DNA of 64,000 nt, taken from assembly GCF_019511645.1 (NCBI RefSeq), contig NZ_JAEUAX010000004.1:124001-188000 (forward strand), written 5' to 3'. Position numbers and translations under genes: made by a program. The notes under the pieces were generated by a model. It made no database searches and was not told the DNA's origin. It worked only from the letters and a program-made list of their open reading frames with translations. This document shows positions 1 to 64,000 of this stretch, piece by piece (positions within the stretch are counted from its first letter, which is position 1; the number at the start of each line of letters is the position of its first letter). This stretch comes from Microbacterium ureisolvens. Lineage in GTDB: Bacteria > Actinomycetota > Actinomycetes > Actinomycetales > Microbacteriaceae.

Positions 1-139
1 GGCCATCGGCGAACACCGTCTTGCCCGCGCCGTCGAGCCCGTCGATCGCGACGATGACCCGTCCCGCGGGGTAGCGTCGTCGCACCCGGTCGCGCAGTTC
101 GCGCCACAGCGTCGTGGTCGGAGTGACGGGCAGGCGCAT
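1..139 (-). CDS. P-loop uridine/nucleoside kinase-like protein, partial (cut by window edge)
   Basis: Only the first 46 codons are present; the gene runs off the left edge. The N-terminus carries a clean Walker A loop, GLDGAGKT, at residues 34-41, preceded by the hydrophobic strand VIVAID. This arrangement is typical of uridine kinase and related nucleoside or pantothenate kinases that phosphorylate small substrates with ATP in the cytoplasm. The ATG at 139 is supported by a TAGGCT hexamer six bases upstream and no Shine-Dalgarno, suggesting a leaderless mRNA. The substrate cannot be inferred from this fragment; the P-loop assignment itself is secure. Confidence 0.7.
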   Translation of the reverse strand, partial: MRLPVTPTTTLWRELRDRVRRRYPAGRVIVAIDGLDGAGKTVFADG

Positions 140-145
140 GCTCCC

Positions 146-151
146 AGCCTA
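146..151 (-). promoter_or_regulatory. -10 element TAGGCT of the partial kinase gene
   Basis: TAGGCT on the minus strand ends six bases before the ATG at 139, with no ribosome binding site between. Same hexamer and spacing as dxr and the asparaginase gene. Confidence 0.6.
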
Positions 152-255
152 CGGCCGACCGACGTCGTGCCCCGCCTGTGCGGTTGGTTGCGGTGACCTC
201 GCGGGGGCGGATCCGAGGACATCGGCAGTTTCGAGGAGCCCTCCGCCGCATGCAT

Positions 256-277
256 CCTCAGATCCGCGGATCTCCTC
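256..277. repeat. GATC-rich palindromic motif, downstream copy
   Basis: Contains the perfect 14-base palindrome AGATCCGCGGATCT (260-273) flanked by CCTC on both sides. Related words (GGATCTGAGG, AGATCTCCTCTGATCC) occur on the other side of the DUF559 gene. It lies 25 bases past that gene's stop and could act as a terminator hairpin or a binding or cleavage site. Confidence 0.55.
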
Positions 278-301
278 TTCCGCGACGGCGACGGATCACT
301 G

Positions 302-1138
302 TCATCGCGCCAGGTGGAGGCCCTGCGCCACCGCCCGCATGATGAGGTCCTGCACCTCCTCCCAACGATGGATCACCCGGTGGTAGCCGACGCGGATCAC
401 GTGGTACCCCATCAGCGTGAGGAGCGCATCGTGGGCGATGTCCTTCTCCCGCTGCGCCCCGACATGATGGCCACCGTCGATCTGCAGCACGAGCCGCTCG
501 CCGATCAGGAAGTCCACTGGCCGGTCGGCGATCCAGATCTGAGGTCGCACCGGCAGCCGCATCCACTTCAGTCGTGGCGGCACGAAGGACTCGAGCCCCG
601 AGTCCGACCACGGAGTGGCCACCTCGAGAATCCGGCGTGCCGCAGGGGGAAGGCGCAATCGGCGCATCACCTCCGGACCGACGAGCGACTTGTTGAGCGC
701 GGACTCCCATATCGCGAGCGCACGCTCGAACGGCTGACAACCGGCCGCGAGGACCAGCACGTTCTCGATCGGGTCCTCGAGGTGATCCGGATGCCGAGGC
801 ACGGCCGGTTTCGCCCAGTGCACGTGGGCGCCGGCCGGGCGCACGGCGCCGGAGTGGGACGGTGCCGCGACGTGCGGCGCCCCTTCGTGGAGCACCCACA
901 GCCCCAGGCGGCGCGCTTGCGTCACGCAGCTCAGCACCACGCCCGCTCGGGCGGCGGAGACGAGGAACGGGTCGGCGTCCGGCGTGGCCACCCACCCCTT
1001 GCGCAGGCGCACCAGGCCGCCGTCGGCCAACGCCCGGCGGATCATGTGCCGGCTCCAACCGTCGTCGATCAACGTCGACGTGCGCACCACTCGGCCGCGA
1101 GGCGTGCCGGCGGTGGAGGCATCCGTTGTGCGTGTCAT
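302..1138 (-). CDS. AbiEi-like winged-helix / DUF559 (PD-(D/E)XK nuclease-fold) protein
   Basis: A 278-residue protein. The N-terminal ~60 residues (TLIDDGWSRHMIRRAL...LVRLRKGWVA) resemble the winged-helix antitoxin domain of AbiEi-type type IV systems. The C-terminal ~100 residues carry the DUF559 signature VDFLIGERLVLQIDGGHH followed by a helix and the strand GYHVIRVGY, a Vsr/PD-(D/E)XK endonuclease-like fold. Such fusions are common in Microbacteriaceae and their role is unknown; no AbiEii partner is adjacent. The ATG at 1138 is preferred over an upstream TTG at 1198 because CAGACT lies six bases before it. Unusual palindromic GATC-rich motifs flank both ends of the gene. Family assignment is firm; nuclease activity is inferred. 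Confidence 0.8.
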   Translation of the reverse strand: MTRTTDASTAGTPRGRVVRTSTLIDDGWSRHMIRRALADGGLVRLRKGWVATPDADPFLVSAARAGVVLSCVTQARRLGLWVLHEGAPHVAAPSHSGAVRPAGAHVHWAKPAVPRHPDHLEDPIENVLVLAAGCQPFERALAIWESALNKSLVGPEVMRRLRLPPAARRILEVATPWSDSGLESFVPPRLKWMRLPVRPQIWIADRPVDFLIGERLVLQIDGGHHVGAQREKDIAHDALLTLMGYHVIRVGYHRVIHRWEEVQDLIMRAVAQGLHLAR

Positions 1139-1241
1139 CCGGCGAGTCTGCGCGTGCCGGCCGATCCGTCGCGCCCGTGGCACACGCCCGGTGGACAACC
1201 GGCGCGACCGGCCTCATGTGAAGGAACCGACACGGGCTCGC

Positions 1242-1316
1242 GGATCTGAGGGGATCTGCGAATCAGAGGAGACTCGGCCCGGGATCGCCCTCTGGCTCGC
1301 AGATCTCCTCTGATCC
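1242..1316. repeat. Inverted-repeat element upstream of the DUF559 gene and mutY
   Basis: Left arm 1242-1261 and right arm 1297-1316 are inverted copies matching at 18 of 20 positions, built of GGATCTGAGG and GATCTGCGA words. A second inverted pair, ATCAGAGGAGA at 1262-1272 and its complement at 1304-1314, is nested inside. It sits between the divergent DUF559 and mutY genes and shares words with the palindrome at 256-277. Confidence 0.7.
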
Positions 1317-1348
1317 GACGCCACGGCCGTCGGCCCGTCCCCCAGACC

Positions 1349-1354
1349 TAAGCT
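1349..1354 (+). promoter_or_regulatory. -10 element TAAGCT of mutY
   Basis: TAAGCT ends seven bases before the ATG at 1362; no SD lies in the gap, so a leaderless mRNA is likely. Confidence 0.6.
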
Positions 1355-1361
1355 GGAACGC

Positions 1362-2228
1362 ATGCCCGACCTTGCCGCACCACTGGTCGAGTGGTACCGG
1401 GCGAACGCCCGCGACCTTCCCTGGCGGCAGCCGGAATTCGGGGCATGGGGCGTGCTCGTGAGCGAGTTCATGCTGCAGCAGACGCCCGTGTACCGCGTCA
1501 TCCCGCACCTCGAGGCGTGGCTCGCACGGTGGCCGACTCCGACCGATCTCGCGGCGGCCGCCCCGGCCGATGCCGTGCGGCAGTGGGCGAACCTTGGCTA
1601 CCCGCGACGGGCGCTGTGGCTGCACCGCGCCGCGGTCGAGATCCGCGACCGCCACGACGGGGTCGTTCCGAGCGACATCGACGCGCTGCTCGCGCTCACC
1701 GGCATCGGCGACTACACCGCGAGGGCGGTCGCCGTCTTCGCCTACGGCGACCGGCACCCCGTGGTCGACACGAACACACGACGCGTGCTGGCGCGCGCAA
1801 TCGAGGGCCGGTCGCAGCCGGGGCCGCCATCGCGTCGCGACCTCGCCGCGATGAACGCGATCCTGCCCGAGGACCGCACAACTGCCGCCGTTGTCAACGC
1901 CGCGGCGATGGAGCTCGGAGCGACCGTCTGCACCGCGCGGATCCCCCGGTGCGACGTCTGTCCACTCAGCGATCGCTGCGCCTGGCTCGCCGTCGGTCGC
2001 CCTGACACGGGAGACGAACGCCGCAAGCAGGCGCCTTACGAGGGCAGCGACCGCCAGGCACGCGGGGCTGTGCTGAGGACGCTGAGGGATGCCGCGAACC
2101 ACGCGGTGCCGCTGGCCGACGTCGTGCCCGACTGGCCTGACGCGCTGCAGCGCGACCGCGCCATCGACTCGCTCATCGCGGACGGCCTCGCCGAGGCAGA
2201 CGACGGGATGCTGCGGCTCCCGGCGTGA
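1362..2228 (+). CDS. mutY: A/G-specific adenine DNA glycosylase MutY
   Basis: A 288-residue base-excision repair enzyme that removes adenine mispaired with 8-oxoguanine. The adenine-glycosylase motif SEFMLQQTPV contains the catalytic Glu (E35). The helix-hairpin-helix segment LTGIGDYTARAV (112-123) is followed by catalytic Asp D136 in VDTNTRRVLAR. Four cysteines with spacing C-x6-C-x2-C-x5-C (C190, C197, C200, C206) ligate the 4Fe-4S cluster. The protein is shorter than E. coli MutY and keeps only a small C-terminal tail instead of a full NUDIX-like 8-oxoG recognition domain, as is frequent in actinobacteria. The gene is monocistronic or weakly linked to the glycosyltransferase 106 bases downstream. 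Confidence 0.95.
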   Translation: MPDLAAPLVEWYRANARDLPWRQPEFGAWGVLVSEFMLQQTPVYRVIPHLEAWLARWPTPTDLAAAAPADAVRQWANLGYPRRALWLHRAAVEIRDRHDGVVPSDIDALLALTGIGDYTARAVAVFAYGDRHPVVDTNTRRVLARAIEGRSQPGPPSRRDLAAMNAILPEDRTTAAVVNAAAMELGATVCTARIPRCDVCPLSDRCAWLAVGRPDTGDERRKQAPYEGSDRQARGAVLRTLRDAANHAVPLADVVPDWPDALQRDRAIDSLIADGLAEADDGMLRLPA

Positions 2229-2334
2229 GTCACCGCCGGCGCCACTGGCGGTCGCAGTACGTATGGGGGAATATTGGGGCACGTGCGGCGGTGACGCCCA
2301 CAGCAGCGGGATCACCTCACCTGCCGGAGTCGCA

Positions 2335-3639
2335 ATGGCCTCCATCATCATTGCCAGCGTTCCCATCCACGGTCATGTCGTGCCCCTCCTCTCGCTTGCC
2401 AGAGGGCTCGTCGAGCGGGGCGACGACGTGCGGTTCCTCACCGGCACGCGCTTCCGCGATGCCGTTTCGGCGACGGGCGCCACGCACGTCGCGCTCCCCG
2501 CGGACGCAGACTTCGACGATCGGGATCTGCTGAAGACGTTTCCCGAGCTGGCGCGACTCTCGCCCGTCCGGGGCGTGGGGTTCTACGTCGAGCATGTGTT
2601 CACCAGGCCCGGCGTGGGTCAATACCGTGCGATCCAGGACCTCCTCCGGGCAGACCCGTCGGCCGCCGTCGTGGCCGACCCGACTCTCGCTGCCGGCGCG
2701 GTGATGACCCTGCTCCCCGCCCGCGAGCGGCCCGCCATCGTGGTGGCCGGGATCATCCCGCTCAATCTTCCCGGCAGAGACGTGCCGCCCTTCGGGTTCG
2801 GGCTCACACCGCGGGCGGGGTGGCCGGGGCGTGCCCGGAACGCGGTCCTGACCTGGTTCGAAGAGCGCGTCATCCTCCGGGGCGCGCGCCGCGCCGGCGA
2901 CGAGGTGCGCCGGGCAACCGTCGGAGCCACGAGAGCGGGCTCAGGCCTGGGGTGGGTCGGCAGGGCGGATGCCGTCGCCCAGTGCACCGTCGCTTCCTTC
3001 GAGTACCCGCGCCCCGATGCGAGCACGGTCGTCCGCTTCACCGGACCGATCGCCGAGAGCAGCGTCGATCACCACCGGGTTCCCGCGTGGTGGCCGGAGG
3101 TCTCGGAACACCGGCGCCCCATCGTGCACGTGACCCAGGGAACACTGGCCAACAACGAGATGGACGACCTGATCCGGCCCGCCGTGCGCGCCCTCGCCGA
3201 CGAGGACGTGCTGGTCGTCGTCGCGACGGGAGGCGCACCGGCGGATGCGCTCGGCGAGATGCCTTCGAACGTGCGAGTGGCCGACTTCCTGCCCTACGAC
3301 GTGCTCCTGCCTCGAACGTCGGTCTTCTTGACCAACGGCGGCTATGGCGGCACGCAGTTCGCGCTCCGGCACGGAGTGCCGATCGTGGTCGCGCCGGGTG
3401 GCGAGGACAAGAGCGAGGTCGCAGCTCGCGTCCAGTGGTCGGGCGTCGGCATCAGTCTGCGCACGCGGCGGCCGTCACCGACCAGGATCCGGGATGCCGT
3501 CCGCGAGGTCATCGGGGAGGCGTCCTACCGGCTGCGCGCGGTGGAGATGGCCGCGGAGATCGCGGCATCGCCGGGCACCGCCGGCGTCATCGACACGATC
3601 GACGACGCCGTCGCCCGCCACTCGCGCATCGCGAGCTGA
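2335..3639 (+). CDS. Family 1 (MGT/UGT-like) glycosyltransferase
   Basis: A 434-residue GT-B fold enzyme likely transferring a sugar from a nucleotide donor to a small lipophilic or macrolide-like acceptor. The N-terminus has the family feature HGHVVPLLSLARGL, and the donor-binding C-terminal motif reads LTNGGYGGTQFALRHGVPIVV (Asn replaces the more usual His before GG), followed by GGEDKSEVAARV. No signal peptide or membrane segment is seen. The ATG at 2335 has GGAG five bases upstream; longer in-frame readings overlap mutY and are not credible. The isolated setting, with no aglycone biosynthesis genes nearby, leaves the acceptor unknown. A detoxification or glycolipid role is possible. Confidence 0.85.
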   Translation: MASIIIASVPIHGHVVPLLSLARGLVERGDDVRFLTGTRFRDAVSATGATHVALPADADFDDRDLLKTFPELARLSPVRGVGFYVEHVFTRPGVGQYRAIQDLLRADPSAAVVADPTLAAGAVMTLLPARERPAIVVAGIIPLNLPGRDVPPFGFGLTPRAGWPGRARNAVLTWFEERVILRGARRAGDEVRRATVGATRAGSGLGWVGRADAVAQCTVASFEYPRPDASTVVRFTGPIAESSVDHHRVPAWWPEVSEHRRPIVHVTQGTLANNEMDDLIRPAVRALADEDVLVVVATGGAPADALGEMPSNVRVADFLPYDVLLPRTSVFLTNGGYGGTQFALRHGVPIVVAPGGEDKSEVAARVQWSGVGISLRTRRPSPTRIRDAVREVIGEASYRLRAVEMAAEIAASPGTAGVIDTIDDAVARHSRIAS

Positions 3640-3740
3640 CCCGGACGGGGTGGTCGACTCCGACTCGTCCGGCGCAGGTGCCCCTCTCCCTGGCAAGGAG
3701 GTCAAGGTCGAGGTGGGCCGCCGCGCGGCAGAGAACGCCG

Positions 3741-3772
3741 AAGGGGCGGACCGTCATAACGGTCCGCCCCTT
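3741..3772. terminator. Bidirectional terminator hairpin between the glycosyltransferase and rbfA
   Basis: A perfect 14-bp stem (AAGGGGCGGACCGT and its complement) closes a CATA loop. It lies between the convergent glycosyltransferase and rbfA genes, eight bases from the rbfA stop, and ends in TT on one strand and AA on the other. Confidence 0.85.
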
Positions 3773-3779
3773 CAGTGGG

Positions 3780-4214
3780 TCACTCGTCGTCGTCGAGCTC
3801 GCGCGGCTTGAGGTACGGGTCTGCGTCGCCGGCGTACGTCGCCGAGGCGGCGAGACCCGCGACCGCGGCGTCCCGCTCCTGCGCCTCGCGCAGCAGGTCG
3901 GCGATGTGCCCCGCGTTCTCGGGGATCGCGTCGGGGATGAACTCGAGCGACGGGGTGAGGCGCACATTGAGGTGCTTGCCCACCTCGGAGCGCAGCATCC
4001 CGGTCGCTGCCTTGAGCGCCTTGGCGGAATCCGCGCGCTCCTCGGCGGAGCCCAGCACCGTGTAGAACACGGAAGCGTGCTGCAGGTCACCGGTGACGCG
4101 GACGTCGGTGATCGTGACGAAACCCAGACGCGGGTCGCGCAGCCCCTTCTCGAGCCTCTCGGCCAGGATCACGCGGATGCGGTCGCCCAGACGGGCCTGA
4201 CGTTCCGAAGACAT
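3780..4214 (-). CDS. rbfA: Ribosome-binding factor A
   Basis: A 144-residue 30S maturation factor that binds 16S rRNA helix 44 and helps late small-subunit assembly. The sequence shows the RbfA KH-like fold: RLGDRIRVILAERLEKGLRDPRLGFVTITDVRVTGDLQHASVFYTVLG, followed by LRSEVGKHLNVRLTPSLEFIPD. The C-terminal ~25 residues are acidic and probably disordered. It is the last gene of the nusA-ylxR-infB-rbfA cluster, 66 bases after infB, and has its own strong SD (AAAGGAG, eight bases before the ATG). Transcription likely ends at the 3741-3772 hairpin. Confidence 0.96.
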   Translation of the reverse strand: MSSERQARLGDRIRVILAERLEKGLRDPRLGFVTITDVRVTGDLQHASVFYTVLGSAEERADSAKALKAATGMLRSEVGKHLNVRLTPSLEFIPDAIPENAGHIADLLREAQERDAAVAGLAASATYAGDADPYLKPRELDDDE

Positions 4215-4280
4215 GATGATGCTCCTTTCGAAGCGTGAGGGACGCCCTGACGATGCAGGACGCCCCTCACGTTGCGCGGA

Positions 4281-7103
4281 TTACGCGCGGGGCTTCTCGA
4301 CCATCTCGGTGGTCTCGATCTCGTCGCCCACCTGGATGTCGTTGTACTTGCCGAGGCCGATACCGGCTTCGAAATCGGTGCGGACCTCGGTGACGTCGTC
4401 CTTGAAGCGGCGCAGCGACTCGATAGCCAGGCCGTCGGCGATGACCACGCCGTCGCGGATGACGCGCGCCTTGGCGTTGCGCGTGATCGTGCCCGAGCGG
4501 ACGATGACACCGGCGATGTTGCCGAACTTCGACGAACGGAACACCTCGCGGATCTCGGCCACGCCCGACTGGACCTCTTCGTACTCCGGCTTGAGCAGGC
4601 CCTTGAGCGACTGCTCGACATCGTCGATCGCGTTGTAGATGACCGAGTAGAACCGGACGTCCACACCCTCGCGGGCGGCGCGCTCGCGCGCCTTCGTGTC
4701 GGGACGGACGTTGAAGCCGATGACGATCGCGTTGTCGATCGTCGCCAGGTTGATGTCGGACTCGGTGATCGCGCCGACGCCGCGGTGGATGATCCGCAGC
4801 TGGACGGAGTCGTCGACCTCGATCTTGAGGAGCGACTCCTCGAGCGCCTCGACGGCACCCGACACGTCGCCCTTGATGATGAGGTTGAGCGACTCGACCT
4901 TGCCCTCTTCGAGAGCGCGGGTGAAGTCCTCGAGCGAGATGCGCTTGCGGGCCTTGGCCAGCTGGGCGTTGCGCTCGGCCGCTTCACGCTTCTCGGCGAT
5001 CTGGCGGGCCGTGCGGTCTTCTTCGGTCACGATGAACGTGTCGCCGGCTCGCGGCACCGAGTTCAGACCCTGCACCTGCACCGGACGCGAGGGGTATGCC
5101 TCCTCGACCGGGTCGCCGTTCTCGTCGATCATCGCGCGCACGCGGCCGTAGGCCGTGCCCGCGACGATCGCGTCGCCGACGCGCAGCGTTCCGGACTGGA
5201 TGAGCACCGTGGCGACCGAACCGCGACCCTTGTCGAGCTTCGCTTCGATCGCGACACCGCGCGCGTCCTTGTTCGGGTTCGCCGTGAGATCCAGACCGGC
5301 GTCGGCCGTGAGCAGCACGGCGTCCAGGAGCTCCTGGATGCCGGTGTTCTGGCGAGCCGACACATCGACGAACAGCACGTCGCCGCCGTACTCCTCTGCC
5401 ACGAGACCGTACTCGGTGAGCTGCTGGCGCACCTTGGCCGGGTTGGCGTCGGGCTTGTCGACCTTGTTCACCGCGACCACGATCGGCACGTTCGCCGCCT
5501 GCGCGTGGTTCAGGGCCTCCACCGTCTGCGGCATGATGCCGTCGTCGGCCGCGACCACGAGGATCGCGATGTCGGTGACCTGCGCACCACGGGCACGCAT
5601 GGCGGTGAACGCCTCGTGACCCGGGGTGTCGATGAACGTGATGGCGCGGTCGATGCCGTCGTGCTCGGTCCAGACCTGGTACGCACCGATGTGCTGCGTG
5701 ATGCCGCCGGCCTCGCCTGCGACCACGTTGGTCTGGCGGATGGCGTCGAGCAGTCGCGTCTTACCGTGGTCGACGTGACCCATGACGGTCACGACCGGAG
5801 GACGGATCTCGAGGTCTTCCTCGTTCTCGGCCTCCAGTTCGGCGTCGAGGTCGAGACCGAAGCCCTCGAGGAGCTCCTTGTCTTCGTCCTCGGGCGAGAC
5901 CATCTGGATCTTGTAGCCGAGCTCGGCGCCGAGCACCTCGAACGTGGCCTCGTCCAGCGACTCGGTGGCCGTGGCCATCTCGCCGAGGTTGAAGAGGATC
6001 GTCACGAGCGTTCCGGGCTGGACGGTGTAACCGTTCAGGGCCTCGAGCTTGTCGGCGAAGTCTGCGATCGATGCGCCGCGGCGCATGCGGATGACCTCGC
6101 CGTTGCCCTTCTGGACGTTGACGCCGCCGACGACGGGCGCCGACCGCATCTCGAATTCCTGCCGCTTCGCCCGACGCGACTTGCGCTGCTTGGACTTGCC
6201 GCCGCCCTTGCCGAAGGCACCGGCGGTGCCACCGCCGGGACCACGGCCACGACCGCCGCCACCGCCGGGACGACCCGCGAAGCCGCCGGGTGCGCCCGCA
6301 CCGGGCGCGCCGCCGGGACGCTGGAAGCCGCCGCCGGCACCGCCGGGACGACCGGGGCCGCCGGGGCGCTGCTGGAACGGAGCGCCGGGACGACCGCCGC
6401 CTCCGGGCCGGCCGGCACCACCGGGGCGCGGAGCGCCCGGGCGCGGAGCTCCCGGACGCGGAGCCTGGGGACGCGGGATGTTGCCGGGGCTCGGGCGCTG
6501 GCCCATGCCCTGCGCCGAAGCGAACGGGTTGTTGCCCGGACGCGGGCCGGCGGGACGCTGGCCCATGCCCTGCGACGAGGCGAAGGGGTTGTTGCCGGGA
6601 CGCGGCGTGCCGCCCGGGCGCGGCGGCTGCGGCGTCGCGGACGCGGGGCCGGGCTTGGGCGCACCGGGCGTGGCCGGAGCAGCAGGCGCCTTCGCGGCGG
6701 GAGCCGCGGGAGCGGCCGGGGCCGGAGCAGCGGGGGCCTTGGCCGCCGGCGCAGCCGGGGCCACCGGTGCAGCCTTCGCCGCCGGAGCCGAGGGGGCAGC
6801 CGGAGCAGCAGGACGCGCCGGACCGGGCTTCGCAGCCGGGCCGGGACGACCAGCGGGCGCGCCGGGCTTGGCCGCAGGTGCAGCGGGTGCCGCGGCGGGC
6901 TTGGCCGCAGCGGGCGCGCCGTCAGCGGACTTGGCCGCGCCGTCGGCTTCGAGTGCAGCGCGGAGCTTGCGCGCTACGGGGGGTTCGATGGTGGACGAGG
7001 GGCTCTTGACGTATTCGCCGAGCGCCTTCAGCTTCTCGAGCGCGACCTTGCTGTCGACGCCGAGCTCGGAAGCGATCTCGTGCACGCGTGGTTTGGCAGC
7101 CAC
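4281..7103 (-). CDS. infB: Translation initiation factor IF-2
   Basis: A 940-residue GTPase that recruits initiator tRNA to the 30S subunit and promotes subunit joining. The N-terminal IF2N domain ([32 protein letters not shown]) is followed by a ~250-residue Ala/Pro/Gly-rich linker (about 55-310), a basic patch [14 protein letters not shown], and then the G domain: GHVDHGKT at 442-449, DTPGHE and NKVD. The C-terminal domains are complete. Within the linker a ~17-residue unit ([13 protein letters not shown]) is present twice. The GTG start at 7103 is set by AGGAG five bases upstream; that SD is partly buried in a hairpin (7111-7135). The length exceeds most bacterial IF-2 because of the linker, a feature usual in actinobacteria. 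Confidence 0.97.
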
Positions 7104-7108
7104 AAATT

Positions 7109-7135
7109 CTCCTGTCTGGGTCCACCCCGGACAGG
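7109..7135 (-). promoter_or_regulatory. Hairpin overlapping the infB ribosome binding site
   Basis: On the mRNA strand CCTGTC-c-GGG (7135 to 7126) can pair with CCC-a-GACAGG (7120 to 7111) across a five-base loop, nine pairs with one C/A mismatch. The last three stem bases are the AGG of the SD AGGAG (7113-7109). Folding would reduce infB initiation. Confidence 0.5.
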
Positions 7136-7195
7136 GCAGACCGTTATTGGCGGACGGGTCTCATTTCGAGCCGTTCACTTTGTTTCCATAGCCGT

Positions 7196-7447
7196 TCAGC
7201 CTTTTCGCTGTATGTGCTGTTCGATGGTCTGCGTGTCAAGCGGGCCTGACACACGCAATGCCCGCACGAAGGCGCGGCGCCGAATCGCGGCATCCACGCA
7301 CTCCCGCGTCTCGTGCACCCACGCGCCTCTTCCGGGCATCGATGCGCGCTCGTCGACGACGAGGACGGAATCGATGGAGACCACCCTGAGGAGGGTGGAC
7401 CGGGGAGCACGCGTGCGGCATCCGACGCACGTTCGTACAGCGATCAT
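7196..7447 (-). CDS. ylxR: YlxR/RnpM family RNA-binding protein (DUF448)
   Basis: An 83-residue protein of the YlxR family found between nusA and infB in many bacteria. It shows the family marks RTCVGCR near the N-terminus and PGRGAWVH in the middle, a small basic fold with a nucleic-acid-binding cleft. In Bacillus the homologue binds and modulates RNase P. The ATG at 7447 gives the expected short leader before RTCVGC. No SD is visible, and the word TAGAAT directly overlaps the start codon, so either coupling with nusA or a local promoter could drive it. It is separated from nusA by a GC-rich hairpin over the nusA stop codon. Confidence 0.9.
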
Positions 7448-7474
7448 TCTACACGCCCAGGCTGGGGACTCGGC

Positions 7475-7494
7475 GACCGGGGCCGCCCCCGGTC
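7475..7494 (-). terminator. GC-rich hairpin overlapping the nusA stop codon
   Basis: GACCGGGG (7475-7482) and CCCCGGTC (7487-7494) form a perfect 8-bp stem with a four-base loop. The stem includes the nusA stop (7493-7495). No U-tract follows in the direction of transcription, so partial termination, pausing or mRNA processing is more likely than full termination. Confidence 0.5.
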
Positions 7495-8482
7495 ACCCCT
7501 CCTCGAGGATCGAGTCCGGCTGGATGTCGATCTTCGCGCCGGTGAGCTTCGCGGCCAGGCGGGCGTTCTGGCCCTCCTTGCCGATCGCGAGCGACAGCTG
7601 GTAGTCGGGCACGAGCGCGCGCACGGCCTTGTTCGAGGCATCCAGGATGAAGCTCGACGTCACCTTCGCGGGCGACAGCGCGTTCGCCACGAACTTGGCG
7701 AGCTCAGGGTCGTAGTCGACGATGTCGATCTTCTCGCCCCCCAGCTCCTCGGTGACGGCGCGCACACGACGGCCGAGTTCGCCGATGCACGCGCCCTTGG
7801 CGTTGATCGACGGGTCGTTGGCCTTGACGGCGATCTTGGTGCGGTGGCCGGCCTCGCGCGCGAGCGAGACGATCTCGACCAGACCCGCGGGGATCTCGGG
7901 CACCTCGAGCGCGAACAGCTTGCGGACGAGTCCCGGATGCGTCCGCGAGACGGTGATCTGCGGGCCCTTGGTGCCCTTCGCGACCGAGGTCACGTACACG
8001 CGCAGGCGCGCGCCGTGCGCGTAGTCCTCGCCGGGCACCTGCTCCTCGGGAGGGAGGATCGCCTCCACGGTGCCGAGGTCGACGTGCACCATGCGCGGGT
8101 TGGGTCCCTGCTGCACGATGCCGGCGACGATGTCGCCCTCCTTGCCACGGAACTCCCCCAGCACAGCGTCGTCGGCGATGTCGCGAAGTCGCTGGCTGAT
8201 GACCTGCTTGGCCGCGAAGGCGGCGATGCGGCCGAAGTCCTCGGGGGTCGACTCCTCCTCGCCGACGACGGCGCCCTCCTCGTCGAGCAGCGGGATGAAC
8301 ACGGCAACGTGACCGGTCTTGCGGTCCAGCTCCGCGCGCGCCCCCGCCGGCAGCTCGCCGGTGGGCGAGGTGTGCTTGGCGTAGGCGGTCAGGATCGCCT
8401 GTTCGATGATGCGCACGAGCTCGTCGAAGGGGATCTCCTTCTCGCGCTCGACAGTCCGCAGCAGTCCGAGATCGATGTCCAC
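7493..8482 (-). CDS. nusA: Transcription termination/antitermination factor NusA
   Basis: A 329-residue RNA polymerase accessory factor. The N-terminal RNAP-binding domain ([30 protein letters not shown]) is followed by an S1 domain ([34 protein letters not shown]) and two KH domains ([28 protein letters not shown] and [19 protein letters not shown]). The acidic C-terminal repeats of the E. coli protein are absent, as in other actinobacteria. The GTG start has GGAGG about six bases upstream. The usual upstream neighbour rimP is missing; instead a divergent-looking 141-bp gap with its own -10 (8538-8543) precedes the gene. Confidence 0.97.
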
Positions 8483-8537
8483 AGTGGCCTCCGTATTCAG
8501 CTCTCACCAGCACGTCGACGCGCGCCGGAACCCTCCA

Positions 8538-8543
8538 ACATTA
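8538..8543 (-). promoter_or_regulatory. Putative -10 element TAATGT of nusA
   Basis: TAATGT on the minus strand lies 55 bases before the GTG of nusA, in the 141-bp gap left by the absent rimP. It predicts a short leader that contains the GGAGG ribosome binding site. The -35 is not evident. Confidence 0.4.
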
Positions 8544-8623
8544 CCGGATGCCGCGCCCGGCGGTTCTGCGAGCGCGCTCCACGTCGCGCGGCACCCCGAG
8601 GCGCCGCCCCGGGCGCGCCTCGA

Positions 8624-10489
8624 TCACAGCCTCGGGCAGTCGTCGACGTGCGTGTCGGATCGGCGGAACCGGGCCTCGGTCCACTCGATGAGGACCGGGA
8701 CGAAGTGCGACCCCGGCAGCAGCGTGCGCAGGTGGTCGTAACCCCGGTACTCGAGGGTGCGCACCTGGTTCCCGTCCGCGCACAGGCGGTCGACGAGCTC
8801 CTTCTGCAGGTGGGGCGGGATGACCTCGTCCTCGTCGCCCCAGGCGATGAGCACCGGCTGCGTCCACGGACCTTTCGGCGTGTTGTCGTCGAGGCGGCGG
8901 CCCAGCGCCCCTGCCGTGAGGTCGCCGACGTACAGCGGGCGGTCCTCCGAGACGCCGAGGGCGGTCGCGACCGAGACGATCACGCCGGGCTCCGTCGGGC
9001 AGCGCTGCGTCATCTCACGGACGATCGCCTCCGAGCCCGGTGCGATGTAGCGGGTGAGGTCGACGTCGTCGTACGTGTCGGCGTACGGCACGAGCACCCA
9101 CGAGATGAGGATGGACAGCAGGGCGTTCGCGTCGCCGCTGGTGAGCTCCTCCGCGAGCGCGACAGGCTCGGCGGCCGGCGCGAGCAGCGCGGTGCCGCGC
9201 ACGTCGAGCTCGGGTGCGTACTCCTCGGCGATCTGCGAGGTCCACAGCGCCGCGTGCCCGCCCTGCGAGTGCCCCCAGACGGCGGTCCGGCTCGAAAGAG
9301 TGAGGCCCTCGAGCTCCCGAGCCGCGATCACGGCGTCGAGCGACGATCGCGCCTCGCCCCGGCCGATGAGGTAGGGGAACACGCCGGGCGCCCCCTGGCC
9401 CGAGTAGTCGGAAGCGACGACCACCCAGCCGTTGGCGATCGCGCGGTCGAGTCCCGGGATCGCCCACTTCGTCGCCGACGCGTCGCGCAGGCTCGGCGCG
9501 CACCCTCGCGCGACGCCGGTGGTGCCGTGGTTCCACACCACGACCGGTCGCGGGCCGGGGGGCGGGTCCTGGGGGATGATCACGAGCGCGCTGGCCACCG
9601 CCGGCTGTCCGTTCGCGTCGCGGGTCGTGTACAGGATGCGGCGCACATCGGCGCCGGCGGGCTTCTGACCCGAGAAGTCGTCGCTGCGGATCAGACGCCC
9701 GTGGTCGTACGGCACGACGTCGGGCGGGTCGTAGAACGCGTCCACCACCTGGGCGCCGTCCTCGAACCACGAGTTCGCCCACCACCCGCCGATCGCCAGC
9801 CCCACCAGCAGCGCCGAGAGGGCGTAGCGCCCCGCGGCCAGCCATGCGGCGCGGGCCCGGCGGCGTCTCGGGGACGCGGATGCGGGGACGGATGCTGCGG
9901 GCAGCCCCGTCGCCGGCACGGAACGCCTTCCCTCCACGAAGGCGCGCACCGCCCGGACCAGCAGCGTCGCCCCGAACACGATCGTGCGCACACCGAAGAT
10001 CACGGCGACCAGGAGGACCGTGACGTCGGGCCACGCGTACGACAGGACGCCGAACGCGATCTGGGTGCCGCCCCACACCCCGGCGAGCACACGCTGGCTC
10101 GCACTGCCGCGCGACACCGCGTCGTAGAGCGACGCCAGGCCGCCCAGCACGAGGAGCACGGCGATGATCCCGGGCAGAAGCTCGAGCGTGCGGCCGAGAC
10201 CGAAGAGGATCGCGAGGCCCAGCGCGATCCACAGGCCGCCGAACATCACTCGAGACCACAGGGGCGTCTCGGGCGCGGCGAACAGGCGCGCAACCCCGGA
10301 GAAGACCGCGCTGAGCCCGACGTAGACGGTCAGCAGCACGAGGGATGTCAGCGGCCGCGTGACGATGAGGAGGCCGACGAGGAGCGAGAGCGCGCCGACG
10401 ACGACGAGCACGACCGGAGGGGCCCCTCGCACCAGGCGGGGGACGATGCTCCAGCCGGTCGCCGACGGTCGACGGCCCTCGCGGATCAT
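8624..10489 (-). CDS. Membrane protein: HdeD-like (DUF308) domain fused to a secretory lipase-type alpha/beta hydrolase
   Basis: A 621-residue two-part protein. Residues ~22-185 form six hydrophobic helices with the repeat pattern of HdeD/DUF308 acid-stress membrane proteins. After an Arg-rich linker (RRRRARAAW) a seventh helix at ~218-236 leads to a large extracytoplasmic alpha/beta hydrolase. The nucleophile elbow is GHSQGG (406-411), the oxyanion segment is VVWNHGTTGVARGCAP, and a candidate catalytic His lies in RGYDHLRTLL, matching the fungal/actinobacterial secretory lipase (LIP) family. The ATG at 10489 is supported by TATCTT six bases upstream. Each domain is familiar; their fusion is unusual. 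Substrate unknown; an esterase or lipase at the outer face of the membrane is the likely role. Confidence 0.82.
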   Translation of the reverse strand: MIREGRRPSATGWSIVPRLVRGAPPVVLVVVGALSLLVGLLIVTRPLTSLVLLTVYVGLSAVFSGVARLFAAPETPLWSRVMFGGLWIALGLAILFGLGRTLELLPGIIAVLLVLGGLASLYDAVSRGSASQRVLAGVWGGTQIAFGVLSYAWPDVTVLLVAVIFGVRTIVFGATLLVRAVRAFVEGRRSVPATGLPAASVPASASPRRRRARAAWLAAGRYALSALLVGLAIGGWWANSWFEDGAQVVDAFYDPPDVVPYDHGRLIRSDDFSGQKPAGADVRRILYTTRDANGQPAVASALVIIPQDPPPGPRPVVVWNHGTTGVARGCAPSLRDASATKWAIPGLDRAIANGWVVVASDYSGQGAPGVFPYLIGRGEARSSLDAVIAARELEGLTLSSRTAVWGHSQGGHAALWTSQIAEEYAPELDVRGTALLAPAAEPVALAEELTSGDANALLSILISWVLVPYADTYDDVDLTRYIAPGSEAIVREMTQRCPTEPGVIVSVATALGVSEDRPLYVGDLTAGALGRRLDDNTPKGPWTQPVLIAWGDEDEVIPPHLQKELVDRLCADGNQVRTLEYRGYDHLRTLLPGSHFVPVLIEWTEARFRRSDTHVDDCPRL

Positions 10490-10495
10490 CCCCCC

Positions 10496-10501
10496 AAGAT
10501 A
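10496..10501 (-). promoter_or_regulatory. -10 element TATCTT of the HdeD-lipase gene
   Basis: TATCTT ends six bases before the ATG at 10489, separated only by a run of G. It pairs divergently with TAGCGT at 10570-10575. Confidence 0.6.
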
Positions 10502-10569
10502 GGACCGCCTCTCTGGGAGGAACGGATGCGGGCCGCCGTCAAGCCCCCGCGAGCGGCGCGGCAGCCGTC

Positions 10570-10575
10570 TAGCGT
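10570..10575 (+). promoter_or_regulatory. -10 element TAGCGT of the DUF1206 gene
   Basis: TAGCGT ends seven bases before the ATG at 10583. The intervening GAGGGGG abuts the start codon, too close to serve as a normal SD. Confidence 0.55.
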
Positions 10576-10582
10576 GAGGGGG

Positions 10583-11419
10583 ATGACGGCGGGTGGGCGA
10601 GTGAAGAGCAACGCGAAGCAGCTCGCCCTCGGTGCGGAGTCGAGCAGCGTCTTCGAGGTCGTCGCCCGCGCCGGCTATGTGGCGAACGCCCTCATCCACG
10701 CACTCATCGGCGTCATCGTGATCGTGATCGCGTCGGGCGGCAAGGGCGAAGGAGACCAGGCGGGCGCGATGAAGGCCGTTGCGGCTGCGCCTGCGGGATT
10801 CGTCGTGCTGTGGCTCATCGCGATCGGGCTGTGCGCGCTCGGGGTGTGGCACGCCGCCGAGGGGCTTCTGGCCCGGGATCGGTCGGGCGATACGAAGGGG
10901 GCCGCTCGCAAATGGGGACGCCGCCTCGCCGAGTGGGGGCAGGCCGCGGTGTTCCTCGCGCTGGGTCTGATCTCGGCGGCCGTGGCGATCGGCGCCCGAC
11001 CGGACGCCGACCAGACCGCCGAGCATGCCAGCCGCGCCCTGCTGCGCGTACCGGGTGGCTCCATCGTCCTGGCGGGCATCGGCCTGGTCATCGCGATCGC
11101 CGGCATCGCTTTCGTGGCGATGGGCGTGCGGCGCAGCTTCCGCGCGCGCATGAGGATTCCGGACGGCGCGCCAGGGCGGTGGGTGATGGTGCTCGGGGTG
11201 TCGGGTTTCGTCGCCAAGGGCGTCGCCCTGTTCAGTCTGGGCGCGCTGCTCACCGTCTCCGCGTTCCTGACCGACGCCGACACGGCGGGCAGCCTCGACG
11301 GCGCCGTCGACGCCATGCTGGCCCTTCCCCTCGGCCCCGCGCTCGCCTGGACGATCGGCGTCGGCTTCCTCGCATACGCCGCCTTCACCGTCGCCCGCGC
11401 ACGCTTCGCGCGGATGTGA
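10583..11419 (+). CDS. DUF1206 family integral membrane protein
   Basis: A 278-residue protein with about six transmembrane helices arranged as three two-helix repeats, each opening with a pattern like ARAGYVANALIHALIGVIVI and GVSGFVAKGVALFSLGALL. This matches DUF1206, an actinobacterial and cyanobacterial membrane family of unknown function. Short charged loops (GGKGEGDQ, RDRSGDTKG) separate the repeats. The start at 10583 is set by the -10-like TAGCGT seven bases upstream; a longer in-frame reading would overlap the divergent gene. No functional clue comes from the neighbours. Confidence 0.85.
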   Translation: MTAGGRVKSNAKQLALGAESSSVFEVVARAGYVANALIHALIGVIVIVIASGGKGEGDQAGAMKAVAAAPAGFVVLWLIAIGLCALGVWHAAEGLLARDRSGDTKGAARKWGRRLAEWGQAAVFLALGLISAAVAIGARPDADQTAEHASRALLRVPGGSIVLAGIGLVIAIAGIAFVAMGVRRSFRARMRIPDGAPGRWVMVLGVSGFVAKGVALFSLGALLTVSAFLTDADTAGSLDGAVDAMLALPLGPALAWTIGVGFLAYAAFTVARARFARM

Positions 11420-11510
11420 GCAATCCGCCGCTGGGCGGGCGGAGGTATGGTGCGGCATCCGCGCTGTCAATGCCCTGGCGCGTCTCCCGCACGCGACGGA
11501 AGCTGGCGGC

Positions 11511-12032
11511 ATGACCGATACAGAGGAAGATCTCGTCACCGGCCCCGAAGCGATCGCGCGGGTCAAGGAACTCGTCGAAGACATCGACTTCACGATGCTG
11601 ACCACCCGCGACTCGTCGGGGAACCTCGTCAGCCGCCCGATGAGCACGCGCCAGATGGACGAGCACGGCGACATCTGGTTCTTCACGCTCGCCGGCACGG
11701 CCAAGGTCGCGGAGAGCCAGGCCGATCCACAGCACGACGTCGGCCTGTCGTACCTCGACTCGAAGGGACACCGGTATGTGTCCGTCGCCGGCCGCGCGGA
11801 AGTCGTCCGCGACGAGGCGAAGATGAAGGAGCTGTACTCCCCCAGCCTCGACATCTGGTTCGAGGACGGGCTCGACACGCCGGGCATCGTCCTGCTGAGG
11901 GTCACGCCGGTCGAATGCGAGTTCTGGGAGCCCCGGCACGGCAAGCTGGTCACCGCGGCGGGCATGCTCAAGGCGCTCGTGACGAGGGACACCCCCGACG
12001 ACACCATGTCGCACGGCAGGGTCAGCTGCTGA
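11511..12032 (+). CDS. Pyridoxamine 5'-phosphate oxidase-like general stress protein (FMN-binding split barrel)
   Basis: A 173-residue protein of the COG3871 general stress protein 26 type. The core reads VKELVEDIDFTMLTTRDSSGNLVSRPMSTRQ...GDIWFFT...KVAESQADPQHDVGLSYLD...YVSVAGRAEVV, the split beta-barrel that binds FMN or F420. The C-terminal LDTPGIVLLRVTPVECEFWE is also family-typical. It probably acts as a small cytoplasmic flavoprotein in redox stress rather than as true PdxH. GGAAG eight bases before the ATG serves as SD. The gene ends before a strong bidirectional hairpin at 12150-12184. Confidence 0.9.
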   Translation: MTDTEEDLVTGPEAIARVKELVEDIDFTMLTTRDSSGNLVSRPMSTRQMDEHGDIWFFTLAGTAKVAESQADPQHDVGLSYLDSKGHRYVSVAGRAEVVRDEAKMKELYSPSLDIWFEDGLDTPGIVLLRVTPVECEFWEPRHGKLVTAAGMLKALVTRDTPDDTMSHGRVSC

Positions 12033-12149
12033 CGTCCGCCCTGAATCCGACGCCGCGTCCGTCGCCGCGTTCACGGCGTCCGAGGGTCTCGCCGTCACGG
12101 GTTCGATCCTGCTCATGGTGGCGACCTCGCTCGCGGAGTGCATCGAAGA

Positions 12150-12184
12150 CACCGCCCCGCCTGGACGAACCAGGCGGGGCGGTG
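12150..12184. terminator. Bidirectional terminator hairpin
   Basis: CACCGCCCCGCCTGG and its exact complement form a 15-bp stem with loop ACGAA. It lies between the convergent stress-protein and phoX genes. The preceding 117 bases (12033-12149) show no coding or regulatory feature I can support. Confidence 0.88.
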
Positions 12185-12204
12185 CTTCGACTCCGTGACG
12201 GGCG

Positions 12205-14268
12205 TCAGCCGCGGTACACCTGCACGACAGAGGGGCGCGGCGCGGTCGCCACAGCCCCTGCCGCGCTCGAGCCGTAGTCCGGGAAGAGCGATGTGGGCGC
12301 CGCGAACGTGCCGCCCTCACCCGGGTGCTGCACCGCGACGAAAACGAGGCCCTCCTCGTCGTGGATGACCGGGCCGCAGGTCTCGGCCTCGCGGGGCACC
12401 GAGAGGAACTGCTGCACGTGCCCCCGTTCGGCGCCCTCGAGCGGCACGAGGAAGAGACCGTCGTTGTAGCCGATCGTGCTCGGGGCCCCGTCGGTGGAGA
12501 TCCAGAGGTTGCCCGCCGAGTCGAACGCGACGTTGTCGGGGCAGGAGATCGGCGAGACGAGCTCTTTCGGGAAGCCGGCGAAGTACGAGTTGGCGAACAC
12601 CGCCGGGTCGCCGCAGAGCAGAAGGATGCTCCAGCCGAACGTCGTGCCCGCCTGCCCGGCGGTCTCGGTCAGCTCGACGACGTGCCCGTAGCGGTTCCCG
12701 GTCACGGGGTTCGCCTCGTTGAGGGTCGCCACCGAGCGTGCCGAGTTGTTCGTCAGCGCGAGGTAGACCTTGCCCGTCTTGGGGCTGGGCTCGACGTCCT
12801 CCGGTCGGTCCATCTTGGTCGCGCCGACAGCATCCGCCGCCAGACGCGTGTACACGAGCACTTCCTCCGTGGTGAAGCCCGGAACGACCGACTCCCCGTT
12901 CTGCGTGAGGGCCTTCCACTCCCCGCCCCCGTCGAACTTCCCGTCGGCGGGGAGGGCTCCGGTGCCGGTGATCTCGCCGGCGGGCGAGTTGCCGGAGAAC
13001 TTCGCGACGAACAGGTCACCTTCGCTCAACAGCTCGAGATTCTTCTTGCGTGAGCCCGAGATCTTGTTCTTCGAGACGAACTTGTACAGGTAGTCGTTGC
13101 GCTCGTCGTCGCCCATGTAGGCGACCACGCGGCCGTCCTCGGCAACGATGACGTTGGCACCCTCGTGCTTGAAGCGGCCCATCGCGGTGTGCTTGCGCGG
13201 GGTCGAGGTCGGGTCCTGCGGGTCGATCTCGACGATGTAGCCGAAGCGGTTCGGCTCGTTGACGTAGTCGGCATTGTGCGCGTCGAAGCGGGGATCGTAC
13301 TTGTCCCAGCCGGTGGAGGTGGAGGTCGACGGCGACGCCTGGTAGCGCTTCTGCGCGGCGGTGTCGGCGGCCCAGGCGAAGTAGCCGTTGAAGTTCTCCT
13401 CGCCCGAGAGGATCGTCCCCCACGGCGTGGTGCCGCCGGCGCAGTTTCCCAGCGTGCCGTGCACCCAGCGCCCCTCGGGGTCGGCGGCCGTCTTCACGAG
13501 GTCGCTGCCCGCGGCGGGGCCGGTGAGCTCGAACACCGTCTCGACCGTGAGGCGGCGGTTGCGCTTGCCGTCGACGACGTACGACCACGGTTCGCCGGTG
13601 TGCTTGCGGGTGATCTCGACGACCGACATTCCCTGCGCGGCCTTGTAGATGTCGCCGCGGCGCTGCAGCTCGGCGGGGTCGCTGGTGGGCGCGAACATGA
13701 TCTCGGGATTGACGTATTCGTGGTTGCTGACCAGTACGCCCGTCTTGCCGCTGGGATCGGCGACGATGTCGAGGTAGTCGCAGTTGTAGCCGAACTGCAC
13801 AGCCTGGGCTGCGGGCGACTGAGCGTTGATGTCGAAGACCGGCGCGTTCGAGAAGAGCGGGTCGCCCCAGCGGATGATCGGCCGCCAGGTGTAGCCCGCC
13901 GGCACGGTGAACTCGTCGACCAGACGGTTCACGGGCGCGATCGGATCGAACGGCAGGCTTCCACCCGAGGGGCGTGCAAACGCCCCCCCTGCTCCCCCGA
14001 CGCCCGACGACCCCGGGCCCGACAGCGGCGTCTGCCCGCGCAGCCCGCCGACGGTGACGGCGACTGCGCCGGCCGCGCCGAGTCCGAGCAGCGCACGGCG
14101 CGACAGCGCGGCTGAGGCGACCTCCTGGAACGTCTCGTTGTGCGACGAGTTGCACTCGGGACCCAGGCACGCGTTGGCGCACTTGTACTGGCACGTCACG
14201 GCGAGGCGCTTGCCTCGTGCGTGGTCGGCCATGGGCAGGGAACGGCGGAATCCTTCGATGATGCTCAC
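12205..14268 (-). CDS. phoX: PhoX family Tat-exported alkaline phosphatase (DUF839)
   Basis: A 687-residue secreted phosphatase that would release phosphate from organic esters using Fe/Ca cofactors. A twin-arginine signal (SRRALLGLGAAGAVAVT) lies unusually deep, after a ~50-residue N-terminal segment with the cysteine cluster CQYKCANACLGPEC. The catalytic region shows the family mark GNCAGGTTPWGTILSGEEN and repeated beta-propeller strands (NRFGYIVEIDPQDP, TKMDRPEDVEPSPKTGKVYLALTNN, NLWISTDG). The GTG at 14268 follows GAGAGGA at suitable spacing. The gene stands alone between terminators; no Pho box was identified. Family assignment is secure; phosphate regulation is inference. Confidence 0.92.
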   Translation of the reverse strand: MSIIEGFRRSLPMADHARGKRLAVTCQYKCANACLGPECNSSHNETFQEVASAALSRRALLGLGAAGAVAVTVGGLRGQTPLSGPGSSGVGGAGGAFARPSGGSLPFDPIAPVNRLVDEFTVPAGYTWRPIIRWGDPLFSNAPVFDINAQSPAAQAVQFGYNCDYLDIVADPSGKTGVLVSNHEYVNPEIMFAPTSDPAELQRRGDIYKAAQGMSVVEITRKHTGEPWSYVVDGKRNRRLTVETVFELTGPAAGSDLVKTAADPEGRWVHGTLGNCAGGTTPWGTILSGEENFNGYFAWAADTAAQKRYQASPSTSTSTGWDKYDPRFDAHNADYVNEPNRFGYIVEIDPQDPTSTPRKHTAMGRFKHEGANVIVAEDGRVVAYMGDDERNDYLYKFVSKNKISGSRKKNLELLSEGDLFVAKFSGNSPAGEITGTGALPADGKFDGGGEWKALTQNGESVVPGFTTEEVLVYTRLAADAVGATKMDRPEDVEPSPKTGKVYLALTNNSARSVATLNEANPVTGNRYGHVVELTETAGQAGTTFGWSILLLCGDPAVFANSYFAGFPKELVSPISCPDNVAFDSAGNLWISTDGAPSTIGYNDGLFLVPLEGAERGHVQQFLSVPREAETCGPVIHDEEGLVFVAVQHPGEGGTFAAPTSLFPDYGSSAAGAVATAPRPSVVQVYRG

Positions 14269-14433
14269 GAGCGTCCTCTCGGCATGCATGACAGCGGGCT
14301 GGCGTGGGTGGCGCCAGCCTCGTCCCGTGGGGCGACGCCGGCAGGAACCCGAGGTGAACGGCCGGCGACGAGGACATGAGAACGGGCTCATCGAGCGGAT
14401 GCCGCGGCCACCGTGCGTCCGAGGTGCAAGACG

Positions 14434-15483
14434 TCAGGCGGCCGGCGCGGACTCCAGCGCGTTGATCGCCCGGATGAGGCGGTGCAGCTCCCCCACCCGG
14501 AACTGGTTCAGCCGCAGCACCAGGCGGGGCAGGTGGAGCTTGTCGTCGTCCTCCACCTCGACCGTGACCGGCCCGCGCCGCTCGATCTCGCCCTCGGTGA
14601 CAAGGTCGCCGAACGCGGCGTTCAGCGCCTGGACCTCAGCATCCGTCGGCTCCGCCTTCAGACGCAGCACGAGCCGCTTGCCGACCCACCGCAGCGAGTC
14701 GTAGTTGCGGTAGAACCCGGTGAGCTCGTCCACTGCCGCGGTGACGGAGTCGGTCACCAGCACCCGATCGAAATCGCCCGGGGAGATCACGCCGGACGGC
14801 AGCAGATGGTCGTCGACGAAGCGACGCAGTCCCGACCAGAACGTGCCGCCGGGCGCATCGAGCAGGACGATGGGCGTGGGATCCGCTTTTCCGGTCTGCT
14901 GCAGCGTCAGCAGCTCGAACATCTCGTCGAGTGTGCCGAAGCCGCCGGGGACGCACACGAAGCCGCTCGACTCCTTCACGAGCATGAGCTTGCGCGTGAA
15001 GAAGTACTTCATCGCCACGTTGCGCGCGTTCTCGCCGACGATCGCGTTCGGCTTCTCCTCGAATGGGAGGCGGATCGAGACGCCGAGCGAGTTGTGGGGG
15101 CCGGCACCCTCGGCAGCCGCCTGCATGATGCCCGGGCCCGCCCCCGTGACCACCATCCAGCCGCGCTCGGCGAGGGCGGTGGCCGCCTCCGACGCCTGCC
15201 GGTACAGCGCATCGTCCGGCAGCGTGCGCGCAGAGCCGAAGATCGTGACCTTGGGAATGCCCCGGTATGGAGCGAACAGACGGAACGCGGCGCGCATCTC
15301 GCTGAGCGCCGCGGACGTGATCTTGAGGTCGAGACGCTCGGTGTCGTCGATCCCCAGTCCGATGCCGGTCGCGAGGATGCGCGCCACGAGGTCGGTGCTC
15401 TCGGTGATGCCCGCGGCGGCGATCGTCGCGCGGAGCTCCTCGGTCACGGGATGCGGGATGGTTCCGGTGTCGCTGGGGCCCAT
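14434..15483 (-). CDS. LOG/TIGR00730 family Rossmann-fold nucleotide-binding protein
   Basis: A 349-residue protein with the lysine-decarboxylase-like LOG motifs GAGPGIMQAAAEGA and VCVPGGFGTLDEMFE, which in characterised members hydrolyse cytokinin riboside 5'-monophosphates or other nucleotide N-glycosidic bonds. The core spans roughly residues 60-260. A C-terminal ~90-residue extension (GDLVTEGEIERRGPVTVEVEDDD...LNQFRVGELHRLIRAINAL) is not part of the minimal LOG fold. The ATG at 15483 lacks an SD and is preceded by CACTCT seven bases upstream, a weak leaderless signal. Cytokinin activation cannot be assumed; a nucleotide-salvage role is equally possible. Confidence 0.88.
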   Translation of the reverse strand: MGPSDTGTIPHPVTEELRATIAAAGITESTDLVARILATGIGLGIDDTERLDLKITSAALSEMRAAFRLFAPYRGIPKVTIFGSARTLPDDALYRQASEAATALAERGWMVVTGAGPGIMQAAAEGAGPHNSLGVSIRLPFEEKPNAIVGENARNVAMKYFFTRKLMLVKESSGFVCVPGGFGTLDEMFELLTLQQTGKADPTPIVLLDAPGGTFWSGLRRFVDDHLLPSGVISPGDFDRVLVTDSVTAAVDELTGFYRNYDSLRWVGKRLVLRLKAEPTDAEVQALNAAFGDLVTEGEIERRGPVTVEVEDDDKLHLPRLVLRLNQFRVGELHRLIRAINALESAPAA

Positions 15484-15563
15484 GACGCCCAGAGTGCCAC
15501 GCCGAGCCTGAATTCGGTGGACGACTCGTGAACGATCTCGTCACGGCGATCCGCCGCGGTCAG

Positions 15564-15591
15564 CCGCCGGCCCTCGGAAGACGGCCGGCGG
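15564..15591 (-). terminator. Terminator hairpin downstream of proS
   Basis: CCGCCGGCC (15564-15572) and GGCCGGCGG (15583-15591) form a perfect 9-bp stem with a ten-base loop, starting nine bases past the proS stop. Confidence 0.75.
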
Positions 15592-15599
15592 TGCTCGCT

Positions 15600-17399
15600 T
15601 CAGCGTGCGATGAGGTGAGCGACCGCTTCCGCCGCCGAAACGACCTCACGGTCGCCGGTGCGGCGGTCCCAGAGCTCGACCTGGCCGTCGGCGGCGCCCC
15701 GGCCCACGATCACGATCTTCGGCACGCCGACGAGCTCGGCGTCGCCGAACTTCACGCCCGGCGACACCTTGGGGCGATCGTCGTAGACCACGTCGAGACC
15801 TGCTGCCTCGAGGTCGGCCGACAGCTGCTCGGCGACCTCGAACACGATCGGCTCCCGGCCCGTCGCGACGACGTGCACATCGAACGGCGCCACGGACGCG
15901 GGCCAGATGAGGCCCTTGTCGTCGTTGTTGAGCTCCGCGATGATCGCGAGGATGCGGGTGACACCGATGCCGTACGAGCCCATCGTGACGGTCACGAGCT
16001 TGCCGTTCTCGTCGAGGACCTTGAGCCCCAGCGTCTCGGCGAAGAAGCGGCCGAGCTGGAAGACGTGCCCGATCTCCATGCCGCGCGCGAGCTCGACCGG
16101 CCCGGAGCCGTCGGGCGCCGGATCGCCGGGACGCACGTTCGCCACCTCGATTAATCCGTCGCCCGTGAAGTCGCGGCCCGCGACGAGGGTGTGCACGTGC
16201 TTCTGGTCGATGTTGGCGCCGGTGACCCACGCCGTCCCGTCGACGACGCGGGGGTCGAGCAGGAACCGGATGCCGGTCGCCGACTCCTCGCCGAGCACCG
16301 GACCGGTCTCGGACCAGGGGCCGATGTAGCCCTTCACCAGCAGCGGGTTCTTCTCGAAGTCCTGCTCGGTCGCCGCCTCGACGGCGGCGGGCGCGAAGGC
16401 CACCTCGGCACGCTTGTCGTCGACGTCGCGGTCACCGGGAAGACCCACGACGACGAGTTCGCGTGTGCCGTCGAGGTGCGTGAGGGCGAGCACGACGTTC
16501 TTGAGCGTGTGAGCGGCGGTCCACTCCGTCGCGTCGGCGGTCGCCGGCCCCGCGATGCCGGGCACGGGAGCGTCGAGGTGCGCGTTCGAATGATCCACGA
16601 GCGTCTGGATCGTGGGCGTGTCGGGGGAATCGAAGATGACCGGTGCACCGAGGCCGTCCAGCGAGATCGGATCCGGCGCGGTCGTCGTGTACGCCTCGAC
16701 GTTCGCCGCGTAGCCGCCGGCCGAGCGGACGAAGGTGTCCTCGCCGACGGGCGTCGGGTGCAGGAACTCCTCCGACCGGGCGCCGCCCATCAGGCCGTTG
16801 TCAGCCGCGACGATGACGTACTCGAGTCCGAGCTTCTGGAAGATCCGCTCGTAGGCGTCGCGCTGCGACTGGTACGAGGCATCCTGTCCCTCGTCTGTGT
16901 AGTCGAACGAGTACGCGTCCTTCATGGTGAACTCGCGGCCGCGCAGGAGGCCGGCGCGGGGACGGGCCTCGTCGCGGTACTTGTCCTGGATCTGGTAGAT
17001 CGTGAGAGGCAGGTCCTTATACGAGGAGTACAGGTCCTTCACCAGGAGCGTGAACATCTCCTCGTGCGTCGGCGCGAGCAGATAGTCGGCGCCCTTGCGG
17101 TCCTGCAGGCGGAAGATGCCGTCACCGTAGGAGGTCCACCGGCCCGACGCCTCGTACGGCTCACGCGGCAGCAGCGCCGGGAAGTGAACCTCGTACGCGC
17201 CCGCGTTCGTCATCTCGTCGCGGATGACCGCCTCGATCTTCGCCTTGACCTTCAGGCCGAGGGGCAGCCACGTGAACACGCCCGGGGCGGCACGCCGGAT
17301 GTAACCGGCGCGCACGAGCAGCCGGTGGCTCGTGACCTCGGCGTCGGCGGGGTCTTCACGGAGGGTGCGGAGGAAGAAGTGCGACAGACGGGTGACCAC
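15600..17399 (-). CDS. proS: Prolyl-tRNA synthetase (bacterial type with INS domain)
   Basis: A 599-residue class II aminoacyl-tRNA synthetase that charges tRNA-Pro. Class II motifs are visible: motif 1 in [24 protein letters not shown], motif 2 in [25 protein letters not shown], and motif 3 in [12 protein letters not shown]. Between motifs 2 and 3 (~200 residues) sits the editing INS domain typical of bacterial ProRS, including LKNVVLAL and [14 protein letters not shown]. The C-terminal anticodon-binding domain (FDVHVVATG...[33 protein letters not shown]) is complete. TAGACT lies eight bases before a GTG at 17399, so this start is chosen over the TTG at 17408 three codons upstream. Confidence 0.96.
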
Positions 17400-17407
17400 G
17401 AGGGTCA

Positions 17408-17413
17408 AGTCTA
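17408..17413 (-). promoter_or_regulatory. -10 element TAGACT of proS
   Basis: TAGACT ends eight bases before the GTG at 17399 and would overlap a TTG start at 17408, which argues against that longer start. Confidence 0.5.
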
Positions 17414-17520
17414 GAGCGAGCCCATGCGCCCAGCATGCGGGTGATGCCGGCGGATCGAGGCCGGGAGCGCGTCATCGATGTCGTCGAGCGCCCTGACATG
17501 GCGCCGGTTCACCGTCCGCG

Positions 17521-17691
17521 TCACTGGGCGTTCGAGTACTCCGCGACGGTGGCTGCGGAGAAGGCCGAGCACGCCTTCACATCGCAGATCGAGCACTCGG
17601 TGCCCTTGCGGTAGTGCTCGTGCGCTTCGAACGCGTGGCCACACGCGCACATGTCATTCGCTTGCGGAACCGTCTTCTTCGAGATTCCCAC
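17521..17691 (-). CDS. Small Cys-rich (putative zinc-binding) protein
   Basis: A 56-residue protein with cysteines arranged C-x-C-x18-C-x2-C-x4-C (MCACGHAFEAHEHYRKGTECSICDVKAC) plus several histidines, suggesting a small zinc ribbon. I do not recognise a named family; similar short proteins occur in Microbacteriaceae. The GTG at 17691 is preferred: upstream in-frame codons back to the ATG at 17760 have mixed third positions, unlike the G/C-rich third positions of the conserved part. GAGGA lies three bases before the GTG, a short but usable SD spacing. The 79-residue version from 17760 is the alternative. It is followed by proS on the same strand. Confidence 0.6.
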   Translation of the reverse strand: MGISKKTVPQANDMCACGHAFEAHEHYRKGTECSICDVKACSAFSAATVAEYSNAQ

Positions 17692-18106
17692 GTGTCCTCG
17701 CCCCCAGAGTGAAGTGACCCGAGGCGATCGGCGCTCGGGGTGGTGGTGATCGTCAGCCATTCTGAACGCCGATCCTGAGATCACGCTCCATGGTGCCCGG
17801 CGCCGCTCTTGTCCACCTAACGGAGGACATTTTATGCCATCACCTGGGAATGTCCCCCGAAGAGGGGACACGAAATCGCCCTCGTTAACCCGAATCCAGT
17901 GCCGCGTTCACGCGATGGAAACACCACGTGGTCACGCTCGAAGAAGAACGAAATCGGCAAACCGAGCCCCACCGGATCCGCTCCCCCCACGAGCGGATCG
18001 GAGTCACACGGGGTGTGCTGGACCGCATCGACGCGACGGGTGCGACCAGCCCGTTGGCGTCGGACAGACAATCACCGCTCCACCGTTCCCCATGGAAGGG
18101 CGTCAC
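17692..18106 (+). other. 415-bp leader/intergenic region before the exopolysaccharide operon
   Basis: This is the only long gene-free stretch in the window. It holds an excellent ribosome binding site (GGAGG at 17822-17826) seven bases before an ATG at 17834 that is in frame with the first glycosyltransferase, but the following 91 codons have mixed third positions and look non-coding. An inverted repeat TGTCCCC/GGGGACA occupies 17851-17870. It is more A/T-rich than its surroundings. The operon promoter presumably lies here; I could not assign -35/-10 boxes confidently. Confidence 0.6.
17851..17870. repeat. Inverted repeat TGTCCCC-N6-GGGGACA in the operon leader
   Basis: Perfect 7-base arms separated by six bases, just downstream of the SD/ATG at 17822-17836. 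It may be an operator or a small mRNA hairpin affecting the downstream operon. Confidence 0.55.
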
Positions 18107-18967
18107 ATGTCCAACGATCCACTTCTCTCCTCCCCGCGGGTCTCGATCATCGTTCCGGTCCGGAACGAGGCCAAGAACCTCGAGATCGTCCTCCCCCTCC
18201 TGCCTGACGTGCACGAGATCATCGTCGTCGACGGACACTCCGTCGACGGCTCCCAGGAGGTCGCACGGCGCGTTCGCCCTTCGGTCGACGTCATCACCCA
18301 GACTCGCAAAGGCAAGGGCAACGCCCTGGTCTGCGGGTTCGAGCGCGCGACCGGCGACATCATCGTGATGTTCGACGCCGACGGCTCGGCGGATGCCGAC
18401 GAGATACCCCGCTTCGTCGACGCGCTGATCGGCGGAGCCGACGTCGCCAAGGGAAGCCGATTCATGGCCGGCGGCGGCAGCGAGGACATCACGTTCCATC
18501 GACGACTGGGCAACAAGTTCCTCAACCTCCTGACGAACGTGCTCCTGGGAACCAGGTATTCCGACCTCTGCTACGGCTACAACGCCTTCTGGCGCCGCAT
18601 CGTGCCCGCGCTCGACCTGCCGGCGCCCGACATCGCCGGCGCCCAGGGCGAGATGCTGTGGGGCGACGGATTCGAGATCGAGACGCTGCTCAACTGCCGC
18701 TTCGCCGAGAACCGTCTCACCGTCGTGGAGGTGCCCAGCGTGGAGCTGCTGCGCATCCACGGCGAAAGCAACCTCAATGCCGTGAGCGACGGTCTGCGCG
18801 TGCTGCGCACCGTGCTCGACGAGCGCCTCAACCGGTGGGGCCGCACGCGCCGTCGCGCCACCACGCCCGTGTTCTCGCCGTCCGTGCGCGAGGCGACGAC
18901 CGCGAGCCCGAACCGCTCCGCGCCACCCGCCCCCGTCCTCGAGGAATCGGTCAACACGGCCGGCTAG
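18107..18967 (+). CDS. GT2 glycosyltransferase, polyprenyl-phosphate (DPM1/DPG)-like
   Basis: A 286-residue GT-A enzyme, first of the exopolysaccharide operon. The N-terminus RVSIIVPVRNEAKNLEIVLPLLP, the DxD region MFDADGSADADEIPRFVDAL, and KGSRFMAGGGSEDITFHRRLGNKFLNLLTNVLLG resemble dolichol/polyprenyl-phosphate sugar transferases. No C-terminal membrane helices follow. It may load a sugar on undecaprenyl phosphate or act as an ordinary transferase. GGAAGGG seven bases before the ATG at 18107 makes this the likeliest start; an in-frame ATG at 18092 and one at 17834 with a perfect SD also exist. The next gene begins two bases after the stop. Confidence 0.85.
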   Translation: MSNDPLLSSPRVSIIVPVRNEAKNLEIVLPLLPDVHEIIVVDGHSVDGSQEVARRVRPSVDVITQTRKGKGNALVCGFERATGDIIVMFDADGSADADEIPRFVDALIGGADVAKGSRFMAGGGSEDITFHRRLGNKFLNLLTNVLLGTRYSDLCYGYNAFWRRIVPALDLPAPDIAGAQGEMLWGDGFEIETLLNCRFAENRLTVVEVPSVELLRIHGESNLNAVSDGLRVLRTVLDERLNRWGRTRRRATTPVFSPSVREATTASPNRSAPPAPVLEESVNTAG

Positions 18968-18969
18968 CC

Positions 18970-19911
18970 ATGTCAGTCAGCGTCGTCGTCTGCGCGTACA
19001 CGCTCGACCGCTGGGACCAACTCGTGCTCGCGATGGACTCGCTGTCCGCGCAGACCCCGTCGCACGAGACGATCCTCGTCGTCGACCACAACGATGAGCT
19101 GCTGGAGCGAGCCCGCTCCCGCTGGCCGGAGTTCATCGTCCTGTCCAACACCGCTCCCCGCGGACTCTCCGGCGGGCGCAACACCGCCCTTCAGGTGGCC
19201 ACTGGTGAGGTCGTCGCGTTCCTCGACGACGACGCCGTGGCGGAACCCGGGTGGCTGGAAGCACTCGTCGCCCCTTTCGCCGATGCGAGCGTGGTCGCGG
19301 TGGGCGGCAGCGCCAGCCCGATCTGGCCCGGGCCGGCACCGGCGGTGCTCCCGGAGGAGCTGCTGTGGATCGTCGGGTGCAGCTACCTCGGTCTTCCCGA
19401 GGCGGGACCCATCCGCAATGTGATGGGCTGCTCGATGGCGTTCCGCCGCGAGCCGCTCCTCACCATCGGCGGCTTCAACTCCGACACCGGCCGCATCGGC
19501 GCGCTCCCGATCGGCTGCGAGGAGACGGAGGCGTGCATCCTGCTGCGCCAGGCCGACCCGGCGCACGCCATCCTGTACGCTCCGACGGCGAACGTGCGTC
19601 ATCACGTGAGCGCAGACCGCGTGCGGCTGGCTTATGTCGCGCACCGCAGCTGGTGCGAGGGGCTGTCGAAGGCGGGGATCGCACGCACCGTGGGCCGGCA
19701 GGACGCGCTCGCCGCGGAGTCGGCGTACGCGACGCGGATCCTTCCCGCCGGCGTGTGGCGAGAGCTGCGGCGCGGCCGCGCTGGTCTGGTGCCCGCGTTC
19801 GCGATCGCAGTGTCACTCGCGCTCGCCGCGTCGGGATATGTGTGGGGCAGCCTCGCCGCGGTGCGGCCGGGCGCCGCGCGGTCGCCGCTCGCTGACGGGG
19901 CGCGCGTATGA
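18970..19911 (+). CDS. GT2 glycosyltransferase (second in operon)
   Basis: A 313-residue GT-A family 2 enzyme. It opens with SVSVVVCAYTLDRWDQLVLAMDSLSAQ, has the nucleotide-sugar segment GGRNTALQVATGEVVAFLDDDAVAEPGWLEALV with the DDD metal site, and continues to the acceptor region CSMAFRREPLLTIGGFN and a base motif EETEACILLRQ. A hydrophobic stretch near the C-terminus (VPAFAIAVSLALAASGYVWG) may associate with the membrane. It starts two bases after the previous stop and its own stop overlaps the flippase start in ATGA, so translation is coupled. It likely adds one residue of the repeat unit on the cytoplasmic face. Confidence 0.87.
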   Translation: MSVSVVVCAYTLDRWDQLVLAMDSLSAQTPSHETILVVDHNDELLERARSRWPEFIVLSNTAPRGLSGGRNTALQVATGEVVAFLDDDAVAEPGWLEALVAPFADASVVAVGGSASPIWPGPAPAVLPEELLWIVGCSYLGLPEAGPIRNVMGCSMAFRREPLLTIGGFNSDTGRIGALPIGCEETEACILLRQADPAHAILYAPTANVRHHVSADRVRLAYVAHRSWCEGLSKAGIARTVGRQDALAAESAYATRILPAGVWRELRRGRAGLVPAFAIAVSLALAASGYVWGSLAAVRPGAARSPLADGARV

Positions 19912-21233
19912 CCGTCCCCGCCCGCGCACACGGGACCGCACCGGCCGCGAGCGTCCGCGCGCGCGTGTCGCGCGACTCCCTGTGGCTCGCGTCGGGGTAC
20001 GCAGCGACGGCGGGCTCGGGCTTCGTGTTCTGGCTGCTCGCGGCCGTGTGGATCCCTCAGTCCCAGCTCGGGATCGAGGCATCCGTGCTCGCCGCAGTGA
20101 TGGCCGCCGCGGCCCTGGCGTCCAACGGACCCGGCAGCGCACTGGTGGTCATGCTCCCCCTCGGCGGGCCTGCCGCCCGCGAGACGCTCCGACGCGCGCT
20201 CGCCGCCACCGCGGTGCTGGCCCTCGTGCTGGGGATCGGCGCGGGCGCGCTGGTCGCCGGCCTTCTTCCGTCGGCGCTGCCGCCGGTCTGGATCGTCTGC
20301 GCGGTTGCGGCGTGCTCCGTCGCGTGGGCGCTGTTCAACCTGCAAGCCCAAGCGCTCGCCGGCGCCTCCGACGCGCGCGCGACGCTCATCGTCAACGGAT
20401 CGGCCAACCTGCTGAAGCTGGGCCTGCTCGCGCTGCTCGCCGTCGCCGCGCCGGCGACGCCCCTCATCCTCGTCCTCGCCACGATCGTGCCCGCGATCGC
20501 GATGACGGCCCTGAGTCTCGCGGTGCTGATTCCGCGGGCGCTCCGAGTCGACGATCGGCTCTCGGGATCCGTGCGACGGTGGGACGACGACCTCGCGCGG
20601 GCATTCCGCCGGTTCTCCTTCCAGAACGCCATCGCCGTCGGGATCGTGATGTGTGCGGGGCTGTCGCTCTCGTTCCTCGTGACCACGCTGGCCTCACCCG
20701 TGGAAGGAGCGATCTTCGCCATCGCCTTCCAGTTCAGCCTCGCCCTCGACCTCGTGGGAGTCGCGGTGGCCACCGCGCTCGCCCGCAGCGCGGTCGGCGC
20801 ATTCGCGCACACCGCCGAACTCGCCCACTCCTACGCACTGAAGGTGTCGCTCGTGGTGGCTGCTCTCGGCGCGGCGGCAGCGATCGCTACTCCCCTCATG
20901 TTCCTTCTCCTCGGTCGGGGATATCCGCCCCTCTATGGAATGGCGGTCGTCGGGATCCTCGCCGCAGCGAGCGCGATTCGGCCCGGTTACGACGTCTGGT
21001 CGGCACTGTCTCGCGCGCGGCACCGCGTGCGCCCGGTGCTCGTGGGCAACGCGGTCTGGTTGCTGACGCTGGGCGGATTCGTCCTCCTCCTCGTCCCCCG
21101 GTGGGGGGCGCTGGGGGCGTCGACCGCCGTCGTGTGCGCGGCGCTCGTGCTGACGGTGATCGGCATCGTCGGCCTCCGCCACGCACATCCCGACCGCACC
21201 GCGCCCCTCCCCTCGAAAGGTGCACCCGCATGA
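19908..21233 (+). CDS. Polysaccharide flippase (Wzx/MATE-like), copy 1
   Basis: A 441-residue polytopic protein with about 12 hydrophobic helices and an N-terminal amphipathic start (RARVSRDSLWLASGYAATAGSGFVFWLLAAV) characteristic of MOP-superfamily lipid-linked oligosaccharide flippases. It would move undecaprenyl-diphosphate-linked repeat units across the membrane. Start ATG at 19908 overlaps the preceding stop by four bases, and its end overlaps the next start by four. A second, longer flippase occurs at 24614-26200; the two are not near-identical. Which lipid-linked substrate each uses is unknown. Confidence 0.83.
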   Translation: MTVPARAHGTAPAASVRARVSRDSLWLASGYAATAGSGFVFWLLAAVWIPQSQLGIEASVLAAVMAAAALASNGPGSALVVMLPLGGPAARETLRRALAATAVLALVLGIGAGALVAGLLPSALPPVWIVCAVAACSVAWALFNLQAQALAGASDARATLIVNGSANLLKLGLLALLAVAAPATPLILVLATIVPAIAMTALSLAVLIPRALRVDDRLSGSVRRWDDDLARAFRRFSFQNAIAVGIVMCAGLSLSFLVTTLASPVEGAIFAIAFQFSLALDLVGVAVATALARSAVGAFAHTAELAHSYALKVSLVVAALGAAAAIATPLMFLLLGRGYPPLYGMAVVGILAAASAIRPGYDVWSALSRARHRVRPVLVGNAVWLLTLGGFVLLLVPRWGALGASTAVVCAALVLTVIGIVGLRHAHPDRTAPLPSKGAPA

Positions 21234-22834
21234 CGACTCTCACGCTCCCGCCGGCCATGCCGCTTCACGGCGCGGTCGACAGAACCGTCGCGACGTGGGT
21301 GGGTCTCGTCGAGGCATCCGACCTCGCCCGCGCACCCGAGCGCATCGTGCTGGAATCGGGCGACCAGTTCGATCGCGCCAGACTCCTGGTGCGCGATCAC
21401 GGCTCGGTCCGCGGATACATCGCGGTCCCCGTCGTGGACGGCGAGGCGGATGCCGCCGCCGTGGTGGAGGCCGTCGATCGCCTGCCCGCCGTCCCGCCTG
21501 CGGCACGTCCGGCTCCGCAACCGATCACGGTCGTCGTCTGCACGCGAGATCGGGGCGCGCTCCTGCGGGAGTCGCTCGGCGCGATCCGTGCCCTCGACTA
21601 CCCGCTCACCGAGATCGTCGTGGTCGACAACGCGCCCTCGGACGATGCGACCCGCGATCTGCTGAGAGGCGAGTTCCCCGAGTTCCGCTATGTGCGGGAG
21701 GACAAGGCGGGGCTGTCGCACGCTCGCAACGCCGGGCTCAAGGCGGCATCCTCGACCATCGTCGCGTACACCGATGACGACGTGATCGTCGACCCGCAGT
21801 GGCTGTGGGCGATCGCGGCGGGATTCGCGCGGGGCGACGACGTGGGATGCGTGAGCGGGATCGTGCCCAGCGGCGAGCTGCGCAATGCCGTGCAGGCGTG
21901 GTTCGACGCACGCGTGAGCTGGTCGAAGCTCACCGCTGCACGCACGTTCCGGCTGAGCGATCCGCCGGACGACCTGCCGATGTTCCCGTTCTGCGTCGGC
22001 GAGTTCGGCACAGGTGCGAACTTCGCCGTACGCCGTGATCACATGCTCGCCCTCGGCGGCTTCGACACCGCCCTGGGCGCCGGCACCCGCACGAAGGGCG
22101 GCGAGGACCTCGACATGTTCCTCCGCATGCTCTATGACGGGCAGGCGATCGTGGTCAACCCGGCCGCCGTCGTCTGGCACCGGCACCGAGACGACCTGGC
22201 GGCGCTGGAGGCTCAGGCCGTCGGCTATGGCCGCGGATTCGGCGCCTGGGCCGTGACCGTCGCACTGGATCCCCGCACCGTCGGCGCGGCCATCGCGAGA
22301 TCGCCGCGAGCTCTCGCACGTCTGGTCAACAAGCCCATGGCATCTGTGGACGAGACGACGGTGACCGCCACGCTGTCGCGGGAGTCGAAGGGAATCGGCC
22401 GGGTCGAGCTGGCCAGCGTGATCGGCGGCCCCGCGGCCTACTTCGCCGAGCGGCGGGCGCAGCGCGACGCCGGCACGTTCGCCGGGCCGCCCTCGCGCGA
22501 CCTCGCCCTCGATCGACGGCTGTGGTCGGTGCTGGCCGCTCTGGGTGGCCTCTTCGGTCTGCTCGCTCTCCTTCCCACCGCCGCGGGGGTGTCCTTCGCC
22601 TTCCTGGCGATCTTCATCCTGATCGGCCCCGGCTCTCTCGTGCGGGCCTGGGTGCCCCTTCCGGCGCACTTCGCGCCGATCGTGATACCCGCACTCGGCC
22701 TGTCGGCGGTGATCCTCCTCACGACCGCGACCGTCAACCTCCGATGGTGGGCACCTGCACTATGGCTGCTCGCGGCGGCCGCCACGACGTGTGCGGGTGC
22801 GCTGGCGACGTTCGTCACGAGGAGGGGCGCATGA
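21230..22834 (+). CDS. GT2 glycosyltransferase with C-terminal membrane helices
   Basis: A 534-residue enzyme. Residues ~95-330 form the GT-A domain: ITVVVCTRDRGALLRESLGAIRAL, VVDNAPSDDATRDLL, DKAGLSHARNAGLKAASSTIVAYTDDDVIVDPQWL with the DDD metal site, and GTGANFAVRRDHMLALGGFD followed by KGGEDLDMFLRML. Before it lies a ~90-residue domain I do not recognise. The C-terminus has four hydrophobic helices (SVLAALGGLFGLLALLPT through the end), which would hold the enzyme in the membrane near the lipid carrier. Four-base ATGA overlaps join it to both neighbours; AAAGG lies nine bases before the start. Confidence 0.87.
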   Translation: MTTLTLPPAMPLHGAVDRTVATWVGLVEASDLARAPERIVLESGDQFDRARLLVRDHGSVRGYIAVPVVDGEADAAAVVEAVDRLPAVPPAARPAPQPITVVVCTRDRGALLRESLGAIRALDYPLTEIVVVDNAPSDDATRDLLRGEFPEFRYVREDKAGLSHARNAGLKAASSTIVAYTDDDVIVDPQWLWAIAAGFARGDDVGCVSGIVPSGELRNAVQAWFDARVSWSKLTAARTFRLSDPPDDLPMFPFCVGEFGTGANFAVRRDHMLALGGFDTALGAGTRTKGGEDLDMFLRMLYDGQAIVVNPAAVVWHRHRDDLAALEAQAVGYGRGFGAWAVTVALDPRTVGAAIARSPRALARLVNKPMASVDETTVTATLSRESKGIGRVELASVIGGPAAYFAERRAQRDAGTFAGPPSRDLALDRRLWSVLAALGGLFGLLALLPTAAGVSFAFLAIFILIGPGSLVRAWVPLPAHFAPIVIPALGLSAVILLTTATVNLRWWAPALWLLAAAATTCAGALATFVTRRGA

Positions 22835-24612
22835 CCGTCACCGAACCGCGCCTCATCTCCCCCGCGGCGACGGACCGGCCGGCGACGCGTCGTGGCGGGA
22901 AGCCCGCGGCGATCGTGCTGCTCGTGGCCGTCGTCGCCTGGGCGCTCGCCGTCCCCACCCTTCACGACGCCCCGTGGAACCTGTTCGGGCTGATCCCGGC
23001 GGCCAGTCCGCTCTTCCCGGTGTCGATCGCGCTGGCGACCATCGCATTCTGCGTCGCGATCGCGTCCGGAGCGATCCGCACGGCCGGGGCCGCGCTCGTC
23101 GCGACGGTCCTGATGATGCGTCTTCCCACGGCCGTGTCGACCGATGCGCCGCTCTACTCGTGGACGTACAAGCACTTCGGTCCGATCGACTACATCCAGC
23201 GCTTCGGCAGTGTCGACGTGACGGCCGACATCTACCACAACTGGCCGGGGGCCTTCTCGCTCATCGCCTGGATGAACACGATCACGGGGTCGGAGACGAT
23301 CGTCATCGCGCAGTGGTTCGCGGTCGGTGCGCAGCTCGCGTTCACCGCGGCGGTGTTCTTCCTCGCCCGCACTTACGGATATGCCGCGCCGATCGCGCTG
23401 GTCGCGGCGTTCGGTGCGCACCTGGCGAACTGGGTCGGGCAGGACTACCTCTCGCCTCAGGCCATCGCCTTCGCCCTCGGGATCGTCGTGATCGCTCTGG
23501 TGCTGGCGTCGATCCGCACCCGGGCGGCCTCGTGGGTCGCGGTGCCGATCTTCGCCGCCATCGTCGTGACGCATCAGCTCACGCCGTACTGGCTTCTGGC
23601 GGCGACCCTGCTGCTCACGCTGCTCGGACGCGTGCGACCTCGATACCTCGTCGCGGTGTTCGCCGCGATCGCGGTCGGCTACCTGCTCCTGCACTTCGAG
23701 GTCGTGGTGAAGTTCGGAGACCTCATCAACCTCGACTTCCTCAGCAACATCCTGACGCCGTCGGCGCGCAACGAGGTGCTGGGAGCCCCGAGCATAGGAC
23801 AGGTCGTCAACTCGTGGATCGCACGGGGGATCACCGGCCTCGTGTGGGTGTCGACGGCAGCGGTCGTCGCGGTGCGCCTCATCCGCCATCGCGAGAGGTG
23901 GCGTGACATCGCCGTGCCGGCCGTGGTCGCCTTCTCCCCGGGGTTGATCCTCCTGGGCCAGGGGTATGGCGGCGAGGCGATGTTCCGCGTCTTCCTCTAT
24001 TCGATCCCCGGATGCATGCTCATCCTCGCTCCCGTCATCACACGCATGCTCGGCGGCGGGCTGGCTCGCGCCCGGGGCGCAGCGCAAGTGGCCGTCGCGG
24101 CCATTCTGACCACGGTGGCCCTGGGGTCGATCCAGACGTCGTACGGAGGATGGTTCGCCAACCTCGTCACCCCCGAATCCGTTCGGCTGACCACCCAGGT
24201 GCTCACGGAAGAGGATCCCTCCACCCTCACGATCGGCGTCGCACCCGGTGCCCCGGGCCGGATCGTCGCGGAGTACGTCGACTTCGTCCGCGCGAACCAG
24301 CTCTTCGACAGCGGAATCGACATGTGGCTGACGTCGTGGCCCGGCTGGGAGGACGAGGAGTTCGCCGACCCGCGCCGCGTGGAACGCCTCACCGACAGCC
24401 TGGTGTGGGAGCAGCGTCCCGCCCTGGTGGTCATCACGGAGCAGATGCGCGCGTACAGCACGTACTACGGCACCCTCCCCGACGGGGCGCTCGACCGATT
24501 CCAGGGCTTCCTCGAGGATGACCCCCGCTGGGAACTGGTCTACGAGTCGGACGAGACCCTCGTCTACCGCCTCGATCTCACGCTCGGCGCCGACTCCCCA
24601 GGGCAGGGCTGA
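22831..24612 (+). CDS. Polytopic membrane protein, candidate repeat-unit polymerase or GT-C enzyme
   Basis: A 593-residue protein with about eleven hydrophobic helices followed by a ~140-residue soluble C-terminal domain (LTIGVAPGAPGRIVAEYVDFVRANQLF...). A polar segment after the third helix (STDAPLYSWTYKHFGPIDYIQRFG...DIYHNWPGAF) contains acidic and His residues, as in the first periplasmic loop of GT-C glycosyltransferases. I do not recognise the family. Its place between glycosyltransferases and a flippase makes a Wzy-type polymerase or a lipid-donor GT-C transferase the best guesses. GGAGGGG precedes the ATG, which overlaps the upstream stop by four bases. Confidence 0.65.
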   Translation: MTVTEPRLISPAATDRPATRRGGKPAAIVLLVAVVAWALAVPTLHDAPWNLFGLIPAASPLFPVSIALATIAFCVAIASGAIRTAGAALVATVLMMRLPTAVSTDAPLYSWTYKHFGPIDYIQRFGSVDVTADIYHNWPGAFSLIAWMNTITGSETIVIAQWFAVGAQLAFTAAVFFLARTYGYAAPIALVAAFGAHLANWVGQDYLSPQAIAFALGIVVIALVLASIRTRAASWVAVPIFAAIVVTHQLTPYWLLAATLLLTLLGRVRPRYLVAVFAAIAVGYLLLHFEVVVKFGDLINLDFLSNILTPSARNEVLGAPSIGQVVNSWIARGITGLVWVSTAAVVAVRLIRHRERWRDIAVPAVVAFSPGLILLGQGYGGEAMFRVFLYSIPGCMLILAPVITRMLGGGLARARGAAQVAVAAILTTVALGSIQTSYGGWFANLVTPESVRLTTQVLTEEDPSTLTIGVAPGAPGRIVAEYVDFVRANQLFDSGIDMWLTSWPGWEDEEFADPRRVERLTDSLVWEQRPALVVITEQMRAYSTYYGTLPDGALDRFQGFLEDDPRWELVYESDETLVYRLDLTLGADSPGQG

Positions 24613-24613
24613 T

Positions 24614-26200
24614 ATGCGTACCCCGGTCGACGCCGCAGCTCAGCGCAAGGACCGCGCCCAGCCCGACCTCGCCGCCGGCGCGGGAGGGATCGCGGGCGCG
24701 GTCATCACGACCTACGCGGCGCGCTTCGCGTCGATGATCGCGTACGTGGTGCTGCTCCCGGTGGTTCTCGCCGCATTCGGCGCGGAGGCGTACGGCCTCT
24801 ACATGCTGACCGTTGCCGTCGGCGCGCTGTTCCAGCAGGACCTCGGCGTCGGCGGAGCAACCACGCGGTTCATCGGAGTAGCGGCCCCCTCCAACGACGT
24901 CGCCCGCATGCGCCGGGTCGCCGCGGCGAGCAATGTGTTCTTCCTCGCGGCCGCCGTCATCCTCTCCTGTGCAAGCGGGCTGGTGTTCGCCCTCACGATC
25001 CCCCGGACACAGTTCAGTCCGGAACTGACCGGTACCGCCTGGATCCTTGCGCTCCTCGGCGTCGCCAACGTGTTCATCCTGCTGTCGTTCGCCGCGAATC
25101 GGCAGATCCTCACCGGGATCGGGCGCCTCAACGATGTCAACTACCTCCTCATCGGCCTCGCCGTGTTCCGCATCGCGCTGACTGTGCTGGTGTGCTGGGC
25201 GGGGATCGGGATCGTCGCCGTCGCAGCGGTGGATGTGCTCGGCATCCTCGCATTCGGCATTGCGACATATGTCCTGCGACGCCGACGAGCGCCGCAGCTC
25301 ACCGCCCGCCCCAGAGACTTCCGGTGGAGCGTGTTCCGCGAGCTGTTCGCCATGTCGGCCCAGCTCATGGTCCTCGGCCTCGCGGGCGTCGTGATCATGC
25401 AGGTGGGAGGCATCCTCACCGCTCTCATGCTGCCGATCGCCTACACCGCCCTGTACGCCGCGGGCCAGCGCATCTACCTCCTCGTGAAGGAGGTGACGAA
25501 CTCGCTCGCGACGGCGATCCTGCCGACCGCGTCGATGCGCGAAGGCGGTGCGGCGGGTGCATCGATAGGCCAGATGTACCTTCGAGGCACCAGCTACGCG
25601 AACATGTTGATGACGGTCGTCCTCGTGCCCGTGGTCGTCTTCATGCCCGAGATCATGACCGTCTGGCTGGGACCGTCAGGCGTGGGCGCAGCCGTCGTCG
25701 CGCAGATCCTCGTGCTGTCCATGTTCGCGAACAACAACCACCTTCTCGCGGTCCCCATCCTCACCGCGCAGGGCTCGGTGCGCGGGTACGCGATGCTCCA
25801 CACCATCTGGGCGGTCACCGGAACGGCACTCGCGGTCGCGCTGGGTGCGATCTCCGGGCTCACCGGGATCGCCTGGGGGCTCACCCTCCCGATCCTCCTG
25901 CTGGAGCCCTTCTACATCGCGATCGCGCTGAGACGTCTGGACCTCACCGTCAAGGACTTCGCGATCCGCTGCCTGCTGCTGCCGTTCGGAACCTTGGCAC
26001 CGCTGGCCACCGCGCTGGTCATGGTGAGCCTGCTCGACCCGCCGCCCGCCCTGATCCCCGTCATCGGCGCCGTCTGGGCGATCGCGGCGATCACCCTGTA
26101 CTACTTCATCGCCCTCGACGCGGCGACGCGTTCGTCGCTGCGATCCGCCCTCACCCGCCGCCTGCGCGGCGGCCGCCGCACCGTGGAGGCCTCCCTGTGA
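24614..26200 (+). CDS. Polysaccharide flippase (Wzx/MATE-like), copy 2
   Basis: A 528-residue protein with about 12-14 helices, beginning AGAVITTYAARFASMIAYVVLLPVVLAAFGAEAYGLYML, a strong match to the N-terminal pattern of O-antigen/teichuronic-type flippases. Internal segments TARPRDFRWSVFRELFAMSAQLMVLGLAG and YAALYAAGQRIYLL (read as ALYAAGQRIYLLVKEV) are family-like. It starts just after the preceding stop and ends overlapping the pyruvyl transferase start in GTGA. Two flippases in one operon suggest two lipid-linked intermediates or a division between backbone and side-chain export. Confidence 0.85.
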   Translation: MRTPVDAAAQRKDRAQPDLAAGAGGIAGAVITTYAARFASMIAYVVLLPVVLAAFGAEAYGLYMLTVAVGALFQQDLGVGGATTRFIGVAAPSNDVARMRRVAAASNVFFLAAAVILSCASGLVFALTIPRTQFSPELTGTAWILALLGVANVFILLSFAANRQILTGIGRLNDVNYLLIGLAVFRIALTVLVCWAGIGIVAVAAVDVLGILAFGIATYVLRRRRAPQLTARPRDFRWSVFRELFAMSAQLMVLGLAGVVIMQVGGILTALMLPIAYTALYAAGQRIYLLVKEVTNSLATAILPTASMREGGAAGASIGQMYLRGTSYANMLMTVVLVPVVVFMPEIMTVWLGPSGVGAAVVAQILVLSMFANNNHLLAVPILTAQGSVRGYAMLHTIWAVTGTALAVALGAISGLTGIAWGLTLPILLLEPFYIAIALRRLDLTVKDFAIRCLLLPFGTLAPLATALVMVSLLDPPPALIPVIGAVWAIAAITLYYFIALDAATRSSLRSALTRRLRGGRRTVEASL

Positions 26201-27174
26201 CGCTGCCGATCGAGAACACGAACCCGCGCATGCCGCACACCGACGACGCGATCAGCAGGATGCAGCGCCGTTCGTACATCGCGATGTCTGCGCTGCACCG
26301 GGGAATCGACCGGCTCGTGCTCACCGACTTCCCGGACTACGAGAACATCGGCGACTCCGTGATCGCACTCGGCCAGGCCGAGTTCTGGCGCCAGGCGGGG
26401 ATCAGCCTGGAAGCCGCATACTCGTGGCGCACGATCTCGCCCAAGGTCTATGAATCGCGGTGGCCCGTCGCCATCCAGGGCGGCGGCAACTTCGGCGGGC
26501 TGTACCCGCAGCACAGCGAGCATCGCTATCGCCTCGCCGAGCGCCTCGATCCGCGGATCGAGCTCATCCAGGAGCCGCAGTCGGTGCACTTCGAGTCGGA
26601 TGCCGATCGACGCGCGTTCGCGTCACGAATGGCTCCGCGACGCCGCCTGCGCATGGCTGTGCGAGACCGGGTCTCGTTCTCCGCGGTCAGCGCTTTCGTG
26701 CCGAACGTGATCCTCGCACCCGACAGCGTGCACATGCTGGGGCGCCTCGAATCGGCGGCGCCCTCCGTCGCGGTCGTGCATCTGCTGCGTCGTGACGATG
26801 AGAGCGCCGCCCCCGGCAGCATAGAGACGGCGGTCGACTGGCCCGCCATGACGTTCGCCGACAGACTGCGGCAGCGGTTGAGCCGCACGGTGTTCGAGGG
26901 CGCGGTGACCCGCACGATGAACCGGTCGACCGACCGCTGGTTCGCCGACGCGTCCAAGCGGCTCGCGACCGGTGTCGCGCTCCTCTCCCCCGGCGAGACG
27001 ATCATCACCGATCGACTGCACGCGATGCTCATCGCTCTGCAGATGGGCAGGCGGGTCATCGCGATAGACAACGCCAACGGCAAGCTCACCAACTATGCCG
27101 CGACGTGGTTCGGCGACCTCGACCTTCCGCTCGAGTTCGCACCCGACCTGGCCGCAGCCACGGACATGGTGTAG
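26197..27174 (+). CDS. Polysaccharide pyruvyl transferase (CsaB/ExoV-like)
   Basis: A 325-residue enzyme of the PF04230 family that transfers pyruvate from phosphoenolpyruvate to a sugar, making an acidic ketal. Visible features are DFPDYENIGDSVIALGQAEFW, the glycine-rich QGGGNFGGLYP, a conserved IELIQEPQSVHF strand and the C-terminal ITDRLHAMLIALQMGRRVIAIDN with the His thought to contact PEP. The GTG at 26197 overlaps the previous stop (GTGA), and GGAGG lies seven bases upstream. It predicts that the operon product carries pyruvate groups, which give negative charge. Confidence 0.9.
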   Translation: MTLPIENTNPRMPHTDDAISRMQRRSYIAMSALHRGIDRLVLTDFPDYENIGDSVIALGQAEFWRQAGISLEAAYSWRTISPKVYESRWPVAIQGGGNFGGLYPQHSEHRYRLAERLDPRIELIQEPQSVHFESDADRRAFASRMAPRRRLRMAVRDRVSFSAVSAFVPNVILAPDSVHMLGRLESAAPSVAVVHLLRRDDESAAPGSIETAVDWPAMTFADRLRQRLSRTVFEGAVTRTMNRSTDRWFADASKRLATGVALLSPGETIITDRLHAMLIALQMGRRVIAIDNANGKLTNYAATWFGDLDLPLEFAPDLAAATDMV

Positions 27175-27176
27175 CC

Positions 27177-28424
27177 GTGGTCATCGCACGAGAGCCTCGC
27201 GCGCCGACGCCCGCCCGGCACGACGCCGTCGAGCCGCAGCGCGTCGGCGTTTCATCGGGGAGGATCCCCGGCAGGGACCTGCTCTCGGACGGCGTGCGGA
27301 TCAGCGTCGAGCTCGCGCCGCTGATCGTGCCCGAGCGGGCTACCGTGGTGCGGGCCGTGCGAGCGCTCATCGGGATGGGCGCCGACGCGCGCGCGGGTCG
27401 CACGTTCGAGGGCGTCCGCTGGCGCTACGACGGCAGCCGGCTCGACGAGCAGGCCGAGCGGATGGTCCAGCCGCTGCCCCTGGAGCGCACGGGCGACGCG
27501 GGCCTGCCGCGGCTGCGCGAGATCGTGGCGCCCGACCTGCCCTTTATGGTCTTCCTGGGCGAGGATCGGGCGTCGCTGTGCATCGATCACCGGCTCGGCG
27601 ACGGGTTCTTCGGCGTGATGCTCACCGCCGGCGCGCTCGCCGGACGGGGCACCCCGGCCGTCTTCGCGAGCGCGGACGACCGCGACCCCCTCCCTGCCGC
27701 GCTGTCCGCAACGTACGGGCGCCATGCGAGCCGCCTCGGCGCGCTGCTGCGGGATCGGTGGGCCGACGCTCGTCCGGGGTACTCGGGTCCGACGGTGCCC
27801 GCCGCAGGCGGCCGCCTGGACCTCGTGACAGGGACGATGGATGCTGCGACCTTCCGCGATCTCGCCGACTGGAGCAGAGGGCGCGTGCCGCCGACTCTTG
27901 CGATGATGTTCGCCCTGCACGAGGCGCTGCGCCGCACGGGAGTCCCGGTGATGGACGAGGGCGCGATCCTCGTCGACCTGCGCCGGTACCTGCCCTCCGG
28001 ACGATCGACGCTCGCAAACTTCGTGGTCGGCCACCCGGTCTCGGTGCGGCAGGGCATCGACGTCGCAGGGTCGCGCTTCCATCGGGATCTTCATGTCGGG
28101 CGTCCGCTCGCCGCCCTCACCTCGGGCCTCGCCACCCAGGCATGGCGGCGCCGCGCGCCGACCACGGTCCCCGCCGCAGCGAGCCCAACCCTCAGCGACA
28201 TGGGCTTCCTCCGAGCCCTCGAGCCGCTTCCCTGGGCGTCGGACGACGCGGTCGTGCGGGTCTCGGTGGACCCTGCGGGCCGTAACGGCATCACAGCGCT
28301 CACCGCGGTGCTGCGCCGTCGCCTCAATATCTCGCTGAGCTTCGACAGCTCGCTGTGGGAGCGCGATGCGGTCACCGCCGCGTGCGACCTCCTCCGCCAC
28401 GACCCGAAGGGACTCCTCCCGTGA
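27177..28424 (+). CDS. Condensation-fold acyltransferase (HxxxDG family)
   Basis: A 415-residue protein carrying HRLGDG at 138-143, the catalytic HxxxDG of the chloramphenicol acetyltransferase/condensation/PapA superfamily, set in the expected strand-turn SLCIDHRLGDGFFGVML. The rest is consistent with a two-lobed acyltransferase (DLVTGTMDAATFRDLADWSRGRVPPTLAMMFALHEAL; GAILVDLRRYLP; LANFVVGHPV). The second-lobe motif is not classic. It starts with GTG two bases after the pyruvyl transferase and ends overlapping the GH16 start. It probably acylates the polysaccharide or its lipid-linked precursor; the acyl donor is unknown. No NRPS or carrier protein is nearby. Confidence 0.7.
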   Translation: MVIAREPRAPTPARHDAVEPQRVGVSSGRIPGRDLLSDGVRISVELAPLIVPERATVVRAVRALIGMGADARAGRTFEGVRWRYDGSRLDEQAERMVQPLPLERTGDAGLPRLREIVAPDLPFMVFLGEDRASLCIDHRLGDGFFGVMLTAGALAGRGTPAVFASADDRDPLPAALSATYGRHASRLGALLRDRWADARPGYSGPTVPAAGGRLDLVTGTMDAATFRDLADWSRGRVPPTLAMMFALHEALRRTGVPVMDEGAILVDLRRYLPSGRSTLANFVVGHPVSVRQGIDVAGSRFHRDLHVGRPLAALTSGLATQAWRRRAPTTVPAAASPTLSDMGFLRALEPLPWASDDAVVRVSVDPAGRNGITALTAVLRRRLNISLSFDSSLWERDAVTAACDLLRHDPKGLLP

Positions 28425-29356
28425 CAGCGACCGCGCCTCGCACCGACCCCGCAAGCGCCGCCCCTGCCGCACAGACGCGGCGACGACGGCGCCGCCGGCT
28501 GACCCTGGGCATCACCGCTGGAATCCTCGCGATAGTGCTGGTCGGCGCCGGCGTGTGGTGGTTCACCGGCTTCTCCTTCCTCGGGCCGCGGTACGGAGAC
28601 GACTCGGTGCTGTTCGAGGACTTCGACGGCGCTGCCGGCGAGAAGCCGAACCCTGATGTGTGGACGATCCAGACCGGCGGTGGCGGCTGGGGGAACAACG
28701 AGCTGCAGGAGTACTCCGCGGACGCCGTCGCACTCGACGGCGACGGCAACCTGGTGATCACCGCCACCGTTCCCGAGGACGGCAGCCAGCCGTCCTCGGG
28801 CCGGATCACCACCCACGACAAGTGGTCGTTCACCTATGGGCGACTTTCCGCGCGCATCAAGCTTCCGGAGGGCCAGGGACTTCTTCCCGCCTTCTGGCTG
28901 CTGGGCGACAACGTCGACCGGGTCGGCTGGCCGGCCGCAGGAGAGGTCGACATCATCGAGACGCCCAACACCACGAGCCGCAGCGCCCATCACCTCCATG
29001 GCCCGACCGGGATCACGGACAGGTGGTCGCTGGACGAGGGTTACGACCTGCCGGTACCCCTCGCGGACGACTTCCACGTCTACACGGTCGAGAAGCACGA
29101 GGGCCGGATCATCATGGCGATCGATGACCAGATCGTGATGGATGTCGAGGAGTGGGATGTGCCCATCCCCGGTCGCTGGGTGTTCGATGCTCCGACCCAC
29201 GCGCTGTTCAGCCTCGCGGTGGGCGGAAACTGGCCGGGCGACCCGGACGCCTCCACTCCGGTGGTCAACGAGATGGTCATCGACTGGATGTCCTTCACCC
29301 CCGAGGACCAGCTCGACGACACCCCGATCGGCTCCGCCGGAAAGGCGACCCCGTGA
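28421..29356 (+). CDS. Membrane-anchored GH16 family glycoside hydrolase/transglycosylase
   Basis: A 311-residue type II membrane protein: an Arg-rich cytoplasmic start (RRRRRRL, ~20-26), a transmembrane helix at ~28-50, then a jelly-roll GH16 domain. The catalytic motif EVDIIE gives nucleophile E175, D177 and acid/base E180, preceded by LLPAFWLLGDN. Members cleave or rearrange beta-1,3/1,4-glucans and galactans such as laminarin, lichenan or succinoglycan (ExoK). In this operon it may trim or set the length of the exported polymer. The GTG start overlaps the previous stop (GTGA). Confidence 0.9.
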   Translation: MTATAPRTDPASAAPAAQTRRRRRRRLTLGITAGILAIVLVGAGVWWFTGFSFLGPRYGDDSVLFEDFDGAAGEKPNPDVWTIQTGGGGWGNNELQEYSADAVALDGDGNLVITATVPEDGSQPSSGRITTHDKWSFTYGRLSARIKLPEGQGLLPAFWLLGDNVDRVGWPAAGEVDIIETPNTTSRSAHHLHGPTGITDRWSLDEGYDLPVPLADDFHVYTVEKHEGRIIMAIDDQIVMDVEEWDVPIPGRWVFDAPTHALFSLAVGGNWPGDPDASTPVVNEMVIDWMSFTPEDQLDDTPIGSAGKATP

Positions 29357-29943
29357 CCGGCGACAACATCATGGCGGAGGGGGCCACCGTCCGGGACTTG
29401 GCCCGGAGCGTCGCCCAGGACCTGTCGTGGGGATGGAAGTCGTTCATCACGAACAGCGTCGCCGGCTCGGCGCTGTGTCCGAGGGCCGTACGTTATGCGA
29501 TCCTGCGCATGCGGGGATTCGACGTGCAGACGCCGAAGCTCCAGTCCCGCTGCACCTTCACGGGCGGCCGCGATATCCACATCGGAGCCCGCACCTCGGT
29601 GAACGTGTGGTGCTACTTCGAGGCCGTGGCTCCGATCCGCATCGGGGTGGACTGCCATATCGCGATGTTCACCACCATCATCACCAGTTCCCACGAGGTC
29701 GGACCCGCCGGGGTGACCCACCGCCGCAGCAGCGCCCCCGTGACGATCGGCGACCGGGTGTGGCTCGGTGCGCATGTCACCGTCCTGCCCGGCGTGACCA
29801 TCGGAGACGACGTGGTGGTGGCCGCGGGCGCCGTCGTGACCCGCGACCTCGCACCGGGCGCGGTGTACGGAGGGGTGCCCGCGCGCCTCATCCGCACTCT
29901 CGACGAGGCTCCGTCCGTGATGACCGCCGCTGCGGCCGGGTGA
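29353..29943 (+). CDS. Left-handed beta-helix (WcaF/Maa-like) O-acetyltransferase
   Basis: A 196-residue hexapeptide-repeat enzyme, last of the operon. Repeats are evident in IHIGARTSVNVWCYFEAVAPIRIGVDCHIAMFTTIITSSHE and PVTIGDRVWLGAHVTVLPGVTIGDDVVVAAGAVVTRDL; the His of SSHE is the likely catalytic base. It should acetylate a sugar hydroxyl using acetyl-CoA. GGAAAGG seven to eight bases before the GTG at 29353, which overlaps the preceding stop, supports this start over the ATG at 29371. After its stop only a weak inverted repeat is seen before the next, leaderless gene. Confidence 0.88.
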   Translation: MTGDNIMAEGATVRDLARSVAQDLSWGWKSFITNSVAGSALCPRAVRYAILRMRGFDVQTPKLQSRCTFTGGRDIHIGARTSVNVWCYFEAVAPIRIGVDCHIAMFTTIITSSHEVGPAGVTHRRSSAPVTIGDRVWLGAHVTVLPGVTIGDDVVVAAGAVVTRDLAPGAVYGGVPARLIRTLDEAPSVMTAAAAG

Positions 29944-29979
29944 GTCGCGGGTCCGCGGCCCCTCCTGCGGCCGGGTGCC

Positions 29980-29985
29980 TACACT
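29980..29985 (+). promoter_or_regulatory. -10 element TACACT of the RNB gene
   Basis: TACACT ends six bases before the GTG at 29992 with no SD, so transcription restarts here after the exopolysaccharide operon. Confidence 0.65.
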
Positions 29986-29991
29986 GATCGG

Positions 29992-31434
29992 GTGCCCGCA
30001 CGCCGACCGCGACTCGCTCCCGCACGCGTCCACGACGAGCTCGTCGAATCGTTCGCCCGGCTGCGCGAAGAGCTTGATCTTCCGGCGGAGTTCCCCGCCG
30101 ACGTGGAGGCCGAGGCGCGGCACGCGGCGCGCACCGTCGCGGCCGATCCGGGTGCCGCGCGACTCGACGATCTCCGCGACATCGAGTTCCTCGCGATCGA
30201 TCCCGCGGGATCCACGGATCTCGACCAGGCGCTCCACCTCGAGCGCATCCCGACCGGGGGCGTGCTGCACTACGCGATCGCCGATCTGCCCGCATTCGTC
30301 GCGCCGGGCGGCGCGGTCGACGCGCAGGCGAGGCTGCGGGGGCAGACGCTGTACGCGGCCGACGGCAGGATACCGCTGCATCCCGTCGTCATCAGCGAAG
30401 ACGCCGCGTCTCTGCTGCCTGAGCGCGACCGGCGGGCGTTCGTGTGGCGGTTCGTGCTCGACGACGGGGCACGACCTGTCGAGACGACGCTGCGCAGGGC
30501 CGTCATCCGCTCACGCGCGCAGTGGAGCTACGTCGACGCGCAGGCGGCGATCGAACGCGGCACCGCTCCGCCGAGCCTCGAGGCTCTCGCGTGGTTCGGC
30601 CCGCTGCGACTTGCTCGCGAAGCCGAGCGCGGCGGTGCCAGCCTCAACGTGCCCGAGACCCGCATCGTCGCCGACGACGGTGGGTACCGCCTCGAGCGCG
30701 ACGCGCCCCTCGCCGTCGAGGACTGGAACGCGCAGGTCTCGCTCCTGACCGGCATGGCGGCGGCCGACATCATGGTCCGAGGCGGTGTCGGCATCCTCCG
30801 CACGATGCCCGCGGCCGAGGCCGACGACCTGGCGGCCTTCCGTGCACAGACCGTGGCGCTGGGGATCCCGTGGCCGGCCGGTGTTCCGTACGGCGACTAC
30901 CTCCGCGGTCTCGAGCGCGACTCGCCCGCCGCGCTGGCGATCCTCGATGCCGCCGCGGGCCTCTTCCGCGGCGCGGCGTACGTGACGTTCGACGGGGCGC
31001 CGCCCGTCGACCGTCTGCAGGCGGCGATCGGCGCACCGTATGCCCATGCCACCGCGCCACTGCGACGACTCGTGGACCGCTGGTCGCTCGTGATCTGCGA
31101 AGCCCTCGCCAATGCGCGGGAGGTGCCCGCGTGGGCGCGTGACAGCCTTCCCGCGCTGCCGAAGATCATGGCGCGCAGCGACGGCGTGGCGAACCGGCTG
31201 GGGGCGGCGACCCTCGACCGCGTCGAGGCGGCGCTGCTCTCCCGTCACGAGGGTCACGCGTTCGATGCCGTCGTGCTCGGCATGCGAGGCGACGGCGCCC
31301 GCGTGCAGCTGACAGACCCGCCCGTCACCGCGAAGGTCGCGGGACTCGACGCCGCCGCGGGCACGACCGTGCGGCTGCGTCTCACGACGGTCGATGTATC
31401 CTCGGGCACCGTCCTGCTCGAACCCACCGCTTAG
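29992..31434 (+). CDS. RNB-domain (RNase II/R family) ribonuclease, minimal form
   Basis: A 480-residue protein comprising essentially only the RNB catalytic domain: no cold-shock domains and no full S1 domain, so much shorter than RNase R. The metal-binding motif reads FLAIDPAGSTDLDQALHLER; three Asp positions are kept but the fourth is Gln where E. coli RNase II has Asp. The C-terminal HATAPLRRLVDRWSLVICEAL matches the conserved Arg helix. It would degrade RNA 3' to 5' hydrolytically. The Gln substitution is known in other actinobacterial members, but activity should be tested. The stop codon overlaps the -10 hexamer of pcp. Confidence 0.85.
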   Translation: MPARRPRLAPARVHDELVESFARLREELDLPAEFPADVEAEARHAARTVAADPGAARLDDLRDIEFLAIDPAGSTDLDQALHLERIPTGGVLHYAIADLPAFVAPGGAVDAQARLRGQTLYAADGRIPLHPVVISEDAASLLPERDRRAFVWRFVLDDGARPVETTLRRAVIRSRAQWSYVDAQAAIERGTAPPSLEALAWFGPLRLAREAERGGASLNVPETRIVADDGGYRLERDAPLAVEDWNAQVSLLTGMAAADIMVRGGVGILRTMPAAEADDLAAFRAQTVALGIPWPAGVPYGDYLRGLERDSPAALAILDAAAGLFRGAAYVTFDGAPPVDRLQAAIGAPYAHATAPLRRLVDRWSLVICEALANAREVPAWARDSLPALPKIMARSDGVANRLGAATLDRVEAALLSRHEGHAFDAVVLGMRGDGARVQLTDPPVTAKVAGLDAAAGTTVRLRLTTVDVSSGTVLLEPTA

Positions 31435-31437
31435 CGT
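31432..31437 (+). promoter_or_regulatory. -10 element TAGCGT of pcp
   Basis: TAGCGT includes the stop codon of the RNB gene and ends six bases before the ATG at 31444, giving a leaderless pcp transcript. Confidence 0.6.
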
Positions 31438-31443
31438 GGTCGG

Positions 31444-32079
31444 ATGACGACTGCACTGCTCACCGGGTTCGAGCCTTTCGGCGGAGACGCCGCCAACCCC
31501 TCCGGGGCGGCCGTCGACCTCGTGGCATCGCGCTGGGACGGGCCGGAGACGCTCGTCACCGCCGTGCTGCCCGTCACGTTCGCGGGGGCGGCGGAGCGAC
31601 TGCGCGAACTGCTCGCCGAGCATCGACCCGATGTCGTGGTCGCCAGCGGCCTCGCCGGCGGCCGCGCCGCGATCGGGATCGAGCGCGTTGCGGTCAACCT
31701 GATCGACGCGCGCATCCCTGACAACGACGGCGATCAGCCGGTCGATGTGCCGAGCGTCTCCGGCGCGGCTCCGGCCCATTTCGCGACGCTGCCGGTCAAG
31801 GAGATCGCACGGCGCACCGCCGCGGCCGGCATTCCCGCCGAGGTCTCGTACTCGGCCGGCACCTTCGTCTGCAACCACGTGTTCTTCACGGCGCTCGAGG
31901 CCGCAGCATCCGGAACCCGTGCCGGATTCGTGCACGTCCCCTGGTCTGCCGAGCATGCGCCGTCGGCGGATGCTGCCACCCTGCCCCTCTCGGACATCGC
32001 CCGTGCGCTCGACATCGCGGTGCGGACGAGTCTCGACGTCACGACCGACACCGCCCTTCCCGGCGGGGCGCTGCACTGA
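31444..32079 (+). CDS. pcp: Pyroglutamyl-peptidase I
   Basis: A 211-residue cysteine peptidase (family C15) that removes N-terminal pyroglutamate from peptides in the cytoplasm. The N-terminus LLTGFEPFGGDAANPSGAAV is diagnostic. The catalytic triad is visible as Glu in GIERVAVNLIDARIPDN, Cys in AGTFVCNHVFF and His in AGFVHVPWSAEHAP. Length matches the family. It is transcribed right after the RNB gene but appears to have its own promoter overlapping that gene's stop codon. Confidence 0.95.
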   Translation: MTTALLTGFEPFGGDAANPSGAAVDLVASRWDGPETLVTAVLPVTFAGAAERLRELLAEHRPDVVVASGLAGGRAAIGIERVAVNLIDARIPDNDGDQPVDVPSVSGAAPAHFATLPVKEIARRTAAAGIPAEVSYSAGTFVCNHVFFTALEAAASGTRAGFVHVPWSAEHAPSADAATLPLSDIARALDIAVRTSLDVTTDTALPGGALH

Positions 32080-32148
32080 CGCGGAATACTCCCGGGCGCG
32101 CGGCGCTTGCAACATTCCATCGCCTCGCCGCCATCCCCAGGAGTTTCA

Positions 32149-32460
32149 ATGAGCGACACCGCCACCGATACGACCGCGCTCGACGAGACCTCTTCGACTG
32201 CGCCGGGCATGCCGGCCTCCTCCCCCGTCGCGCAGCCGTCCGTTCACGTGCGGGCCGTGGTGACCTGGCTCGCCATCTTCCCCCTGGTCTCGGTCGGCAT
32301 GCTGGCGCTGGCACCGTTCTCGGACTCGTGGCACCCGGTTCTGCGGGCGCTCGTGCTCACCGCAGTCGTCGTGCCGCTCGCGGTGTACGTCGTCGTGCCG
32401 CGCCTCCTTGGCGCGTACGGGGCGATCCACCGTCGCGCCGCCCGGCGCGTTCGCAGCTGA
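32149..32460 (+). CDS. Small two-helix membrane protein resembling the C-terminus of COG3224 monooxygenase-like proteins
   Basis: A 103-residue protein with a Ser/Thr/Ala-rich N-terminal ~40 residues and two transmembrane helices, AVVTWLAIFPLVSVGMLALAP and LRALVLTAVVVPLAVYVVVPRL. This helix pair with its linking loop looks like the membrane tail of actinobacterial antibiotic-biosynthesis-monooxygenase proteins (COG3224), but the ABM barrel is missing here. AGGAG five bases before the ATG at 32149 fixes the start. It is either a stand-alone membrane protein or a domain split from its partner. Function unknown. Confidence 0.7.
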   Translation: MSDTATDTTALDETSSTAPGMPASSPVAQPSVHVRAVVTWLAIFPLVSVGMLALAPFSDSWHPVLRALVLTAVVVPLAVYVVVPRLLGAYGAIHRRAARRVRS

Positions 32461-32476
32461 CCCGCCCTCGGCGCGA

Positions 32477-33682
32477 TCAGCGGGAGCGGCGTCCGAAATG
32501 GAGCACTTCGCGAACGACGAGTCCGGCGACCAAGGCCCAGAAGGCGGCGCTCACGCCCGCGATCGCGACGCCCGACGCGGCGACGAGGAATGTCACCACC
32601 GCCGGCAGCCGCTCCCCGGGATCGTCGATCGCCTGCTGCACCGCGGAGCCGAAGGCGCCGAACAGCGCGATGCCGGCCACCGCGGGGATGACAGCCTCCG
32701 GTGCCACCACGACCAGCGCGACGAGCGCCGCCGAGAGCCCGCCGAGCACGATGCCGCTCGCACCGGTCGACACTCCGGCGACCCAGCGCCGCTTCGGGTC
32801 GGGATCGGCATCGGGTGCCGCGGCGAGCGCTGCGCTGATCGCGGCGAGGTTGATCGCGTGCCCGCCCGCCGTCGCTCCGAGAGCGGTGCCGACGCCGGTC
32901 ACGAGCATCGCCGGTCGCCACGGCACCTGATAGCCGAAGCTGCGCATGATCGCGATGCCGGGCACGTTCTGCGACGCCATCGTGACGAGGAACAGCGGCA
33001 GCGCGAGTCCGACCACCGCGCCGAAGGTGAGCGTCGGCGCCGTGAACTCCAGTCGGGGAACGAGCAGCGCCGGGTCGATCGTCGCGCCCGTGACCGCGAC
33101 ATCCACCGCCACCACGACGGATGCCGCGACGAACGCGAGCGGCACCGCCCACCGTGGCGCGACCCGCACGAACACGAGCCACGTGACGAGCACCGGCACG
33201 ACTCCCCACGGGTTCAGCACCAGGCCGGTGATCGGCGCGAGGCACAGCGGGAGCAGCACCCCGGCGAGCATCGCCTGCGCGATCGACGGCGGGATCCGCG
33301 CGATGAGACGACCGAGCTGCGGCCAGAGCGCCGTCAGCAGGATGAGAGCGGCGGTCATGAGGAACGCGCCGATCGCGGCGGGCCAGCCGCCTTCGACCGC
33401 CCCCGTGGCGGCGAGCACGGCAGCGCCGGGCGTGGACCACGCGACCGTGATCGGCATCCGATAGCGCCACGCCAGCAGGACCGCGGACGCCCCCATCGTG
33501 AGGCATAGCACGAGGAGGCCGCTCGCCGCCTGTGCGCGCGTGGCGCCGACGGCGTCGAGCCCCGTCAGCACCACGGCGAACGAGCTCGTCACGCCGACCA
33601 GCGAGGTCACGATCCCCGCGACGATCGGGCGCGACAGCGGTGCGGGCGCCTCCGGCGGAGCGGATGCGGCGGGCGAGGACAC
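32477..33682 (-). CDS. Benzoate/H+ symporter family (BenE) membrane transporter
   Basis: A 401-residue protein with about 12 helices, matching BenE: an early TSLVGVTSSFAVVLTGLDAVGAT, the signature VAWSTPGAAVLAATG, VTMASQNVPGIAIMRSFGY and TAGGHAINLAAISAALAAAPDADPDPKRRW. It likely imports an aromatic acid such as benzoate with protons; no aromatic catabolic genes are nearby. The GTG at 33682 is chosen because CATGAT lies six bases upstream with no SD; an in-frame GTG at 33706 would add eight residues. The gene converges on the small membrane protein with only 16 bases between. Confidence 0.88.
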   Translation of the reverse strand: MSSPAASAPPEAPAPLSRPIVAGIVTSLVGVTSSFAVVLTGLDAVGATRAQAASGLLVLCLTMGASAVLLAWRYRMPITVAWSTPGAAVLAATGAVEGGWPAAIGAFLMTAALILLTALWPQLGRLIARIPPSIAQAMLAGVLLPLCLAPITGLVLNPWGVVPVLVTWLVFVRVAPRWAVPLAFVAASVVVAVDVAVTGATIDPALLVPRLEFTAPTLTFGAVVGLALPLFLVTMASQNVPGIAIMRSFGYQVPWRPAMLVTGVGTALGATAGGHAINLAAISAALAAAPDADPDPKRRWVAGVSTGASGIVLGGLSAALVALVVVAPEAVIPAVAGIALFGAFGSAVQQAIDDPGERLPAVVTFLVAASGVAIAGVSAAFWALVAGLVVREVLHFGRRSR

Positions 33683-33809
33683 CCTCGGATCATGCCATGC
33701 CTGCACGCCGGGTCGTGTCAGGGCCCCGCGCTGAACCCGGGATCTTGCCCAGACAGGTGTCCACGACCCCGGTTCGGCGGCAGGGCCCCGTCTCTGCGAT
33801 CGCGACGAA

Positions 33810-34703
33810 TCAGCCCTCGAACTCCTCGAGCACGTCGCTGATCATGCGATGGCCCTGCGCCTCGAATTCGGTGTCGCCCACCTGGTGCGCCCAGCAGGCG
33901 GTGCCGATCGCCTCGCGCAGGCGCATCAGGATCCAGTGGGACGGATGCCGCGGATCGCGGCCGTAGCCCTCGAAGAACGCCGTCTCGCACGCGGGGTTCT
34001 CACGCCACTCCTGCGCCGCCAGTCGGACGAAATCCGTCCCGGCGGGGCGGAAGGCGAAGCGCCCGAAGTCGATGACCCGAACCTCGTCGCCGTCGACCAG
34101 CCAGTTGCGCGGCTGCCAGTCGCCGTGGGTCGGCACGAGGTCGGCCTCCACCGGGGGCAGCGCGGCGAGCGCGGTTCGCAGCCGATCCTCGACGTCCGGG
34201 GCGATCGCGTGGGCCGAGTCCAGCCAGGCGATCGCGCGGCGTGTGGCGGCAGCATCCGTCCCCTTCGACGGTCGCGTCTCCAATGTGTGGAGACCGCGGA
34301 GCAGCGTGCCCGCGCGACGGTGCACCTCGGGGTCGACGCCGGAGGCGGTGCGATACGCCAGCTCGCCCGGCAGCCGGTCGAGCACCAGCACGCGCGCGCT
34401 CCGGTCGGCGAACCGCAGCCTCGCCGCATGACCCTCGCGTGCCCACGGCGCGACGTATCCGCCCTCGTGGGCGTCGAGCTCGCGGCCGAGGTGGTGATCG
34501 GAGTCGCCTGCCGCCTTGACGATGAGGGTGCGGTCGTCGTGGCGCACCTGCAGCACGACGGTCTCCACCTGGTTCCAGCTGAGATCCGCGACGACCTCGG
34601 CGCCTGGCAGCCACCGGTCCACGAGCATGCGCTGCGCGACCGACATCCGGCCGAAGCCGCCGACCGCCCGCGGCAGCGCGGCCTCGATCGGGGACTCGTG
34701 CAT
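33810..34703 (-). CDS. Aminoglycoside phosphotransferase (APH)-fold kinase
   Basis: A 297-residue kinase-like protein. The catalytic loop reads LVPTHGDWQPRNWLVDGDEVRVIDFGRFAF, giving HGDxxxxN and DFG, as in APH, choline kinase and related small-molecule kinases. Upstream, ETVVLQVRHDDRTLIVKAAG holds the ATP-binding Lys. It phosphorylates an unknown small molecule; antibiotic resistance cannot be claimed from the fold. The ATG at 34703 is supported by CAGGAT six bases upstream. It is divergent from the YdcF-like gene, with both promoters packed in a 49-bp gap. Confidence 0.85.
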   Translation of the reverse strand: MHESPIEAALPRAVGGFGRMSVAQRMLVDRWLPGAEVVADLSWNQVETVVLQVRHDDRTLIVKAAGDSDHHLGRELDAHEGGYVAPWAREGHAARLRFADRSARVLVLDRLPGELAYRTASGVDPEVHRRAGTLLRGLHTLETRPSKGTDAAATRRAIAWLDSAHAIAPDVEDRLRTALAALPPVEADLVPTHGDWQPRNWLVDGDEVRVIDFGRFAFRPAGTDFVRLAAQEWRENPACETAFFEGYGRDPRHPSHWILMRLREAIGTACWAHQVGDTEFEAQGHRMISDVLEEFEG

Positions 34704-34739
34704 CCTCGGATCCTGCCATGCGAGCGGGCGTCGGTCCCG

Positions 34740-34745
34740 TAGGGT
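34740..34745 (+). promoter_or_regulatory. -10 element TAGGGT of the YdcF-like gene
   Basis: TAGGGT ends seven bases before the GTG at 34753; no SD is present. Confidence 0.6.
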
Positions 34746-34752
34746 CGGGGCT

Positions 34753-35364
34753 GTGCGTCGCCCCCTCTCCCTCTTCACGGCTGTCGCAGCGGCGAGCGGC
34801 CTGGGCATCCTGGGCTGGGCGGAGTACGTGAGCTGGCGCGCCTCGCACCGTGCGCTGGGCGACGGCTCCGCCGCGGAGGGCATCGAGGCGGTGGTCGTGC
34901 TGGGCTATCGCGATCGGGGCGGGCGCGCCAACTTCGTCAACCGGTACCGCGTTCGCGTCGGTCTGCGTTCACTGAGCCGGGGTCCTCGTGAGAGCGTGCT
35001 GGTGCTCTGCGGCGGCAGCGTCGCCGGCGACATCCCCGAAGCCGACCTCATGGCGCGCTACGCCCGCGAGCGGGGGTACGCCGGCCGGATCCTGCTCGAT
35101 CCGACGAGCGCGACCACGCAGCAGAACATCGAGAACGCAGTGGCGCTCATCGAACACGCCGGCGCCATCAAGATCGTCTCGAACTCGCCCCACGCCGCGG
35201 TCGCCCGCGAGCAGCTGTGGAGCCTGAGGCCGGATCTCGCGGCCCGCCTCGTCCGCGGCGCGGACTACCGTTTCGGCGAGGCGCCGCTGCTCAAAGTGGC
35301 CTCAGCGGTCATCGCGGGCCGGTACCACGCGCGCGCGAGACGTGACCGGCGCGTCGCCCCGTGA
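34753..35364 (+). CDS. YdcF/SanA-like DUF218 protein
   Basis: A 203-residue protein with an N-terminal signal-anchor helix (LSLFTAVAAASGLGILGWAEY) and a Rossmann-like DUF218 domain: EAVVVLGYRDRGGRANFVNRYRVRVGLRSL, VLVLCGGSVAGDIPEADLMARYARERGY and LLDPTSATTQQNIENAVALI. The family includes YdcF and SanA, linked to envelope integrity and vancomycin tolerance, with poorly known chemistry. The GTG start is set by the -10 hexamer at 34740-34745. It converges on ispG with 12 bases between. Confidence 0.85.
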   Translation: MRRPLSLFTAVAAASGLGILGWAEYVSWRASHRALGDGSAAEGIEAVVVLGYRDRGGRANFVNRYRVRVGLRSLSRGPRESVLVLCGGSVAGDIPEADLMARYARERGYAGRILLDPTSATTQQNIENAVALIEHAGAIKIVSNSPHAAVAREQLWSLRPDLAARLVRGADYRFGEAPLLKVASAVIAGRYHARARRDRRVAP

Positions 35365-35376
35365 CCACGGGCGCCT

Positions 35377-36528
35377 CTAGGACGTGAGGACCTGGGCGGT
35401 GCCGACCGGGGCGTCCGGGCCCATCTCGTCGGCGATGCGGTTCGCCTCTTCGATGAGCGTCGCGACGATGTCGGCCTCGGGCACCGTCTTGATGACCTGG
35501 CCCTTCACGAAGATCTGCCCCTTGCCGTTGCCAGAGGCGACGCCGAGGTCGGCCTCGCGGGCCTCGCCCGGGCCGTTCACGACGCAGCCCATCACCGCGA
35601 CGCGCAGCGGCACGGTCATGTCCTTGAGCCCCTCGGTGACGTTGTCGGCCAGCGTGTAGACGTCGACCTGCGCGCGGCCGCACGAGGGGCACGAGACGAT
35701 CTCGAGCTTGCGCTCGCGGAGGTTCAGCGACTGCAGGATCTGGTGACCGACCTTGACCTCTTCGGCCGGCGGCGCGGAGAGCGAGACGCGGATCGTGTCG
35801 CCGATGCCCTCGGCGAGGAGGATGCCGAACGCCGTCGCCGACTTGATCGTGCCCTGGAAGGCGGGGCCGGCCTCGGTCACGCCGAGGTGCAGCGGCCAGT
35901 CGCCCCGCTCGGCGAGCAGCCGGTAGGCCTTGACCATGACGATCGGGTCGTTGTGCTTGACCGAGATCTTGAAGTCGTGGAAGTCGTGCTCCTCGAACAG
36001 GGACGCCTCCCACACGGCGCTCTCGACGAGCGCCTCCGGCGTCGCCTTGCCGTACTTCTCGAGCAGGCGCTTGTCGAGGGAGCCGGCGTTGACGCCGATG
36101 CGCAGCGACACCCCGGCGGCCTTCGCGGCCGCAGCGATCGCGCCGACCTGGTCGTCGAACTTCCGGATGTTGCCGGGGTTCACGCGCACCGCGCCGCAGC
36201 CGGCGTCGATCGCCTGGAAGACGTACTTCGGCTGGAAGTGGATGTCGGCGATCACCGGGATCTGGCTCTTCGCCGCGATGATGTGCAACACGTCGGCGTC
36301 GTCCTGCGACGGGACCGCAACACGGACGATCTCGCAGCCCGAAGCGGTGAGCTCGGCGATCTGCTGCAGCGTCGCATTGATGTTCGTGGTGGGCGTCGTG
36401 GTCATCGACTGGACGCTCACGGGGGCGTCGCCGCCCACCAGCACCTTGCCCACCTTGATCTGGCGGCTCTTGCGACGGGGAGCGAGCGTTTCGGGGACCT
36501 TGGGCATCCCGATGTTGACGGCTGGCAC
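35377..36528 (-). CDS. ispG: 4-hydroxy-3-methylbut-2-en-1-yl diphosphate synthase (IspG/GcpE)
   Basis: A 383-residue 4Fe-4S enzyme that makes HMBPP from MEcPP in the non-mevalonate isoprenoid pathway. The N-terminal barrel shows [21 protein letters not shown] and [12 protein letters not shown]; the C-terminal iron-sulfur site has [10 protein letters not shown] and [26 protein letters not shown] seven bases before the GTG at 36528 sets the start. In many actinobacteria it sits beside rseP and dxr; here both are on the same strand but 6 kb and 10.6 kb upstream, with unrelated genes between. Confidence 0.97.
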
Positions 36529-36535
36529 GTCTGAC

Positions 36536-36541
36536 AGCCTA
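36536..36541 (-). promoter_or_regulatory. -10 element TAGGCT of ispG
   Basis: TAGGCT on the minus strand ends seven bases before the GTG at 36528; no SD follows. It shows ispG has its own promoter. Confidence 0.65.
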
Positions 36542-36612
36542 CGCGCAGCGAGTGAGGCCCGGCCGCTTGCGGACGGGGCCGAGCGACCAAGCGTGGAGCG
36601 CCGCAGGCGCGA

Positions 36613-38514
36613 CTACGCGTCGGCGCGGGGCCCAGGCTGGGTGTCGGCCCCGGCCGACTCCGACCCGGTGAGCGCGCGGATCAGCGTGCGGGCGTCGTAC
36701 GGTCCGACATGGCGCACGCCGTTGATGAAGAACGTCGGCACAGAGGTGATGTCCATGGCCTCGGCGTCCAGCATGTCGTCGCGCACCCGCTCGGTGACCT
36801 TCGGCGAGCTGAGGTCCTCCTCGAAACGCTCGACGTCGAGACCGAGCTCGCGGGCGCGGCGGATGATGTCGGACGGCAGCTGGTGATCCTGGTCGGCGAA
36901 CAGGCTGCGCGAGAACTCCGGGAGCCTGCCCTGCAGATTCGCCGCCTCGGCGGCTTCCGCCGCGGCGAGCGCGTTCGGGTGCTGCCGCTCGAGCGGAGCG
37001 TGCCGCCAGACGTATCGCAGCCGGTCGCCGAGCTCCCGCCGCACCTCCTCGATCGAGCCCGACGCCTTGAGGCAGAACGGGCACTGGAAATCGCCGTACT
37101 CGACGATCGTGAGCGGCGCGTTCACATCGCCGTAGATGTGGTCGCGCTTGGGGTCGACCGGGCGCACCAGGGTGCGTCCGCCGTCGTCGTCGGGGCGCCG
37201 GGCGTCGGAGATGCGGAACATGACGGCGGCCAGGAGGAACGCCAGGACCGATGCTGCGAGCACACCCACGCGCGCCTCGTTCTGCACGTCGGGGTCGTCG
37301 ATGGCGAGATCGATGATGAAGAGCGAGATGGTGAACCCTATGCCGCACAGCATCGCGCCGCCTGCGATGCGGTCGAGCGTGAGACCGAGACCGAACTCCC
37401 CGAGCTTGAATACCTTCATGATCGCGGCCGCCCCGAAGACGCCGACGAACTTGCCGACGACCAGACCCACGATGATCGCCCAGGTGACCGGCGACTGAGC
37501 CGCCGCCGCAAGGATCGGGCCCGAGATCTCGACGCCGGCGTTGGCGAGCGCGAACAGCGGCAGGATGACGTAGGCGACGTACGGGGAGTACGCCGACTGC
37601 AGCCGCTCGTTGATCGAGATCGATTCGCGCAGGCTGTTCGCTGCCTGCCGCGCGTACTCGGTGTTCGGCGACTGGCGGAACACGCGGGCGAGCTCGAGCG
37701 CCTGCTCCACGTCGCGGCGGTTCGGCCGGTACACCGGGATCAGCAGGGCGATGGCGACCCCGGCGAGCGTCGGGTGCACACCCGACGCGAGGAACGCCAG
37801 CCAGACGATGATCGACAGTGTCGCGTAGATCGGGCCGCGCCCGCGGCGCACGTAACGGGTGAAGTAGATGCCCGCGAGCCCGACGGCGGCGACCAGGAGC
37901 GGCATCGGGGTGAAGTTCTCCGTGTAGAAGAGCGCGATGATGCTCAGCGCACCGATGTCGTCGACGACGGCGAGGGCGAGGAGGAACACCCGCAGCCGCC
38001 CTGAGGCGCGTGGCCCGATGAGGGCCAGCGCCCCGACGAGGAACGCCGTATCGGTCGAGATCACGACGCCCCACGCATTCTCCTGGCCGGAGCCCGCCGC
38101 GATCGCGAGGAAGAGCGCCGCCGGCACGAGCAGCCCCGCGACGGCGGCGATCACGGGGATCATCGCGCGAGACCAGCTCGTGAGCTCGCCGATCGCGAAC
38201 TCGCGACGCACCTCGAGGCCGACGGTGAAGAAGAAGATCGCCATGAGCGCGTCGTTGACGAGCGCATGCAGCGTGAACTCGAGATGGATGTCGCCGAACC
38301 CGATGGTCAGCTCGGTCTCCCAGAAGTCGTGGTACGACGACGCGGAGATGTTCGCCCACACGATCGCGACGACGGTCGCCAGCACGAGCAGGAGCGCGCC
38401 GGTGCGCTGCTCCCCCATGTTGCGGATGCGATCGGCGATCGACGGACCACGCCGGCGCGGGCGCGCCGGCCGTTCGGGTTCGCGCGAGCGCTCGGTCATC
38501 GTCAGCTGGGTCAT
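36613..38514 (-). CDS. nhaA: NhaA Na+/H+ antiporter fused to a DsbA-like thioredoxin domain
   Basis: A 633-residue two-domain protein. Residues ~35-425 are a complete NhaA antiporter with FFTVGLEVRREFAIGEL, ISTDTAFLVGALAL and LAVVDDIGALSIIALFY (the paired Asp that carry Na+/H+) and SSGVHPTLAGVAIALLIP-like LASGVHPTLAGV. The C-terminal ~190 residues are a DsbA/thioredoxin fold with active-site CPFC (YGDFQCPFCLKASG) and the cis-Pro loop SVPTFFING. Such fusions occur in actinobacteria; the thioredoxin part may sense or control redox state of the transporter. GGAGG seven bases before the ATG at 38514 fixes the start. Confidence 0.93.
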   Translation of the reverse strand: MTQLTMTERSREPERPARPRRRGPSIADRIRNMGEQRTGALLLVLATVVAIVWANISASSYHDFWETELTIGFGDIHLEFTLHALVNDALMAIFFFTVGLEVRREFAIGELTSWSRAMIPVIAAVAGLLVPAALFLAIAAGSGQENAWGVVISTDTAFLVGALALIGPRASGRLRVFLLALAVVDDIGALSIIALFYTENFTPMPLLVAAVGLAGIYFTRYVRRGRGPIYATLSIIVWLAFLASGVHPTLAGVAIALLIPVYRPNRRDVEQALELARVFRQSPNTEYARQAANSLRESISINERLQSAYSPYVAYVILPLFALANAGVEISGPILAAAAQSPVTWAIIVGLVVGKFVGVFGAAAIMKVFKLGEFGLGLTLDRIAGGAMLCGIGFTISLFIIDLAIDDPDVQNEARVGVLAASVLAFLLAAVMFRISDARRPDDDGGRTLVRPVDPKRDHIYGDVNAPLTIVEYGDFQCPFCLKASGSIEEVRRELGDRLRYVWRHAPLERQHPNALAAAEAAEAANLQGRLPEFSRSLFADQDHQLPSDIIRRARELGLDVERFEEDLSSPKVTERVRDDMLDAEAMDITSVPTFFINGVRHVGPYDARTLIRALTGSESAGADTQPGPRADA

Positions 38515-38611
38515 GGCGCACCTCCGCGGCGCGGGATGGGAGGAGACGGGCTCGCCCCAGTATGGTGCGTAACCCGGCGCCGAGGGGCCGATCGCCCGAT
38601 CAGGCGTGTGG

Positions 38612-38617
38612 TAGGTT
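38612..38617 (+). promoter_or_regulatory. -10 element TAGGTT of the trp leader
   Basis: TAGGTT ends six bases before the ATG of the leader peptide, so the leader mRNA probably begins at or near its start codon. Confidence 0.65.
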
Positions 38618-38623
38618 CGGCGC

Positions 38624-38659
38624 ATGTCCGCGCACCTCTCCTGGTGGCTCACCGCATAG
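38624..38659 (+). CDS. trpL: trp leader peptide with tandem Trp codons
   Basis: An 11-residue open reading frame, MSAHLSWWLTA, ending in TAG. Two adjacent TGG codons (38642-38647) lie just before the first stem of the attenuator, where a ribosome starved of charged tRNA-Trp would stall. No SD precedes it; TAGGTT six bases upstream predicts leaderless translation from the first nucleotide. It controls the PhzE-like synthase 88 bases downstream by classical attenuation. Confidence 0.85.
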   Translation: MSAHLSWWLTA

Positions 38660-38708
38660 GCGGTGGGTTCGCGCGACCACAGACCGCCCACGGGGCGGTC
38701 TTCTTTTT
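38650..38708 (+). promoter_or_regulatory. Trp attenuator: alternative stems and terminator
   Basis: Segment 1 CACCGC (38650-38655) pairs with segment 2 GCGGTG (38660-38665), a pause hairpin. Segment 2, read as GGCGGT (38659-38664), can instead pair with ACCGCC (38683-38688), an antiterminator. Segment 3, AGACCGCCC (38681-38689), pairs with segment 4, GGGCGGTCT (38693-38701), followed by TCTTTTT. Stalling at the Trp codons would mask segment 1 and favour the antiterminator, allowing synthesis of the downstream mRNA. Confidence 0.85.
38681..38708 (+). terminator. Intrinsic terminator of the trp attenuator
   Basis: A perfect 9-bp stem with a three-base ACG loop is followed by a T-rich tract (TCTTTTT). 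It is the only hairpin in the window with a clear U-tract. Confidence 0.9.
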
Positions 38709-38746
38709 CGTACGGGACACCGCCCCACGACGAAAGACGACGCACC

Positions 38747-40669
38747 ATGACCGGGCCCGCATCCCCGTCCCTTCCCGACCTCGCCGCGAGCGGTCGGCCC
38801 TTCGCGCTCATCGCGCGCGACGACCGCACCGTCGAAGTGCTGACCGGCGACGTCGTAGACGTCGACCTGCTCGCCGACATCCCGCTCAATGACGCCTCCG
38901 GCGCGCCGCGCGAGGTGCTGGCGCTGGTTCCGTTCCGCCAGGTGCGCGAGCGAGGGTTCGAGTGCCACGACGACGGCGCACCGCTGCGCTGCCTCGTCGT
39001 CACCGGCCGCGCCTCGCTGGCCCGTGAGGAGGCCCTCGCCCAGCTCCCGACCGACGCGGTCGCCCTCGACGATCCGGGCTTCGACATCGCCGATGAGGAG
39101 TACGCCGAGATCGTGCGGCGCGTGATCGCCGACGAGATCGGCCGCGGCGAGGGAGCGAACTTCGTCATCCGTCGCGACTTCACGGCGGGAGTGACGACGG
39201 ATGCCGCCACCGCCGCGTTGACATGGTTCCGGGCTCTGCTCGAGCACGAGCGCGGCGCGTACTGGACGTTCGCCGTCGTCACGCCGGGGCACGTCGCGGT
39301 GGGTGCGAGCCCGGAGGCGCACGTCAGTGCGCGCGACGGCGTCGTGACCATGAACCCGATCTCGGGCACCTTCCGCCACCCGGCCGGTGGCGCGACCCCC
39401 GAGACGCTCACGGAATTCCTCCGCTCCACGAAGGAGACCGAGGAGCTCTTCATGGTCGTCGACGAGGAGCTCAAGATGATGAGCGCCGTCTGCTCCGACG
39501 GCGGCCGCATCACGGGACCCCGTCTCAAGGAGATGTCGCGTCTCACGCACACCGAGTACGTGCTGCGAGGCCGCAGCAGGCTCGACCCGCGCGACATCCT
39601 GCGCGAGACGATGTTCGCCCCCACGGTGACCGGCTCCCCGATGCAGAACGCCTGCACCGTCATCACCCGCCACGAGACGACCCCGCGGGGCTACTACTCG
39701 GGTGTCGCGGCGCTCTTCACTCCCCGCGACACGCTCGCGGCGGGCGAGGCGACTCACGACCTCGACGCGCCGATCCTCATCCGCACGGCGTACCTGCAGG
39801 ACGGCCGGCTGCGTGTTCCCGTCGGCGCCACGCTCGTGCGGCACTCCGACCCGTACGGCGAGGTCGGCGAGACCCACGGCAAGGCCGCCGGCGTCCTCGG
39901 CGCGATCGGCGCCGTCCCCCGCGACACCGAGGCGGAGTCCGCCGCCGCGATCGACGAGGACGCCCCGACGGATGCTCCGCGCCGCCTCGCCGACGACCCG
40001 GCGATCGCCGAGCTGCTCGCGTCGCGCAACGGGCGCCTCGCCGAGTTCTGGCTCAACCCGCAGGGGTCGGGCGAGCCCGGTCCGTTCGAGGGACGCTCCG
40101 CGCTCGTCGTCGACGCCGAGGACCGTTTCACGACGATGCTCGCCCACCAGCTGCGCCACCTCGGGCTCGACGTCGAGATCTCGCCGTGGAGCGAGGTCAC
40201 CGACGCCGAGGTCGACCAGGCGGAGCTCCTCGTGACGGGGCCAGGACCAGGTGACCCGCGCGACACCGCAAGCCCCCGGATCCGTCGCATGCGCGAGGTC
40301 GTCGCGCGCCGCCGCGCCGCCGGCCGGCCGCTCCTCGCGGTGTGCCTCAGCCATCAGATCCTGGCTGACACGTTCGGCATCGACCTCGCGCCGCTCGACG
40401 CACCCCACCAGGGCCTGCAGAAATCCGTGGACGTGTTCGGCGTGCCCGCGTCGATCGGCTTCTACAACACTTTCACCGCCCGAGTGCCGGCCGGGACGAC
40501 CCAAGTCGGCGAGGCCGAGATCGCCGCCGACGCATCCGGCGACGTGTATGCGCTGCGCGGTCCCGGCCTCGCGTCGGTGCAGGGCCACCTCGAGTCGATC
40601 CTCTCGCGCGATGGAATGACGACCCTCCAGCGCCTGGTCGAACAGGCTTTCGCGCCCGTCCCCGCCTGA
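38747..40669 (+). CDS. Fused anthranilate/ADIC synthase (PhzE-like TrpE-TrpG fusion)
   Basis: A 640-residue fusion of a chorismate-utilising domain (about 1-430) and a glutamine amidotransferase domain (about 450-635). The first has PhzE-type words MNPISGTFRHPAGG, EELFMVVDEELKMMSAVC, LKEMSRLTHTEYVLRGRS, RETMFAPTVTGSP and GYYSGVAALF. The second keeps the triad C533, H614 and E616 (VCLSHQILA; QGHLESIL) and VQKSVDVFG-like LQKSVDVFGVPASIGFYNTF. The product could be anthranilate (tryptophan supply) or 2-amino-2-deoxyisochorismate. Control by a trp attenuator favours anthranilate. No other trp or phenazine genes are nearby. SD is weak (GAAAGA). Confidence 0.88.
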   Translation: MTGPASPSLPDLAASGRPFALIARDDRTVEVLTGDVVDVDLLADIPLNDASGAPREVLALVPFRQVRERGFECHDDGAPLRCLVVTGRASLAREEALAQLPTDAVALDDPGFDIADEEYAEIVRRVIADEIGRGEGANFVIRRDFTAGVTTDAATAALTWFRALLEHERGAYWTFAVVTPGHVAVGASPEAHVSARDGVVTMNPISGTFRHPAGGATPETLTEFLRSTKETEELFMVVDEELKMMSAVCSDGGRITGPRLKEMSRLTHTEYVLRGRSRLDPRDILRETMFAPTVTGSPMQNACTVITRHETTPRGYYSGVAALFTPRDTLAAGEATHDLDAPILIRTAYLQDGRLRVPVGATLVRHSDPYGEVGETHGKAAGVLGAIGAVPRDTEAESAAAIDEDAPTDAPRRLADDPAIAELLASRNGRLAEFWLNPQGSGEPGPFEGRSALVVDAEDRFTTMLAHQLRHLGLDVEISPWSEVTDAEVDQAELLVTGPGPGDPRDTASPRIRRMREVVARRRAAGRPLLAVCLSHQILADTFGIDLAPLDAPHQGLQKSVDVFGVPASIGFYNTFTARVPAGTTQVGEAEIAADASGDVYALRGPGLASVQGHLESILSRDGMTTLQRLVEQAFAPVPA

Positions 40670-40702
40670 CTTCGCGCGCCGTCCCTCGTCCCTGCCCTGG
40701 GG

Positions 40703-40771
40703 GTTCGGGGCGCGTCGCGATCGTTCGGGGCGGACGTCGCGCGCCCCGAACGCACGCCGTGCGCCCCAAAC
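40703..40771. repeat. Four-copy GTTCGGGGCG element between convergent genes
   Basis: GTTCGGGGCG occurs at 40703-40712 and 40723-40732; its complement occurs at 40742-40751 and, with one change, 40762-40771. Copies within each pair are exactly 20 bases apart, so the element can fold into a long imperfect hairpin. It lies between the 3' ends of the PhzE-like gene and the sigma factor gene. Confidence 0.7.
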
Positions 40772-40798
40772 CCAGGAAGCGACGACGGATGCTGCGGC

Positions 40799-42076
40799 TC
40801 AGCGGCCCGCGCGGGCGGCGAGCAGGCGTCGCTCGGCCTCGTTCGCGGTGAGCTCGAGGGCGCGGAGGTCCGCGGCGAGCGCCTCGTCGTCGCGGCCGAG
40901 CTCACGCAGCAGCGACGCTCGCACCGCGTGCCACAGGTGCGAGCGCGCGAGCGGACCCTCGAGAGCGTCGACTTCGGCGAGCGCGGCCGCCGCGCCCTCG
41001 ACGCGTGCGAGCGCGACCGCCCGGTTGAGCCGCGCCACCGGGGACCGGTCGTACGCGAGCAGCATGTCGTAGAGAGTGAGCACCTGCAGCCAGTCGGTGG
41101 ACGCCGCGTCGGCGGCATCCGCGTGGCACGCCGCGATCGCCGCGTGCAGCTGCCAGCGTCCCGGCCGCCGCAGGCGCGCCGCCCGCCCGAGCGCCTCTCG
41201 CGCGTCGGCGAGGAGCGTCGCGTCCCACCGCGTCCGGTCCTGCTCGGCGAGCAGCACGAGGTCCCCGTCGACCGACCTGGCCGATTCCCGCGCGCGGTGG
41301 AAGCGCAGCAGCGACAGCAGCCCCCAGCCCTCCGCGGCACGAGGGAGCGCCTCGGCGACTACCTGGGCAAGCCACAGCGCGTCGTCGGCGAGATCGCGGT
41401 CGGCCGCGGCATCCGCCCCCGCCACGAAGTGCGCCTCGCTGTACATCACCGACACGATCGTGAGCACGAGGTCCAGTCGTCGGGCGGCGTCCGCCCCCTC
41501 GGGCACCCGCAGCGGAATGCCGCTGTCGGCGATCTTGCGCTTCGCCCGCGAGATCCGCTGTCCCGTCGCCGGCTCGGTCGAGAACGTCGCCCGCGCGATC
41601 TGCGCGGTCGTGAGGCCGCACACCGCACGCAGCGTGAGAGCGAGCTGGGCGTCGGGTGCGAGCGCGGGGTGACAGCACCCGAAGAGCAGGGGAAGCCGCT
41701 CGTCGGCGGGACGCCCGTCGACGCCCGGTTCCGGCACGAGCAGCGCCACCTTGTCACGGAGAACGCGCTCGCGCCTCACCCGGTCGAGGGCGTTATGCCG
41801 CGCCGCCTGCATGAGCCAGGCGCCGGGCTTCGGCGGGATGCCCCGCCCCCGCCACTCTCCGAGCGCCTCCTCGACGGCCTCGGCGACCGCCTCCTCCGCG
41901 ACATCGAAGCTGCCGAACGAGACGGTCAGCGCCGCTGTGATGCGCGCGGACTCCTCGCGCACGACGCCGGCGAGGAGTCGATCGGATGCGGCGGCACGTG
42001 CGGGATCGGATGCTGCGGCACCGGCGCCGCCCGGAGGTTCCGGGTCGCGCGGGGCCGCAGCATCCGTTCCGGACAT
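40799..42076 (-). CDS. ECF sigma factor of the ECF42 type (DUF6596, TPR-like C-terminus)
   Basis: A 425-residue sigma factor, much longer than a standard ECF. Sigma region 2 (ARITAALTVSFGSFDVAEEAVAEAVEEAL...GAWLMQAARHNALDRVRRER) and region 4 (LALTLRAVCGLTTAQIARATFSTEPATGQRISRAKRKI) are followed by a ~200-residue helical extension (DUF6596/TPR-like). This is the ECF42 layout, in which a DGPF-domain protein is encoded next door and no anti-sigma factor is required. The ATG at 42076 overlaps the stop of the DGPF gene by one base (TGATG), so translation is coupled. Confidence 0.92.
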   Translation of the reverse strand: MSGTDAAAPRDPEPPGGAGAAASDPARAAASDRLLAGVVREESARITAALTVSFGSFDVAEEAVAEAVEEALGEWRGRGIPPKPGAWLMQAARHNALDRVRRERVLRDKVALLVPEPGVDGRPADERLPLLFGCCHPALAPDAQLALTLRAVCGLTTAQIARATFSTEPATGQRISRAKRKIADSGIPLRVPEGADAARRLDLVLTIVSVMYSEAHFVAGADAAADRDLADDALWLAQVVAEALPRAAEGWGLLSLLRFHRARESARSVDGDLVLLAEQDRTRWDATLLADAREALGRAARLRRPGRWQLHAAIAACHADAADAASTDWLQVLTLYDMLLAYDRSPVARLNRAVALARVEGAAAALAEVDALEGPLARSHLWHAVRASLLRELGRDDEALAADLRALELTANEAERRLLAARAGR

Positions 42077-42441
42077 CACTCGAATTGGCTGTAGTCGACG
42101 ACCATCGGCCGGATCTCGACGGCCACTCCCGGCAGCTCCAGCGATGGCCACGTCTTGACGAGATCGATCGCCGCGTCGAGATCCGGCACGTCGATGACGC
42201 TGAAGCCGCCGATGACCTCCTTCGCCTCGGAGAACGGCCCGTCTGCGACGACGGGGCCGTCGTCACCCGAGCGCACCGTCGTCGCGGTGCTCACCGGGTG
42301 CAGCTCCGCACCCGAGTCGTCGATCTTGTCGGCGTTCGTGCCGAACCACTCGTAGATGCGTCCGTAGACCTCCTGCCGGCGCTCTTCGGGCACCGCGGCG
42401 TCGAGCTCGGGGGTGGAGGTGAACATGATCACGTACTTCAC
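42076..42441 (-). CDS. YCII-related DGPF-domain protein
   Basis: A 121-residue protein of the YciI-like family with the motif DGPFSEAKEVIGGFSVIDVPDLDAAIDLVKTWP, found next to ECF42 sigma factors across actinobacteria, where it is often the main regulated target. It starts KYVIMFTSTPELD, typical of the group. Its biochemical role is unknown. A GTG start with AAAGGA eight bases upstream is used. It is the first gene of a two-gene unit with the sigma factor. Confidence 0.93.
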   Translation of the reverse strand: MKYVIMFTSTPELDAAVPEERRQEVYGRIYEWFGTNADKIDDSGAELHPVSTATTVRSGDDGPVVADGPFSEAKEVIGGFSVIDVPDLDAAIDLVKTWPSLELPGVAVEIRPMVVDYSQFE

Positions 42442-42545
42442 GGTCGTGTCCTTTCGTCAGTGGAACCGTTGCATCCCTACAGCGAACGGACAAGACCGAT
42501 TTCGACACGACCAGAGAAGATTCTTCGCGGCCGGTGCGCGGGGCG

Positions 42546-43841
42546 TCAGAAGAGCGTGACCGGGTTGAAGAGGTCGGCGAGGATCAGGACCCCGCCCATC
42601 ACCAGCAGCGCCACGAACACGGCGAACGTCAACGGCACCAGCTTGGTCGCATCGACCGGCTTCGGCGGCGGGCGACGGAAGAGCTTGGCCCACACCCGCT
42701 TGATGCCCTCCCAGAGCGCCACCGCGATGTGGCCGCCATCCAACGGCAGGAGCGGAATGAGATTGAACACGAACAGGGCGATGTTCAGCGACGCGAGCAG
42801 CGACAGGAAGCCTGCGACGCGGTTGAGGACGGGCGAATCGGCGGCCGCGACCTCGCCGGACAGGCGGCTCGCGCCGACGATGCTGAGCGGGCCGTTCGGG
42901 TCGCGCTCCTGACCGGTCACGAGATCGACGCCGGTCTGCCACACCTTGGCAGGCAGCTGCCAGATGATCCCCGCGACCGCGCCCACGTTCTGAACGGCCA
43001 TCTGGGGTCCTGCCCAGATCGGCTGCTGCACGTACTCGACGGTCGGGCCGATGCCGACGAATCCGACCTCCTCGGTGGTGGTCGTGCCGTCGGCGGCCGT
43101 CACCTCGGTCTGGATCGTCGCGGGTGTGACCTGCAGCGTCTGCTGTCCGCCGTCGCGCTCGACGACGAAGGTGAGCTGCTCACCGGGCGAGGAGCGGATG
43201 ATGGCGGATGCCTCGGTGAAGTCGGCGACCGGCTCCCCGTCGATCGAGACGATGACGTCGCCCGGCTGGATGCCGGCCGCCTCCGCGGGAGCCGCGGGAG
43301 AGGAGTCGGTGCACTCGGCGGAGGTGGCGGTCGGAACGCACTCCGAGAGGCGCGCGACCTCCGTCGTCGCCGTCTGGATGCCGATGCCGGTCAGCAGGAT
43401 CGAGAACAGCACGATGGCGAAGAAGAAGTTCATCAGCGGCCCGCCGAGCATCACGATGATGCGCTTGTGGATCGGCAGGCGGTAGAAGACGTGCGTGTCG
43501 CCCTCACCCTGCAGCGTCTCGTCGTTCGCGTCGCGGGCGTCCTGCACCATCGTCGCGAAGAAGCCACCGGCGGCGCGTCCGTCGCGTCGGGCTGCCTGCG
43601 GCGACGGCGGGTACATGCCGGCCATCGAGATGTAGCCGCCGAGCGGGATCGCCTTGAATCCGTACTCGGTGCCACGCCAGCGCTTCGACCACAGCGTCGG
43701 GCCGAACCCGATCATGTACTGGCCGACGCGCACCCCGAACTTCTTGGCCGGCCACAGGTGACCGAGCTCGTGCAGCGCGATCGACACGGCGAGGCCCACG
43801 ACCATGAGGGCGACACCGATGACGAACGCGAGGATCTCCAC
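42546..43841 (-). CDS. rseP: Site-2 intramembrane metalloprotease (RseP/Rip1)
   Basis: A 431-residue membrane zinc protease that cleaves regulatory transmembrane proteins such as anti-sigma factors. The first helix carries HELGH (24-28) and the last region carries the second zinc motif NLIPLLPLDGGHI. Between them lies a PDZ domain (EAAGIQPGDVIVSIDGEPVADFTEASAIIRSSPGEQLTFVVERDG). Four hydrophobic helices are seen. TACCGT six bases before the GTG at 43841 gives a leaderless start. It normally sits between dxr and ispG; here it is separated from both. Confidence 0.96.
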   Translation of the reverse strand: MEILAFVIGVALMVVGLAVSIALHELGHLWPAKKFGVRVGQYMIGFGPTLWSKRWRGTEYGFKAIPLGGYISMAGMYPPSPQAARRDGRAAGGFFATMVQDARDANDETLQGEGDTHVFYRLPIHKRIIVMLGGPLMNFFFAIVLFSILLTGIGIQTATTEVARLSECVPTATSAECTDSSPAAPAEAAGIQPGDVIVSIDGEPVADFTEASAIIRSSPGEQLTFVVERDGGQQTLQVTPATIQTEVTAADGTTTTEEVGFVGIGPTVEYVQQPIWAGPQMAVQNVGAVAGIIWQLPAKVWQTGVDLVTGQERDPNGPLSIVGASRLSGEVAAADSPVLNRVAGFLSLLASLNIALFVFNLIPLLPLDGGHIAVALWEGIKRVWAKLFRRPPPKPVDATKLVPLTFAVFVALLVMGGVLILADLFNPVTLF

Positions 43842-43847
43842 ACGCTC

Positions 43848-43853
43848 ACGGTA
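43848..43853 (-). promoter_or_regulatory. -10 element TACCGT of rseP
   Basis: TACCGT on the minus strand ends six bases before the GTG at 43841, with no SD. Confidence 0.6.
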
Positions 43854-43925
43854 CCCGCGCCAGCCTTTGAGTTGGGTGTGACGACGGATCGCCGCAGGCG
43901 GCATGAGAGCGCCTCGCTCCTCCCG

Positions 43926-43931
43926 TAGGCT
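43926..43931 (+). promoter_or_regulatory. Putative -10 element TAGGCT of the membrane protein gene at 43950
   Basis: Same hexamer as the leaderless genes but 18 bases before the GTG, leaving a short leader that contains the SD GAGGAGG. It shows that the hexamer also serves leadered genes. Confidence 0.5.
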
Positions 43932-43949
43932 CGACCCCGAGGAGGAGCC

Positions 43950-44513
43950 GTGACCCCACGCCACGTGCGCGCGCTGCGCGGCACCGCCGCCGCGTGGATC
44001 GCGACCGTCGTGGCCGCCACGGCACACACCCTCGGCGGGGGCGGCGCCCCATCGCCCGCCTTCGTGACGGCGGTCGGCATCCTCGCGGCTCCCCTGGCGG
44101 TCGCCTTCGTCGGCCGACGGCTCTCGGCCTGGCGCATCGGCGCCACCGTGCTCGCGAGCCAGGCACTGTTCCACGTCGCCTTCGCCGTCACGGCAGACGC
44201 CGATCCCGCCGCGCTCCACGGTCACCACGTGACGCGCCTCGGCGGCGACCTCAGCGCCCTCGTAGTCCCCGATGCGCCCATGCTCGCCGCGCACGTGTTC
44301 GCCGCCATCGCGACCGTCGCCGGGCTGTACGGCGGGGAACGGATGCTGCGCGCCCTGGGCCGCGGCATCCGTTCGCTGTTCTCCCGCCTGCGCCCCGTGG
44401 CGCCCCGGCCGTCTCAGCCGCGGTCGGCGCCTCGGCACGCCGGCCGCGCGCTCCTCGCGGCGCGGATCGTCCTGTCGGACGTCTCGCGGCGCGGTCCTCC
44501 CGTCTTCGTCTGA
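43950..44513 (+). CDS. Small multi-helix membrane protein beside YcnI, putative metal-linked
   Basis: A 187-residue protein with about four helices, opening with AAWIATVVAATAHTLGGGGAPSP and containing the His-rich loop LHGHHVTRLGGDL. An Arg/Pro-rich tail is probably cytoplasmic. I do not recognise a named family; similar proteins precede ycnI genes in actinobacteria. The histidines and the adjacent copper-binding YcnI suggest a role in copper handling, which is inference. SD GAGGAGG three bases before the GTG makes the start clear. Confidence 0.65.
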   Translation: MTPRHVRALRGTAAAWIATVVAATAHTLGGGGAPSPAFVTAVGILAAPLAVAFVGRRLSAWRIGATVLASQALFHVAFAVTADADPAALHGHHVTRLGGDLSALVVPDAPMLAAHVFAAIATVAGLYGGERMLRALGRGIRSLFSRLRPVAPRPSQPRSAPRHAGRALLAARIVLSDVSRRGPPVFV

Positions 44514-44644
44514 GCGGCGCCTCGCGCCCCACCCCCCTGCCGGCCGTCGCCCGATGCGCCCGCCGGAATCTCTCGCGTGCCCGGTTCCCGCCGGCGCGCC
44601 TCGATCGGCGATCCCGCCGACGACTCAGACGAAAGACGACAGCG

Positions 44645-45370
44645 ATGACCGATTCCCCCTTCCGTTCCCCCCGCACCCGCCGCTCCGTGATCGGCCTCAC
44701 CGCCGGCCTCGCACTCGCGGTCGGCGCACCGCTCGCGGCGTCCGCCCATGTGCACGTCACGCCCGAGACGGCATCGGCCGGGAGCACACAGACGCTCATA
44801 TTCTCGTTCTCGCATGGCTGCGACGGCTCGCCCACCACCGCGCTCGCCATCGAGATCCCCGAGGGCGTCGGCAACGCGACTCCCCTGGTGCAGGGCGGGT
44901 GGACGATCACGCGCGAGCTCGGCCCGGCCGGCGTTCCGACCCGGGTCGTGTACACCGCCGACACGCCTGTCGAGGACGGCCTCAAGGCCGCCGTCTCGAT
45001 GGACGTGCTCTTCACCGAGGGCGCCGCCGACACGACTGCGGCCTTCCCGGTGACGCAGACGTGCGCCGAAGGCGAGACCGCATGGACGCAGATCGCCGAG
45101 GAGGGCGAGGACCCGCACGACCTCGACGCCCCTGCGCCGCTGGTGACGGTCGGCGCCGTGGCGGACGACGCCGACACCGGGCACGGCGATGCCGCTGCCG
45201 ACGACGCGGGTCACGCCACGCACGACGGCGCCGCAGCGGGGGCCGACGACGGGGACGCAGCATCCGTCTCCTCCCCTGACCCGGTCGCCCGATGGCTCGC
45301 CGTCGGCGGGCTCGCGGCGGGGATCGCGGCGCTCGTGGTCGTGCTGGTGCGGGGGCGCCGCAAGGCCTGA
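44645..45370 (+). CDS. YcnI (DUF1775) copper-binding envelope protein
   Basis: A 241-residue exported protein. A signal peptide (SVIGLTAGLALAVGAPLAASA) is followed by the mature start HVHVTPETASAGST; in studied YcnI the new N-terminal His and a conserved Trp bind Cu(II). The DUF1775 fold continues with TLIFSFSHGCDGSPTTALAIEIPEGV and GGWTITREL. A His/Asp-rich stretch (DTGHGDAAADDAGHATHDG) lies before a C-terminal transmembrane helix and RRKA tail. It probably captures copper outside the membrane, with the upstream membrane protein as a possible partner. Confidence 0.9.
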   Translation: MTDSPFRSPRTRRSVIGLTAGLALAVGAPLAASAHVHVTPETASAGSTQTLIFSFSHGCDGSPTTALAIEIPEGVGNATPLVQGGWTITRELGPAGVPTRVVYTADTPVEDGLKAAVSMDVLFTEGAADTTAAFPVTQTCAEGETAWTQIAEEGEDPHDLDAPAPLVTVGAVADDADTGHGDAAADDAGHATHDGAAAGADDGDAASVSSPDPVARWLAVGGLAAGIAALVVVLVRGRRKA

Positions 45371-45448
45371 TCGCAACTCGTGCCGGTCGTCGGGCGAGCG
45401 GGCCGCCCGCCGCTCGACGACCGGCCCCCGTGCGAAGATGGATGCGCC

Positions 45449-47113
45449 ATGCCGACCGACGCGCCCTCGAACCTGCCCCCGGTACTGCGTCCCGACGCGC
45501 CGCCGACTCACTCGCTCAAAGACCTCGCGGCACGCTTCGCCGTCGACGTCCGCGGTGACGTCGCCGACGCCACGCTGACCGGTCTCACACTCGCGACCGC
45601 CGACCTGCGACCCGGCGACGTCTTCGTCGCGGTGCAGGGGGTCAACCGCCACGGCGCCGAGTTCGCCGCGACGGCAGCCGAGAAGGGCGCTGTCGCGGTC
45701 GTGACGGATGCTGCCGGAGCCGACGCCGCCGCCGCGAGCGGGCTGCCCGTGGTGCTGGTGGACAACCCTCGCGCGATCCTCGGCGAGCTGTCGGCCTGGG
45801 TCTACAGCACAGGCCGCGACGACGACCTCCCCACGCTGTTCGGCACGACCGGCACCAACGGCAAGACGAGCGTCTCGCACCTGCTCGAGGGCATCCTCGG
45901 GCAGATCGGCGTCACCACCGGCCTGTCGTCCACCGCCGAGCGCCACATCGCCGGGCAGGTCATCGTGTCGCGGCTCACGACCCCAGAGGCGTACGAGATG
46001 CACGCCCTCCTCGCGCTCATGCGCGAACGCGGCGTGGAGGCCGTCGCGGTCGAGGTGAGCGCGCAGGCGCTCAGCCGCCGCCGCGTCGACGGCATCGTGT
46101 TCGACGTCGCCGGCTTCACCAACCTCACGCACGACCACCTCGACGACTACGCCGACATGCGCGAGTACTTCGAGGCGAAGCTGCCGCTGTTCCGCGCCGA
46201 CCGCGCGCGACGCGCCGTCGTGTGCGTCGACTCCGAGCCCGGCGCCGAGGTCGTGGCGCGCAGCGAGGTGCCTACCGTGACGGTGGGCACGCCCGCGCTG
46301 GCTTCGGATCCGGATGCCGCCGCCGCCGCCGACTGGGTGGTCGAGATCCTCGACGAGCGCCAGGTCGGCACCGAGTTCCGCCTCACCGCGCGCGACGGAC
46401 GCACGCTCACCACCCTCGTCCCCGTGATCGGGCGCCACATGGCGGCCAACGCCGGGCTCGCGATCGTGATGATCCTCGAGGGCGGCTACGCGTGGGAGCG
46501 GCTGGTCGCGGCGCTGGACGGCGCCCGGATCGAGGCGTACCTGCCGGGGCGCACGGAGCTCGTCTCGGGCGAGACCGGCCCCGCGGTCTACGTCGACTTC
46601 GGCCACTCCCCCGACGCGTTCGAGAAGACGCTCGCGGCCGTGCGCCGCGTCACGCCGGGAAAGGTCGTGATGCTCTTCGGCGCCGACGGCGACCGGGACG
46701 CCACGAAGCGCCACGACATGGGCCGCACCGGCGTCCAGGGCAGCGACATCCTGGTCATCACCGATCACCACCCGCGTCACGAGGACCCGGACTCGATCCG
46801 CGCGACCCTCGTCGAGGGGGCGCGGCGGGCACAGCCGGATGCCGAGATCCATGAGTACTCGCCGCCCGAGCGCGCGATCATCGAGGCCGTGGCCCTCGTC
46901 GGCGACGGCGACGCCATCCTCTGGGCCGGCCCCGGTCACCAGGACTACCGCGACATCCGCGGCGTCCGCACGCCGTACTCCGCACGCGAGCTCGCCCGTC
47001 GCGCGCTGCGCGAGGCGGGGTGGCCCGTGCCCGAGCCGCACTGGCCGGTGCCGTACCCGGAGGACGTGACCCCGGCCTCCGACCCCCTGCGCCCCGTCTA
47101 CCCGGAGGCCTGA
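45449..47113 (+). CDS. Mur ligase family protein, MurE-like
   Basis: A 554-residue ATP-dependent amide ligase. It has the P-loop GTTGTNGKTS (132-141), the carbamylated-Lys region YFEAKLPLF (K244), and TNLTHDHLDDY and GRHMAANAGLAIVM typical of MurE. The segment equivalent to the amino-acid-selecting DNPR of diaminopimelate-adding MurE reads HHPR (440-443 in TDHHPRHEDP), so substrate choice is unclear. It is far from any dcw division cluster, and may be a second Mur ligase or the genome's Lys/Orn-type MurE. No clear SD or -10 spacing was found. It converges on dxr. Confidence 0.88.
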   Translation: MPTDAPSNLPPVLRPDAPPTHSLKDLAARFAVDVRGDVADATLTGLTLATADLRPGDVFVAVQGVNRHGAEFAATAAEKGAVAVVTDAAGADAAAASGLPVVLVDNPRAILGELSAWVYSTGRDDDLPTLFGTTGTNGKTSVSHLLEGILGQIGVTTGLSSTAERHIAGQVIVSRLTTPEAYEMHALLALMRERGVEAVAVEVSAQALSRRRVDGIVFDVAGFTNLTHDHLDDYADMREYFEAKLPLFRADRARRAVVCVDSEPGAEVVARSEVPTVTVGTPALASDPDAAAAADWVVEILDERQVGTEFRLTARDGRTLTTLVPVIGRHMAANAGLAIVMILEGGYAWERLVAALDGARIEAYLPGRTELVSGETGPAVYVDFGHSPDAFEKTLAAVRRVTPGKVVMLFGADGDRDATKRHDMGRTGVQGSDILVITDHHPRHEDPDSIRATLVEGARRAQPDAEIHEYSPPERAIIEAVALVGDGDAILWAGPGHQDYRDIRGVRTPYSARELARRALREAGWPVPEPHWPVPYPEDVTPASDPLRPVYPEA

Positions 47114-47137
47114 GCGCTCGCTCCCGGTCTCCGGTAA

Positions 47138-48223
47138 TCAGGATGCTGCGGCGATGACCTTGTCGGCCTTGCGGCGCGCCCAGTCCTCGGCGTCGGTGAG
47201 AGCCTCCCGGGTGAGGGCGTCGGGCGCGTCGTGCTTGTCGACGACGCGCTCGATGACATCGATGATGCCGAGGAAGCTGAGTCGGCCCTCGTGGAACGCG
47301 TCGACGGCCTGCTCGTTCGCCGCATTGAACACCGCGGGATAGGTCCCGCCGGCGCGCCCCACCTGCTTGGCGAGCCGTACGGCGGGGAAAGCGGCGTCGT
47401 CGAGCGGCTCGAACGTCCACGACGTCGCCGTGGTCCAGTCGAGCGGCCGGCCGACGCCGGCGACCCGATGGGGCCAGTCGAGGCCGAGTGAGATGGGCAG
47501 GCGCATGTCGGGCGGTGAGGCCTGCGCGATCGTGGAGCCGTCGACGAACTCGACCATCGAGTGCACGATCGACTGCGGGTGCACGACGACGTCGATCTCG
47601 GAGTACGGCACCGCGAAGAGGAGGTGCGCCTCGATGACCTCGAGGCCCTTGTTGACCAGGGTCGCCGAGTTGGTGGTGACGACGCGGCCCATGTCCCACG
47701 TGGGATGGGCGAGGGCCTCGGCGGGGGTGACGTTCTCGAGCGATTCGCGGGTGCGGCCCCGGAACGGGCCGCCCGATGCCGTGAGCACAAGCCGGCGGAC
47801 CTCGCCACGCTCCCCTGAACGCAGGGCCTGTGCGAGGGCGGAGTGCTCCGAGTCGACCGGGACGATCTGTCCCGGTCGGGCGCGCGCCGTGACGAGGTCG
47901 CCGCCGACGATCAGCGACTCCTTGTTCGCGAGCGCGAGCGTGCGACCGGTCTCGAGCGCGGCGAGGGTCGGGCCGAGGCCGACAGAGCCGGTGATGCCGT
48001 TGAGGACGACGTCCGCCTCGACATCGCGTACCAGCTGCTCGGCCTCGACGGCGCCGAGCGCGGTGCTCTCGACGCCGAACTCTGCGGCCTGCGCATCGAG
48101 CGTCTGACGGTCGGATCCCGCGGCGAGACCCACCACCTCGAACCGCCGGGGATTGGCCCGCACGACGTCGAGCGCCTGTGTGCCGATGGAGCCGGTCGAG
48201 CCGAGGATGAGGACGCGCCGCAT
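47138..48223 (-). CDS. dxr: 1-deoxy-D-xylulose 5-phosphate reductoisomerase
   Basis: A 361-residue NADPH enzyme, the committed step of the MEP isoprenoid pathway. The Rossmann motif [15 protein letters not shown] opens the protein; [21 protein letters not shown] (metal-binding D and E), [11 protein letters not shown] and [18 protein letters not shown] are all present. TAGGCT six bases before the ATG gives a leaderless start. In many actinobacteria it leads a dxr-rseP-ispG cluster; here 3.3 kb of unrelated genes intervene before rseP. Confidence 0.97.
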
Positions 48224-48229
48224 CCGGCC

Positions 48230-48235
48230 AGCCTA
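48230..48235 (-). promoter_or_regulatory. -10 element TAGGCT of dxr
   Basis: TAGGCT on the minus strand ends six bases before the ATG at 48223; no SD. Confidence 0.65.
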
Positions 48236-48264
48236 TCGCCGGGCCGGATGCGGGCCGCCTCGGG

Positions 48265-49233
48265 TCACTGCTGGGCGGCGGCGCGCTGCACGCCGAGGAT
48301 GTCGACGACGAAGACGAGGGTCTCGTCCTGCAGCTCGTGGCCCTCGCTCGCGCCGTAGCCGAACTCCGGCGGGATCACGACGAGCACCTGCGAGCCGACC
48401 GTCTGGCCTTCGAGCGCCTGCTGGAAGCCGGCGACCACGCCCGTCGTCTGGAAGGCCGTGGGCTGGCCGCGATCCCAGCTCGAGTCGAAGACGGAGCCGT
48501 CCGACCACTTCACGCCGGTGTACTGCACGAACACGGTGTCACCCGACTCGACGACCGGGCCGTCGCCCTTCTTGAGCTCCGCGATCTGCACCTCGGTCGG
48601 GGGCTCCTCGGCGGGCACGGTGATGGTGGGCGCGCCGTCGTCGTCGAGCTCGACCGTCGGCATGCCGTCGACCGGGTCCTGCTCGGCGCCGTCGGCACTG
48701 GTCGGGATGAAGTCGGTGGTCTCGGCGACGATCACGACCGGCGACGCGCCCTCGCCGAAGGCGCTGCCCGGGATGGACATCGCGACCGTCGAGCCGACGG
48801 GCGCGCACTCCAGGGCGGCGACGAACAGGGAGTACTGCTGCGGATCCATGATGATCGGGACCGCGCCGGAGTCGTCGGCCGAGGTGTCAGACGAATCCTG
48901 CAGGACCTCACCGGTCGAGCCGTCGTACAGGGTGTAGAAGCCGCTGACGAGGTCGCCCGACACGACGTCGTCGCCCGAGCCCTCGGTCACGATCGTGCGC
49001 TCGACGTCCTCGAAGGCGAGGGTGTCGGGGAGGGTCGCCGCCAGATCCGCACCGCTGCCCGTGACCTCGATCGCGTCGGAGTCCGCGCCCGGCTGGGCGT
49101 CGAGCAGGCACTCGGAAGAGGCGGTCGACGTGGGCGTGGGCGTGGCGTTCGGATCGGCCGACCCGGAGCAGCCCGCAAGCAGCAGGGTCGACACGGCGAC
49201 GACGGACAGGGCGGCGAACGGGCGAATGCGCAC
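48265..49233 (-). CDS. FKBP-type peptidyl-prolyl isomerase lipoprotein
   Basis: A 322-residue secreted lipoprotein with lipobox LLAGC at the end of its signal peptide. The C-terminal ~90 residues form a canonical FKBP domain (DTVFVQYTGVKWSDGSVFDSSW, GFQQALEGQTVGSQVLVVIPPEFGYG, LVFVVDILGV). The preceding half (GDLVSGFYTLYDGSTGEVLQDS...AALECAPVGSTVAMSIPGSAFGEG...VVIVAETTDFIP) looks like a second, degenerate FKBP domain. It likely helps fold exported proteins. The GTG start has GAGG seven bases upstream. It lies directly upstream of dxr on the same strand. Confidence 0.92.
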   Translation of the reverse strand: MRIRPFAALSVVAVSTLLLAGCSGSADPNATPTPTSTASSECLLDAQPGADSDAIEVTGSGADLAATLPDTLAFEDVERTIVTEGSGDDVVSGDLVSGFYTLYDGSTGEVLQDSSDTSADDSGAVPIIMDPQQYSLFVAALECAPVGSTVAMSIPGSAFGEGASPVVIVAETTDFIPTSADGAEQDPVDGMPTVELDDDGAPTITVPAEEPPTEVQIAELKKGDGPVVESGDTVFVQYTGVKWSDGSVFDSSWDRGQPTAFQTTGVVAGFQQALEGQTVGSQVLVVIPPEFGYGASEGHELQDETLVFVVDILGVQRAAAQQ

Positions 49234-49335
49234 GGAACAACCTCGAGTCAGGGGGAAGGGAAGGCTCCATCCTTTCGCATCTTTCCTCCGTTCGCGCTGG
49301 GAAACGGCATGCCGATACCGGAATGCAACGGGGAG

Positions 49336-49341
49336 TACCCT
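49336..49341 (+). promoter_or_regulatory. -10 element TACCCT of plsC
   Basis: TACCCT ends six bases before the GTG at 49348, with no SD. Confidence 0.55.
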
Positions 49342-49347
49342 CTACGG

Positions 49348-50136
49348 GTGACTTCCGACCTCGTGCCCGGCGCCGAAGACACCCCGGACGAGACGGTGGA
49401 AGAGCCGCAGTCCCCCGAGGCCGCGCCTCGCCGCATGGGCCTCACGTACGCTCTGGGGCGCAGCATCCTCACGCCCCTCGCGCGGATCGTGTACCGCCCG
49501 CATATCGAGGGCAAGGCCAACGTCCCGAAGTCGGGCCCGGTCATCTTCGCCAGCAATCACCTGTCGTTCATCGACTCGATCGCCATCCCGGTCGCCGCTC
49601 CGCGACCCGTCCACTTCCTGGCGAAGTCGAGCTACTTCGAGAAGCCGGCCTCGCGCTGGTTCTTCACCTCGATCGGCGCGATCCCCGTCCAGCGCGGCGC
49701 GGGACAGGCGGCGCTCGACGCGCTCGACCAGCAGCGCGCCCTCCTCGACGACGGCAAGGCGGTGGCCCTCTACCCGGAGGGCACGCGCTCGCTGGACGGC
49801 CGCCTCTACAAGGGCCGCACGGGCGTCGCGTTCCTCGCGCTGCAGGCCGGGGCGCGCGTCGTGCCGGTGGGTCTCATCGGCACCGACAAGGTGATGCCGG
49901 TGGGCGCGAAGAAGCCGTCGTTCCAGCACCGCATCACCGTCAGGTTCGGTGAGCCCCTCGATCTCGCCCACCACGGGCCCGCCACCTCGGGCAAGGCCCG
50001 CCGGCTCGCGACCGACGAGATCATGGCCGCGATCCACGCCCTCTCGGGCCAGGAGCTCGCGAACGCCTACAACGAGGTTCCCGCGCACAACACCATCGAC
50101 CGCATCAAGCAGGTCCTCCCCCACGAGCGCCGCTGA
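49348..50136 (+). CDS. plsC: 1-acyl-sn-glycerol-3-phosphate acyltransferase (PlsC family)
   Basis: A 262-residue acyltransferase making phosphatidic acid or acylating a related phospholipid precursor. The catalytic NHxxxxD motif appears as ASNHLSFID; the phosphate-binding LYPEGTRSLDGRLYKGRTGVAFLAL and the PVGLIGTDKV strand follow. The N-terminal ~35 residues are acidic and Pro-rich. The GTG at 49348 is supported by TACCCT six bases upstream. It converges on the OsmC gene through a short GC hairpin. Confidence 0.92.
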   Translation: MTSDLVPGAEDTPDETVEEPQSPEAAPRRMGLTYALGRSILTPLARIVYRPHIEGKANVPKSGPVIFASNHLSFIDSIAIPVAAPRPVHFLAKSSYFEKPASRWFFTSIGAIPVQRGAGQAALDALDQQRALLDDGKAVALYPEGTRSLDGRLYKGRTGVAFLALQAGARVVPVGLIGTDKVMPVGAKKPSFQHRITVRFGEPLDLAHHGPATSGKARRLATDEIMAAIHALSGQELANAYNEVPAHNTIDRIKQVLPHERR

Positions 50137-50154
50137 CGCACGGCCGGCTCCCGG

Positions 50155-50173
50155 GCCCGCTCAGCGAGCGGGC
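50155..50173. terminator. Terminator-like hairpin between plsC and the OsmC gene
   Basis: GCCCGCTC and its complement form an 8-bp stem with an AGC loop, overlapping the OsmC stop codon. It may end transcription from both sides. Confidence 0.6.
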
Positions 50174-50643
50174 GGAGCGACCGCGATCGTGGGTTCGTGG
50201 CGCACGGGGAAGTTCACCGAGTTCGCGATGAAGCACCACTCGTTGGCCTGCGCATGCGCCGCGGTCGCGGCATCCGTCATCGACGCGTCCGCGACCGTCA
50301 CCCGCGGTCGCAGCACGACCTCTCGGAAGGCGCCGCCGCCGCGGCCGTCTTCGACCATCAGACCGGATGCCTCGTCCTCATAACCGGTGACCACCACGCC
50401 CGCCTGCACACACGCGTGGAGGTACGACAGCAGGTGACACTGGCTGAGCGCCGCGAGCAGCATGTCCTCGGGGTTCCAGCGGGACGGGTCGCCCCGGAAC
50501 GGCTTGTCGGAGGAGGCGAGCAGTGCCGGCTTGCCGTCGATCTCGATCGTCGACGCCCGGTCGTAATCCCGGTAACCAGAGGTGCCGGTGCCGCGGTCGC
50601 CGTTCCACGTCGTCCGGACGGAGTATCGATGCTCGCCCCACAT
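50161..50643 (-). CDS. OsmC family peroxidase-like protein
   Basis: A 160-residue protein of the OsmC/Ohr superfamily, thiol-based peroxidases that reduce organic hydroperoxides. The second-cysteine helix reads PEDMLLAALSQCHLLSYLHAC; the first-cysteine position, expected in a strand near the N-terminal half, is less clear, so this is nearer a general OsmC-like than a classical Ohr protein. The C-terminal HAQANEWCFIANSVNFPV is family-typical. The ATG at 50643 has CAGACT six bases upstream and no SD; a GTG two codons earlier is possible. Confidence 0.87.
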   Translation of the reverse strand: MWGEHRYSVRTTWNGDRGTGTSGYRDYDRASTIEIDGKPALLASSDKPFRGDPSRWNPEDMLLAALSQCHLLSYLHACVQAGVVVTGYEDEASGLMVEDGRGGGAFREVVLRPRVTVADASMTDAATAAHAQANEWCFIANSVNFPVRHEPTIAVAPPAR

Positions 50644-50683
50644 GAGCACAGTCTGTCATGCGGGCGCAGAGCCCCTCCGGCGG

Positions 50684-50689
50684 TAGGCT
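50684..50689 (+). promoter_or_regulatory. -10 element TAGGCT of the asparaginase gene
   Basis: TAGGCT ends six bases before the GTG at 50696; no SD. Confidence 0.65.
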
Positions 50690-50695
50690 GTCGGG

Positions 50696-51685
50696 GTGCC
50701 GCAGACCTTCGCCGCGACCGATGCCGTCGAGCTCGCCGTCGTCGAACGCAGCGGATTCGTCGAGTCCCGGCACGCCGGTATCGCCCTCGTGCTCGCCCCC
50801 GACGGCACCATCGCCGAGAAGCTCGGCGATCCGTCGGCCCTGATCCTCCCCCGCTCCAGCCTCAAACCGCTGCAGGCGCTCGGGTGCCTCTCGGCCGGCG
50901 CTCCGCTCGAGGGCGAGCGACTGGGCCTGGCGACCGCGAGTCACTCGGGCACCGACCGCCACGTCGCGGTGGTCCGCGACATCCTCTCGATCGCCGGACT
51001 CGGCGAAGAGGCGCTGGGCTGCCCCGCCGCCTGGCCGGGCGACAGCGCGACCCGCGACGAGATGGTTCGCGAGCTGGGCCAGCCGGCGCGCATCCGCATG
51101 AACTGCTCGGGCAAGCACGCCACCATGCTCCTCACCAGCGTGGTGAACGGCTGGGACCCCGAGGGCTACCTCGCGCCGGAGCATCCGGTGCAGATCCTCG
51201 TCCGCGAGACCGTCGAGCGCCTGATCGGCGAGAAGGTCGCCGCGACCGCGGTCGACGGCTGCGGCGCCCCGGTCTACGCGATGACCCTCTTCGGGCTCGC
51301 ACGCGCGATCCACCGGATCGGCAACTCGTCGACGACGTCCCCGTTCGCCCTGCACCGCAGTGCCGGCGCCCTCGTCGAGGCGGTGCGGGCCGACCCGTGG
51401 ACCATCGACGGCCCCGGCCGTGCCGACACGATCGCCATCGAGCGGCTGGGCGTGTTCGCCAAGGGCGGCGCCGAGGGCGTCATGGTGATGGTCGCCCCGA
51501 ACGGCACCACGGTGGCGCTCAAGATGCTCGACGGCAGCGGCCGCGCCGCCACCGCCGTCGCCCTGCGGCTGCTCGAGCGGCACGGCGCCCTGGCCGCTCC
51601 GGACGTGGCCGACACGATGTCGAGGCTTCCGCTGGCCGTCACCGGCGGCGGACAGGCTGTCGGGGCCATCCGCCCCGCCTTCTAG
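50696..51685 (+). CDS. Asparaginase (L-asparaginase II family, Rhizobium AnsA-like)
   Basis: A 329-residue protein of the thermolabile asparaginase family (PF06089), unrelated to the E. coli enzyme fold. Visible family segments include SVVERSGFVESRHAGIALVL-like AVVERSGFVESRHAGIALVL, PRSSLKPLQALGCL, LATASHSGTDRHV and RMNCSGKHATMLL, the last with Ser/Lys residues proposed as catalytic. It likely hydrolyses asparagine to aspartate in the cytoplasm. It is 56 bases upstream of alanine dehydrogenase, suggesting an amino-acid nitrogen function for the pair, with separate ribosome loading signals. Confidence 0.9.
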   Translation: MPQTFAATDAVELAVVERSGFVESRHAGIALVLAPDGTIAEKLGDPSALILPRSSLKPLQALGCLSAGAPLEGERLGLATASHSGTDRHVAVVRDILSIAGLGEEALGCPAAWPGDSATRDEMVRELGQPARIRMNCSGKHATMLLTSVVNGWDPEGYLAPEHPVQILVRETVERLIGEKVAATAVDGCGAPVYAMTLFGLARAIHRIGNSSTTSPFALHRSAGALVEAVRADPWTIDGPGRADTIAIERLGVFAKGGAEGVMVMVAPNGTTVALKMLDGSGRAATAVALRLLERHGALAAPDVADTMSRLPLAVTGGGQAVGAIRPAF

Positions 51686-51741
51686 AGGCGCTCCCACCAG
51701 GAGCCCGAGCGCTCCAACGGCGGAGCGGAAAGGATCACACG

Positions 51742-52857
51742 ATGCGGATCAGCGTCCCCACCGAGGTGAAGAACAACGAGTATCGGGTCGCGCTCACTCC
51801 CGCGGGCGTGCATGACCTGGTGGCCTCCGGCCACGAGGTGTTCGTGCAGCGCGGCGCGGGCGAGGGCTCGTCGATGCCGGACGCCGAGTACTCCGACGCG
51901 GGAGCTGTGCTCCTCGATGATGCTGCCGAGGTGTGGGCGCGTGCCGAGCTGCTCCTGAAGGTGAAAGAGCCGATCGCGAGCGAGTACGGCTACTTTCGCG
52001 ACGACCTCGTGCTGTTCACATACCTGCACCTCGCGGCGGATCGCCCGCTCACCGAGCGCCTCGTCGCCGACGGCGTCACCGCGATCGCATACGAGACCGT
52101 CCAGCTCCCCGGCGGCGGGCTCCCGCTGCTGGCCCCCATGAGCGAAGTGGCCGGGCGTCTCGCTCCGACCGTCGGCGCCGCGACGCTGATGCGCTCAGCC
52201 GGAGGCCTCGGCCTGCTCATGTCGGGGGTGCCCGGCACGCGGCCGGCCACCGTCACCGTCATCGGGGGCGGTGTCGCCGGTGCCAACGCCGCCGTGATCG
52301 CTGTGGGCATGGGTGCGGACGTCACCGTCTTCGACACCAACGTTCAGCGTCTGCGTTACCTCGACGATCACTTCCAGGGCCGGGTCAAGACCGCCGCGTC
52401 GAACCCGCTCGACCTCGACCGGGCGGTCACCGCCTCGGACCTCGTGATCGGCTCCGTGCTGATCCCGGGCGCGAAGGCCCCGAAGCTCGTCACCAACGAC
52501 ATGGTGTCGCGCATGCGCCCAGGCTCGGTGCTCGTCGACATCGCCGTCGACCAGGGCGGCTGCTTCGAGGACACGCACCCGACGACGCACGCCGATCCCA
52601 CCTTCCCGGTGCACGGCAGCATCTTCTACTGCGTCGCGAACATGCCCGGCGCCGTGCCGAACACCTCGACGTCGGCGCTCACCAACGCTACGCTCCCCTA
52701 CGTCCGCCAGATCGCGCGGCGCGGCTGGCAGGAAGCGCTCCGAGCGGATGCTGCGCTGGCGGCGGGTCTCAACACGGTGGGTGGGCGCGTGGTCAACGCG
52801 GGCGTGGCGACCGCTCACGATCTCGAGCTCGCTCCGCTGGATGCCGCCCTGGTCTAG
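51742..52857 (+). CDS. ald: Alanine dehydrogenase
   Basis: A 371-residue NAD-dependent enzyme interconverting alanine and pyruvate with ammonia. It starts MRISVPTEVKNNEYRVALTPAGV (substrate-binding Arg), continues with LLKVKEPIASEYGYF and LFTYLHLAADRPLTE, and has the dinucleotide fold VTVIGGGVAGANAAVIAVGMGADVTVFD. The C-terminal VDIAVDQGGCFEDTHPTTH and NMPGAVPNTST are diagnostic. GGAAAGGA provides a strong SD. A long hairpin follows at 52874-52903. Together with asparaginase it may help feed or recycle ammonia and pyruvate. Confidence 0.97.
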   Translation: MRISVPTEVKNNEYRVALTPAGVHDLVASGHEVFVQRGAGEGSSMPDAEYSDAGAVLLDDAAEVWARAELLLKVKEPIASEYGYFRDDLVLFTYLHLAADRPLTERLVADGVTAIAYETVQLPGGGLPLLAPMSEVAGRLAPTVGAATLMRSAGGLGLLMSGVPGTRPATVTVIGGGVAGANAAVIAVGMGADVTVFDTNVQRLRYLDDHFQGRVKTAASNPLDLDRAVTASDLVIGSVLIPGAKAPKLVTNDMVSRMRPGSVLVDIAVDQGGCFEDTHPTTHADPTFPVHGSIFYCVANMPGAVPNTSTSALTNATLPYVRQIARRGWQEALRADAALAAGLNTVGGRVVNAGVATAHDLELAPLDAALV

Positions 52858-52873
52858 CGACACGCACGGCCGG

Positions 52874-52903
52874 AGCCCTGGACTCCGGAGCGAGTCCGGG
52901 GCT
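52874..52903 (+). terminator. Terminator hairpin downstream of ald
   Basis: AGCCCTGGACTC (52874-52885) pairs with GAGTCCGGGGCT (52892-52903), 12 pairs with one G-U, around a six-base loop. Outer arms CGCACGGC and GCCGTGCG extend the potential structure. Confidence 0.75.
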
Positions 52904-52956
52904 TCGGAAGGCGCGGGACGAAGCCGTGCGTCCGCGCCCTGGCCGAGAATGGGGTG

Positions 52957-53073
52957 ATGACGGACCCACACGTGTGGACGGTCGAGGATCACCTGAAGGA
53001 TGCCGATCCGGCGGCAGTGCGGCTGTGGCGCCGCATCGATCAGACGAGTCCTCCGTCGATCGAGCGGGCGTAG
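52957..53073 (+). pseudogene. Truncated DUF5655-like gene remnant
   Basis: A 38-codon reading frame starting MTDPHVWTVEDHLKDADPAA. The first ~28 residues (to LWRRID) resemble the N-terminus of DUF5655-type proteins, after which the sequence enters the 3' end of the convergent APC permease (which stops at 53040) and ends at a TAG in antisense permease sequence. GAGAAT six bases before the ATG suggests the original promoter survives. I read it as a gene cut off by a deletion or insertion at about 53035-53040. The DUF5655 assignment rests on a short stretch and memory of the family. Confidence 0.5.
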
Positions 53074-54605
53074 TCCGCCGGGTCTTCGGGGACGAGCACC
53101 GGGGTGTCGCGGTTGAGGCTCTCGCCTCGGAAGAAGGCCTTCGCCCGGGGGAACAGGAACCAGAGCAGCATCAGGAGCACGCCGAAAGCCAACGATCCGA
53201 TGCCGAGCACGAACGTGCCGCCGATACCGAGCAGAACGGTGTACCCGTAGTCGACGTCGTACATGTCGATGGCCGACTGCACGAACGCGTAGGTGAGCAT
53301 CAGCGATCCCAGCAGCGGGAGCAGGAACCGGTAGAAGAAGTTCCTGGTGCTGTCGAACAGCTCCCGCCGGAAGTACCAGACGCAGGCATAGCCGGTGATC
53401 GCGTAGTAGAAGGCGATCGCCAGGCCCAGCGACAGGATCGAGTCCTGCAGGATGTTGTCGCTGATCAGGGTCATCCCGACGTAGTAGACGATCGCGACCA
53501 CACCCATGACCAGTGTCGAGAATGACGGCGTCTTGTACCTCGGGTGCACCGTGGCGAAGCGCCGGGGCAGCGCCTTGTATGCGGCCATCGCGAGCGTGCC
53601 GCGCGCGGTCGGCAAGATCGTCGTCTGCGTCGAGGAGATCGCCGAGATCATCACCGCGACCACGAGCACCCATCCGAGCGGCCCGAGCAGGCCGTCTTTG
53701 ATGGCGAGGAAGAAGTCGTCGGCGTTCGCCTCGTTGCCCAGGCCCGTGCCGGTCTCGCCGAGACCGGCGTACATCATGGCGGCCACCGTCACGCCGACGT
53801 AGGTGAACAGAAGGATCACGGTCGTCAGCAACGCCGCCCGGCCGGGGATGCGCTTGGGGTCCTTCGTCTCCTCGTTGAGGGCCAGGCACGTGTCCCAGCC
53901 CCAGTAGATGAACAGCGCCAGCAGGACGGCCTCGACGAAGCCGCTCCACTCGGTGAACGCGAACGGGTTGAACCACGACCAGTCGAACGGCGTCGGGTCC
54001 GGGGCGGTGCCGGCGAAGAACTGCCACAGCGCGGCGACGACGAAGATCGCCAGCGCGACGTACTGAATCGCGAGCAGCACGTTCTGGATGCGCTCGCCGA
54101 TCTCGACGCCTCGCCAGCTCACCCACGTCATGGCCGCGATGAAGACCACTCCGGTCGCGGTCACGAGGGGGACGTTGTCGGCGAGCAGCGCGTCATCGGG
54201 GTTTCCGACGATGCCGTCCACGAGCGCCCAGAAGTAGATGCCGGCGATCTGCGCGAGGTTCGCGAGTACGACCATGCCGGCGACGGCGACGCCCCATCCG
54301 CCCATCCAACCCACCCACGGCCCGAACGCCTTGGTGCCCCAGGTGAATGTGGTGCCGCAGTCGGGGACGTCGTTGTTGAGCTCTCGGTACGCGAACGCGA
54401 TGAAGAGCATCGGGATGAACGCGATGACGAACGCGATGGGCGCCTGCGCACCGACCGCCAGCACGACGAACCCGAGGGTCGCCACAAGCGAGTAGACGGG
54501 AGCGGTCGACGCGAGCCCGATGACGGTGGAACCCCAGAGTCCCAGCGTGCCGGCGGCGAGTCCTTTGCCCTCAGGCCGTTGCAGATCGATCGGGGATGTA
54601 GCCAC
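53040..54605 (-). CDS. APC family amino acid permease
   Basis: A 521-residue transporter with about 12-13 helices. The start GLAAGTLGLWGSTVIGLASTAPVYSLVATLG, the RELNNDVPDCGTTFTWGTKAFGPWVGWMGGWG segment (helix 3 region) and NEETKDPKRIPGRAALLTTVIL are characteristic of the APC superfamily. A cytoplasmic C-terminal tail follows (FRGESLNRDTPVLVPEDPADY). Substrate is unknown; an amino acid or polyamine is likely. The stop codon lies at the junction with the truncated gene on the other strand, and the C-terminal tail may have been altered by the same event. Confidence 0.88.
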   Translation of the reverse strand: MATSPIDLQRPEGKGLAAGTLGLWGSTVIGLASTAPVYSLVATLGFVVLAVGAQAPIAFVIAFIPMLFIAFAYRELNNDVPDCGTTFTWGTKAFGPWVGWMGGWGVAVAGMVVLANLAQIAGIYFWALVDGIVGNPDDALLADNVPLVTATGVVFIAAMTWVSWRGVEIGERIQNVLLAIQYVALAIFVVAALWQFFAGTAPDPTPFDWSWFNPFAFTEWSGFVEAVLLALFIYWGWDTCLALNEETKDPKRIPGRAALLTTVILLFTYVGVTVAAMMYAGLGETGTGLGNEANADDFFLAIKDGLLGPLGWVLVVAVMISAISSTQTTILPTARGTLAMAAYKALPRRFATVHPRYKTPSFSTLVMGVVAIVYYVGMTLISDNILQDSILSLGLAIAFYYAITGYACVWYFRRELFDSTRNFFYRFLLPLLGSLMLTYAFVQSAIDMYDVDYGYTVLLGIGGTFVLGIGSLAFGVLLMLLWFLFPRAKAFFRGESLNRDTPVLVPEDPADYARSIDGGLV

Positions 54606-54671
54606 AGGCCGACGCTATGGGGTGCGAGAAGCGCCGGTCAACATGTCGGCCCGACGGTCAGACCGGACATC

Positions 54672-57488
54672 TCACGACGGGAGGACAATGCGGACGGGAT
54701 CGGCCCCCGCAGAGATCAGCCACGCACGAGCGGCGCCCGGTTCGCAGTAGGGCGGCACCGCACGGAATCCGCTGAGGACCCTGAGTTCGGCAGCGCACGA
54801 CGTGTCGATCACGAGCTCGTGGTCGCCGCGCACGTCGGCGAGCAGACGCCAGTGTCGCTGCCAGTCGTCGGGCTCCCCCGCGACGACCACGCGCCCGCTC
54901 GCCGCCGCACCGGGATCCACCACATAGTCATCGATGCCGAGCACGCGCAGTCCGTGGGCTGACCAGGCCGCAAGCGCGCGCCGACCGGCCGGCGAGCGGC
55001 GGGCCACAACACCGGTGAGCGGTGTGCTGGGGATCCAGGCGGCCTGGGGCTCGAGCGGCTCGGGGATCATGGCCGGCGCGACAGCGAGCTGCAGCGTCCG
55101 CCCGTCGAGCCGTCCCCTCCCGGCGGGCGCGGAGGGATCGAACGTCGAAGGGTCTGCGCCCGCCGATGCGTGATCGACCCGCGTGGCATACGGCAGCACG
55201 AGCCGACGCGGGAAGAGCTCGGCGACGCGCGACACCGGCCCCGTCAGCCGGTGCGTGCCGATCACCACGAGCACGCCGGCGTCCGCAGCCCGGCGGACGA
55301 CGCCCTCGATCCGCTCGATGACGACCTGGGCGTACTCGGGCGGCAGACGAAGCGCGATCGCGTCGAGGTCATCGACGAGCACCGCCGCACCGCGGCGAGG
55401 CAGCTCCTCGTGCAGCGCCGCGACGGCGTCCCACAGCGCCTCCGGATGGGCCGGCAGGCGCACCATGGCCCCGCCCAGCTGGGCCGCGACGACGTCGAGC
55501 GCGTTCGACACCCCCGACGCCGGCCCACCGAGCACCAGCAGGCCGCGGTCGGACGCGCCCAGGAAAGCCACCGGCTGCCGCTGGCGCTCGGGCTCATCGG
55601 CCAGCCCGAGCAGCACGGCGCCGGCAGCGGGTGCATCCCGACCCGCCGCGGCTCGGGCCCCGAGTTCGTCGAGGGTGATCTGCCGCGGCAGGTCGGGCAG
55701 CCAGGGCCGACTCGGGGCGCGGTGTCCGATCTGCAACGCGGCAGCGGCCACATCGTCCGGACCGGACAGCGCGATGCGCACCTGGCGCGGACTGGCGTCG
55801 CCGGCGCGACGGACGAACGCCGTCCCGCGCCCTGAGAGCCCGCCGGGCAGGCGTGCGGCGTCGTCCGTTCCGAGCAGCGCCCGGCTGTCGGCCACGTCCG
55901 TGACGCGCAGGCTGATGCGCAGCGGGCAGTTCGCCAGCAGGTTGTCGCGAATCACCCCGGCCGCCCGCTGCGTGCCGAGGATGAGATGGATGCCGAGTGC
56001 CCGGCCGCGTGCGGCAAGGTCTGCGAACAACCCGTGCAGCTCGGGGTGGTCGGCCAGCAGGGCGGCGAACTCGTCGACCACCACGACGAGCCGCGGCAGC
56101 CGCACCCGAGGATCGCCGACGTCACGGGCGCCGGCGGCGGTGATCGCCGCTTCGCGACGGCGCAGCTCGGCTCGCAGGCTCTCGATCGCACGGCGGGCGC
56201 CCGAGCCGTCGAGGTCGGTGATAACCCCGCTGACGTGCGGCACGCCGGCAAGCCCGTCGAACGCGGTGCCGCCCTTGAAGTCCGCGAGCAGGAACGCGAC
56301 GTCGTCGGTCGAATGCGTCGCGCAGAGCGCGAGGATCCATGTGATCAGCAGTTCGCTCTTGCCCGCTCCGGTGACGCCTGCGACGACGGCGTGGGGTCCG
56401 TCGGCGACGAGGTCGACGATCACCGGCTCGCCGCGGTCCGCGCCGATCGCCGCGGCCAGCCCGCCCGGTGTCACGGGAAGGGAGGCCAGAAGCGGACCCA
56501 GTGCGATCGGCTCGGGCACCCCGCGCTGCAGTCCGAGACTGTGCTCGGCTCGAGCGGAGAGTTCGGCCGCTATCTGCTCCGCCTGCCCGCGCGCCACCGC
56601 TTCGACGCGCACGGGCACGACCTCGCCGGCGTGCTCGAGTCGTGCGACGTCCGGAGACGAGATCGTGAGCACCGCCTGGCACCGCGGCGGCAGCGGTTCG
56701 CCGAAGCGGCCGCGCGCGATGACCAGATCCGCATCCGCGGGGACCAGCTCGCCGGGTCCGACGACCGCGAGCGCCGATCCGCCTCGCCCCTCGCGGTGCG
56801 GCAATGCTTCCATCCAGTCGAGGCCTCGCCCCAGCGGTCCGAGGATGCGCAGTTCATCCGGGGCGAACGCGAGGCACGCCTGCAGCACGAGTGCCCGCTG
56901 GACCGCGGTGGCGAGCGTCTCGCCGCCGACGACCACTACGCCCGCCGCGAGCGGGAGGGTCACCGGTGCTCCCGTGAGACGAGCCGCGCGGCGACGCAGC
57001 TCCGAAGCATCCGTATCGCCGTCCCCACCGGTCACGCGGACGACGCTCGCGCGCTCGCCCTCGCCGATCACGAGCGCCGCGTCACGGCCGCCTCGCCAGA
57101 TCTCGCCCTCCCGCGTGATGAGACGGGCGACATCGGGATGCCGCGCCCACAGCTGCGCCCGCTCACCTTCGTGTCGCGCCGCCACCGCCGCAGCGACCTG
57201 CTCACGGGCGCGCACGGCGTCGGCTGCGGCGCGCCGGCCGTCGCGACGAGCGGCGCGCCGTGCGTCGAGCATGGTCGCGGCGGCGATCAGCGGACCGAGG
57301 AGCGCGAACCAGAGGGAGAAGAGCGAACCGGTGACGAGCCACAGCGCGACGGCGCCGACCACCGGCACGATGGCGGCCACCACCGGCAGGGGCGGGCGCG
57401 GGGGCGGCGTCCACTTCGCGGGGAGGGCGAGCGGCTCATCGTCGAGCATCCCACTGGTGGCGAAGGTCGAAGGGGCGGTCGAGCGCAT
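54672..57488 (-). CDS. FtsK/SpoIIIE (EccC-like) ATPase
   Basis: A 938-residue membrane-anchored ATPase. Two helices near residues 35-70 (VVAAIVPVVGAVALWLVTGSLFSLWFALLGPLIAAATML) precede a coiled-coil-like Arg/Ala region and an N-terminal nucleotide-fold half, then the FtsK domain with Walker A GVTGAGKSELLI, LLADFKGGTAFDGLAGVPHVSGVITDLDG and Walker B LVVVVDEFAALLADHPEL. A degenerate second ATPase-like half follows. This layout resembles type VII secretion EccC rather than DNA-translocating FtsK, which would have four helices and a gamma domain. No WXG100 or other ESX genes are seen. It sits next to a PP2C phosphatase. Confidence 0.85.
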   Translation of the reverse strand: MRSTAPSTFATSGMLDDEPLALPAKWTPPPRPPLPVVAAIVPVVGAVALWLVTGSLFSLWFALLGPLIAAATMLDARRAARRDGRRAAADAVRAREQVAAAVAARHEGERAQLWARHPDVARLITREGEIWRGGRDAALVIGEGERASVVRVTGGDGDTDASELRRRAARLTGAPVTLPLAAGVVVVGGETLATAVQRALVLQACLAFAPDELRILGPLGRGLDWMEALPHREGRGGSALAVVGPGELVPADADLVIARGRFGEPLPPRCQAVLTISSPDVARLEHAGEVVPVRVEAVARGQAEQIAAELSARAEHSLGLQRGVPEPIALGPLLASLPVTPGGLAAAIGADRGEPVIVDLVADGPHAVVAGVTGAGKSELLITWILALCATHSTDDVAFLLADFKGGTAFDGLAGVPHVSGVITDLDGSGARRAIESLRAELRRREAAITAAGARDVGDPRVRLPRLVVVVDEFAALLADHPELHGLFADLAARGRALGIHLILGTQRAAGVIRDNLLANCPLRISLRVTDVADSRALLGTDDAARLPGGLSGRGTAFVRRAGDASPRQVRIALSGPDDVAAAALQIGHRAPSRPWLPDLPRQITLDELGARAAAGRDAPAAGAVLLGLADEPERQRQPVAFLGASDRGLLVLGGPASGVSNALDVVAAQLGGAMVRLPAHPEALWDAVAALHEELPRRGAAVLVDDLDAIALRLPPEYAQVVIERIEGVVRRAADAGVLVVIGTHRLTGPVSRVAELFPRRLVLPYATRVDHASAGADPSTFDPSAPAGRGRLDGRTLQLAVAPAMIPEPLEPQAAWIPSTPLTGVVARRSPAGRRALAAWSAHGLRVLGIDDYVVDPGAAASGRVVVAGEPDDWQRHWRLLADVRGDHELVIDTSCAAELRVLSGFRAVPPYCEPGAARAWLISAGADPVRIVLPS

Positions 57489-57554
57489 GCGCCAAGTCCA
57501 CCGCGCGCCGACGCCCGACGGGTCGCCGCGGCCCAGATCTGTGGATCGCCGGGG

Positions 57555-58352
57555 TCAGTCCTCGGCTGTGGAGGAATCGCCGTCGGCGCGGCGGGCTACG
57601 TCCAGCACGATGATGGTGATGTTGTCTCGGCCGCCATTCTCGAGCGCGGCCTCGAGCATCGCGGATACCGCGTCAGCCGGATCGGCGTTCACTTCGAGGA
57701 AATGGCGGATGCCGTAATCGGTGAGCTCTTTCGTCAGCCCGTCGGAGCAGATCACGAAGCGGTCGCCGTCGAACGCGTCCAGGCGCACGTAGTCGGGCTC
57801 GACCCCGTCGCTCGGCCCCACGGCGCGGGTGATGACGTTGCCATAGGGATGATTCTCGGCCTCTTCGGGACTCAGGCGTCCTGCGGCGACGAGTTCCTGC
57901 ACGACGGAGTGGTCGGTGGTGATCTGGACGATCGCGCCATCGCGCATCAGGTACACGCGCGAGTCGCCGATGTTCAACGTGACCCAGTGGGGCGCATCCC
58001 CCGACGTGTCGAGGAACACGCCGGTCACCGTGGTGCCCGTCCCCTCATCGGTGGCCTCGGGGTGCGACGCGATGTCTTTGACCGCGCGCGCGAGGGCCTT
58101 CTCGATCGTCTTCGGCGTCACCGTGCCGCTGTCGGCGACGGCGTGGAGGCGCTCGATCGTGCTGGCACTGGCGATCTCGCCCCCGACATGCCCGCCCATG
58201 CCGTCGGCGACGACGAAGAGCGGATACGACGCGAACATCGCATCCTGGTTCACCTCGCGACGGCGTCCGGTGTCGGTTACGGCGGCCCAGGAGAGCTCGA
58301 GCACGCCACCGGGAACCGGGACGGCGAGAGACTGGGTGGAAACTTCGGGCAC
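57555..58352 (-). CDS. PP2C family Ser/Thr protein phosphatase (PstP-like)
   Basis: A 265-residue cytoplasmic phosphatase. All PP2C motifs are present: REVNQDAMFA, VVADGMGGHVGGEIAS, GTGTTVTGVF, LNIGDSRVYLMRDG, QITTDHSVVQ, ITRAVG, VICSDGLTKELTD and GRDNITIIVLDV, with the metal-binding Asp residues intact. There is no transmembrane segment, unlike mycobacterial PstP. The GTG start at 58352 has GGAGG seven bases upstream. It lies 66 bases upstream of the FtsK/EccC-like gene and probably shares its transcript, hinting at phospho-control of that ATPase; no kinase gene is in the window. Confidence 0.93.
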   Translation of the reverse strand: MPEVSTQSLAVPVPGGVLELSWAAVTDTGRRREVNQDAMFASYPLFVVADGMGGHVGGEIASASTIERLHAVADSGTVTPKTIEKALARAVKDIASHPEATDEGTGTTVTGVFLDTSGDAPHWVTLNIGDSRVYLMRDGAIVQITTDHSVVQELVAAGRLSPEEAENHPYGNVITRAVGPSDGVEPDYVRLDAFDGDRFVICSDGLTKELTDYGIRHFLEVNADPADAVSAMLEAALENGGRDNITIIVLDVARRADGDSSTAED

Positions 58353-58416
58353 GCCCTGTCCTCCCCGTCGGAATACGCCGAAGCCCTTCGCCCCCGCGTT
58401 CTCACATCCTAGTGGG

Positions 58417-60462
58417 TTACTCCACCGCGTCTTCGGACTCGGCGAGGGCGTCGACCACGATCTGCGCGGTCGTCGGGGGCGGCGACTGCGGCGCCGTCGG
58501 CACGTCGGCCGGCTCATCCTCCTCGGCCGCGCCCTCGAACTGCGCGTTGTAGAGACGCCAGTACGCACCCTTCTGCGCGAGCAGCTCGCCGTGGGATCCC
58601 TGCTCGACGATCGTGCCGTCCTCCATCACGAGAATCAGGTCGGCGTCCCGGATCGTCGACAGCCGGTGGGCTATCACGAATGCGGTGCGGTCCTCGCGCA
58701 GCCGCGACATGGCGCGCTGGATGAGCAGCTCGGTGCGGGTGTCCACCGACGAAGTCGCCTCGTCCAGAATGAGGATGCGCGGGTCGGCGAGGAACGCGCG
58801 GGCGATCGTGATGAGCTGGCGCTCGCCCACGCTGAGGTTCGTGGCCTCATCGTCGAGCATCGTGTCGTAGCCGTCGGGAAGCGCGTGCACGAAGCGGTCC
58901 ACGTAGGCCGCCCTCGCGGCGGACACGATCTCCTCATCCGACGCGTCCGGCCTCCCGTACGCGATGTTCTCGCGGATGGTGCCGGCGAACAGCCAGGTGT
59001 CCTGCAGCACCATCCCGGTTCGTGCGCGCAGATCGTCGCGGGTCATACGGCGCGTGTCGATGCCGTCCAGCGTGATGCGGCCGGAGTCGACATCGTAGAA
59101 GCGCATGATGAGGTTCACGAGCGTCGTCTTGCCGGCGCCGGTTGGGCCCACGATCGCGACGGTGCTCCCCGGCCGCGCGGCGAGCGTCAACGAGTCGATC
59201 AGCGGCTTGTCGGCGACGTAGCGGAACGACACGTCCTCGAACTCGAGTCTGCTCGCCGACTCCGGCGCGGTGTCGGCCGGGGCGTCGTCGGGCGTCTGGT
59301 CCTCCTCGTCGAGCAGCTCGAACACGCGCTCGGCGCTGGCGACGCCCGACTGCAGCAGATTCGCCATGGACCCCAGCTGACTCAGCGGCTGCGTGAACTG
59401 GCGCGAGTACTGGATGAACGCCTGCACGTCTCCGATCGACATGAGCCCCGCGGCGACCTGCAGTCCCCCTACCACCGCGATGGCGACGTAGACGAGATTG
59501 CCGACGAACATCATCGCGGGCATGATCACGCCCGACAGGAACTGCGCACCGAAGCTCGAGCGGTACAGCTCCTCGTTCTCGGCGCGGAAGTCCGCCTCGA
59601 CCTCCTTCTGGTGGCCGAAGACCTTCACCACCGAATGGCCGGAGAACGTCTCCTCGACACGGGCGTTGAGCACGCCGGTCGTCTTCCACTGCTGCACGAA
59701 CAGCTTCTGGGAGCGCTTGGCGACGAGCACCGTGATGAAGATCGTGAGCGGGATCGTGACGAGCGCGATGACCGCCAAGAGCGGCGAGATGAGGAACATC
59801 ATCGTGAGCACGCCGATCACCGTCAGCAGCGAGATCACGACCTGCGAGAGCGTCTGCTGCATCGTCTGCCCGATGTTGTCGACGTCGTTCGTGACGCGGC
59901 TGAGCAGCTCGCCGCGCTGCACCCGGTCGAAGTACGACAGCGGCAGGCGGTGCACCTTGTCCTCGACCTGCAGGCGCAGCCGATGCATCCCGCGCTGCAC
60001 CACACCGTTGAGGATGCGCGCCTGCAGCCAGCCGAAGAGGCTAGAGAACACGTAGACGATGAGCACCAGGGTCAGGATCCGGGCGAGCTGGTCGAAGTCC
60101 ACGCCGGCGCCGGGCACGAAGTCCATCGCCGCGATCATGTTCGCCTGGTCTTCGTTGCCCGACGCGACGAGCTGGTCGATGACCTGCTGCTTGGTCATGC
60201 CTGCCGGCACCTGCAGCGAGATGAAGCCGGCGAACACGACGTTCGTGCCCTCGCCGAGCAGCTTCGGGCCGATCACCGAGAGCGTGACCGACAGGATGCT
60301 GAACACGAGCACCACGAAAAGCAGCAGCCTGTCCGGGCGCAGCATCGCAAGCAGGCGCTTCGCGCTCGGACCGAAGTTCCGCGCCTTCTCGCCCCCCATC
60401 GCCTGCCCCATGGGGCCGCGGCCGATCGGCATCCGCTGCGTCGGCCGCCCAGGGCCGCTCAT
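58417..60462 (-). CDS. ABC multidrug exporter subunit with canonical ATPase site
   Basis: A 681-residue half-transporter: N-terminal permease (six helices, residues ~45-370) and C-terminal ATPase. ATPase motifs are GPTGAGKTT, Q-loop LQDTWLF, signature NLSVGERQL, Walker B ILILDEATSSVDTRTE with the catalytic Glu, and switch AHRLSTI. It pairs with the upstream gene, whose ATPase site is degenerate, in a heterodimeric exporter like TM287/288 or BmrCD. The ATG at 60462 overlaps the upstream stop by four bases and has GGAGG just before it. Substrate unknown; drug or lipid export is typical. Confidence 0.93.
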   Translation of the reverse strand: MSGPGRPTQRMPIGRGPMGQAMGGEKARNFGPSAKRLLAMLRPDRLLLFVVLVFSILSVTLSVIGPKLLGEGTNVVFAGFISLQVPAGMTKQQVIDQLVASGNEDQANMIAAMDFVPGAGVDFDQLARILTLVLIVYVFSSLFGWLQARILNGVVQRGMHRLRLQVEDKVHRLPLSYFDRVQRGELLSRVTNDVDNIGQTMQQTLSQVVISLLTVIGVLTMMFLISPLLAVIALVTIPLTIFITVLVAKRSQKLFVQQWKTTGVLNARVEETFSGHSVVKVFGHQKEVEADFRAENEELYRSSFGAQFLSGVIMPAMMFVGNLVYVAIAVVGGLQVAAGLMSIGDVQAFIQYSRQFTQPLSQLGSMANLLQSGVASAERVFELLDEEDQTPDDAPADTAPESASRLEFEDVSFRYVADKPLIDSLTLAARPGSTVAIVGPTGAGKTTLVNLIMRFYDVDSGRITLDGIDTRRMTRDDLRARTGMVLQDTWLFAGTIRENIAYGRPDASDEEIVSAARAAYVDRFVHALPDGYDTMLDDEATNLSVGERQLITIARAFLADPRILILDEATSSVDTRTELLIQRAMSRLREDRTAFVIAHRLSTIRDADLILVMEDGTIVEQGSHGELLAQKGAYWRLYNAQFEGAAEEDEPADVPTAPQSPPPTTAQIVVDALAESEDAVE

Positions 60463-62192
60463 GCCGCCGCCTCCGCCGCGAGCTGCGATTCCACGATCTC
60501 GCGGTAGGTGTCGTTGGACTCCACCAGCTCGTCGTGCGTGCCGATGCCGACGATGCGTCCGTGGTCGAGCACGAGGATCTGGTCGGCGTGCTGGATCGTC
60601 GAGACCCGCTGTGCGACGACGAGGCGGGTCGCGTCGGGCAGGTGCGTATCGAGCGCACGGCGCAGCGCAGCATCCGTCCTCAGATCCAGGGCCGAGAAAG
60701 AGTCGTCGAAGATGTACGACTCCGGTCGCTTGACCAGCGCGCGGGCGATCGCGAGACGCTGGCGCTGGCCGCCCGAGACATTCGTGCCGCCCTGCGCGAT
60801 CGGCGCCTCGAGCCCTTCGGACATGGCCCGCACGAAGTCGGCGGCCTGCGCGAGCTCGAGTGCCGCCCAGAGCTGTTCGTCGGTCGCGTCGTGATCGCCG
60901 TACCGCAGGTTGGAGGCGATGGTGCCCGAGAAGAGGAACGCGCGCTGCGGGACGAGTCCGACGCGCGTCCACAGCTCGTCGGGGTCGTAGTCGCGCACGT
61001 CGACGCCGTCGACGCGCACGCTCCCCGCGGTCACGTCGAACAGGCGGGGCACGAGGCTCACCAGGGTCGTCTTGCCCGAGCCCGTCGACCCGATGACGGC
61101 TGTCGTCGTGCCCGGCTCCACCGTGAAGGTGAGGTCATGCAGCACGGCCTCCTCGGCACCCGGGTAGGCGAAGTCGACATGGTCGAACTCGATGCGGCCG
61201 GTGGGAGCGGGAGCGGATGCGGCGGCGACGGGCGCCGACACCGACGGCTCGGTCTCGAGCACCTCGCCGATCCGGTTCGCGCACACTGCGGCGCGCGGGA
61301 TCATGACGAACATGAACGTCGCCATCATCACGCCCATGAGGATCTGCATGAGGTAGGTGAGGAAGGCGAACAGCGTGCCGATCTGCACGCCGCTGTTCTG
61401 CACCTGGAAGGCGCCGAACCAGATCACCGCGACGCTCGAGACGTTCATGACCAGCATCACGGCCGGGAACATCAGCGCCATCAGGTTGCCCGCGCGCAGG
61501 CCCGTCGCCTTGACGTCGTCGCTCGCCGTCTCGAAGCGCGCCCGCTCCTCACGCTCGCGCACGAACGCGCGCACGACACGGATGCCGCTCAGCTGCTCGC
61601 GCATGATCTGGTTCACGCGGTCTATGCGCTTCTGCATCTGCGTGAATGCGGGCACCATGCGCCAGACGATCAGCCCGACGATGATGAGCAGCACCGGGAT
61701 CGCGACCGCCATCAGCCACGACAGGCCGACGTCCTGGCTGATGGCCAGGATGACACCGCCGATCGCGAGCATCGGCGCCGAGATCATGAGCGTGGCCGAC
61801 ACCTGCACCAGCATCTGCACCTGCTGAACGTCGTTCGTGTTCCGCGTGATGAGCGAGGGTGCCCCGAACTGGCCGACCTCGCGCTGCGAGAACGCGACGA
61901 CGCGGTGGAAGAGGTCACCGCGCAGGTCACGCCCCATGCCCATCGCGAGGCGCGACCCGAAGTACACCGCGACGATCGCGCACACGACCTGCACCAGGCT
62001 GACGATCAGCATCACGCCGCCGGTCGACCAGATGTAGGGGATGTCGCCGGTCACGACGCCGTTGTCGATGATGTCGGCGTTCAGCGTGGGCAGCCACAGC
62101 GACGCGATCGACTGCGCGAGCTGGAAGACCACCACCGCCACGATGAGGGGCCACGCGGGACTCAGATACCGCACCAGGAGCTTTCCGAGCAC
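60459..62192 (-). CDS. ABC multidrug exporter subunit with degenerate ATPase site
   Basis: A 577-residue half-transporter, first of a two-gene unit. The permease (six helices) is followed by an ATPase with GSTGSGKTT, Q-loop VPQRAFLF and a good signature NVSGGQRQRL, but Walker B reads YIFDDSFSALD, with Asp where Glu is normally catalytic, and the switch His is Gln (AQRVSTI). This is the hallmark of the degenerate-site subunit of heterodimeric exporters, in which only one site hydrolyses ATP. The GTG start has GGAAAGGA six bases upstream. Confidence 0.93.
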   Translation of the reverse strand: MLGKLLVRYLSPAWPLIVAVVVFQLAQSIASLWLPTLNADIIDNGVVTGDIPYIWSTGGVMLIVSLVQVVCAIVAVYFGSRLAMGMGRDLRGDLFHRVVAFSQREVGQFGAPSLITRNTNDVQQVQMLVQVSATLMISAPMLAIGGVILAISQDVGLSWLMAVAIPVLLIIVGLIVWRMVPAFTQMQKRIDRVNQIMREQLSGIRVVRAFVREREERARFETASDDVKATGLRAGNLMALMFPAVMLVMNVSSVAVIWFGAFQVQNSGVQIGTLFAFLTYLMQILMGVMMATFMFVMIPRAAVCANRIGEVLETEPSVSAPVAAASAPAPTGRIEFDHVDFAYPGAEEAVLHDLTFTVEPGTTTAVIGSTGSGKTTLVSLVPRLFDVTAGSVRVDGVDVRDYDPDELWTRVGLVPQRAFLFSGTIASNLRYGDHDATDEQLWAALELAQAADFVRAMSEGLEAPIAQGGTNVSGGQRQRLAIARALVKRPESYIFDDSFSALDLRTDAALRRALDTHLPDATRLVVAQRVSTIQHADQILVLDHGRIVGIGTHDELVESNDTYREIVESQLAAEAAA

Positions 62193-62329
62193 GACGGTCC
62201 TTTCCGGCGCGCGGAGTCGTCCGCTCTCACGGACCGCGCACGGAAAGCGACGCTACGCCTCCGCGCACGCCGCCGACAGTCCGGCGCCTACGCCGTCGGC
62301 GAACCGCCGCTCGCCGCGGCGGCGGGCGC

Positions 62330-63313
62330 TCAGAGGGCGACGCGGGCCGGCGGGAAGAATTCGTCGATCGCCGCCAGATCCGAGTCTGTCGGCGTCCACG
62401 CGGTGGCCGCCGCGGCATTGGCCTGCACCTGCTCCGCACTCGTAGCGCCGGCGATCACGCTCGAGAGCGCGGGATGTGACAGCAACCAGCCGAAGGTCGC
62501 CTGCAGCATGGTGATCCCGCGCTCCTCGCAGAACGCCTGATACGCCTCGAGAGCGTCCCATGGCGCGTCGTCGTAGATGTGGCGGCGCTGCCGGATGATG
62601 CGGGTGTCGGCGGGGGCGGCATCGCGCGTGAACTTGCCCGTGAGCAGGCCGTTGTGCAGCGGGAAGTACGGGAAGAAGCCGACGCGGTAGCGCGCGACCG
62701 CCGGCAGCACGTCCCTCTCGGCACCTCGTGAGAGGAGGCTGTACTGGTTCTGTGCCGAGACGAACGGCACGCCGTGCCGCATCAAGGCGGTGAAGTGTCC
62801 CTCGGCGATCTGCCACCCCGAGAAGTTCGAGTGCCCGATGTAGCGCACCTTGCCCTCGCGCACGAGGTCGCCGAGCGCATCGAGCGTCTCATCCATCGGT
62901 GTGTCGTCGTCGGGAACGTGCAGCTGGTAAAGGTCGATCCACTCGGTCTGCAGGCGGGTGAGGGATGCCTCGACCGCACGCCGGATGTACGACCGCGAGC
63001 CCTTCGCCCCCGACGGCGGGTAGCCCATGTCGCGGCCGGGGTGGCCGAACTTGGTGGCGAGGGTGACCTGGTCTCGCCGTCCCTTGAGCGCCTCCCCCAT
63101 GAGCGTCTCGGACTGGCCGGGGTCGCCGCCGTACATGTCGGCGGTGTCGAGGAAGGTCACCCCGGCGTCGATGGCGGCGTCGAGCACCTCCCGGGTGCCG
63201 TCGAGCGTCTCGGTGCGGGTGCCGGGGCGGCCGAAGTTGTTGCAGCCGAGGCCGACGGCGGAGACGAGGAGGCCGGACGCGCCGACCCGGCGCAGCGGAA
63301 CAGTCGAAGTCAT
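62330..63313 (-). CDS. Aldo/keto reductase
   Basis: A 327-residue NADPH-dependent oxidoreductase of the AKR superfamily. The barrel shows VSAVGLGCNNFGRPGT, the catalytic Asp/Tyr strand FLDTADMYGGDPGQSE, LATKFGH (Lys), IDLYQLHVPDDDTP (His), and cofactor-binding SNFSGWQI and SVIAGATSAEQV. Substrate cannot be predicted. TAGCGT six bases before the ATG suggests a leaderless start; the intervening GGAGGC is too close for a normal SD. It is separate from the ABC pair, 137 bases upstream of it. Confidence 0.93.
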   Translation of the reverse strand: MTSTVPLRRVGASGLLVSAVGLGCNNFGRPGTRTETLDGTREVLDAAIDAGVTFLDTADMYGGDPGQSETLMGEALKGRRDQVTLATKFGHPGRDMGYPPSGAKGSRSYIRRAVEASLTRLQTEWIDLYQLHVPDDDTPMDETLDALGDLVREGKVRYIGHSNFSGWQIAEGHFTALMRHGVPFVSAQNQYSLLSRGAERDVLPAVARYRVGFFPYFPLHNGLLTGKFTRDAAPADTRIIRQRRHIYDDAPWDALEAYQAFCEERGITMLQATFGWLLSHPALSSVIAGATSAEQVQANAAAATAWTPTDSDLAAIDEFFPPARVAL

Positions 63314-63319
63314 GCCTCC

Positions 63320-63325
63320 ACGCTA
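63320..63325 (-). promoter_or_regulatory. -10 element TAGCGT of the aldo/keto reductase gene
   Basis: TAGCGT on the minus strand ends six bases before the ATG at 63313. Confidence 0.6.
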
Positions 63326-63360
63326 GCCCCGGACACGGATGCTGCCGCCCGCGCGCAACA

Positions 63361-63393
63361 CGACAGCCCCTCGCCATCGGCGAGGGGCTGTCG
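63361..63393 (-). terminator. Terminator hairpin downstream of the partial membrane protein gene
   Basis: CGACAGCCCCTCGCC and its exact complement form a 15-bp stem with an ATC loop, seven bases past the stop codon at 63401. Confidence 0.88.
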
Positions 63394-63400
63394 AGCAGTG

Positions 63401-64000
63401 CTACGGCTTCGGCGCGTCGGGCGCCGGCGGCTCGGTCGCCGGAGGCGTCGCCGCGGGGGGCTCGGCCGCGGATGGCGGCGTCACCGGCGGCTCGGCGGCC
63501 GGAGGCTGCGCAGTGGGCGGGGGCACCGGAGCCGCGGGCGCGGCCGACGGAGCCGGCGGCGGCGTGTAGCCGGCGGGCGGTGCGGGCGGCGGGGTGTACC
63601 CGGCCGGGGGCTGGTAGCCCGCAGGGGCGCCGTAGCCGGGGGTGGTGGCGGGGTTCGCCGGGTAGCCGCCGGCCGGTGCCTGGGCGGGAACGCCCGACCA
63701 CACGGTCTTGTCGGCGAGGAAGTTGCCGGCCCACGGAGCGGCGGGGATCGCGAGGTTCCACCGCGAGCGGTCGAACGCGTTGATGCCGAGCCACACGATG
63801 GGAAGGAAGAAGTACAGGATCAGCCAGACGGCTTCCTTCTGCAGCTTCAGGCCCACGCGCCACGCGGCCAGGAGCGTGTAGATGAAGGCGGCGAGCCCGA
63901 GCAGCCAGCCCAGGACCGGAACCCAGCCGAGGATGGCGACCCCTCCCCACAGCACCAGCAGCCACCACGGGTTGAGGTCGCCGAGCTTGACGAAGATCAG
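63401..64000 (-). CDS. DUF5684-like membrane protein with Pro/Ala-rich tail, partial at the 5' end
   Basis: The visible 199 codons run off the right edge in frame, so the N-terminus is missing. Hydrophobic segments (LNPWWLLVLWGGVAILGWVPVLGWLLGLAAFIYTLLAAW and AVWLILYFFLPIVWLGINAF) match the DUF5684/signal-peptidase-associated membrane domain. The motif DRSRWN is family-like. A ~95-residue tail rich in Pro, Ala and Gly follows, including two copies of the unit AGYTPPPAP. It is likely an extracellular or cytoplasmic disordered tail. Function unknown. A reading starting at the GTG at 63955 is possible but would cut the domain. Confidence 0.75.
   Translation of the reverse strand: MIFVKLGDLNPWWLLVLWGGVAILGWVPVLGWLLGLAAFIYTLLAAWRVGLKLQKEAVWLILYFFLPIVWLGINAFDRSRWNLAIPAAPWAGNFLADKTVWSGVPAQAPAGGYPANPATTPGYGAPAGYQPPAGYTPPPAPPAGYTPPPAPSAAPAAPVPPPTAQPPAAEPPVTPPSAAEPPAATPPATEPPAPDAPKP

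Follow-up and report, generated by a model that had tools for sequence, protein, structure and literature searches.

Upstream of the gene for a fused, PhzE-type synthase in Microbacterium ureisolvens lies a short reading frame with two adjacent tryptophan codons, followed by RNA segments that can pair in alternative ways and by a run of T's (Table 1). The window, i.e., the whole stretch of DNA that was analysed, comprises 64,000 nucleotides. Within it, TAGGTT (38612-38617), made an extended -10 element by the TGG directly 5' of it (38609-38611), is separated by six bases (CGGCGC) from the ATG at 38624 of the leader ORF, which ends with the stop codon TAG (38657-38659). Three complementarities join the segments: CACCGC (38650-38655) with GCGGTG (38660-38665) for 1:2, GGCGGT (38659-38664) with ACCGCC (38683-38688) for 2:3, and GACCGCC (38682-38688) with GGCGGTC (38694-38700) for 3:4. 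The synthase gene begins with the ATG at 38747, 3' of the T-tract. Direct reading found the -10 element, the six-base gap, MSAHLSWWLTA with its tandem TGG, the four segments, and the T-tract just where the initial annotation had placed them.

Table 1. Features of the leader region and the synthase gene (positions within the window)
Feature	Position	Strand	Basis
Extended -10 element TGnTAnnnT (TGGTAGGTT)	38609..38617	+	Read from sequence
Leader ORF, MSAHLSWWLTA + stop, predicted leaderless	38624..38659	+	Sequence, genus conservation
P0 (5'-end helix) 5' arm, codons 1-3; pairs with 38670-38677	38626..38632	+	Fold, covariation
Tandem Trp codons TGG TGG, predicted sensor	38642..38647	+	Sequence, genus leaders
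Segment 1, 1:2 hairpin partner of segment 2	38647..38655	+	Fold, cross-group test
Segment 2 (GGCGGT...), beginning on the last base of the stop codon	38659..38668	+	Sequence, fold
P0 (5'-end helix) 3' arm	38670..38677	+	Fold, covariation
Segment 3 (AGACCGCCC)	38681..38689	+	Fold, genus alignment
Segment 4 (GGGCGGTCT), terminator 3' arm	38693..38701	+	Fold, genus alignment
T-tract TTCTTTTT of terminator	38701..38708	+	Read from sequence
PhzE-type fused synthase of 640 aa, with a chorismate-binding and a class I glutamine amidotransferase domain	38747..40669	+	Sequence comparison

The RNA from 38624 to 38747 folds with an energy of -56.7 kcal/mol (z -3.66; 0/200 shuffles as good), and its minimum-energy fold contains 1:2 and 3:4 simultaneously. 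The locus has what marks a trp attenuator: a leader ORF with tandem Trp codons, an intrinsic terminator (3:4 plus U-tract) 5' of the gene, and a 2:3 helix exclusive of it. That a complete trp attenuator stands before the fused PhzE-type synthase, as had been proposed, is supported by this anatomy, by the fold, and by the conservation described below. When 401 bases were scanned with the Trp_leader model of Rfam (RF00513), which has the same four-segment logic as the locus, the match scored 28.1 bits (E 0.00091), short of the model's gathering score of 41; a scan of the whole window at gathering score gave no match. The trp leader of E. coli has a 5' UTR and a Shine-Dalgarno sequence, unlike the leader predicted here.

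Divergent from the leader is a gene (36616-38514, minus strand) encoding an NhaA-type Na+/H+ antiporter domain and then a DsbA/thioredoxin-like domain in one protein; its chosen start codon lies about 110 bp from the start of the leader. Directly downstream of the synthase gene, on the opposite strand (40802-42151, minus), a protein with a DUF6596 domain is encoded; such proteins are presumably sigma-factor-like. Other neighbours (42549-44438, minus; 35380-36528, minus; 45380-47110, plus) encode an M50 peptidase with PDZ domains, GcpE, and a Mur ligase.

The fused synthase and its relatives

The best relative of known structure is 3r74 (residues 19-632 aligned, 495.7 bits; next best, 68.4 bits), which we take to be PhzE; its deposited name is 'Anthranilate/para-aminobenzoate synthases component I'. 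The fused synthase falls far under the TrpE cut-offs, with 91.4 vs 517.7 bits for TIGR00564 and 90.8 vs 693 for NF010086. The host genome (4.3 Mb) encodes three chorismate-binding proteins: a PabB-like protein (328.1 bits, just under the cut-off of 328.4), an isochorismate synthase-like protein (234, with a cut-off of 224.75), and the fused synthase. No other candidate for an anthranilate synthase was found in that genome. The fused gene is present in 117 of 119 genomes of the genus (G044 has only a weak match and G103 none), and the TIGR00564 cut-off for TrpE is passed by none of the 119. Since no genome of the genus lies above the cut-off and no other candidate appeared, the fused enzyme is, for Microbacterium, the strongest candidate to be the only anthranilate synthase. 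The description 'PhzE-like' in the initial annotation is fair by sequence, given the match to 3r74, and can be refined: the enzyme is probably the anthranilate synthase of the tryptophan pathway, and the only one in the host genome.

Two genomes of the collection carry additional genes. G090, which comes nearest to the TIGR00564 cut-off, encodes a near-canonical TrpE (G090:C22:199580-200995; 488.8 vs the cut-off of 517.7) in addition to a fused gene with its leader (L113). G097 has a second copy of the fused synthase (L122, G097:C1:1314917-1315417), 44% identical and without a Trp leader, possibly an enzyme of secondary metabolism.

More widely, the fused gene was found in 14 of 296 genomes of a phylum sample (E <= 1e-60) and in 147 of 394 genomes of a class sample (alignment search, E <= 1e-100). 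Canonical actinobacterial TrpE (NF010086, E <= 1e-100) was found in 290 of the latter 394. Inspection of the lists by eye showed canonical TrpE in 83 of the 147 carriers and not in the other 64; these last are 12 Microbacterium, 36 members of family f8, 14 of family f89, G749, and G690.

Conservation of the leader and its promoter

Tandem Trp codons were a condition of the search, and the start of the leader was picked among the starts of each Trp-Trp ORF by the presence of a -10 element; the fair count is therefore that of loci offering such a start. In Microbacterium, this is 116 of 117 orthologous upstream regions, each with TAnnnT 6 or 7 bases 5' of the start. The sequence of the sole exception (L070) begins, at a contig end, 139 nt 5' of the match. 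In a second set of 64 loci counted as Microbacterium, which overlaps the first in part and includes three MAGs titled only to higher rank (L157, L165, L192), leader and -10 are present in 62, and the two misses (L163, L188) are cut by contig ends. The 116 leader ORFs encode 9 to 12 amino acids, in 80 distinct peptides. The distance between the first Trp codon and segment 2 is 17 nt in 89 leaders, 18 in 24, 19 in two, and 16 in one, and in all 116 the start of segment 2 lies between -1 and +1 relative to the end of the stop codon.

TAnnnT ends 6 bases (81 leaders) or 7 bases (35) 5' of the start codon and is preceded by TGn in 112 of the 116, and no further TAnnnT ends within 34 nt of the leader start in any of them. 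As background, TAnnnT stands at 6-7 bases for 2 of 1563 other ATG/GTG codons in the upstream regions of the genus. A conserved -35 box was sought and not found, 4 of the 116 leaders matching the consensus tried. An SD-like 4-mer precedes the start in none of the 116, nor was one seen ahead of 149 distinct leaders, actual or putative, whereas 43 of the 116 downstream genes have one (with starts picked by a simple rule); this contrast is real but partial. A -10 hexamer 6-8 nt 5' of the start codon with no Shine-Dalgarno sequence is the pattern of actinobacterial leaderless transcripts, and from the promoter spacing the leader transcript is predicted to begin on the A of the ATG or on a neighbouring base.

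An RNA model of the leader, built partly from genomes later searched, found one strong copy (at least 46 bits) in 34 of 35 genomes of the genus and none in G023, where the leader is cut by a contig end. Second matches in the genus reached at most 32.3 bits, several of them on the strand opposite the leader, and outside the genus matches of at most 34 bits appeared in 12 of 23 genomes. The simpler pattern TAnnnT-N6-ATG-(6 to 30)-TGGTGG occurs in the host's own genome at five places, including the attenuator locus, vs two in a backward control.

Beyond Microbacterium, a Trp-Trp leader with TAnnnT at 6 (20 loci), 7 (47), or 8 (4) bases was found at 71 of 106 loci, a collection in which some genomes are represented twice and 60 stretches from the class search were hand-chosen across genera rather than random. 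Agromyces, Plantibacter, Promicromonospora, Myceligenerans, Jiangella, Micromonospora, Kutzneria, and Rhodococcus are among the carriers, as is family f5, taken as Streptomyces judging from the leader peptide. Kept in these 71 loci and in 116 of 117 upstream regions of the genus, the leader with its -10 is no chance match, an explanation that was considered and rejected.

A Trp-Trp leader with a -10 is absent from the other 35 of the 106 loci, some of which are likely paralogues or true phenazine genes. One of the 35 (L284) has a Trp-Trp ORF without a -10, which was judged spurious and not a leader. No leader was found at the loci fetched from Serinicoccus, Ornithinimicrobium, P. aeruginosa PA7, f89, and g244, nor upstream of the paralogues L122, L138, and L145-L147. 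Several loci lacking the leader (genus code g244 and kin) are from genomes with no canonical TrpE match, and the attenuator is therefore not indispensable. In family f8, loci L278-L283, L314, L315, and L317 (g244, g292) have the fused gene, no canonical TrpE match, and no Trp-Trp leader upstream; to judge from these sequences, regulation of the fused gene in g244 and g292 must differ. Each of two loci of family f90 has a leader-like ORF with a single Trp codon (SWRP... in L270, LWRAV... in L275), the TAnnnT standing at 7 bases in the first and 6 in the second. Perhaps these represent a natural weakening of the sensor.

Pairing among the segments and at the 5' end

Within the genus, pairing was assessed on an alignment (A1) of 80 leaders below 95% identity, out of the 116. 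Across genera, partners were swapped between 23 genus-like groups, with at most 12 leaders per group and 20,000 permutations; merging likely duplicate genera (23 to 15 groups) changed the results little. The terminator helix is paired in 560 of 560 cells of A1, with double changes in two of its pairs, and a terminator hairpin with at least three T in the next eight bases is present in 143 of 148 distinct leaders from the 23 groups. At least four T in those eight bases are found in 102 of the 148, the T-tracts of some relatives being weak. When partners were swapped, own partners paired better for 3:4 (0/20,000 permutations as good, with arms that had been pre-selected as a hairpin) and for 1:2 (0/20,000, with regions that overlap by 5 nt). 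The 2:3 helix, paired in 97.3% of cells, is uninformative within the genus because it is almost invariant: no covariation was found for it in A1, and slid versions even score higher. Across groups, own partners pair better for 2:3 as well (22/20,000; reversed-sequence control, 474/20,000).

An earlier test of single helices against shuffles, with segment 3 shortened, had given p <= 0.05 in 7 of 142 leaders for 2:3 and in 35 of 142 for 1:2; two of each count (L276, L277) are artefacts of empty regions, and one row (L284) is the ORF rejected above. That test was superseded by the partner swap, and single helices compared with shuffles are weaker evidence than the conservation of the leader. RNAalifold, applied to A1, settled on the terminator and a short hairpin spanning the Trp codons and picked neither 1:2 nor the helix at the 5' end (P0) described below. 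The comparison of related genomes that had been suggested for checking the stems favours 1:2 and 3:4, favours 2:3 only modestly, and adds P0.

P0 joins the first codons of the leader to RNA just 3' of segment 2, with compensatory changes across genera: the pairing is TACGCG/CGCGTA in Jiangella, for example, and in L244, where it takes in the start codon as well, GTGACA/TGTCAC. Among the 80 genus leaders, where its 5' arm falls in codons 2-4, P0 is paired in 82.8% of cells (a level reached by 5 of 500 shuffles), changes on both sides have occurred in six of its seven pairs (2/500), and its covariation score is 0.130 vs a shuffled mean of 0.100 (0/500), counts that are not probabilities because the leaders are related. 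Slid versions have covariation scores of at most 0.074, and P0 slid by -3 has 17 double-change cells vs 16 for P0 itself. In the cross-group test, P0 has -11.8 kcal/mol with its own partner vs -9.3 with swapped partners (0/20,000 permutations as good). A reversed-order control gave -9.15 vs -8.35 kcal/mol (64/20,000), and a decoy downstream gave no effect (18,107/20,000). The own partner is favoured in 19 of the 23 groups; the preference fails in Plantibacter, Blastococcus, a Pseudonocardiales MAG, and f6g12. No description of a conserved start-codon-proximal helix in trp leaders was recognised among the literature matches listed, mostly without subscription papers.

How the attenuator may work

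From the anatomy, conservation, and complementarity just described, we infer a start site, a behaviour of the ribosome, and a response to tryptophan. RNA polymerase would begin transcription on the A of the leader ATG or on a neighbouring base, as the spacing of the -10 suggests, and a ribosome would load at the 5' AUG. When Trp-tRNA is scarce, the ribosome would stall at codons 7-8, thereby covering the 5' arm of P0 together with segment 1. Segment 2, which starts 17 nt on from the first base of TGG TGG, would be left free to pair with segment 3, and transcription would continue. When Trp-tRNA is ample, a ribosome at the stop codon would mask segments 1 and 2, and 3:4 would terminate transcription. 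With no translation, P0 and 1:2 would lock the 5' end and segment 2, 3:4 would form, and the system would be off by default. Since P0 pairs the first codons of the leader, an untranslated leader would hide its own 5' end and default to termination. Overall, we put the probability at roughly 0.88 that the locus is a trp transcription attenuator of the classical, ribosome-mediated type, that its transcript is leaderless, and that it governs the anthranilate synthase of the tryptophan pathway.

P0 could have a further role, one that we put forward tentatively and consider rather less likely than its absence. The attenuator might work in one shot, P0 sealing the 5' tip after the polymerase has moved about 55 nt, so that only an early-loading ribosome senses Trp. 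If this were so, later ribosomes would be excluded, failure to load would mean termination, and leaderless initiation would be a required part of the timing. Such timing would explain why all the Trp-Trp leaders found, whether in Microbacterium, in Streptomyces-like genomes, or in Rhodococcus, have their -10 at 6-8 bases.

Similar leaders have been described before. Work by Neshat et al. in 2014 on C. glutamicum reportedly points to leaderless attenuator leaders, as does, to go by its title, that of Canestrari et al. in 2020 on mycobacterial cysteine leaders; Lin, Paradkar and Vining are said, again by title, to have placed an anthranilate synthase gene of Streptomyces venezuelae under a trp attenuator in 1998. 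No trp attenuator of Microbacterium was recognised among the literature matches listed, which were mostly without subscription papers. According to PMC8079986, TrpL1 of S. lividans, 5' of a monocistronic trpE, is transcribed leaderless, as are several other attenuator leaders of the strain. It resembles the locus in its tandem Trp codons, in its hairpins and U-rich stretch, and in preceding a monocistronic gene for an anthranilate synthase (a probable one at the locus), but its leader is of 18 amino acids with three Trp, whereas that of the Microbacterium locus is of 11 with two. Peptides near-identical to the S. lividans leader (MFAHSTQNWWWTAHPAAH) precede fused-gene orthologues in family f5, and S. 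lividans trpE would itself appear to be a fused gene. The f5 carriers differ from Microbacterium in having canonical TrpE as well, when the profile lists are compared.

The ilvB leader of C. diphtheriae is likewise reported leaderless (PMC5784534). The ilvBNC leader of C. glutamicum is discussed as leaderless, with a first hairpin that is said to block translation initiation and to act as an anti-antiterminator, much as predicted at the locus (PMC11857589); it differs in responding to branched-chain amino acids and in the gene it precedes. In light of these three reports, a leaderless trp attenuator is of a known kind, and the view in the initial annotation that leaderless initiation is unusual for attenuation is not supported. 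For Corynebacterium and Streptomyces, classical trp attenuators were predicted by Seliverstov et al. (2005; PMC1262725), who cite experimental work in S. venezuelae. Their leaders carry double or triple UGG, and antiterminator and terminator share complementary triples, as at the locus, which however comes from Microbacterium. The attenuator alignment of Seliverstov et al. spans, by its legend, the Trp codons to the terminator, so a helix near the start codon would not show in it, and the word 'leaderless' does not occur in the available text of PMC1262725.

Three other explanations address different aspects of the locus and are not mutually exclusive. A functional attenuator might be transcribed from further upstream, its leader ORF translated from a normal 5' UTR: the start at the locus rests on promoter spacing, and no start was detected for the trp leader of C. 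diphtheriae (PMC5784534). That none of the 149 leaders or putative leaders has an SD-like 4-mer before it, that in the genus leaders the sole nearby TAnnnT sits 6-7 nt 5' of the start, usually with TGn, and that the S. lividans leader is reported leaderless (PMC8079986) make such a start highly improbable. It is very unlikely, too, that the attenuator is simply borrowed by a secondary-metabolism gene for a phenazine-type 2-amino-2-deoxyisochorismate synthase. The match to 3r74 and scores far below the TrpE cut-offs would suit such an enzyme, but then the host would be left with no candidate anthranilate synthase, as would a genus in which 0 of 119 genomes pass the TrpE cut-off and 117 carry the fused gene; moreover, it is the 44%-identical paralogue of G097 that has no leader.

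Finally, the Trp-dependent step might be translational or Rho-dependent, the 3:4 hairpin serving only as a processing or stability element. The weak T-tracts of some relatives, with 102 of 148 reaching four T, would be in keeping with this, but 143 of the 148 leaders combine the hairpin with at least three T, and the locus has TTCTTTTT; this reading is very unlikely.

If the locus is the leaderless trp attenuator proposed here, its leader of about 11 codons, apparently lacking a 5' UTR, makes it a compact and widely conserved natural system that would allow joint tests of leaderless initiation, transcription-translation coupling, and termination. As for the enzyme, a PhzE-type fused protein apparently replaces TrpE in Microbacterium, and the label 'phenazine' on the family in such genomes would probably mislead.
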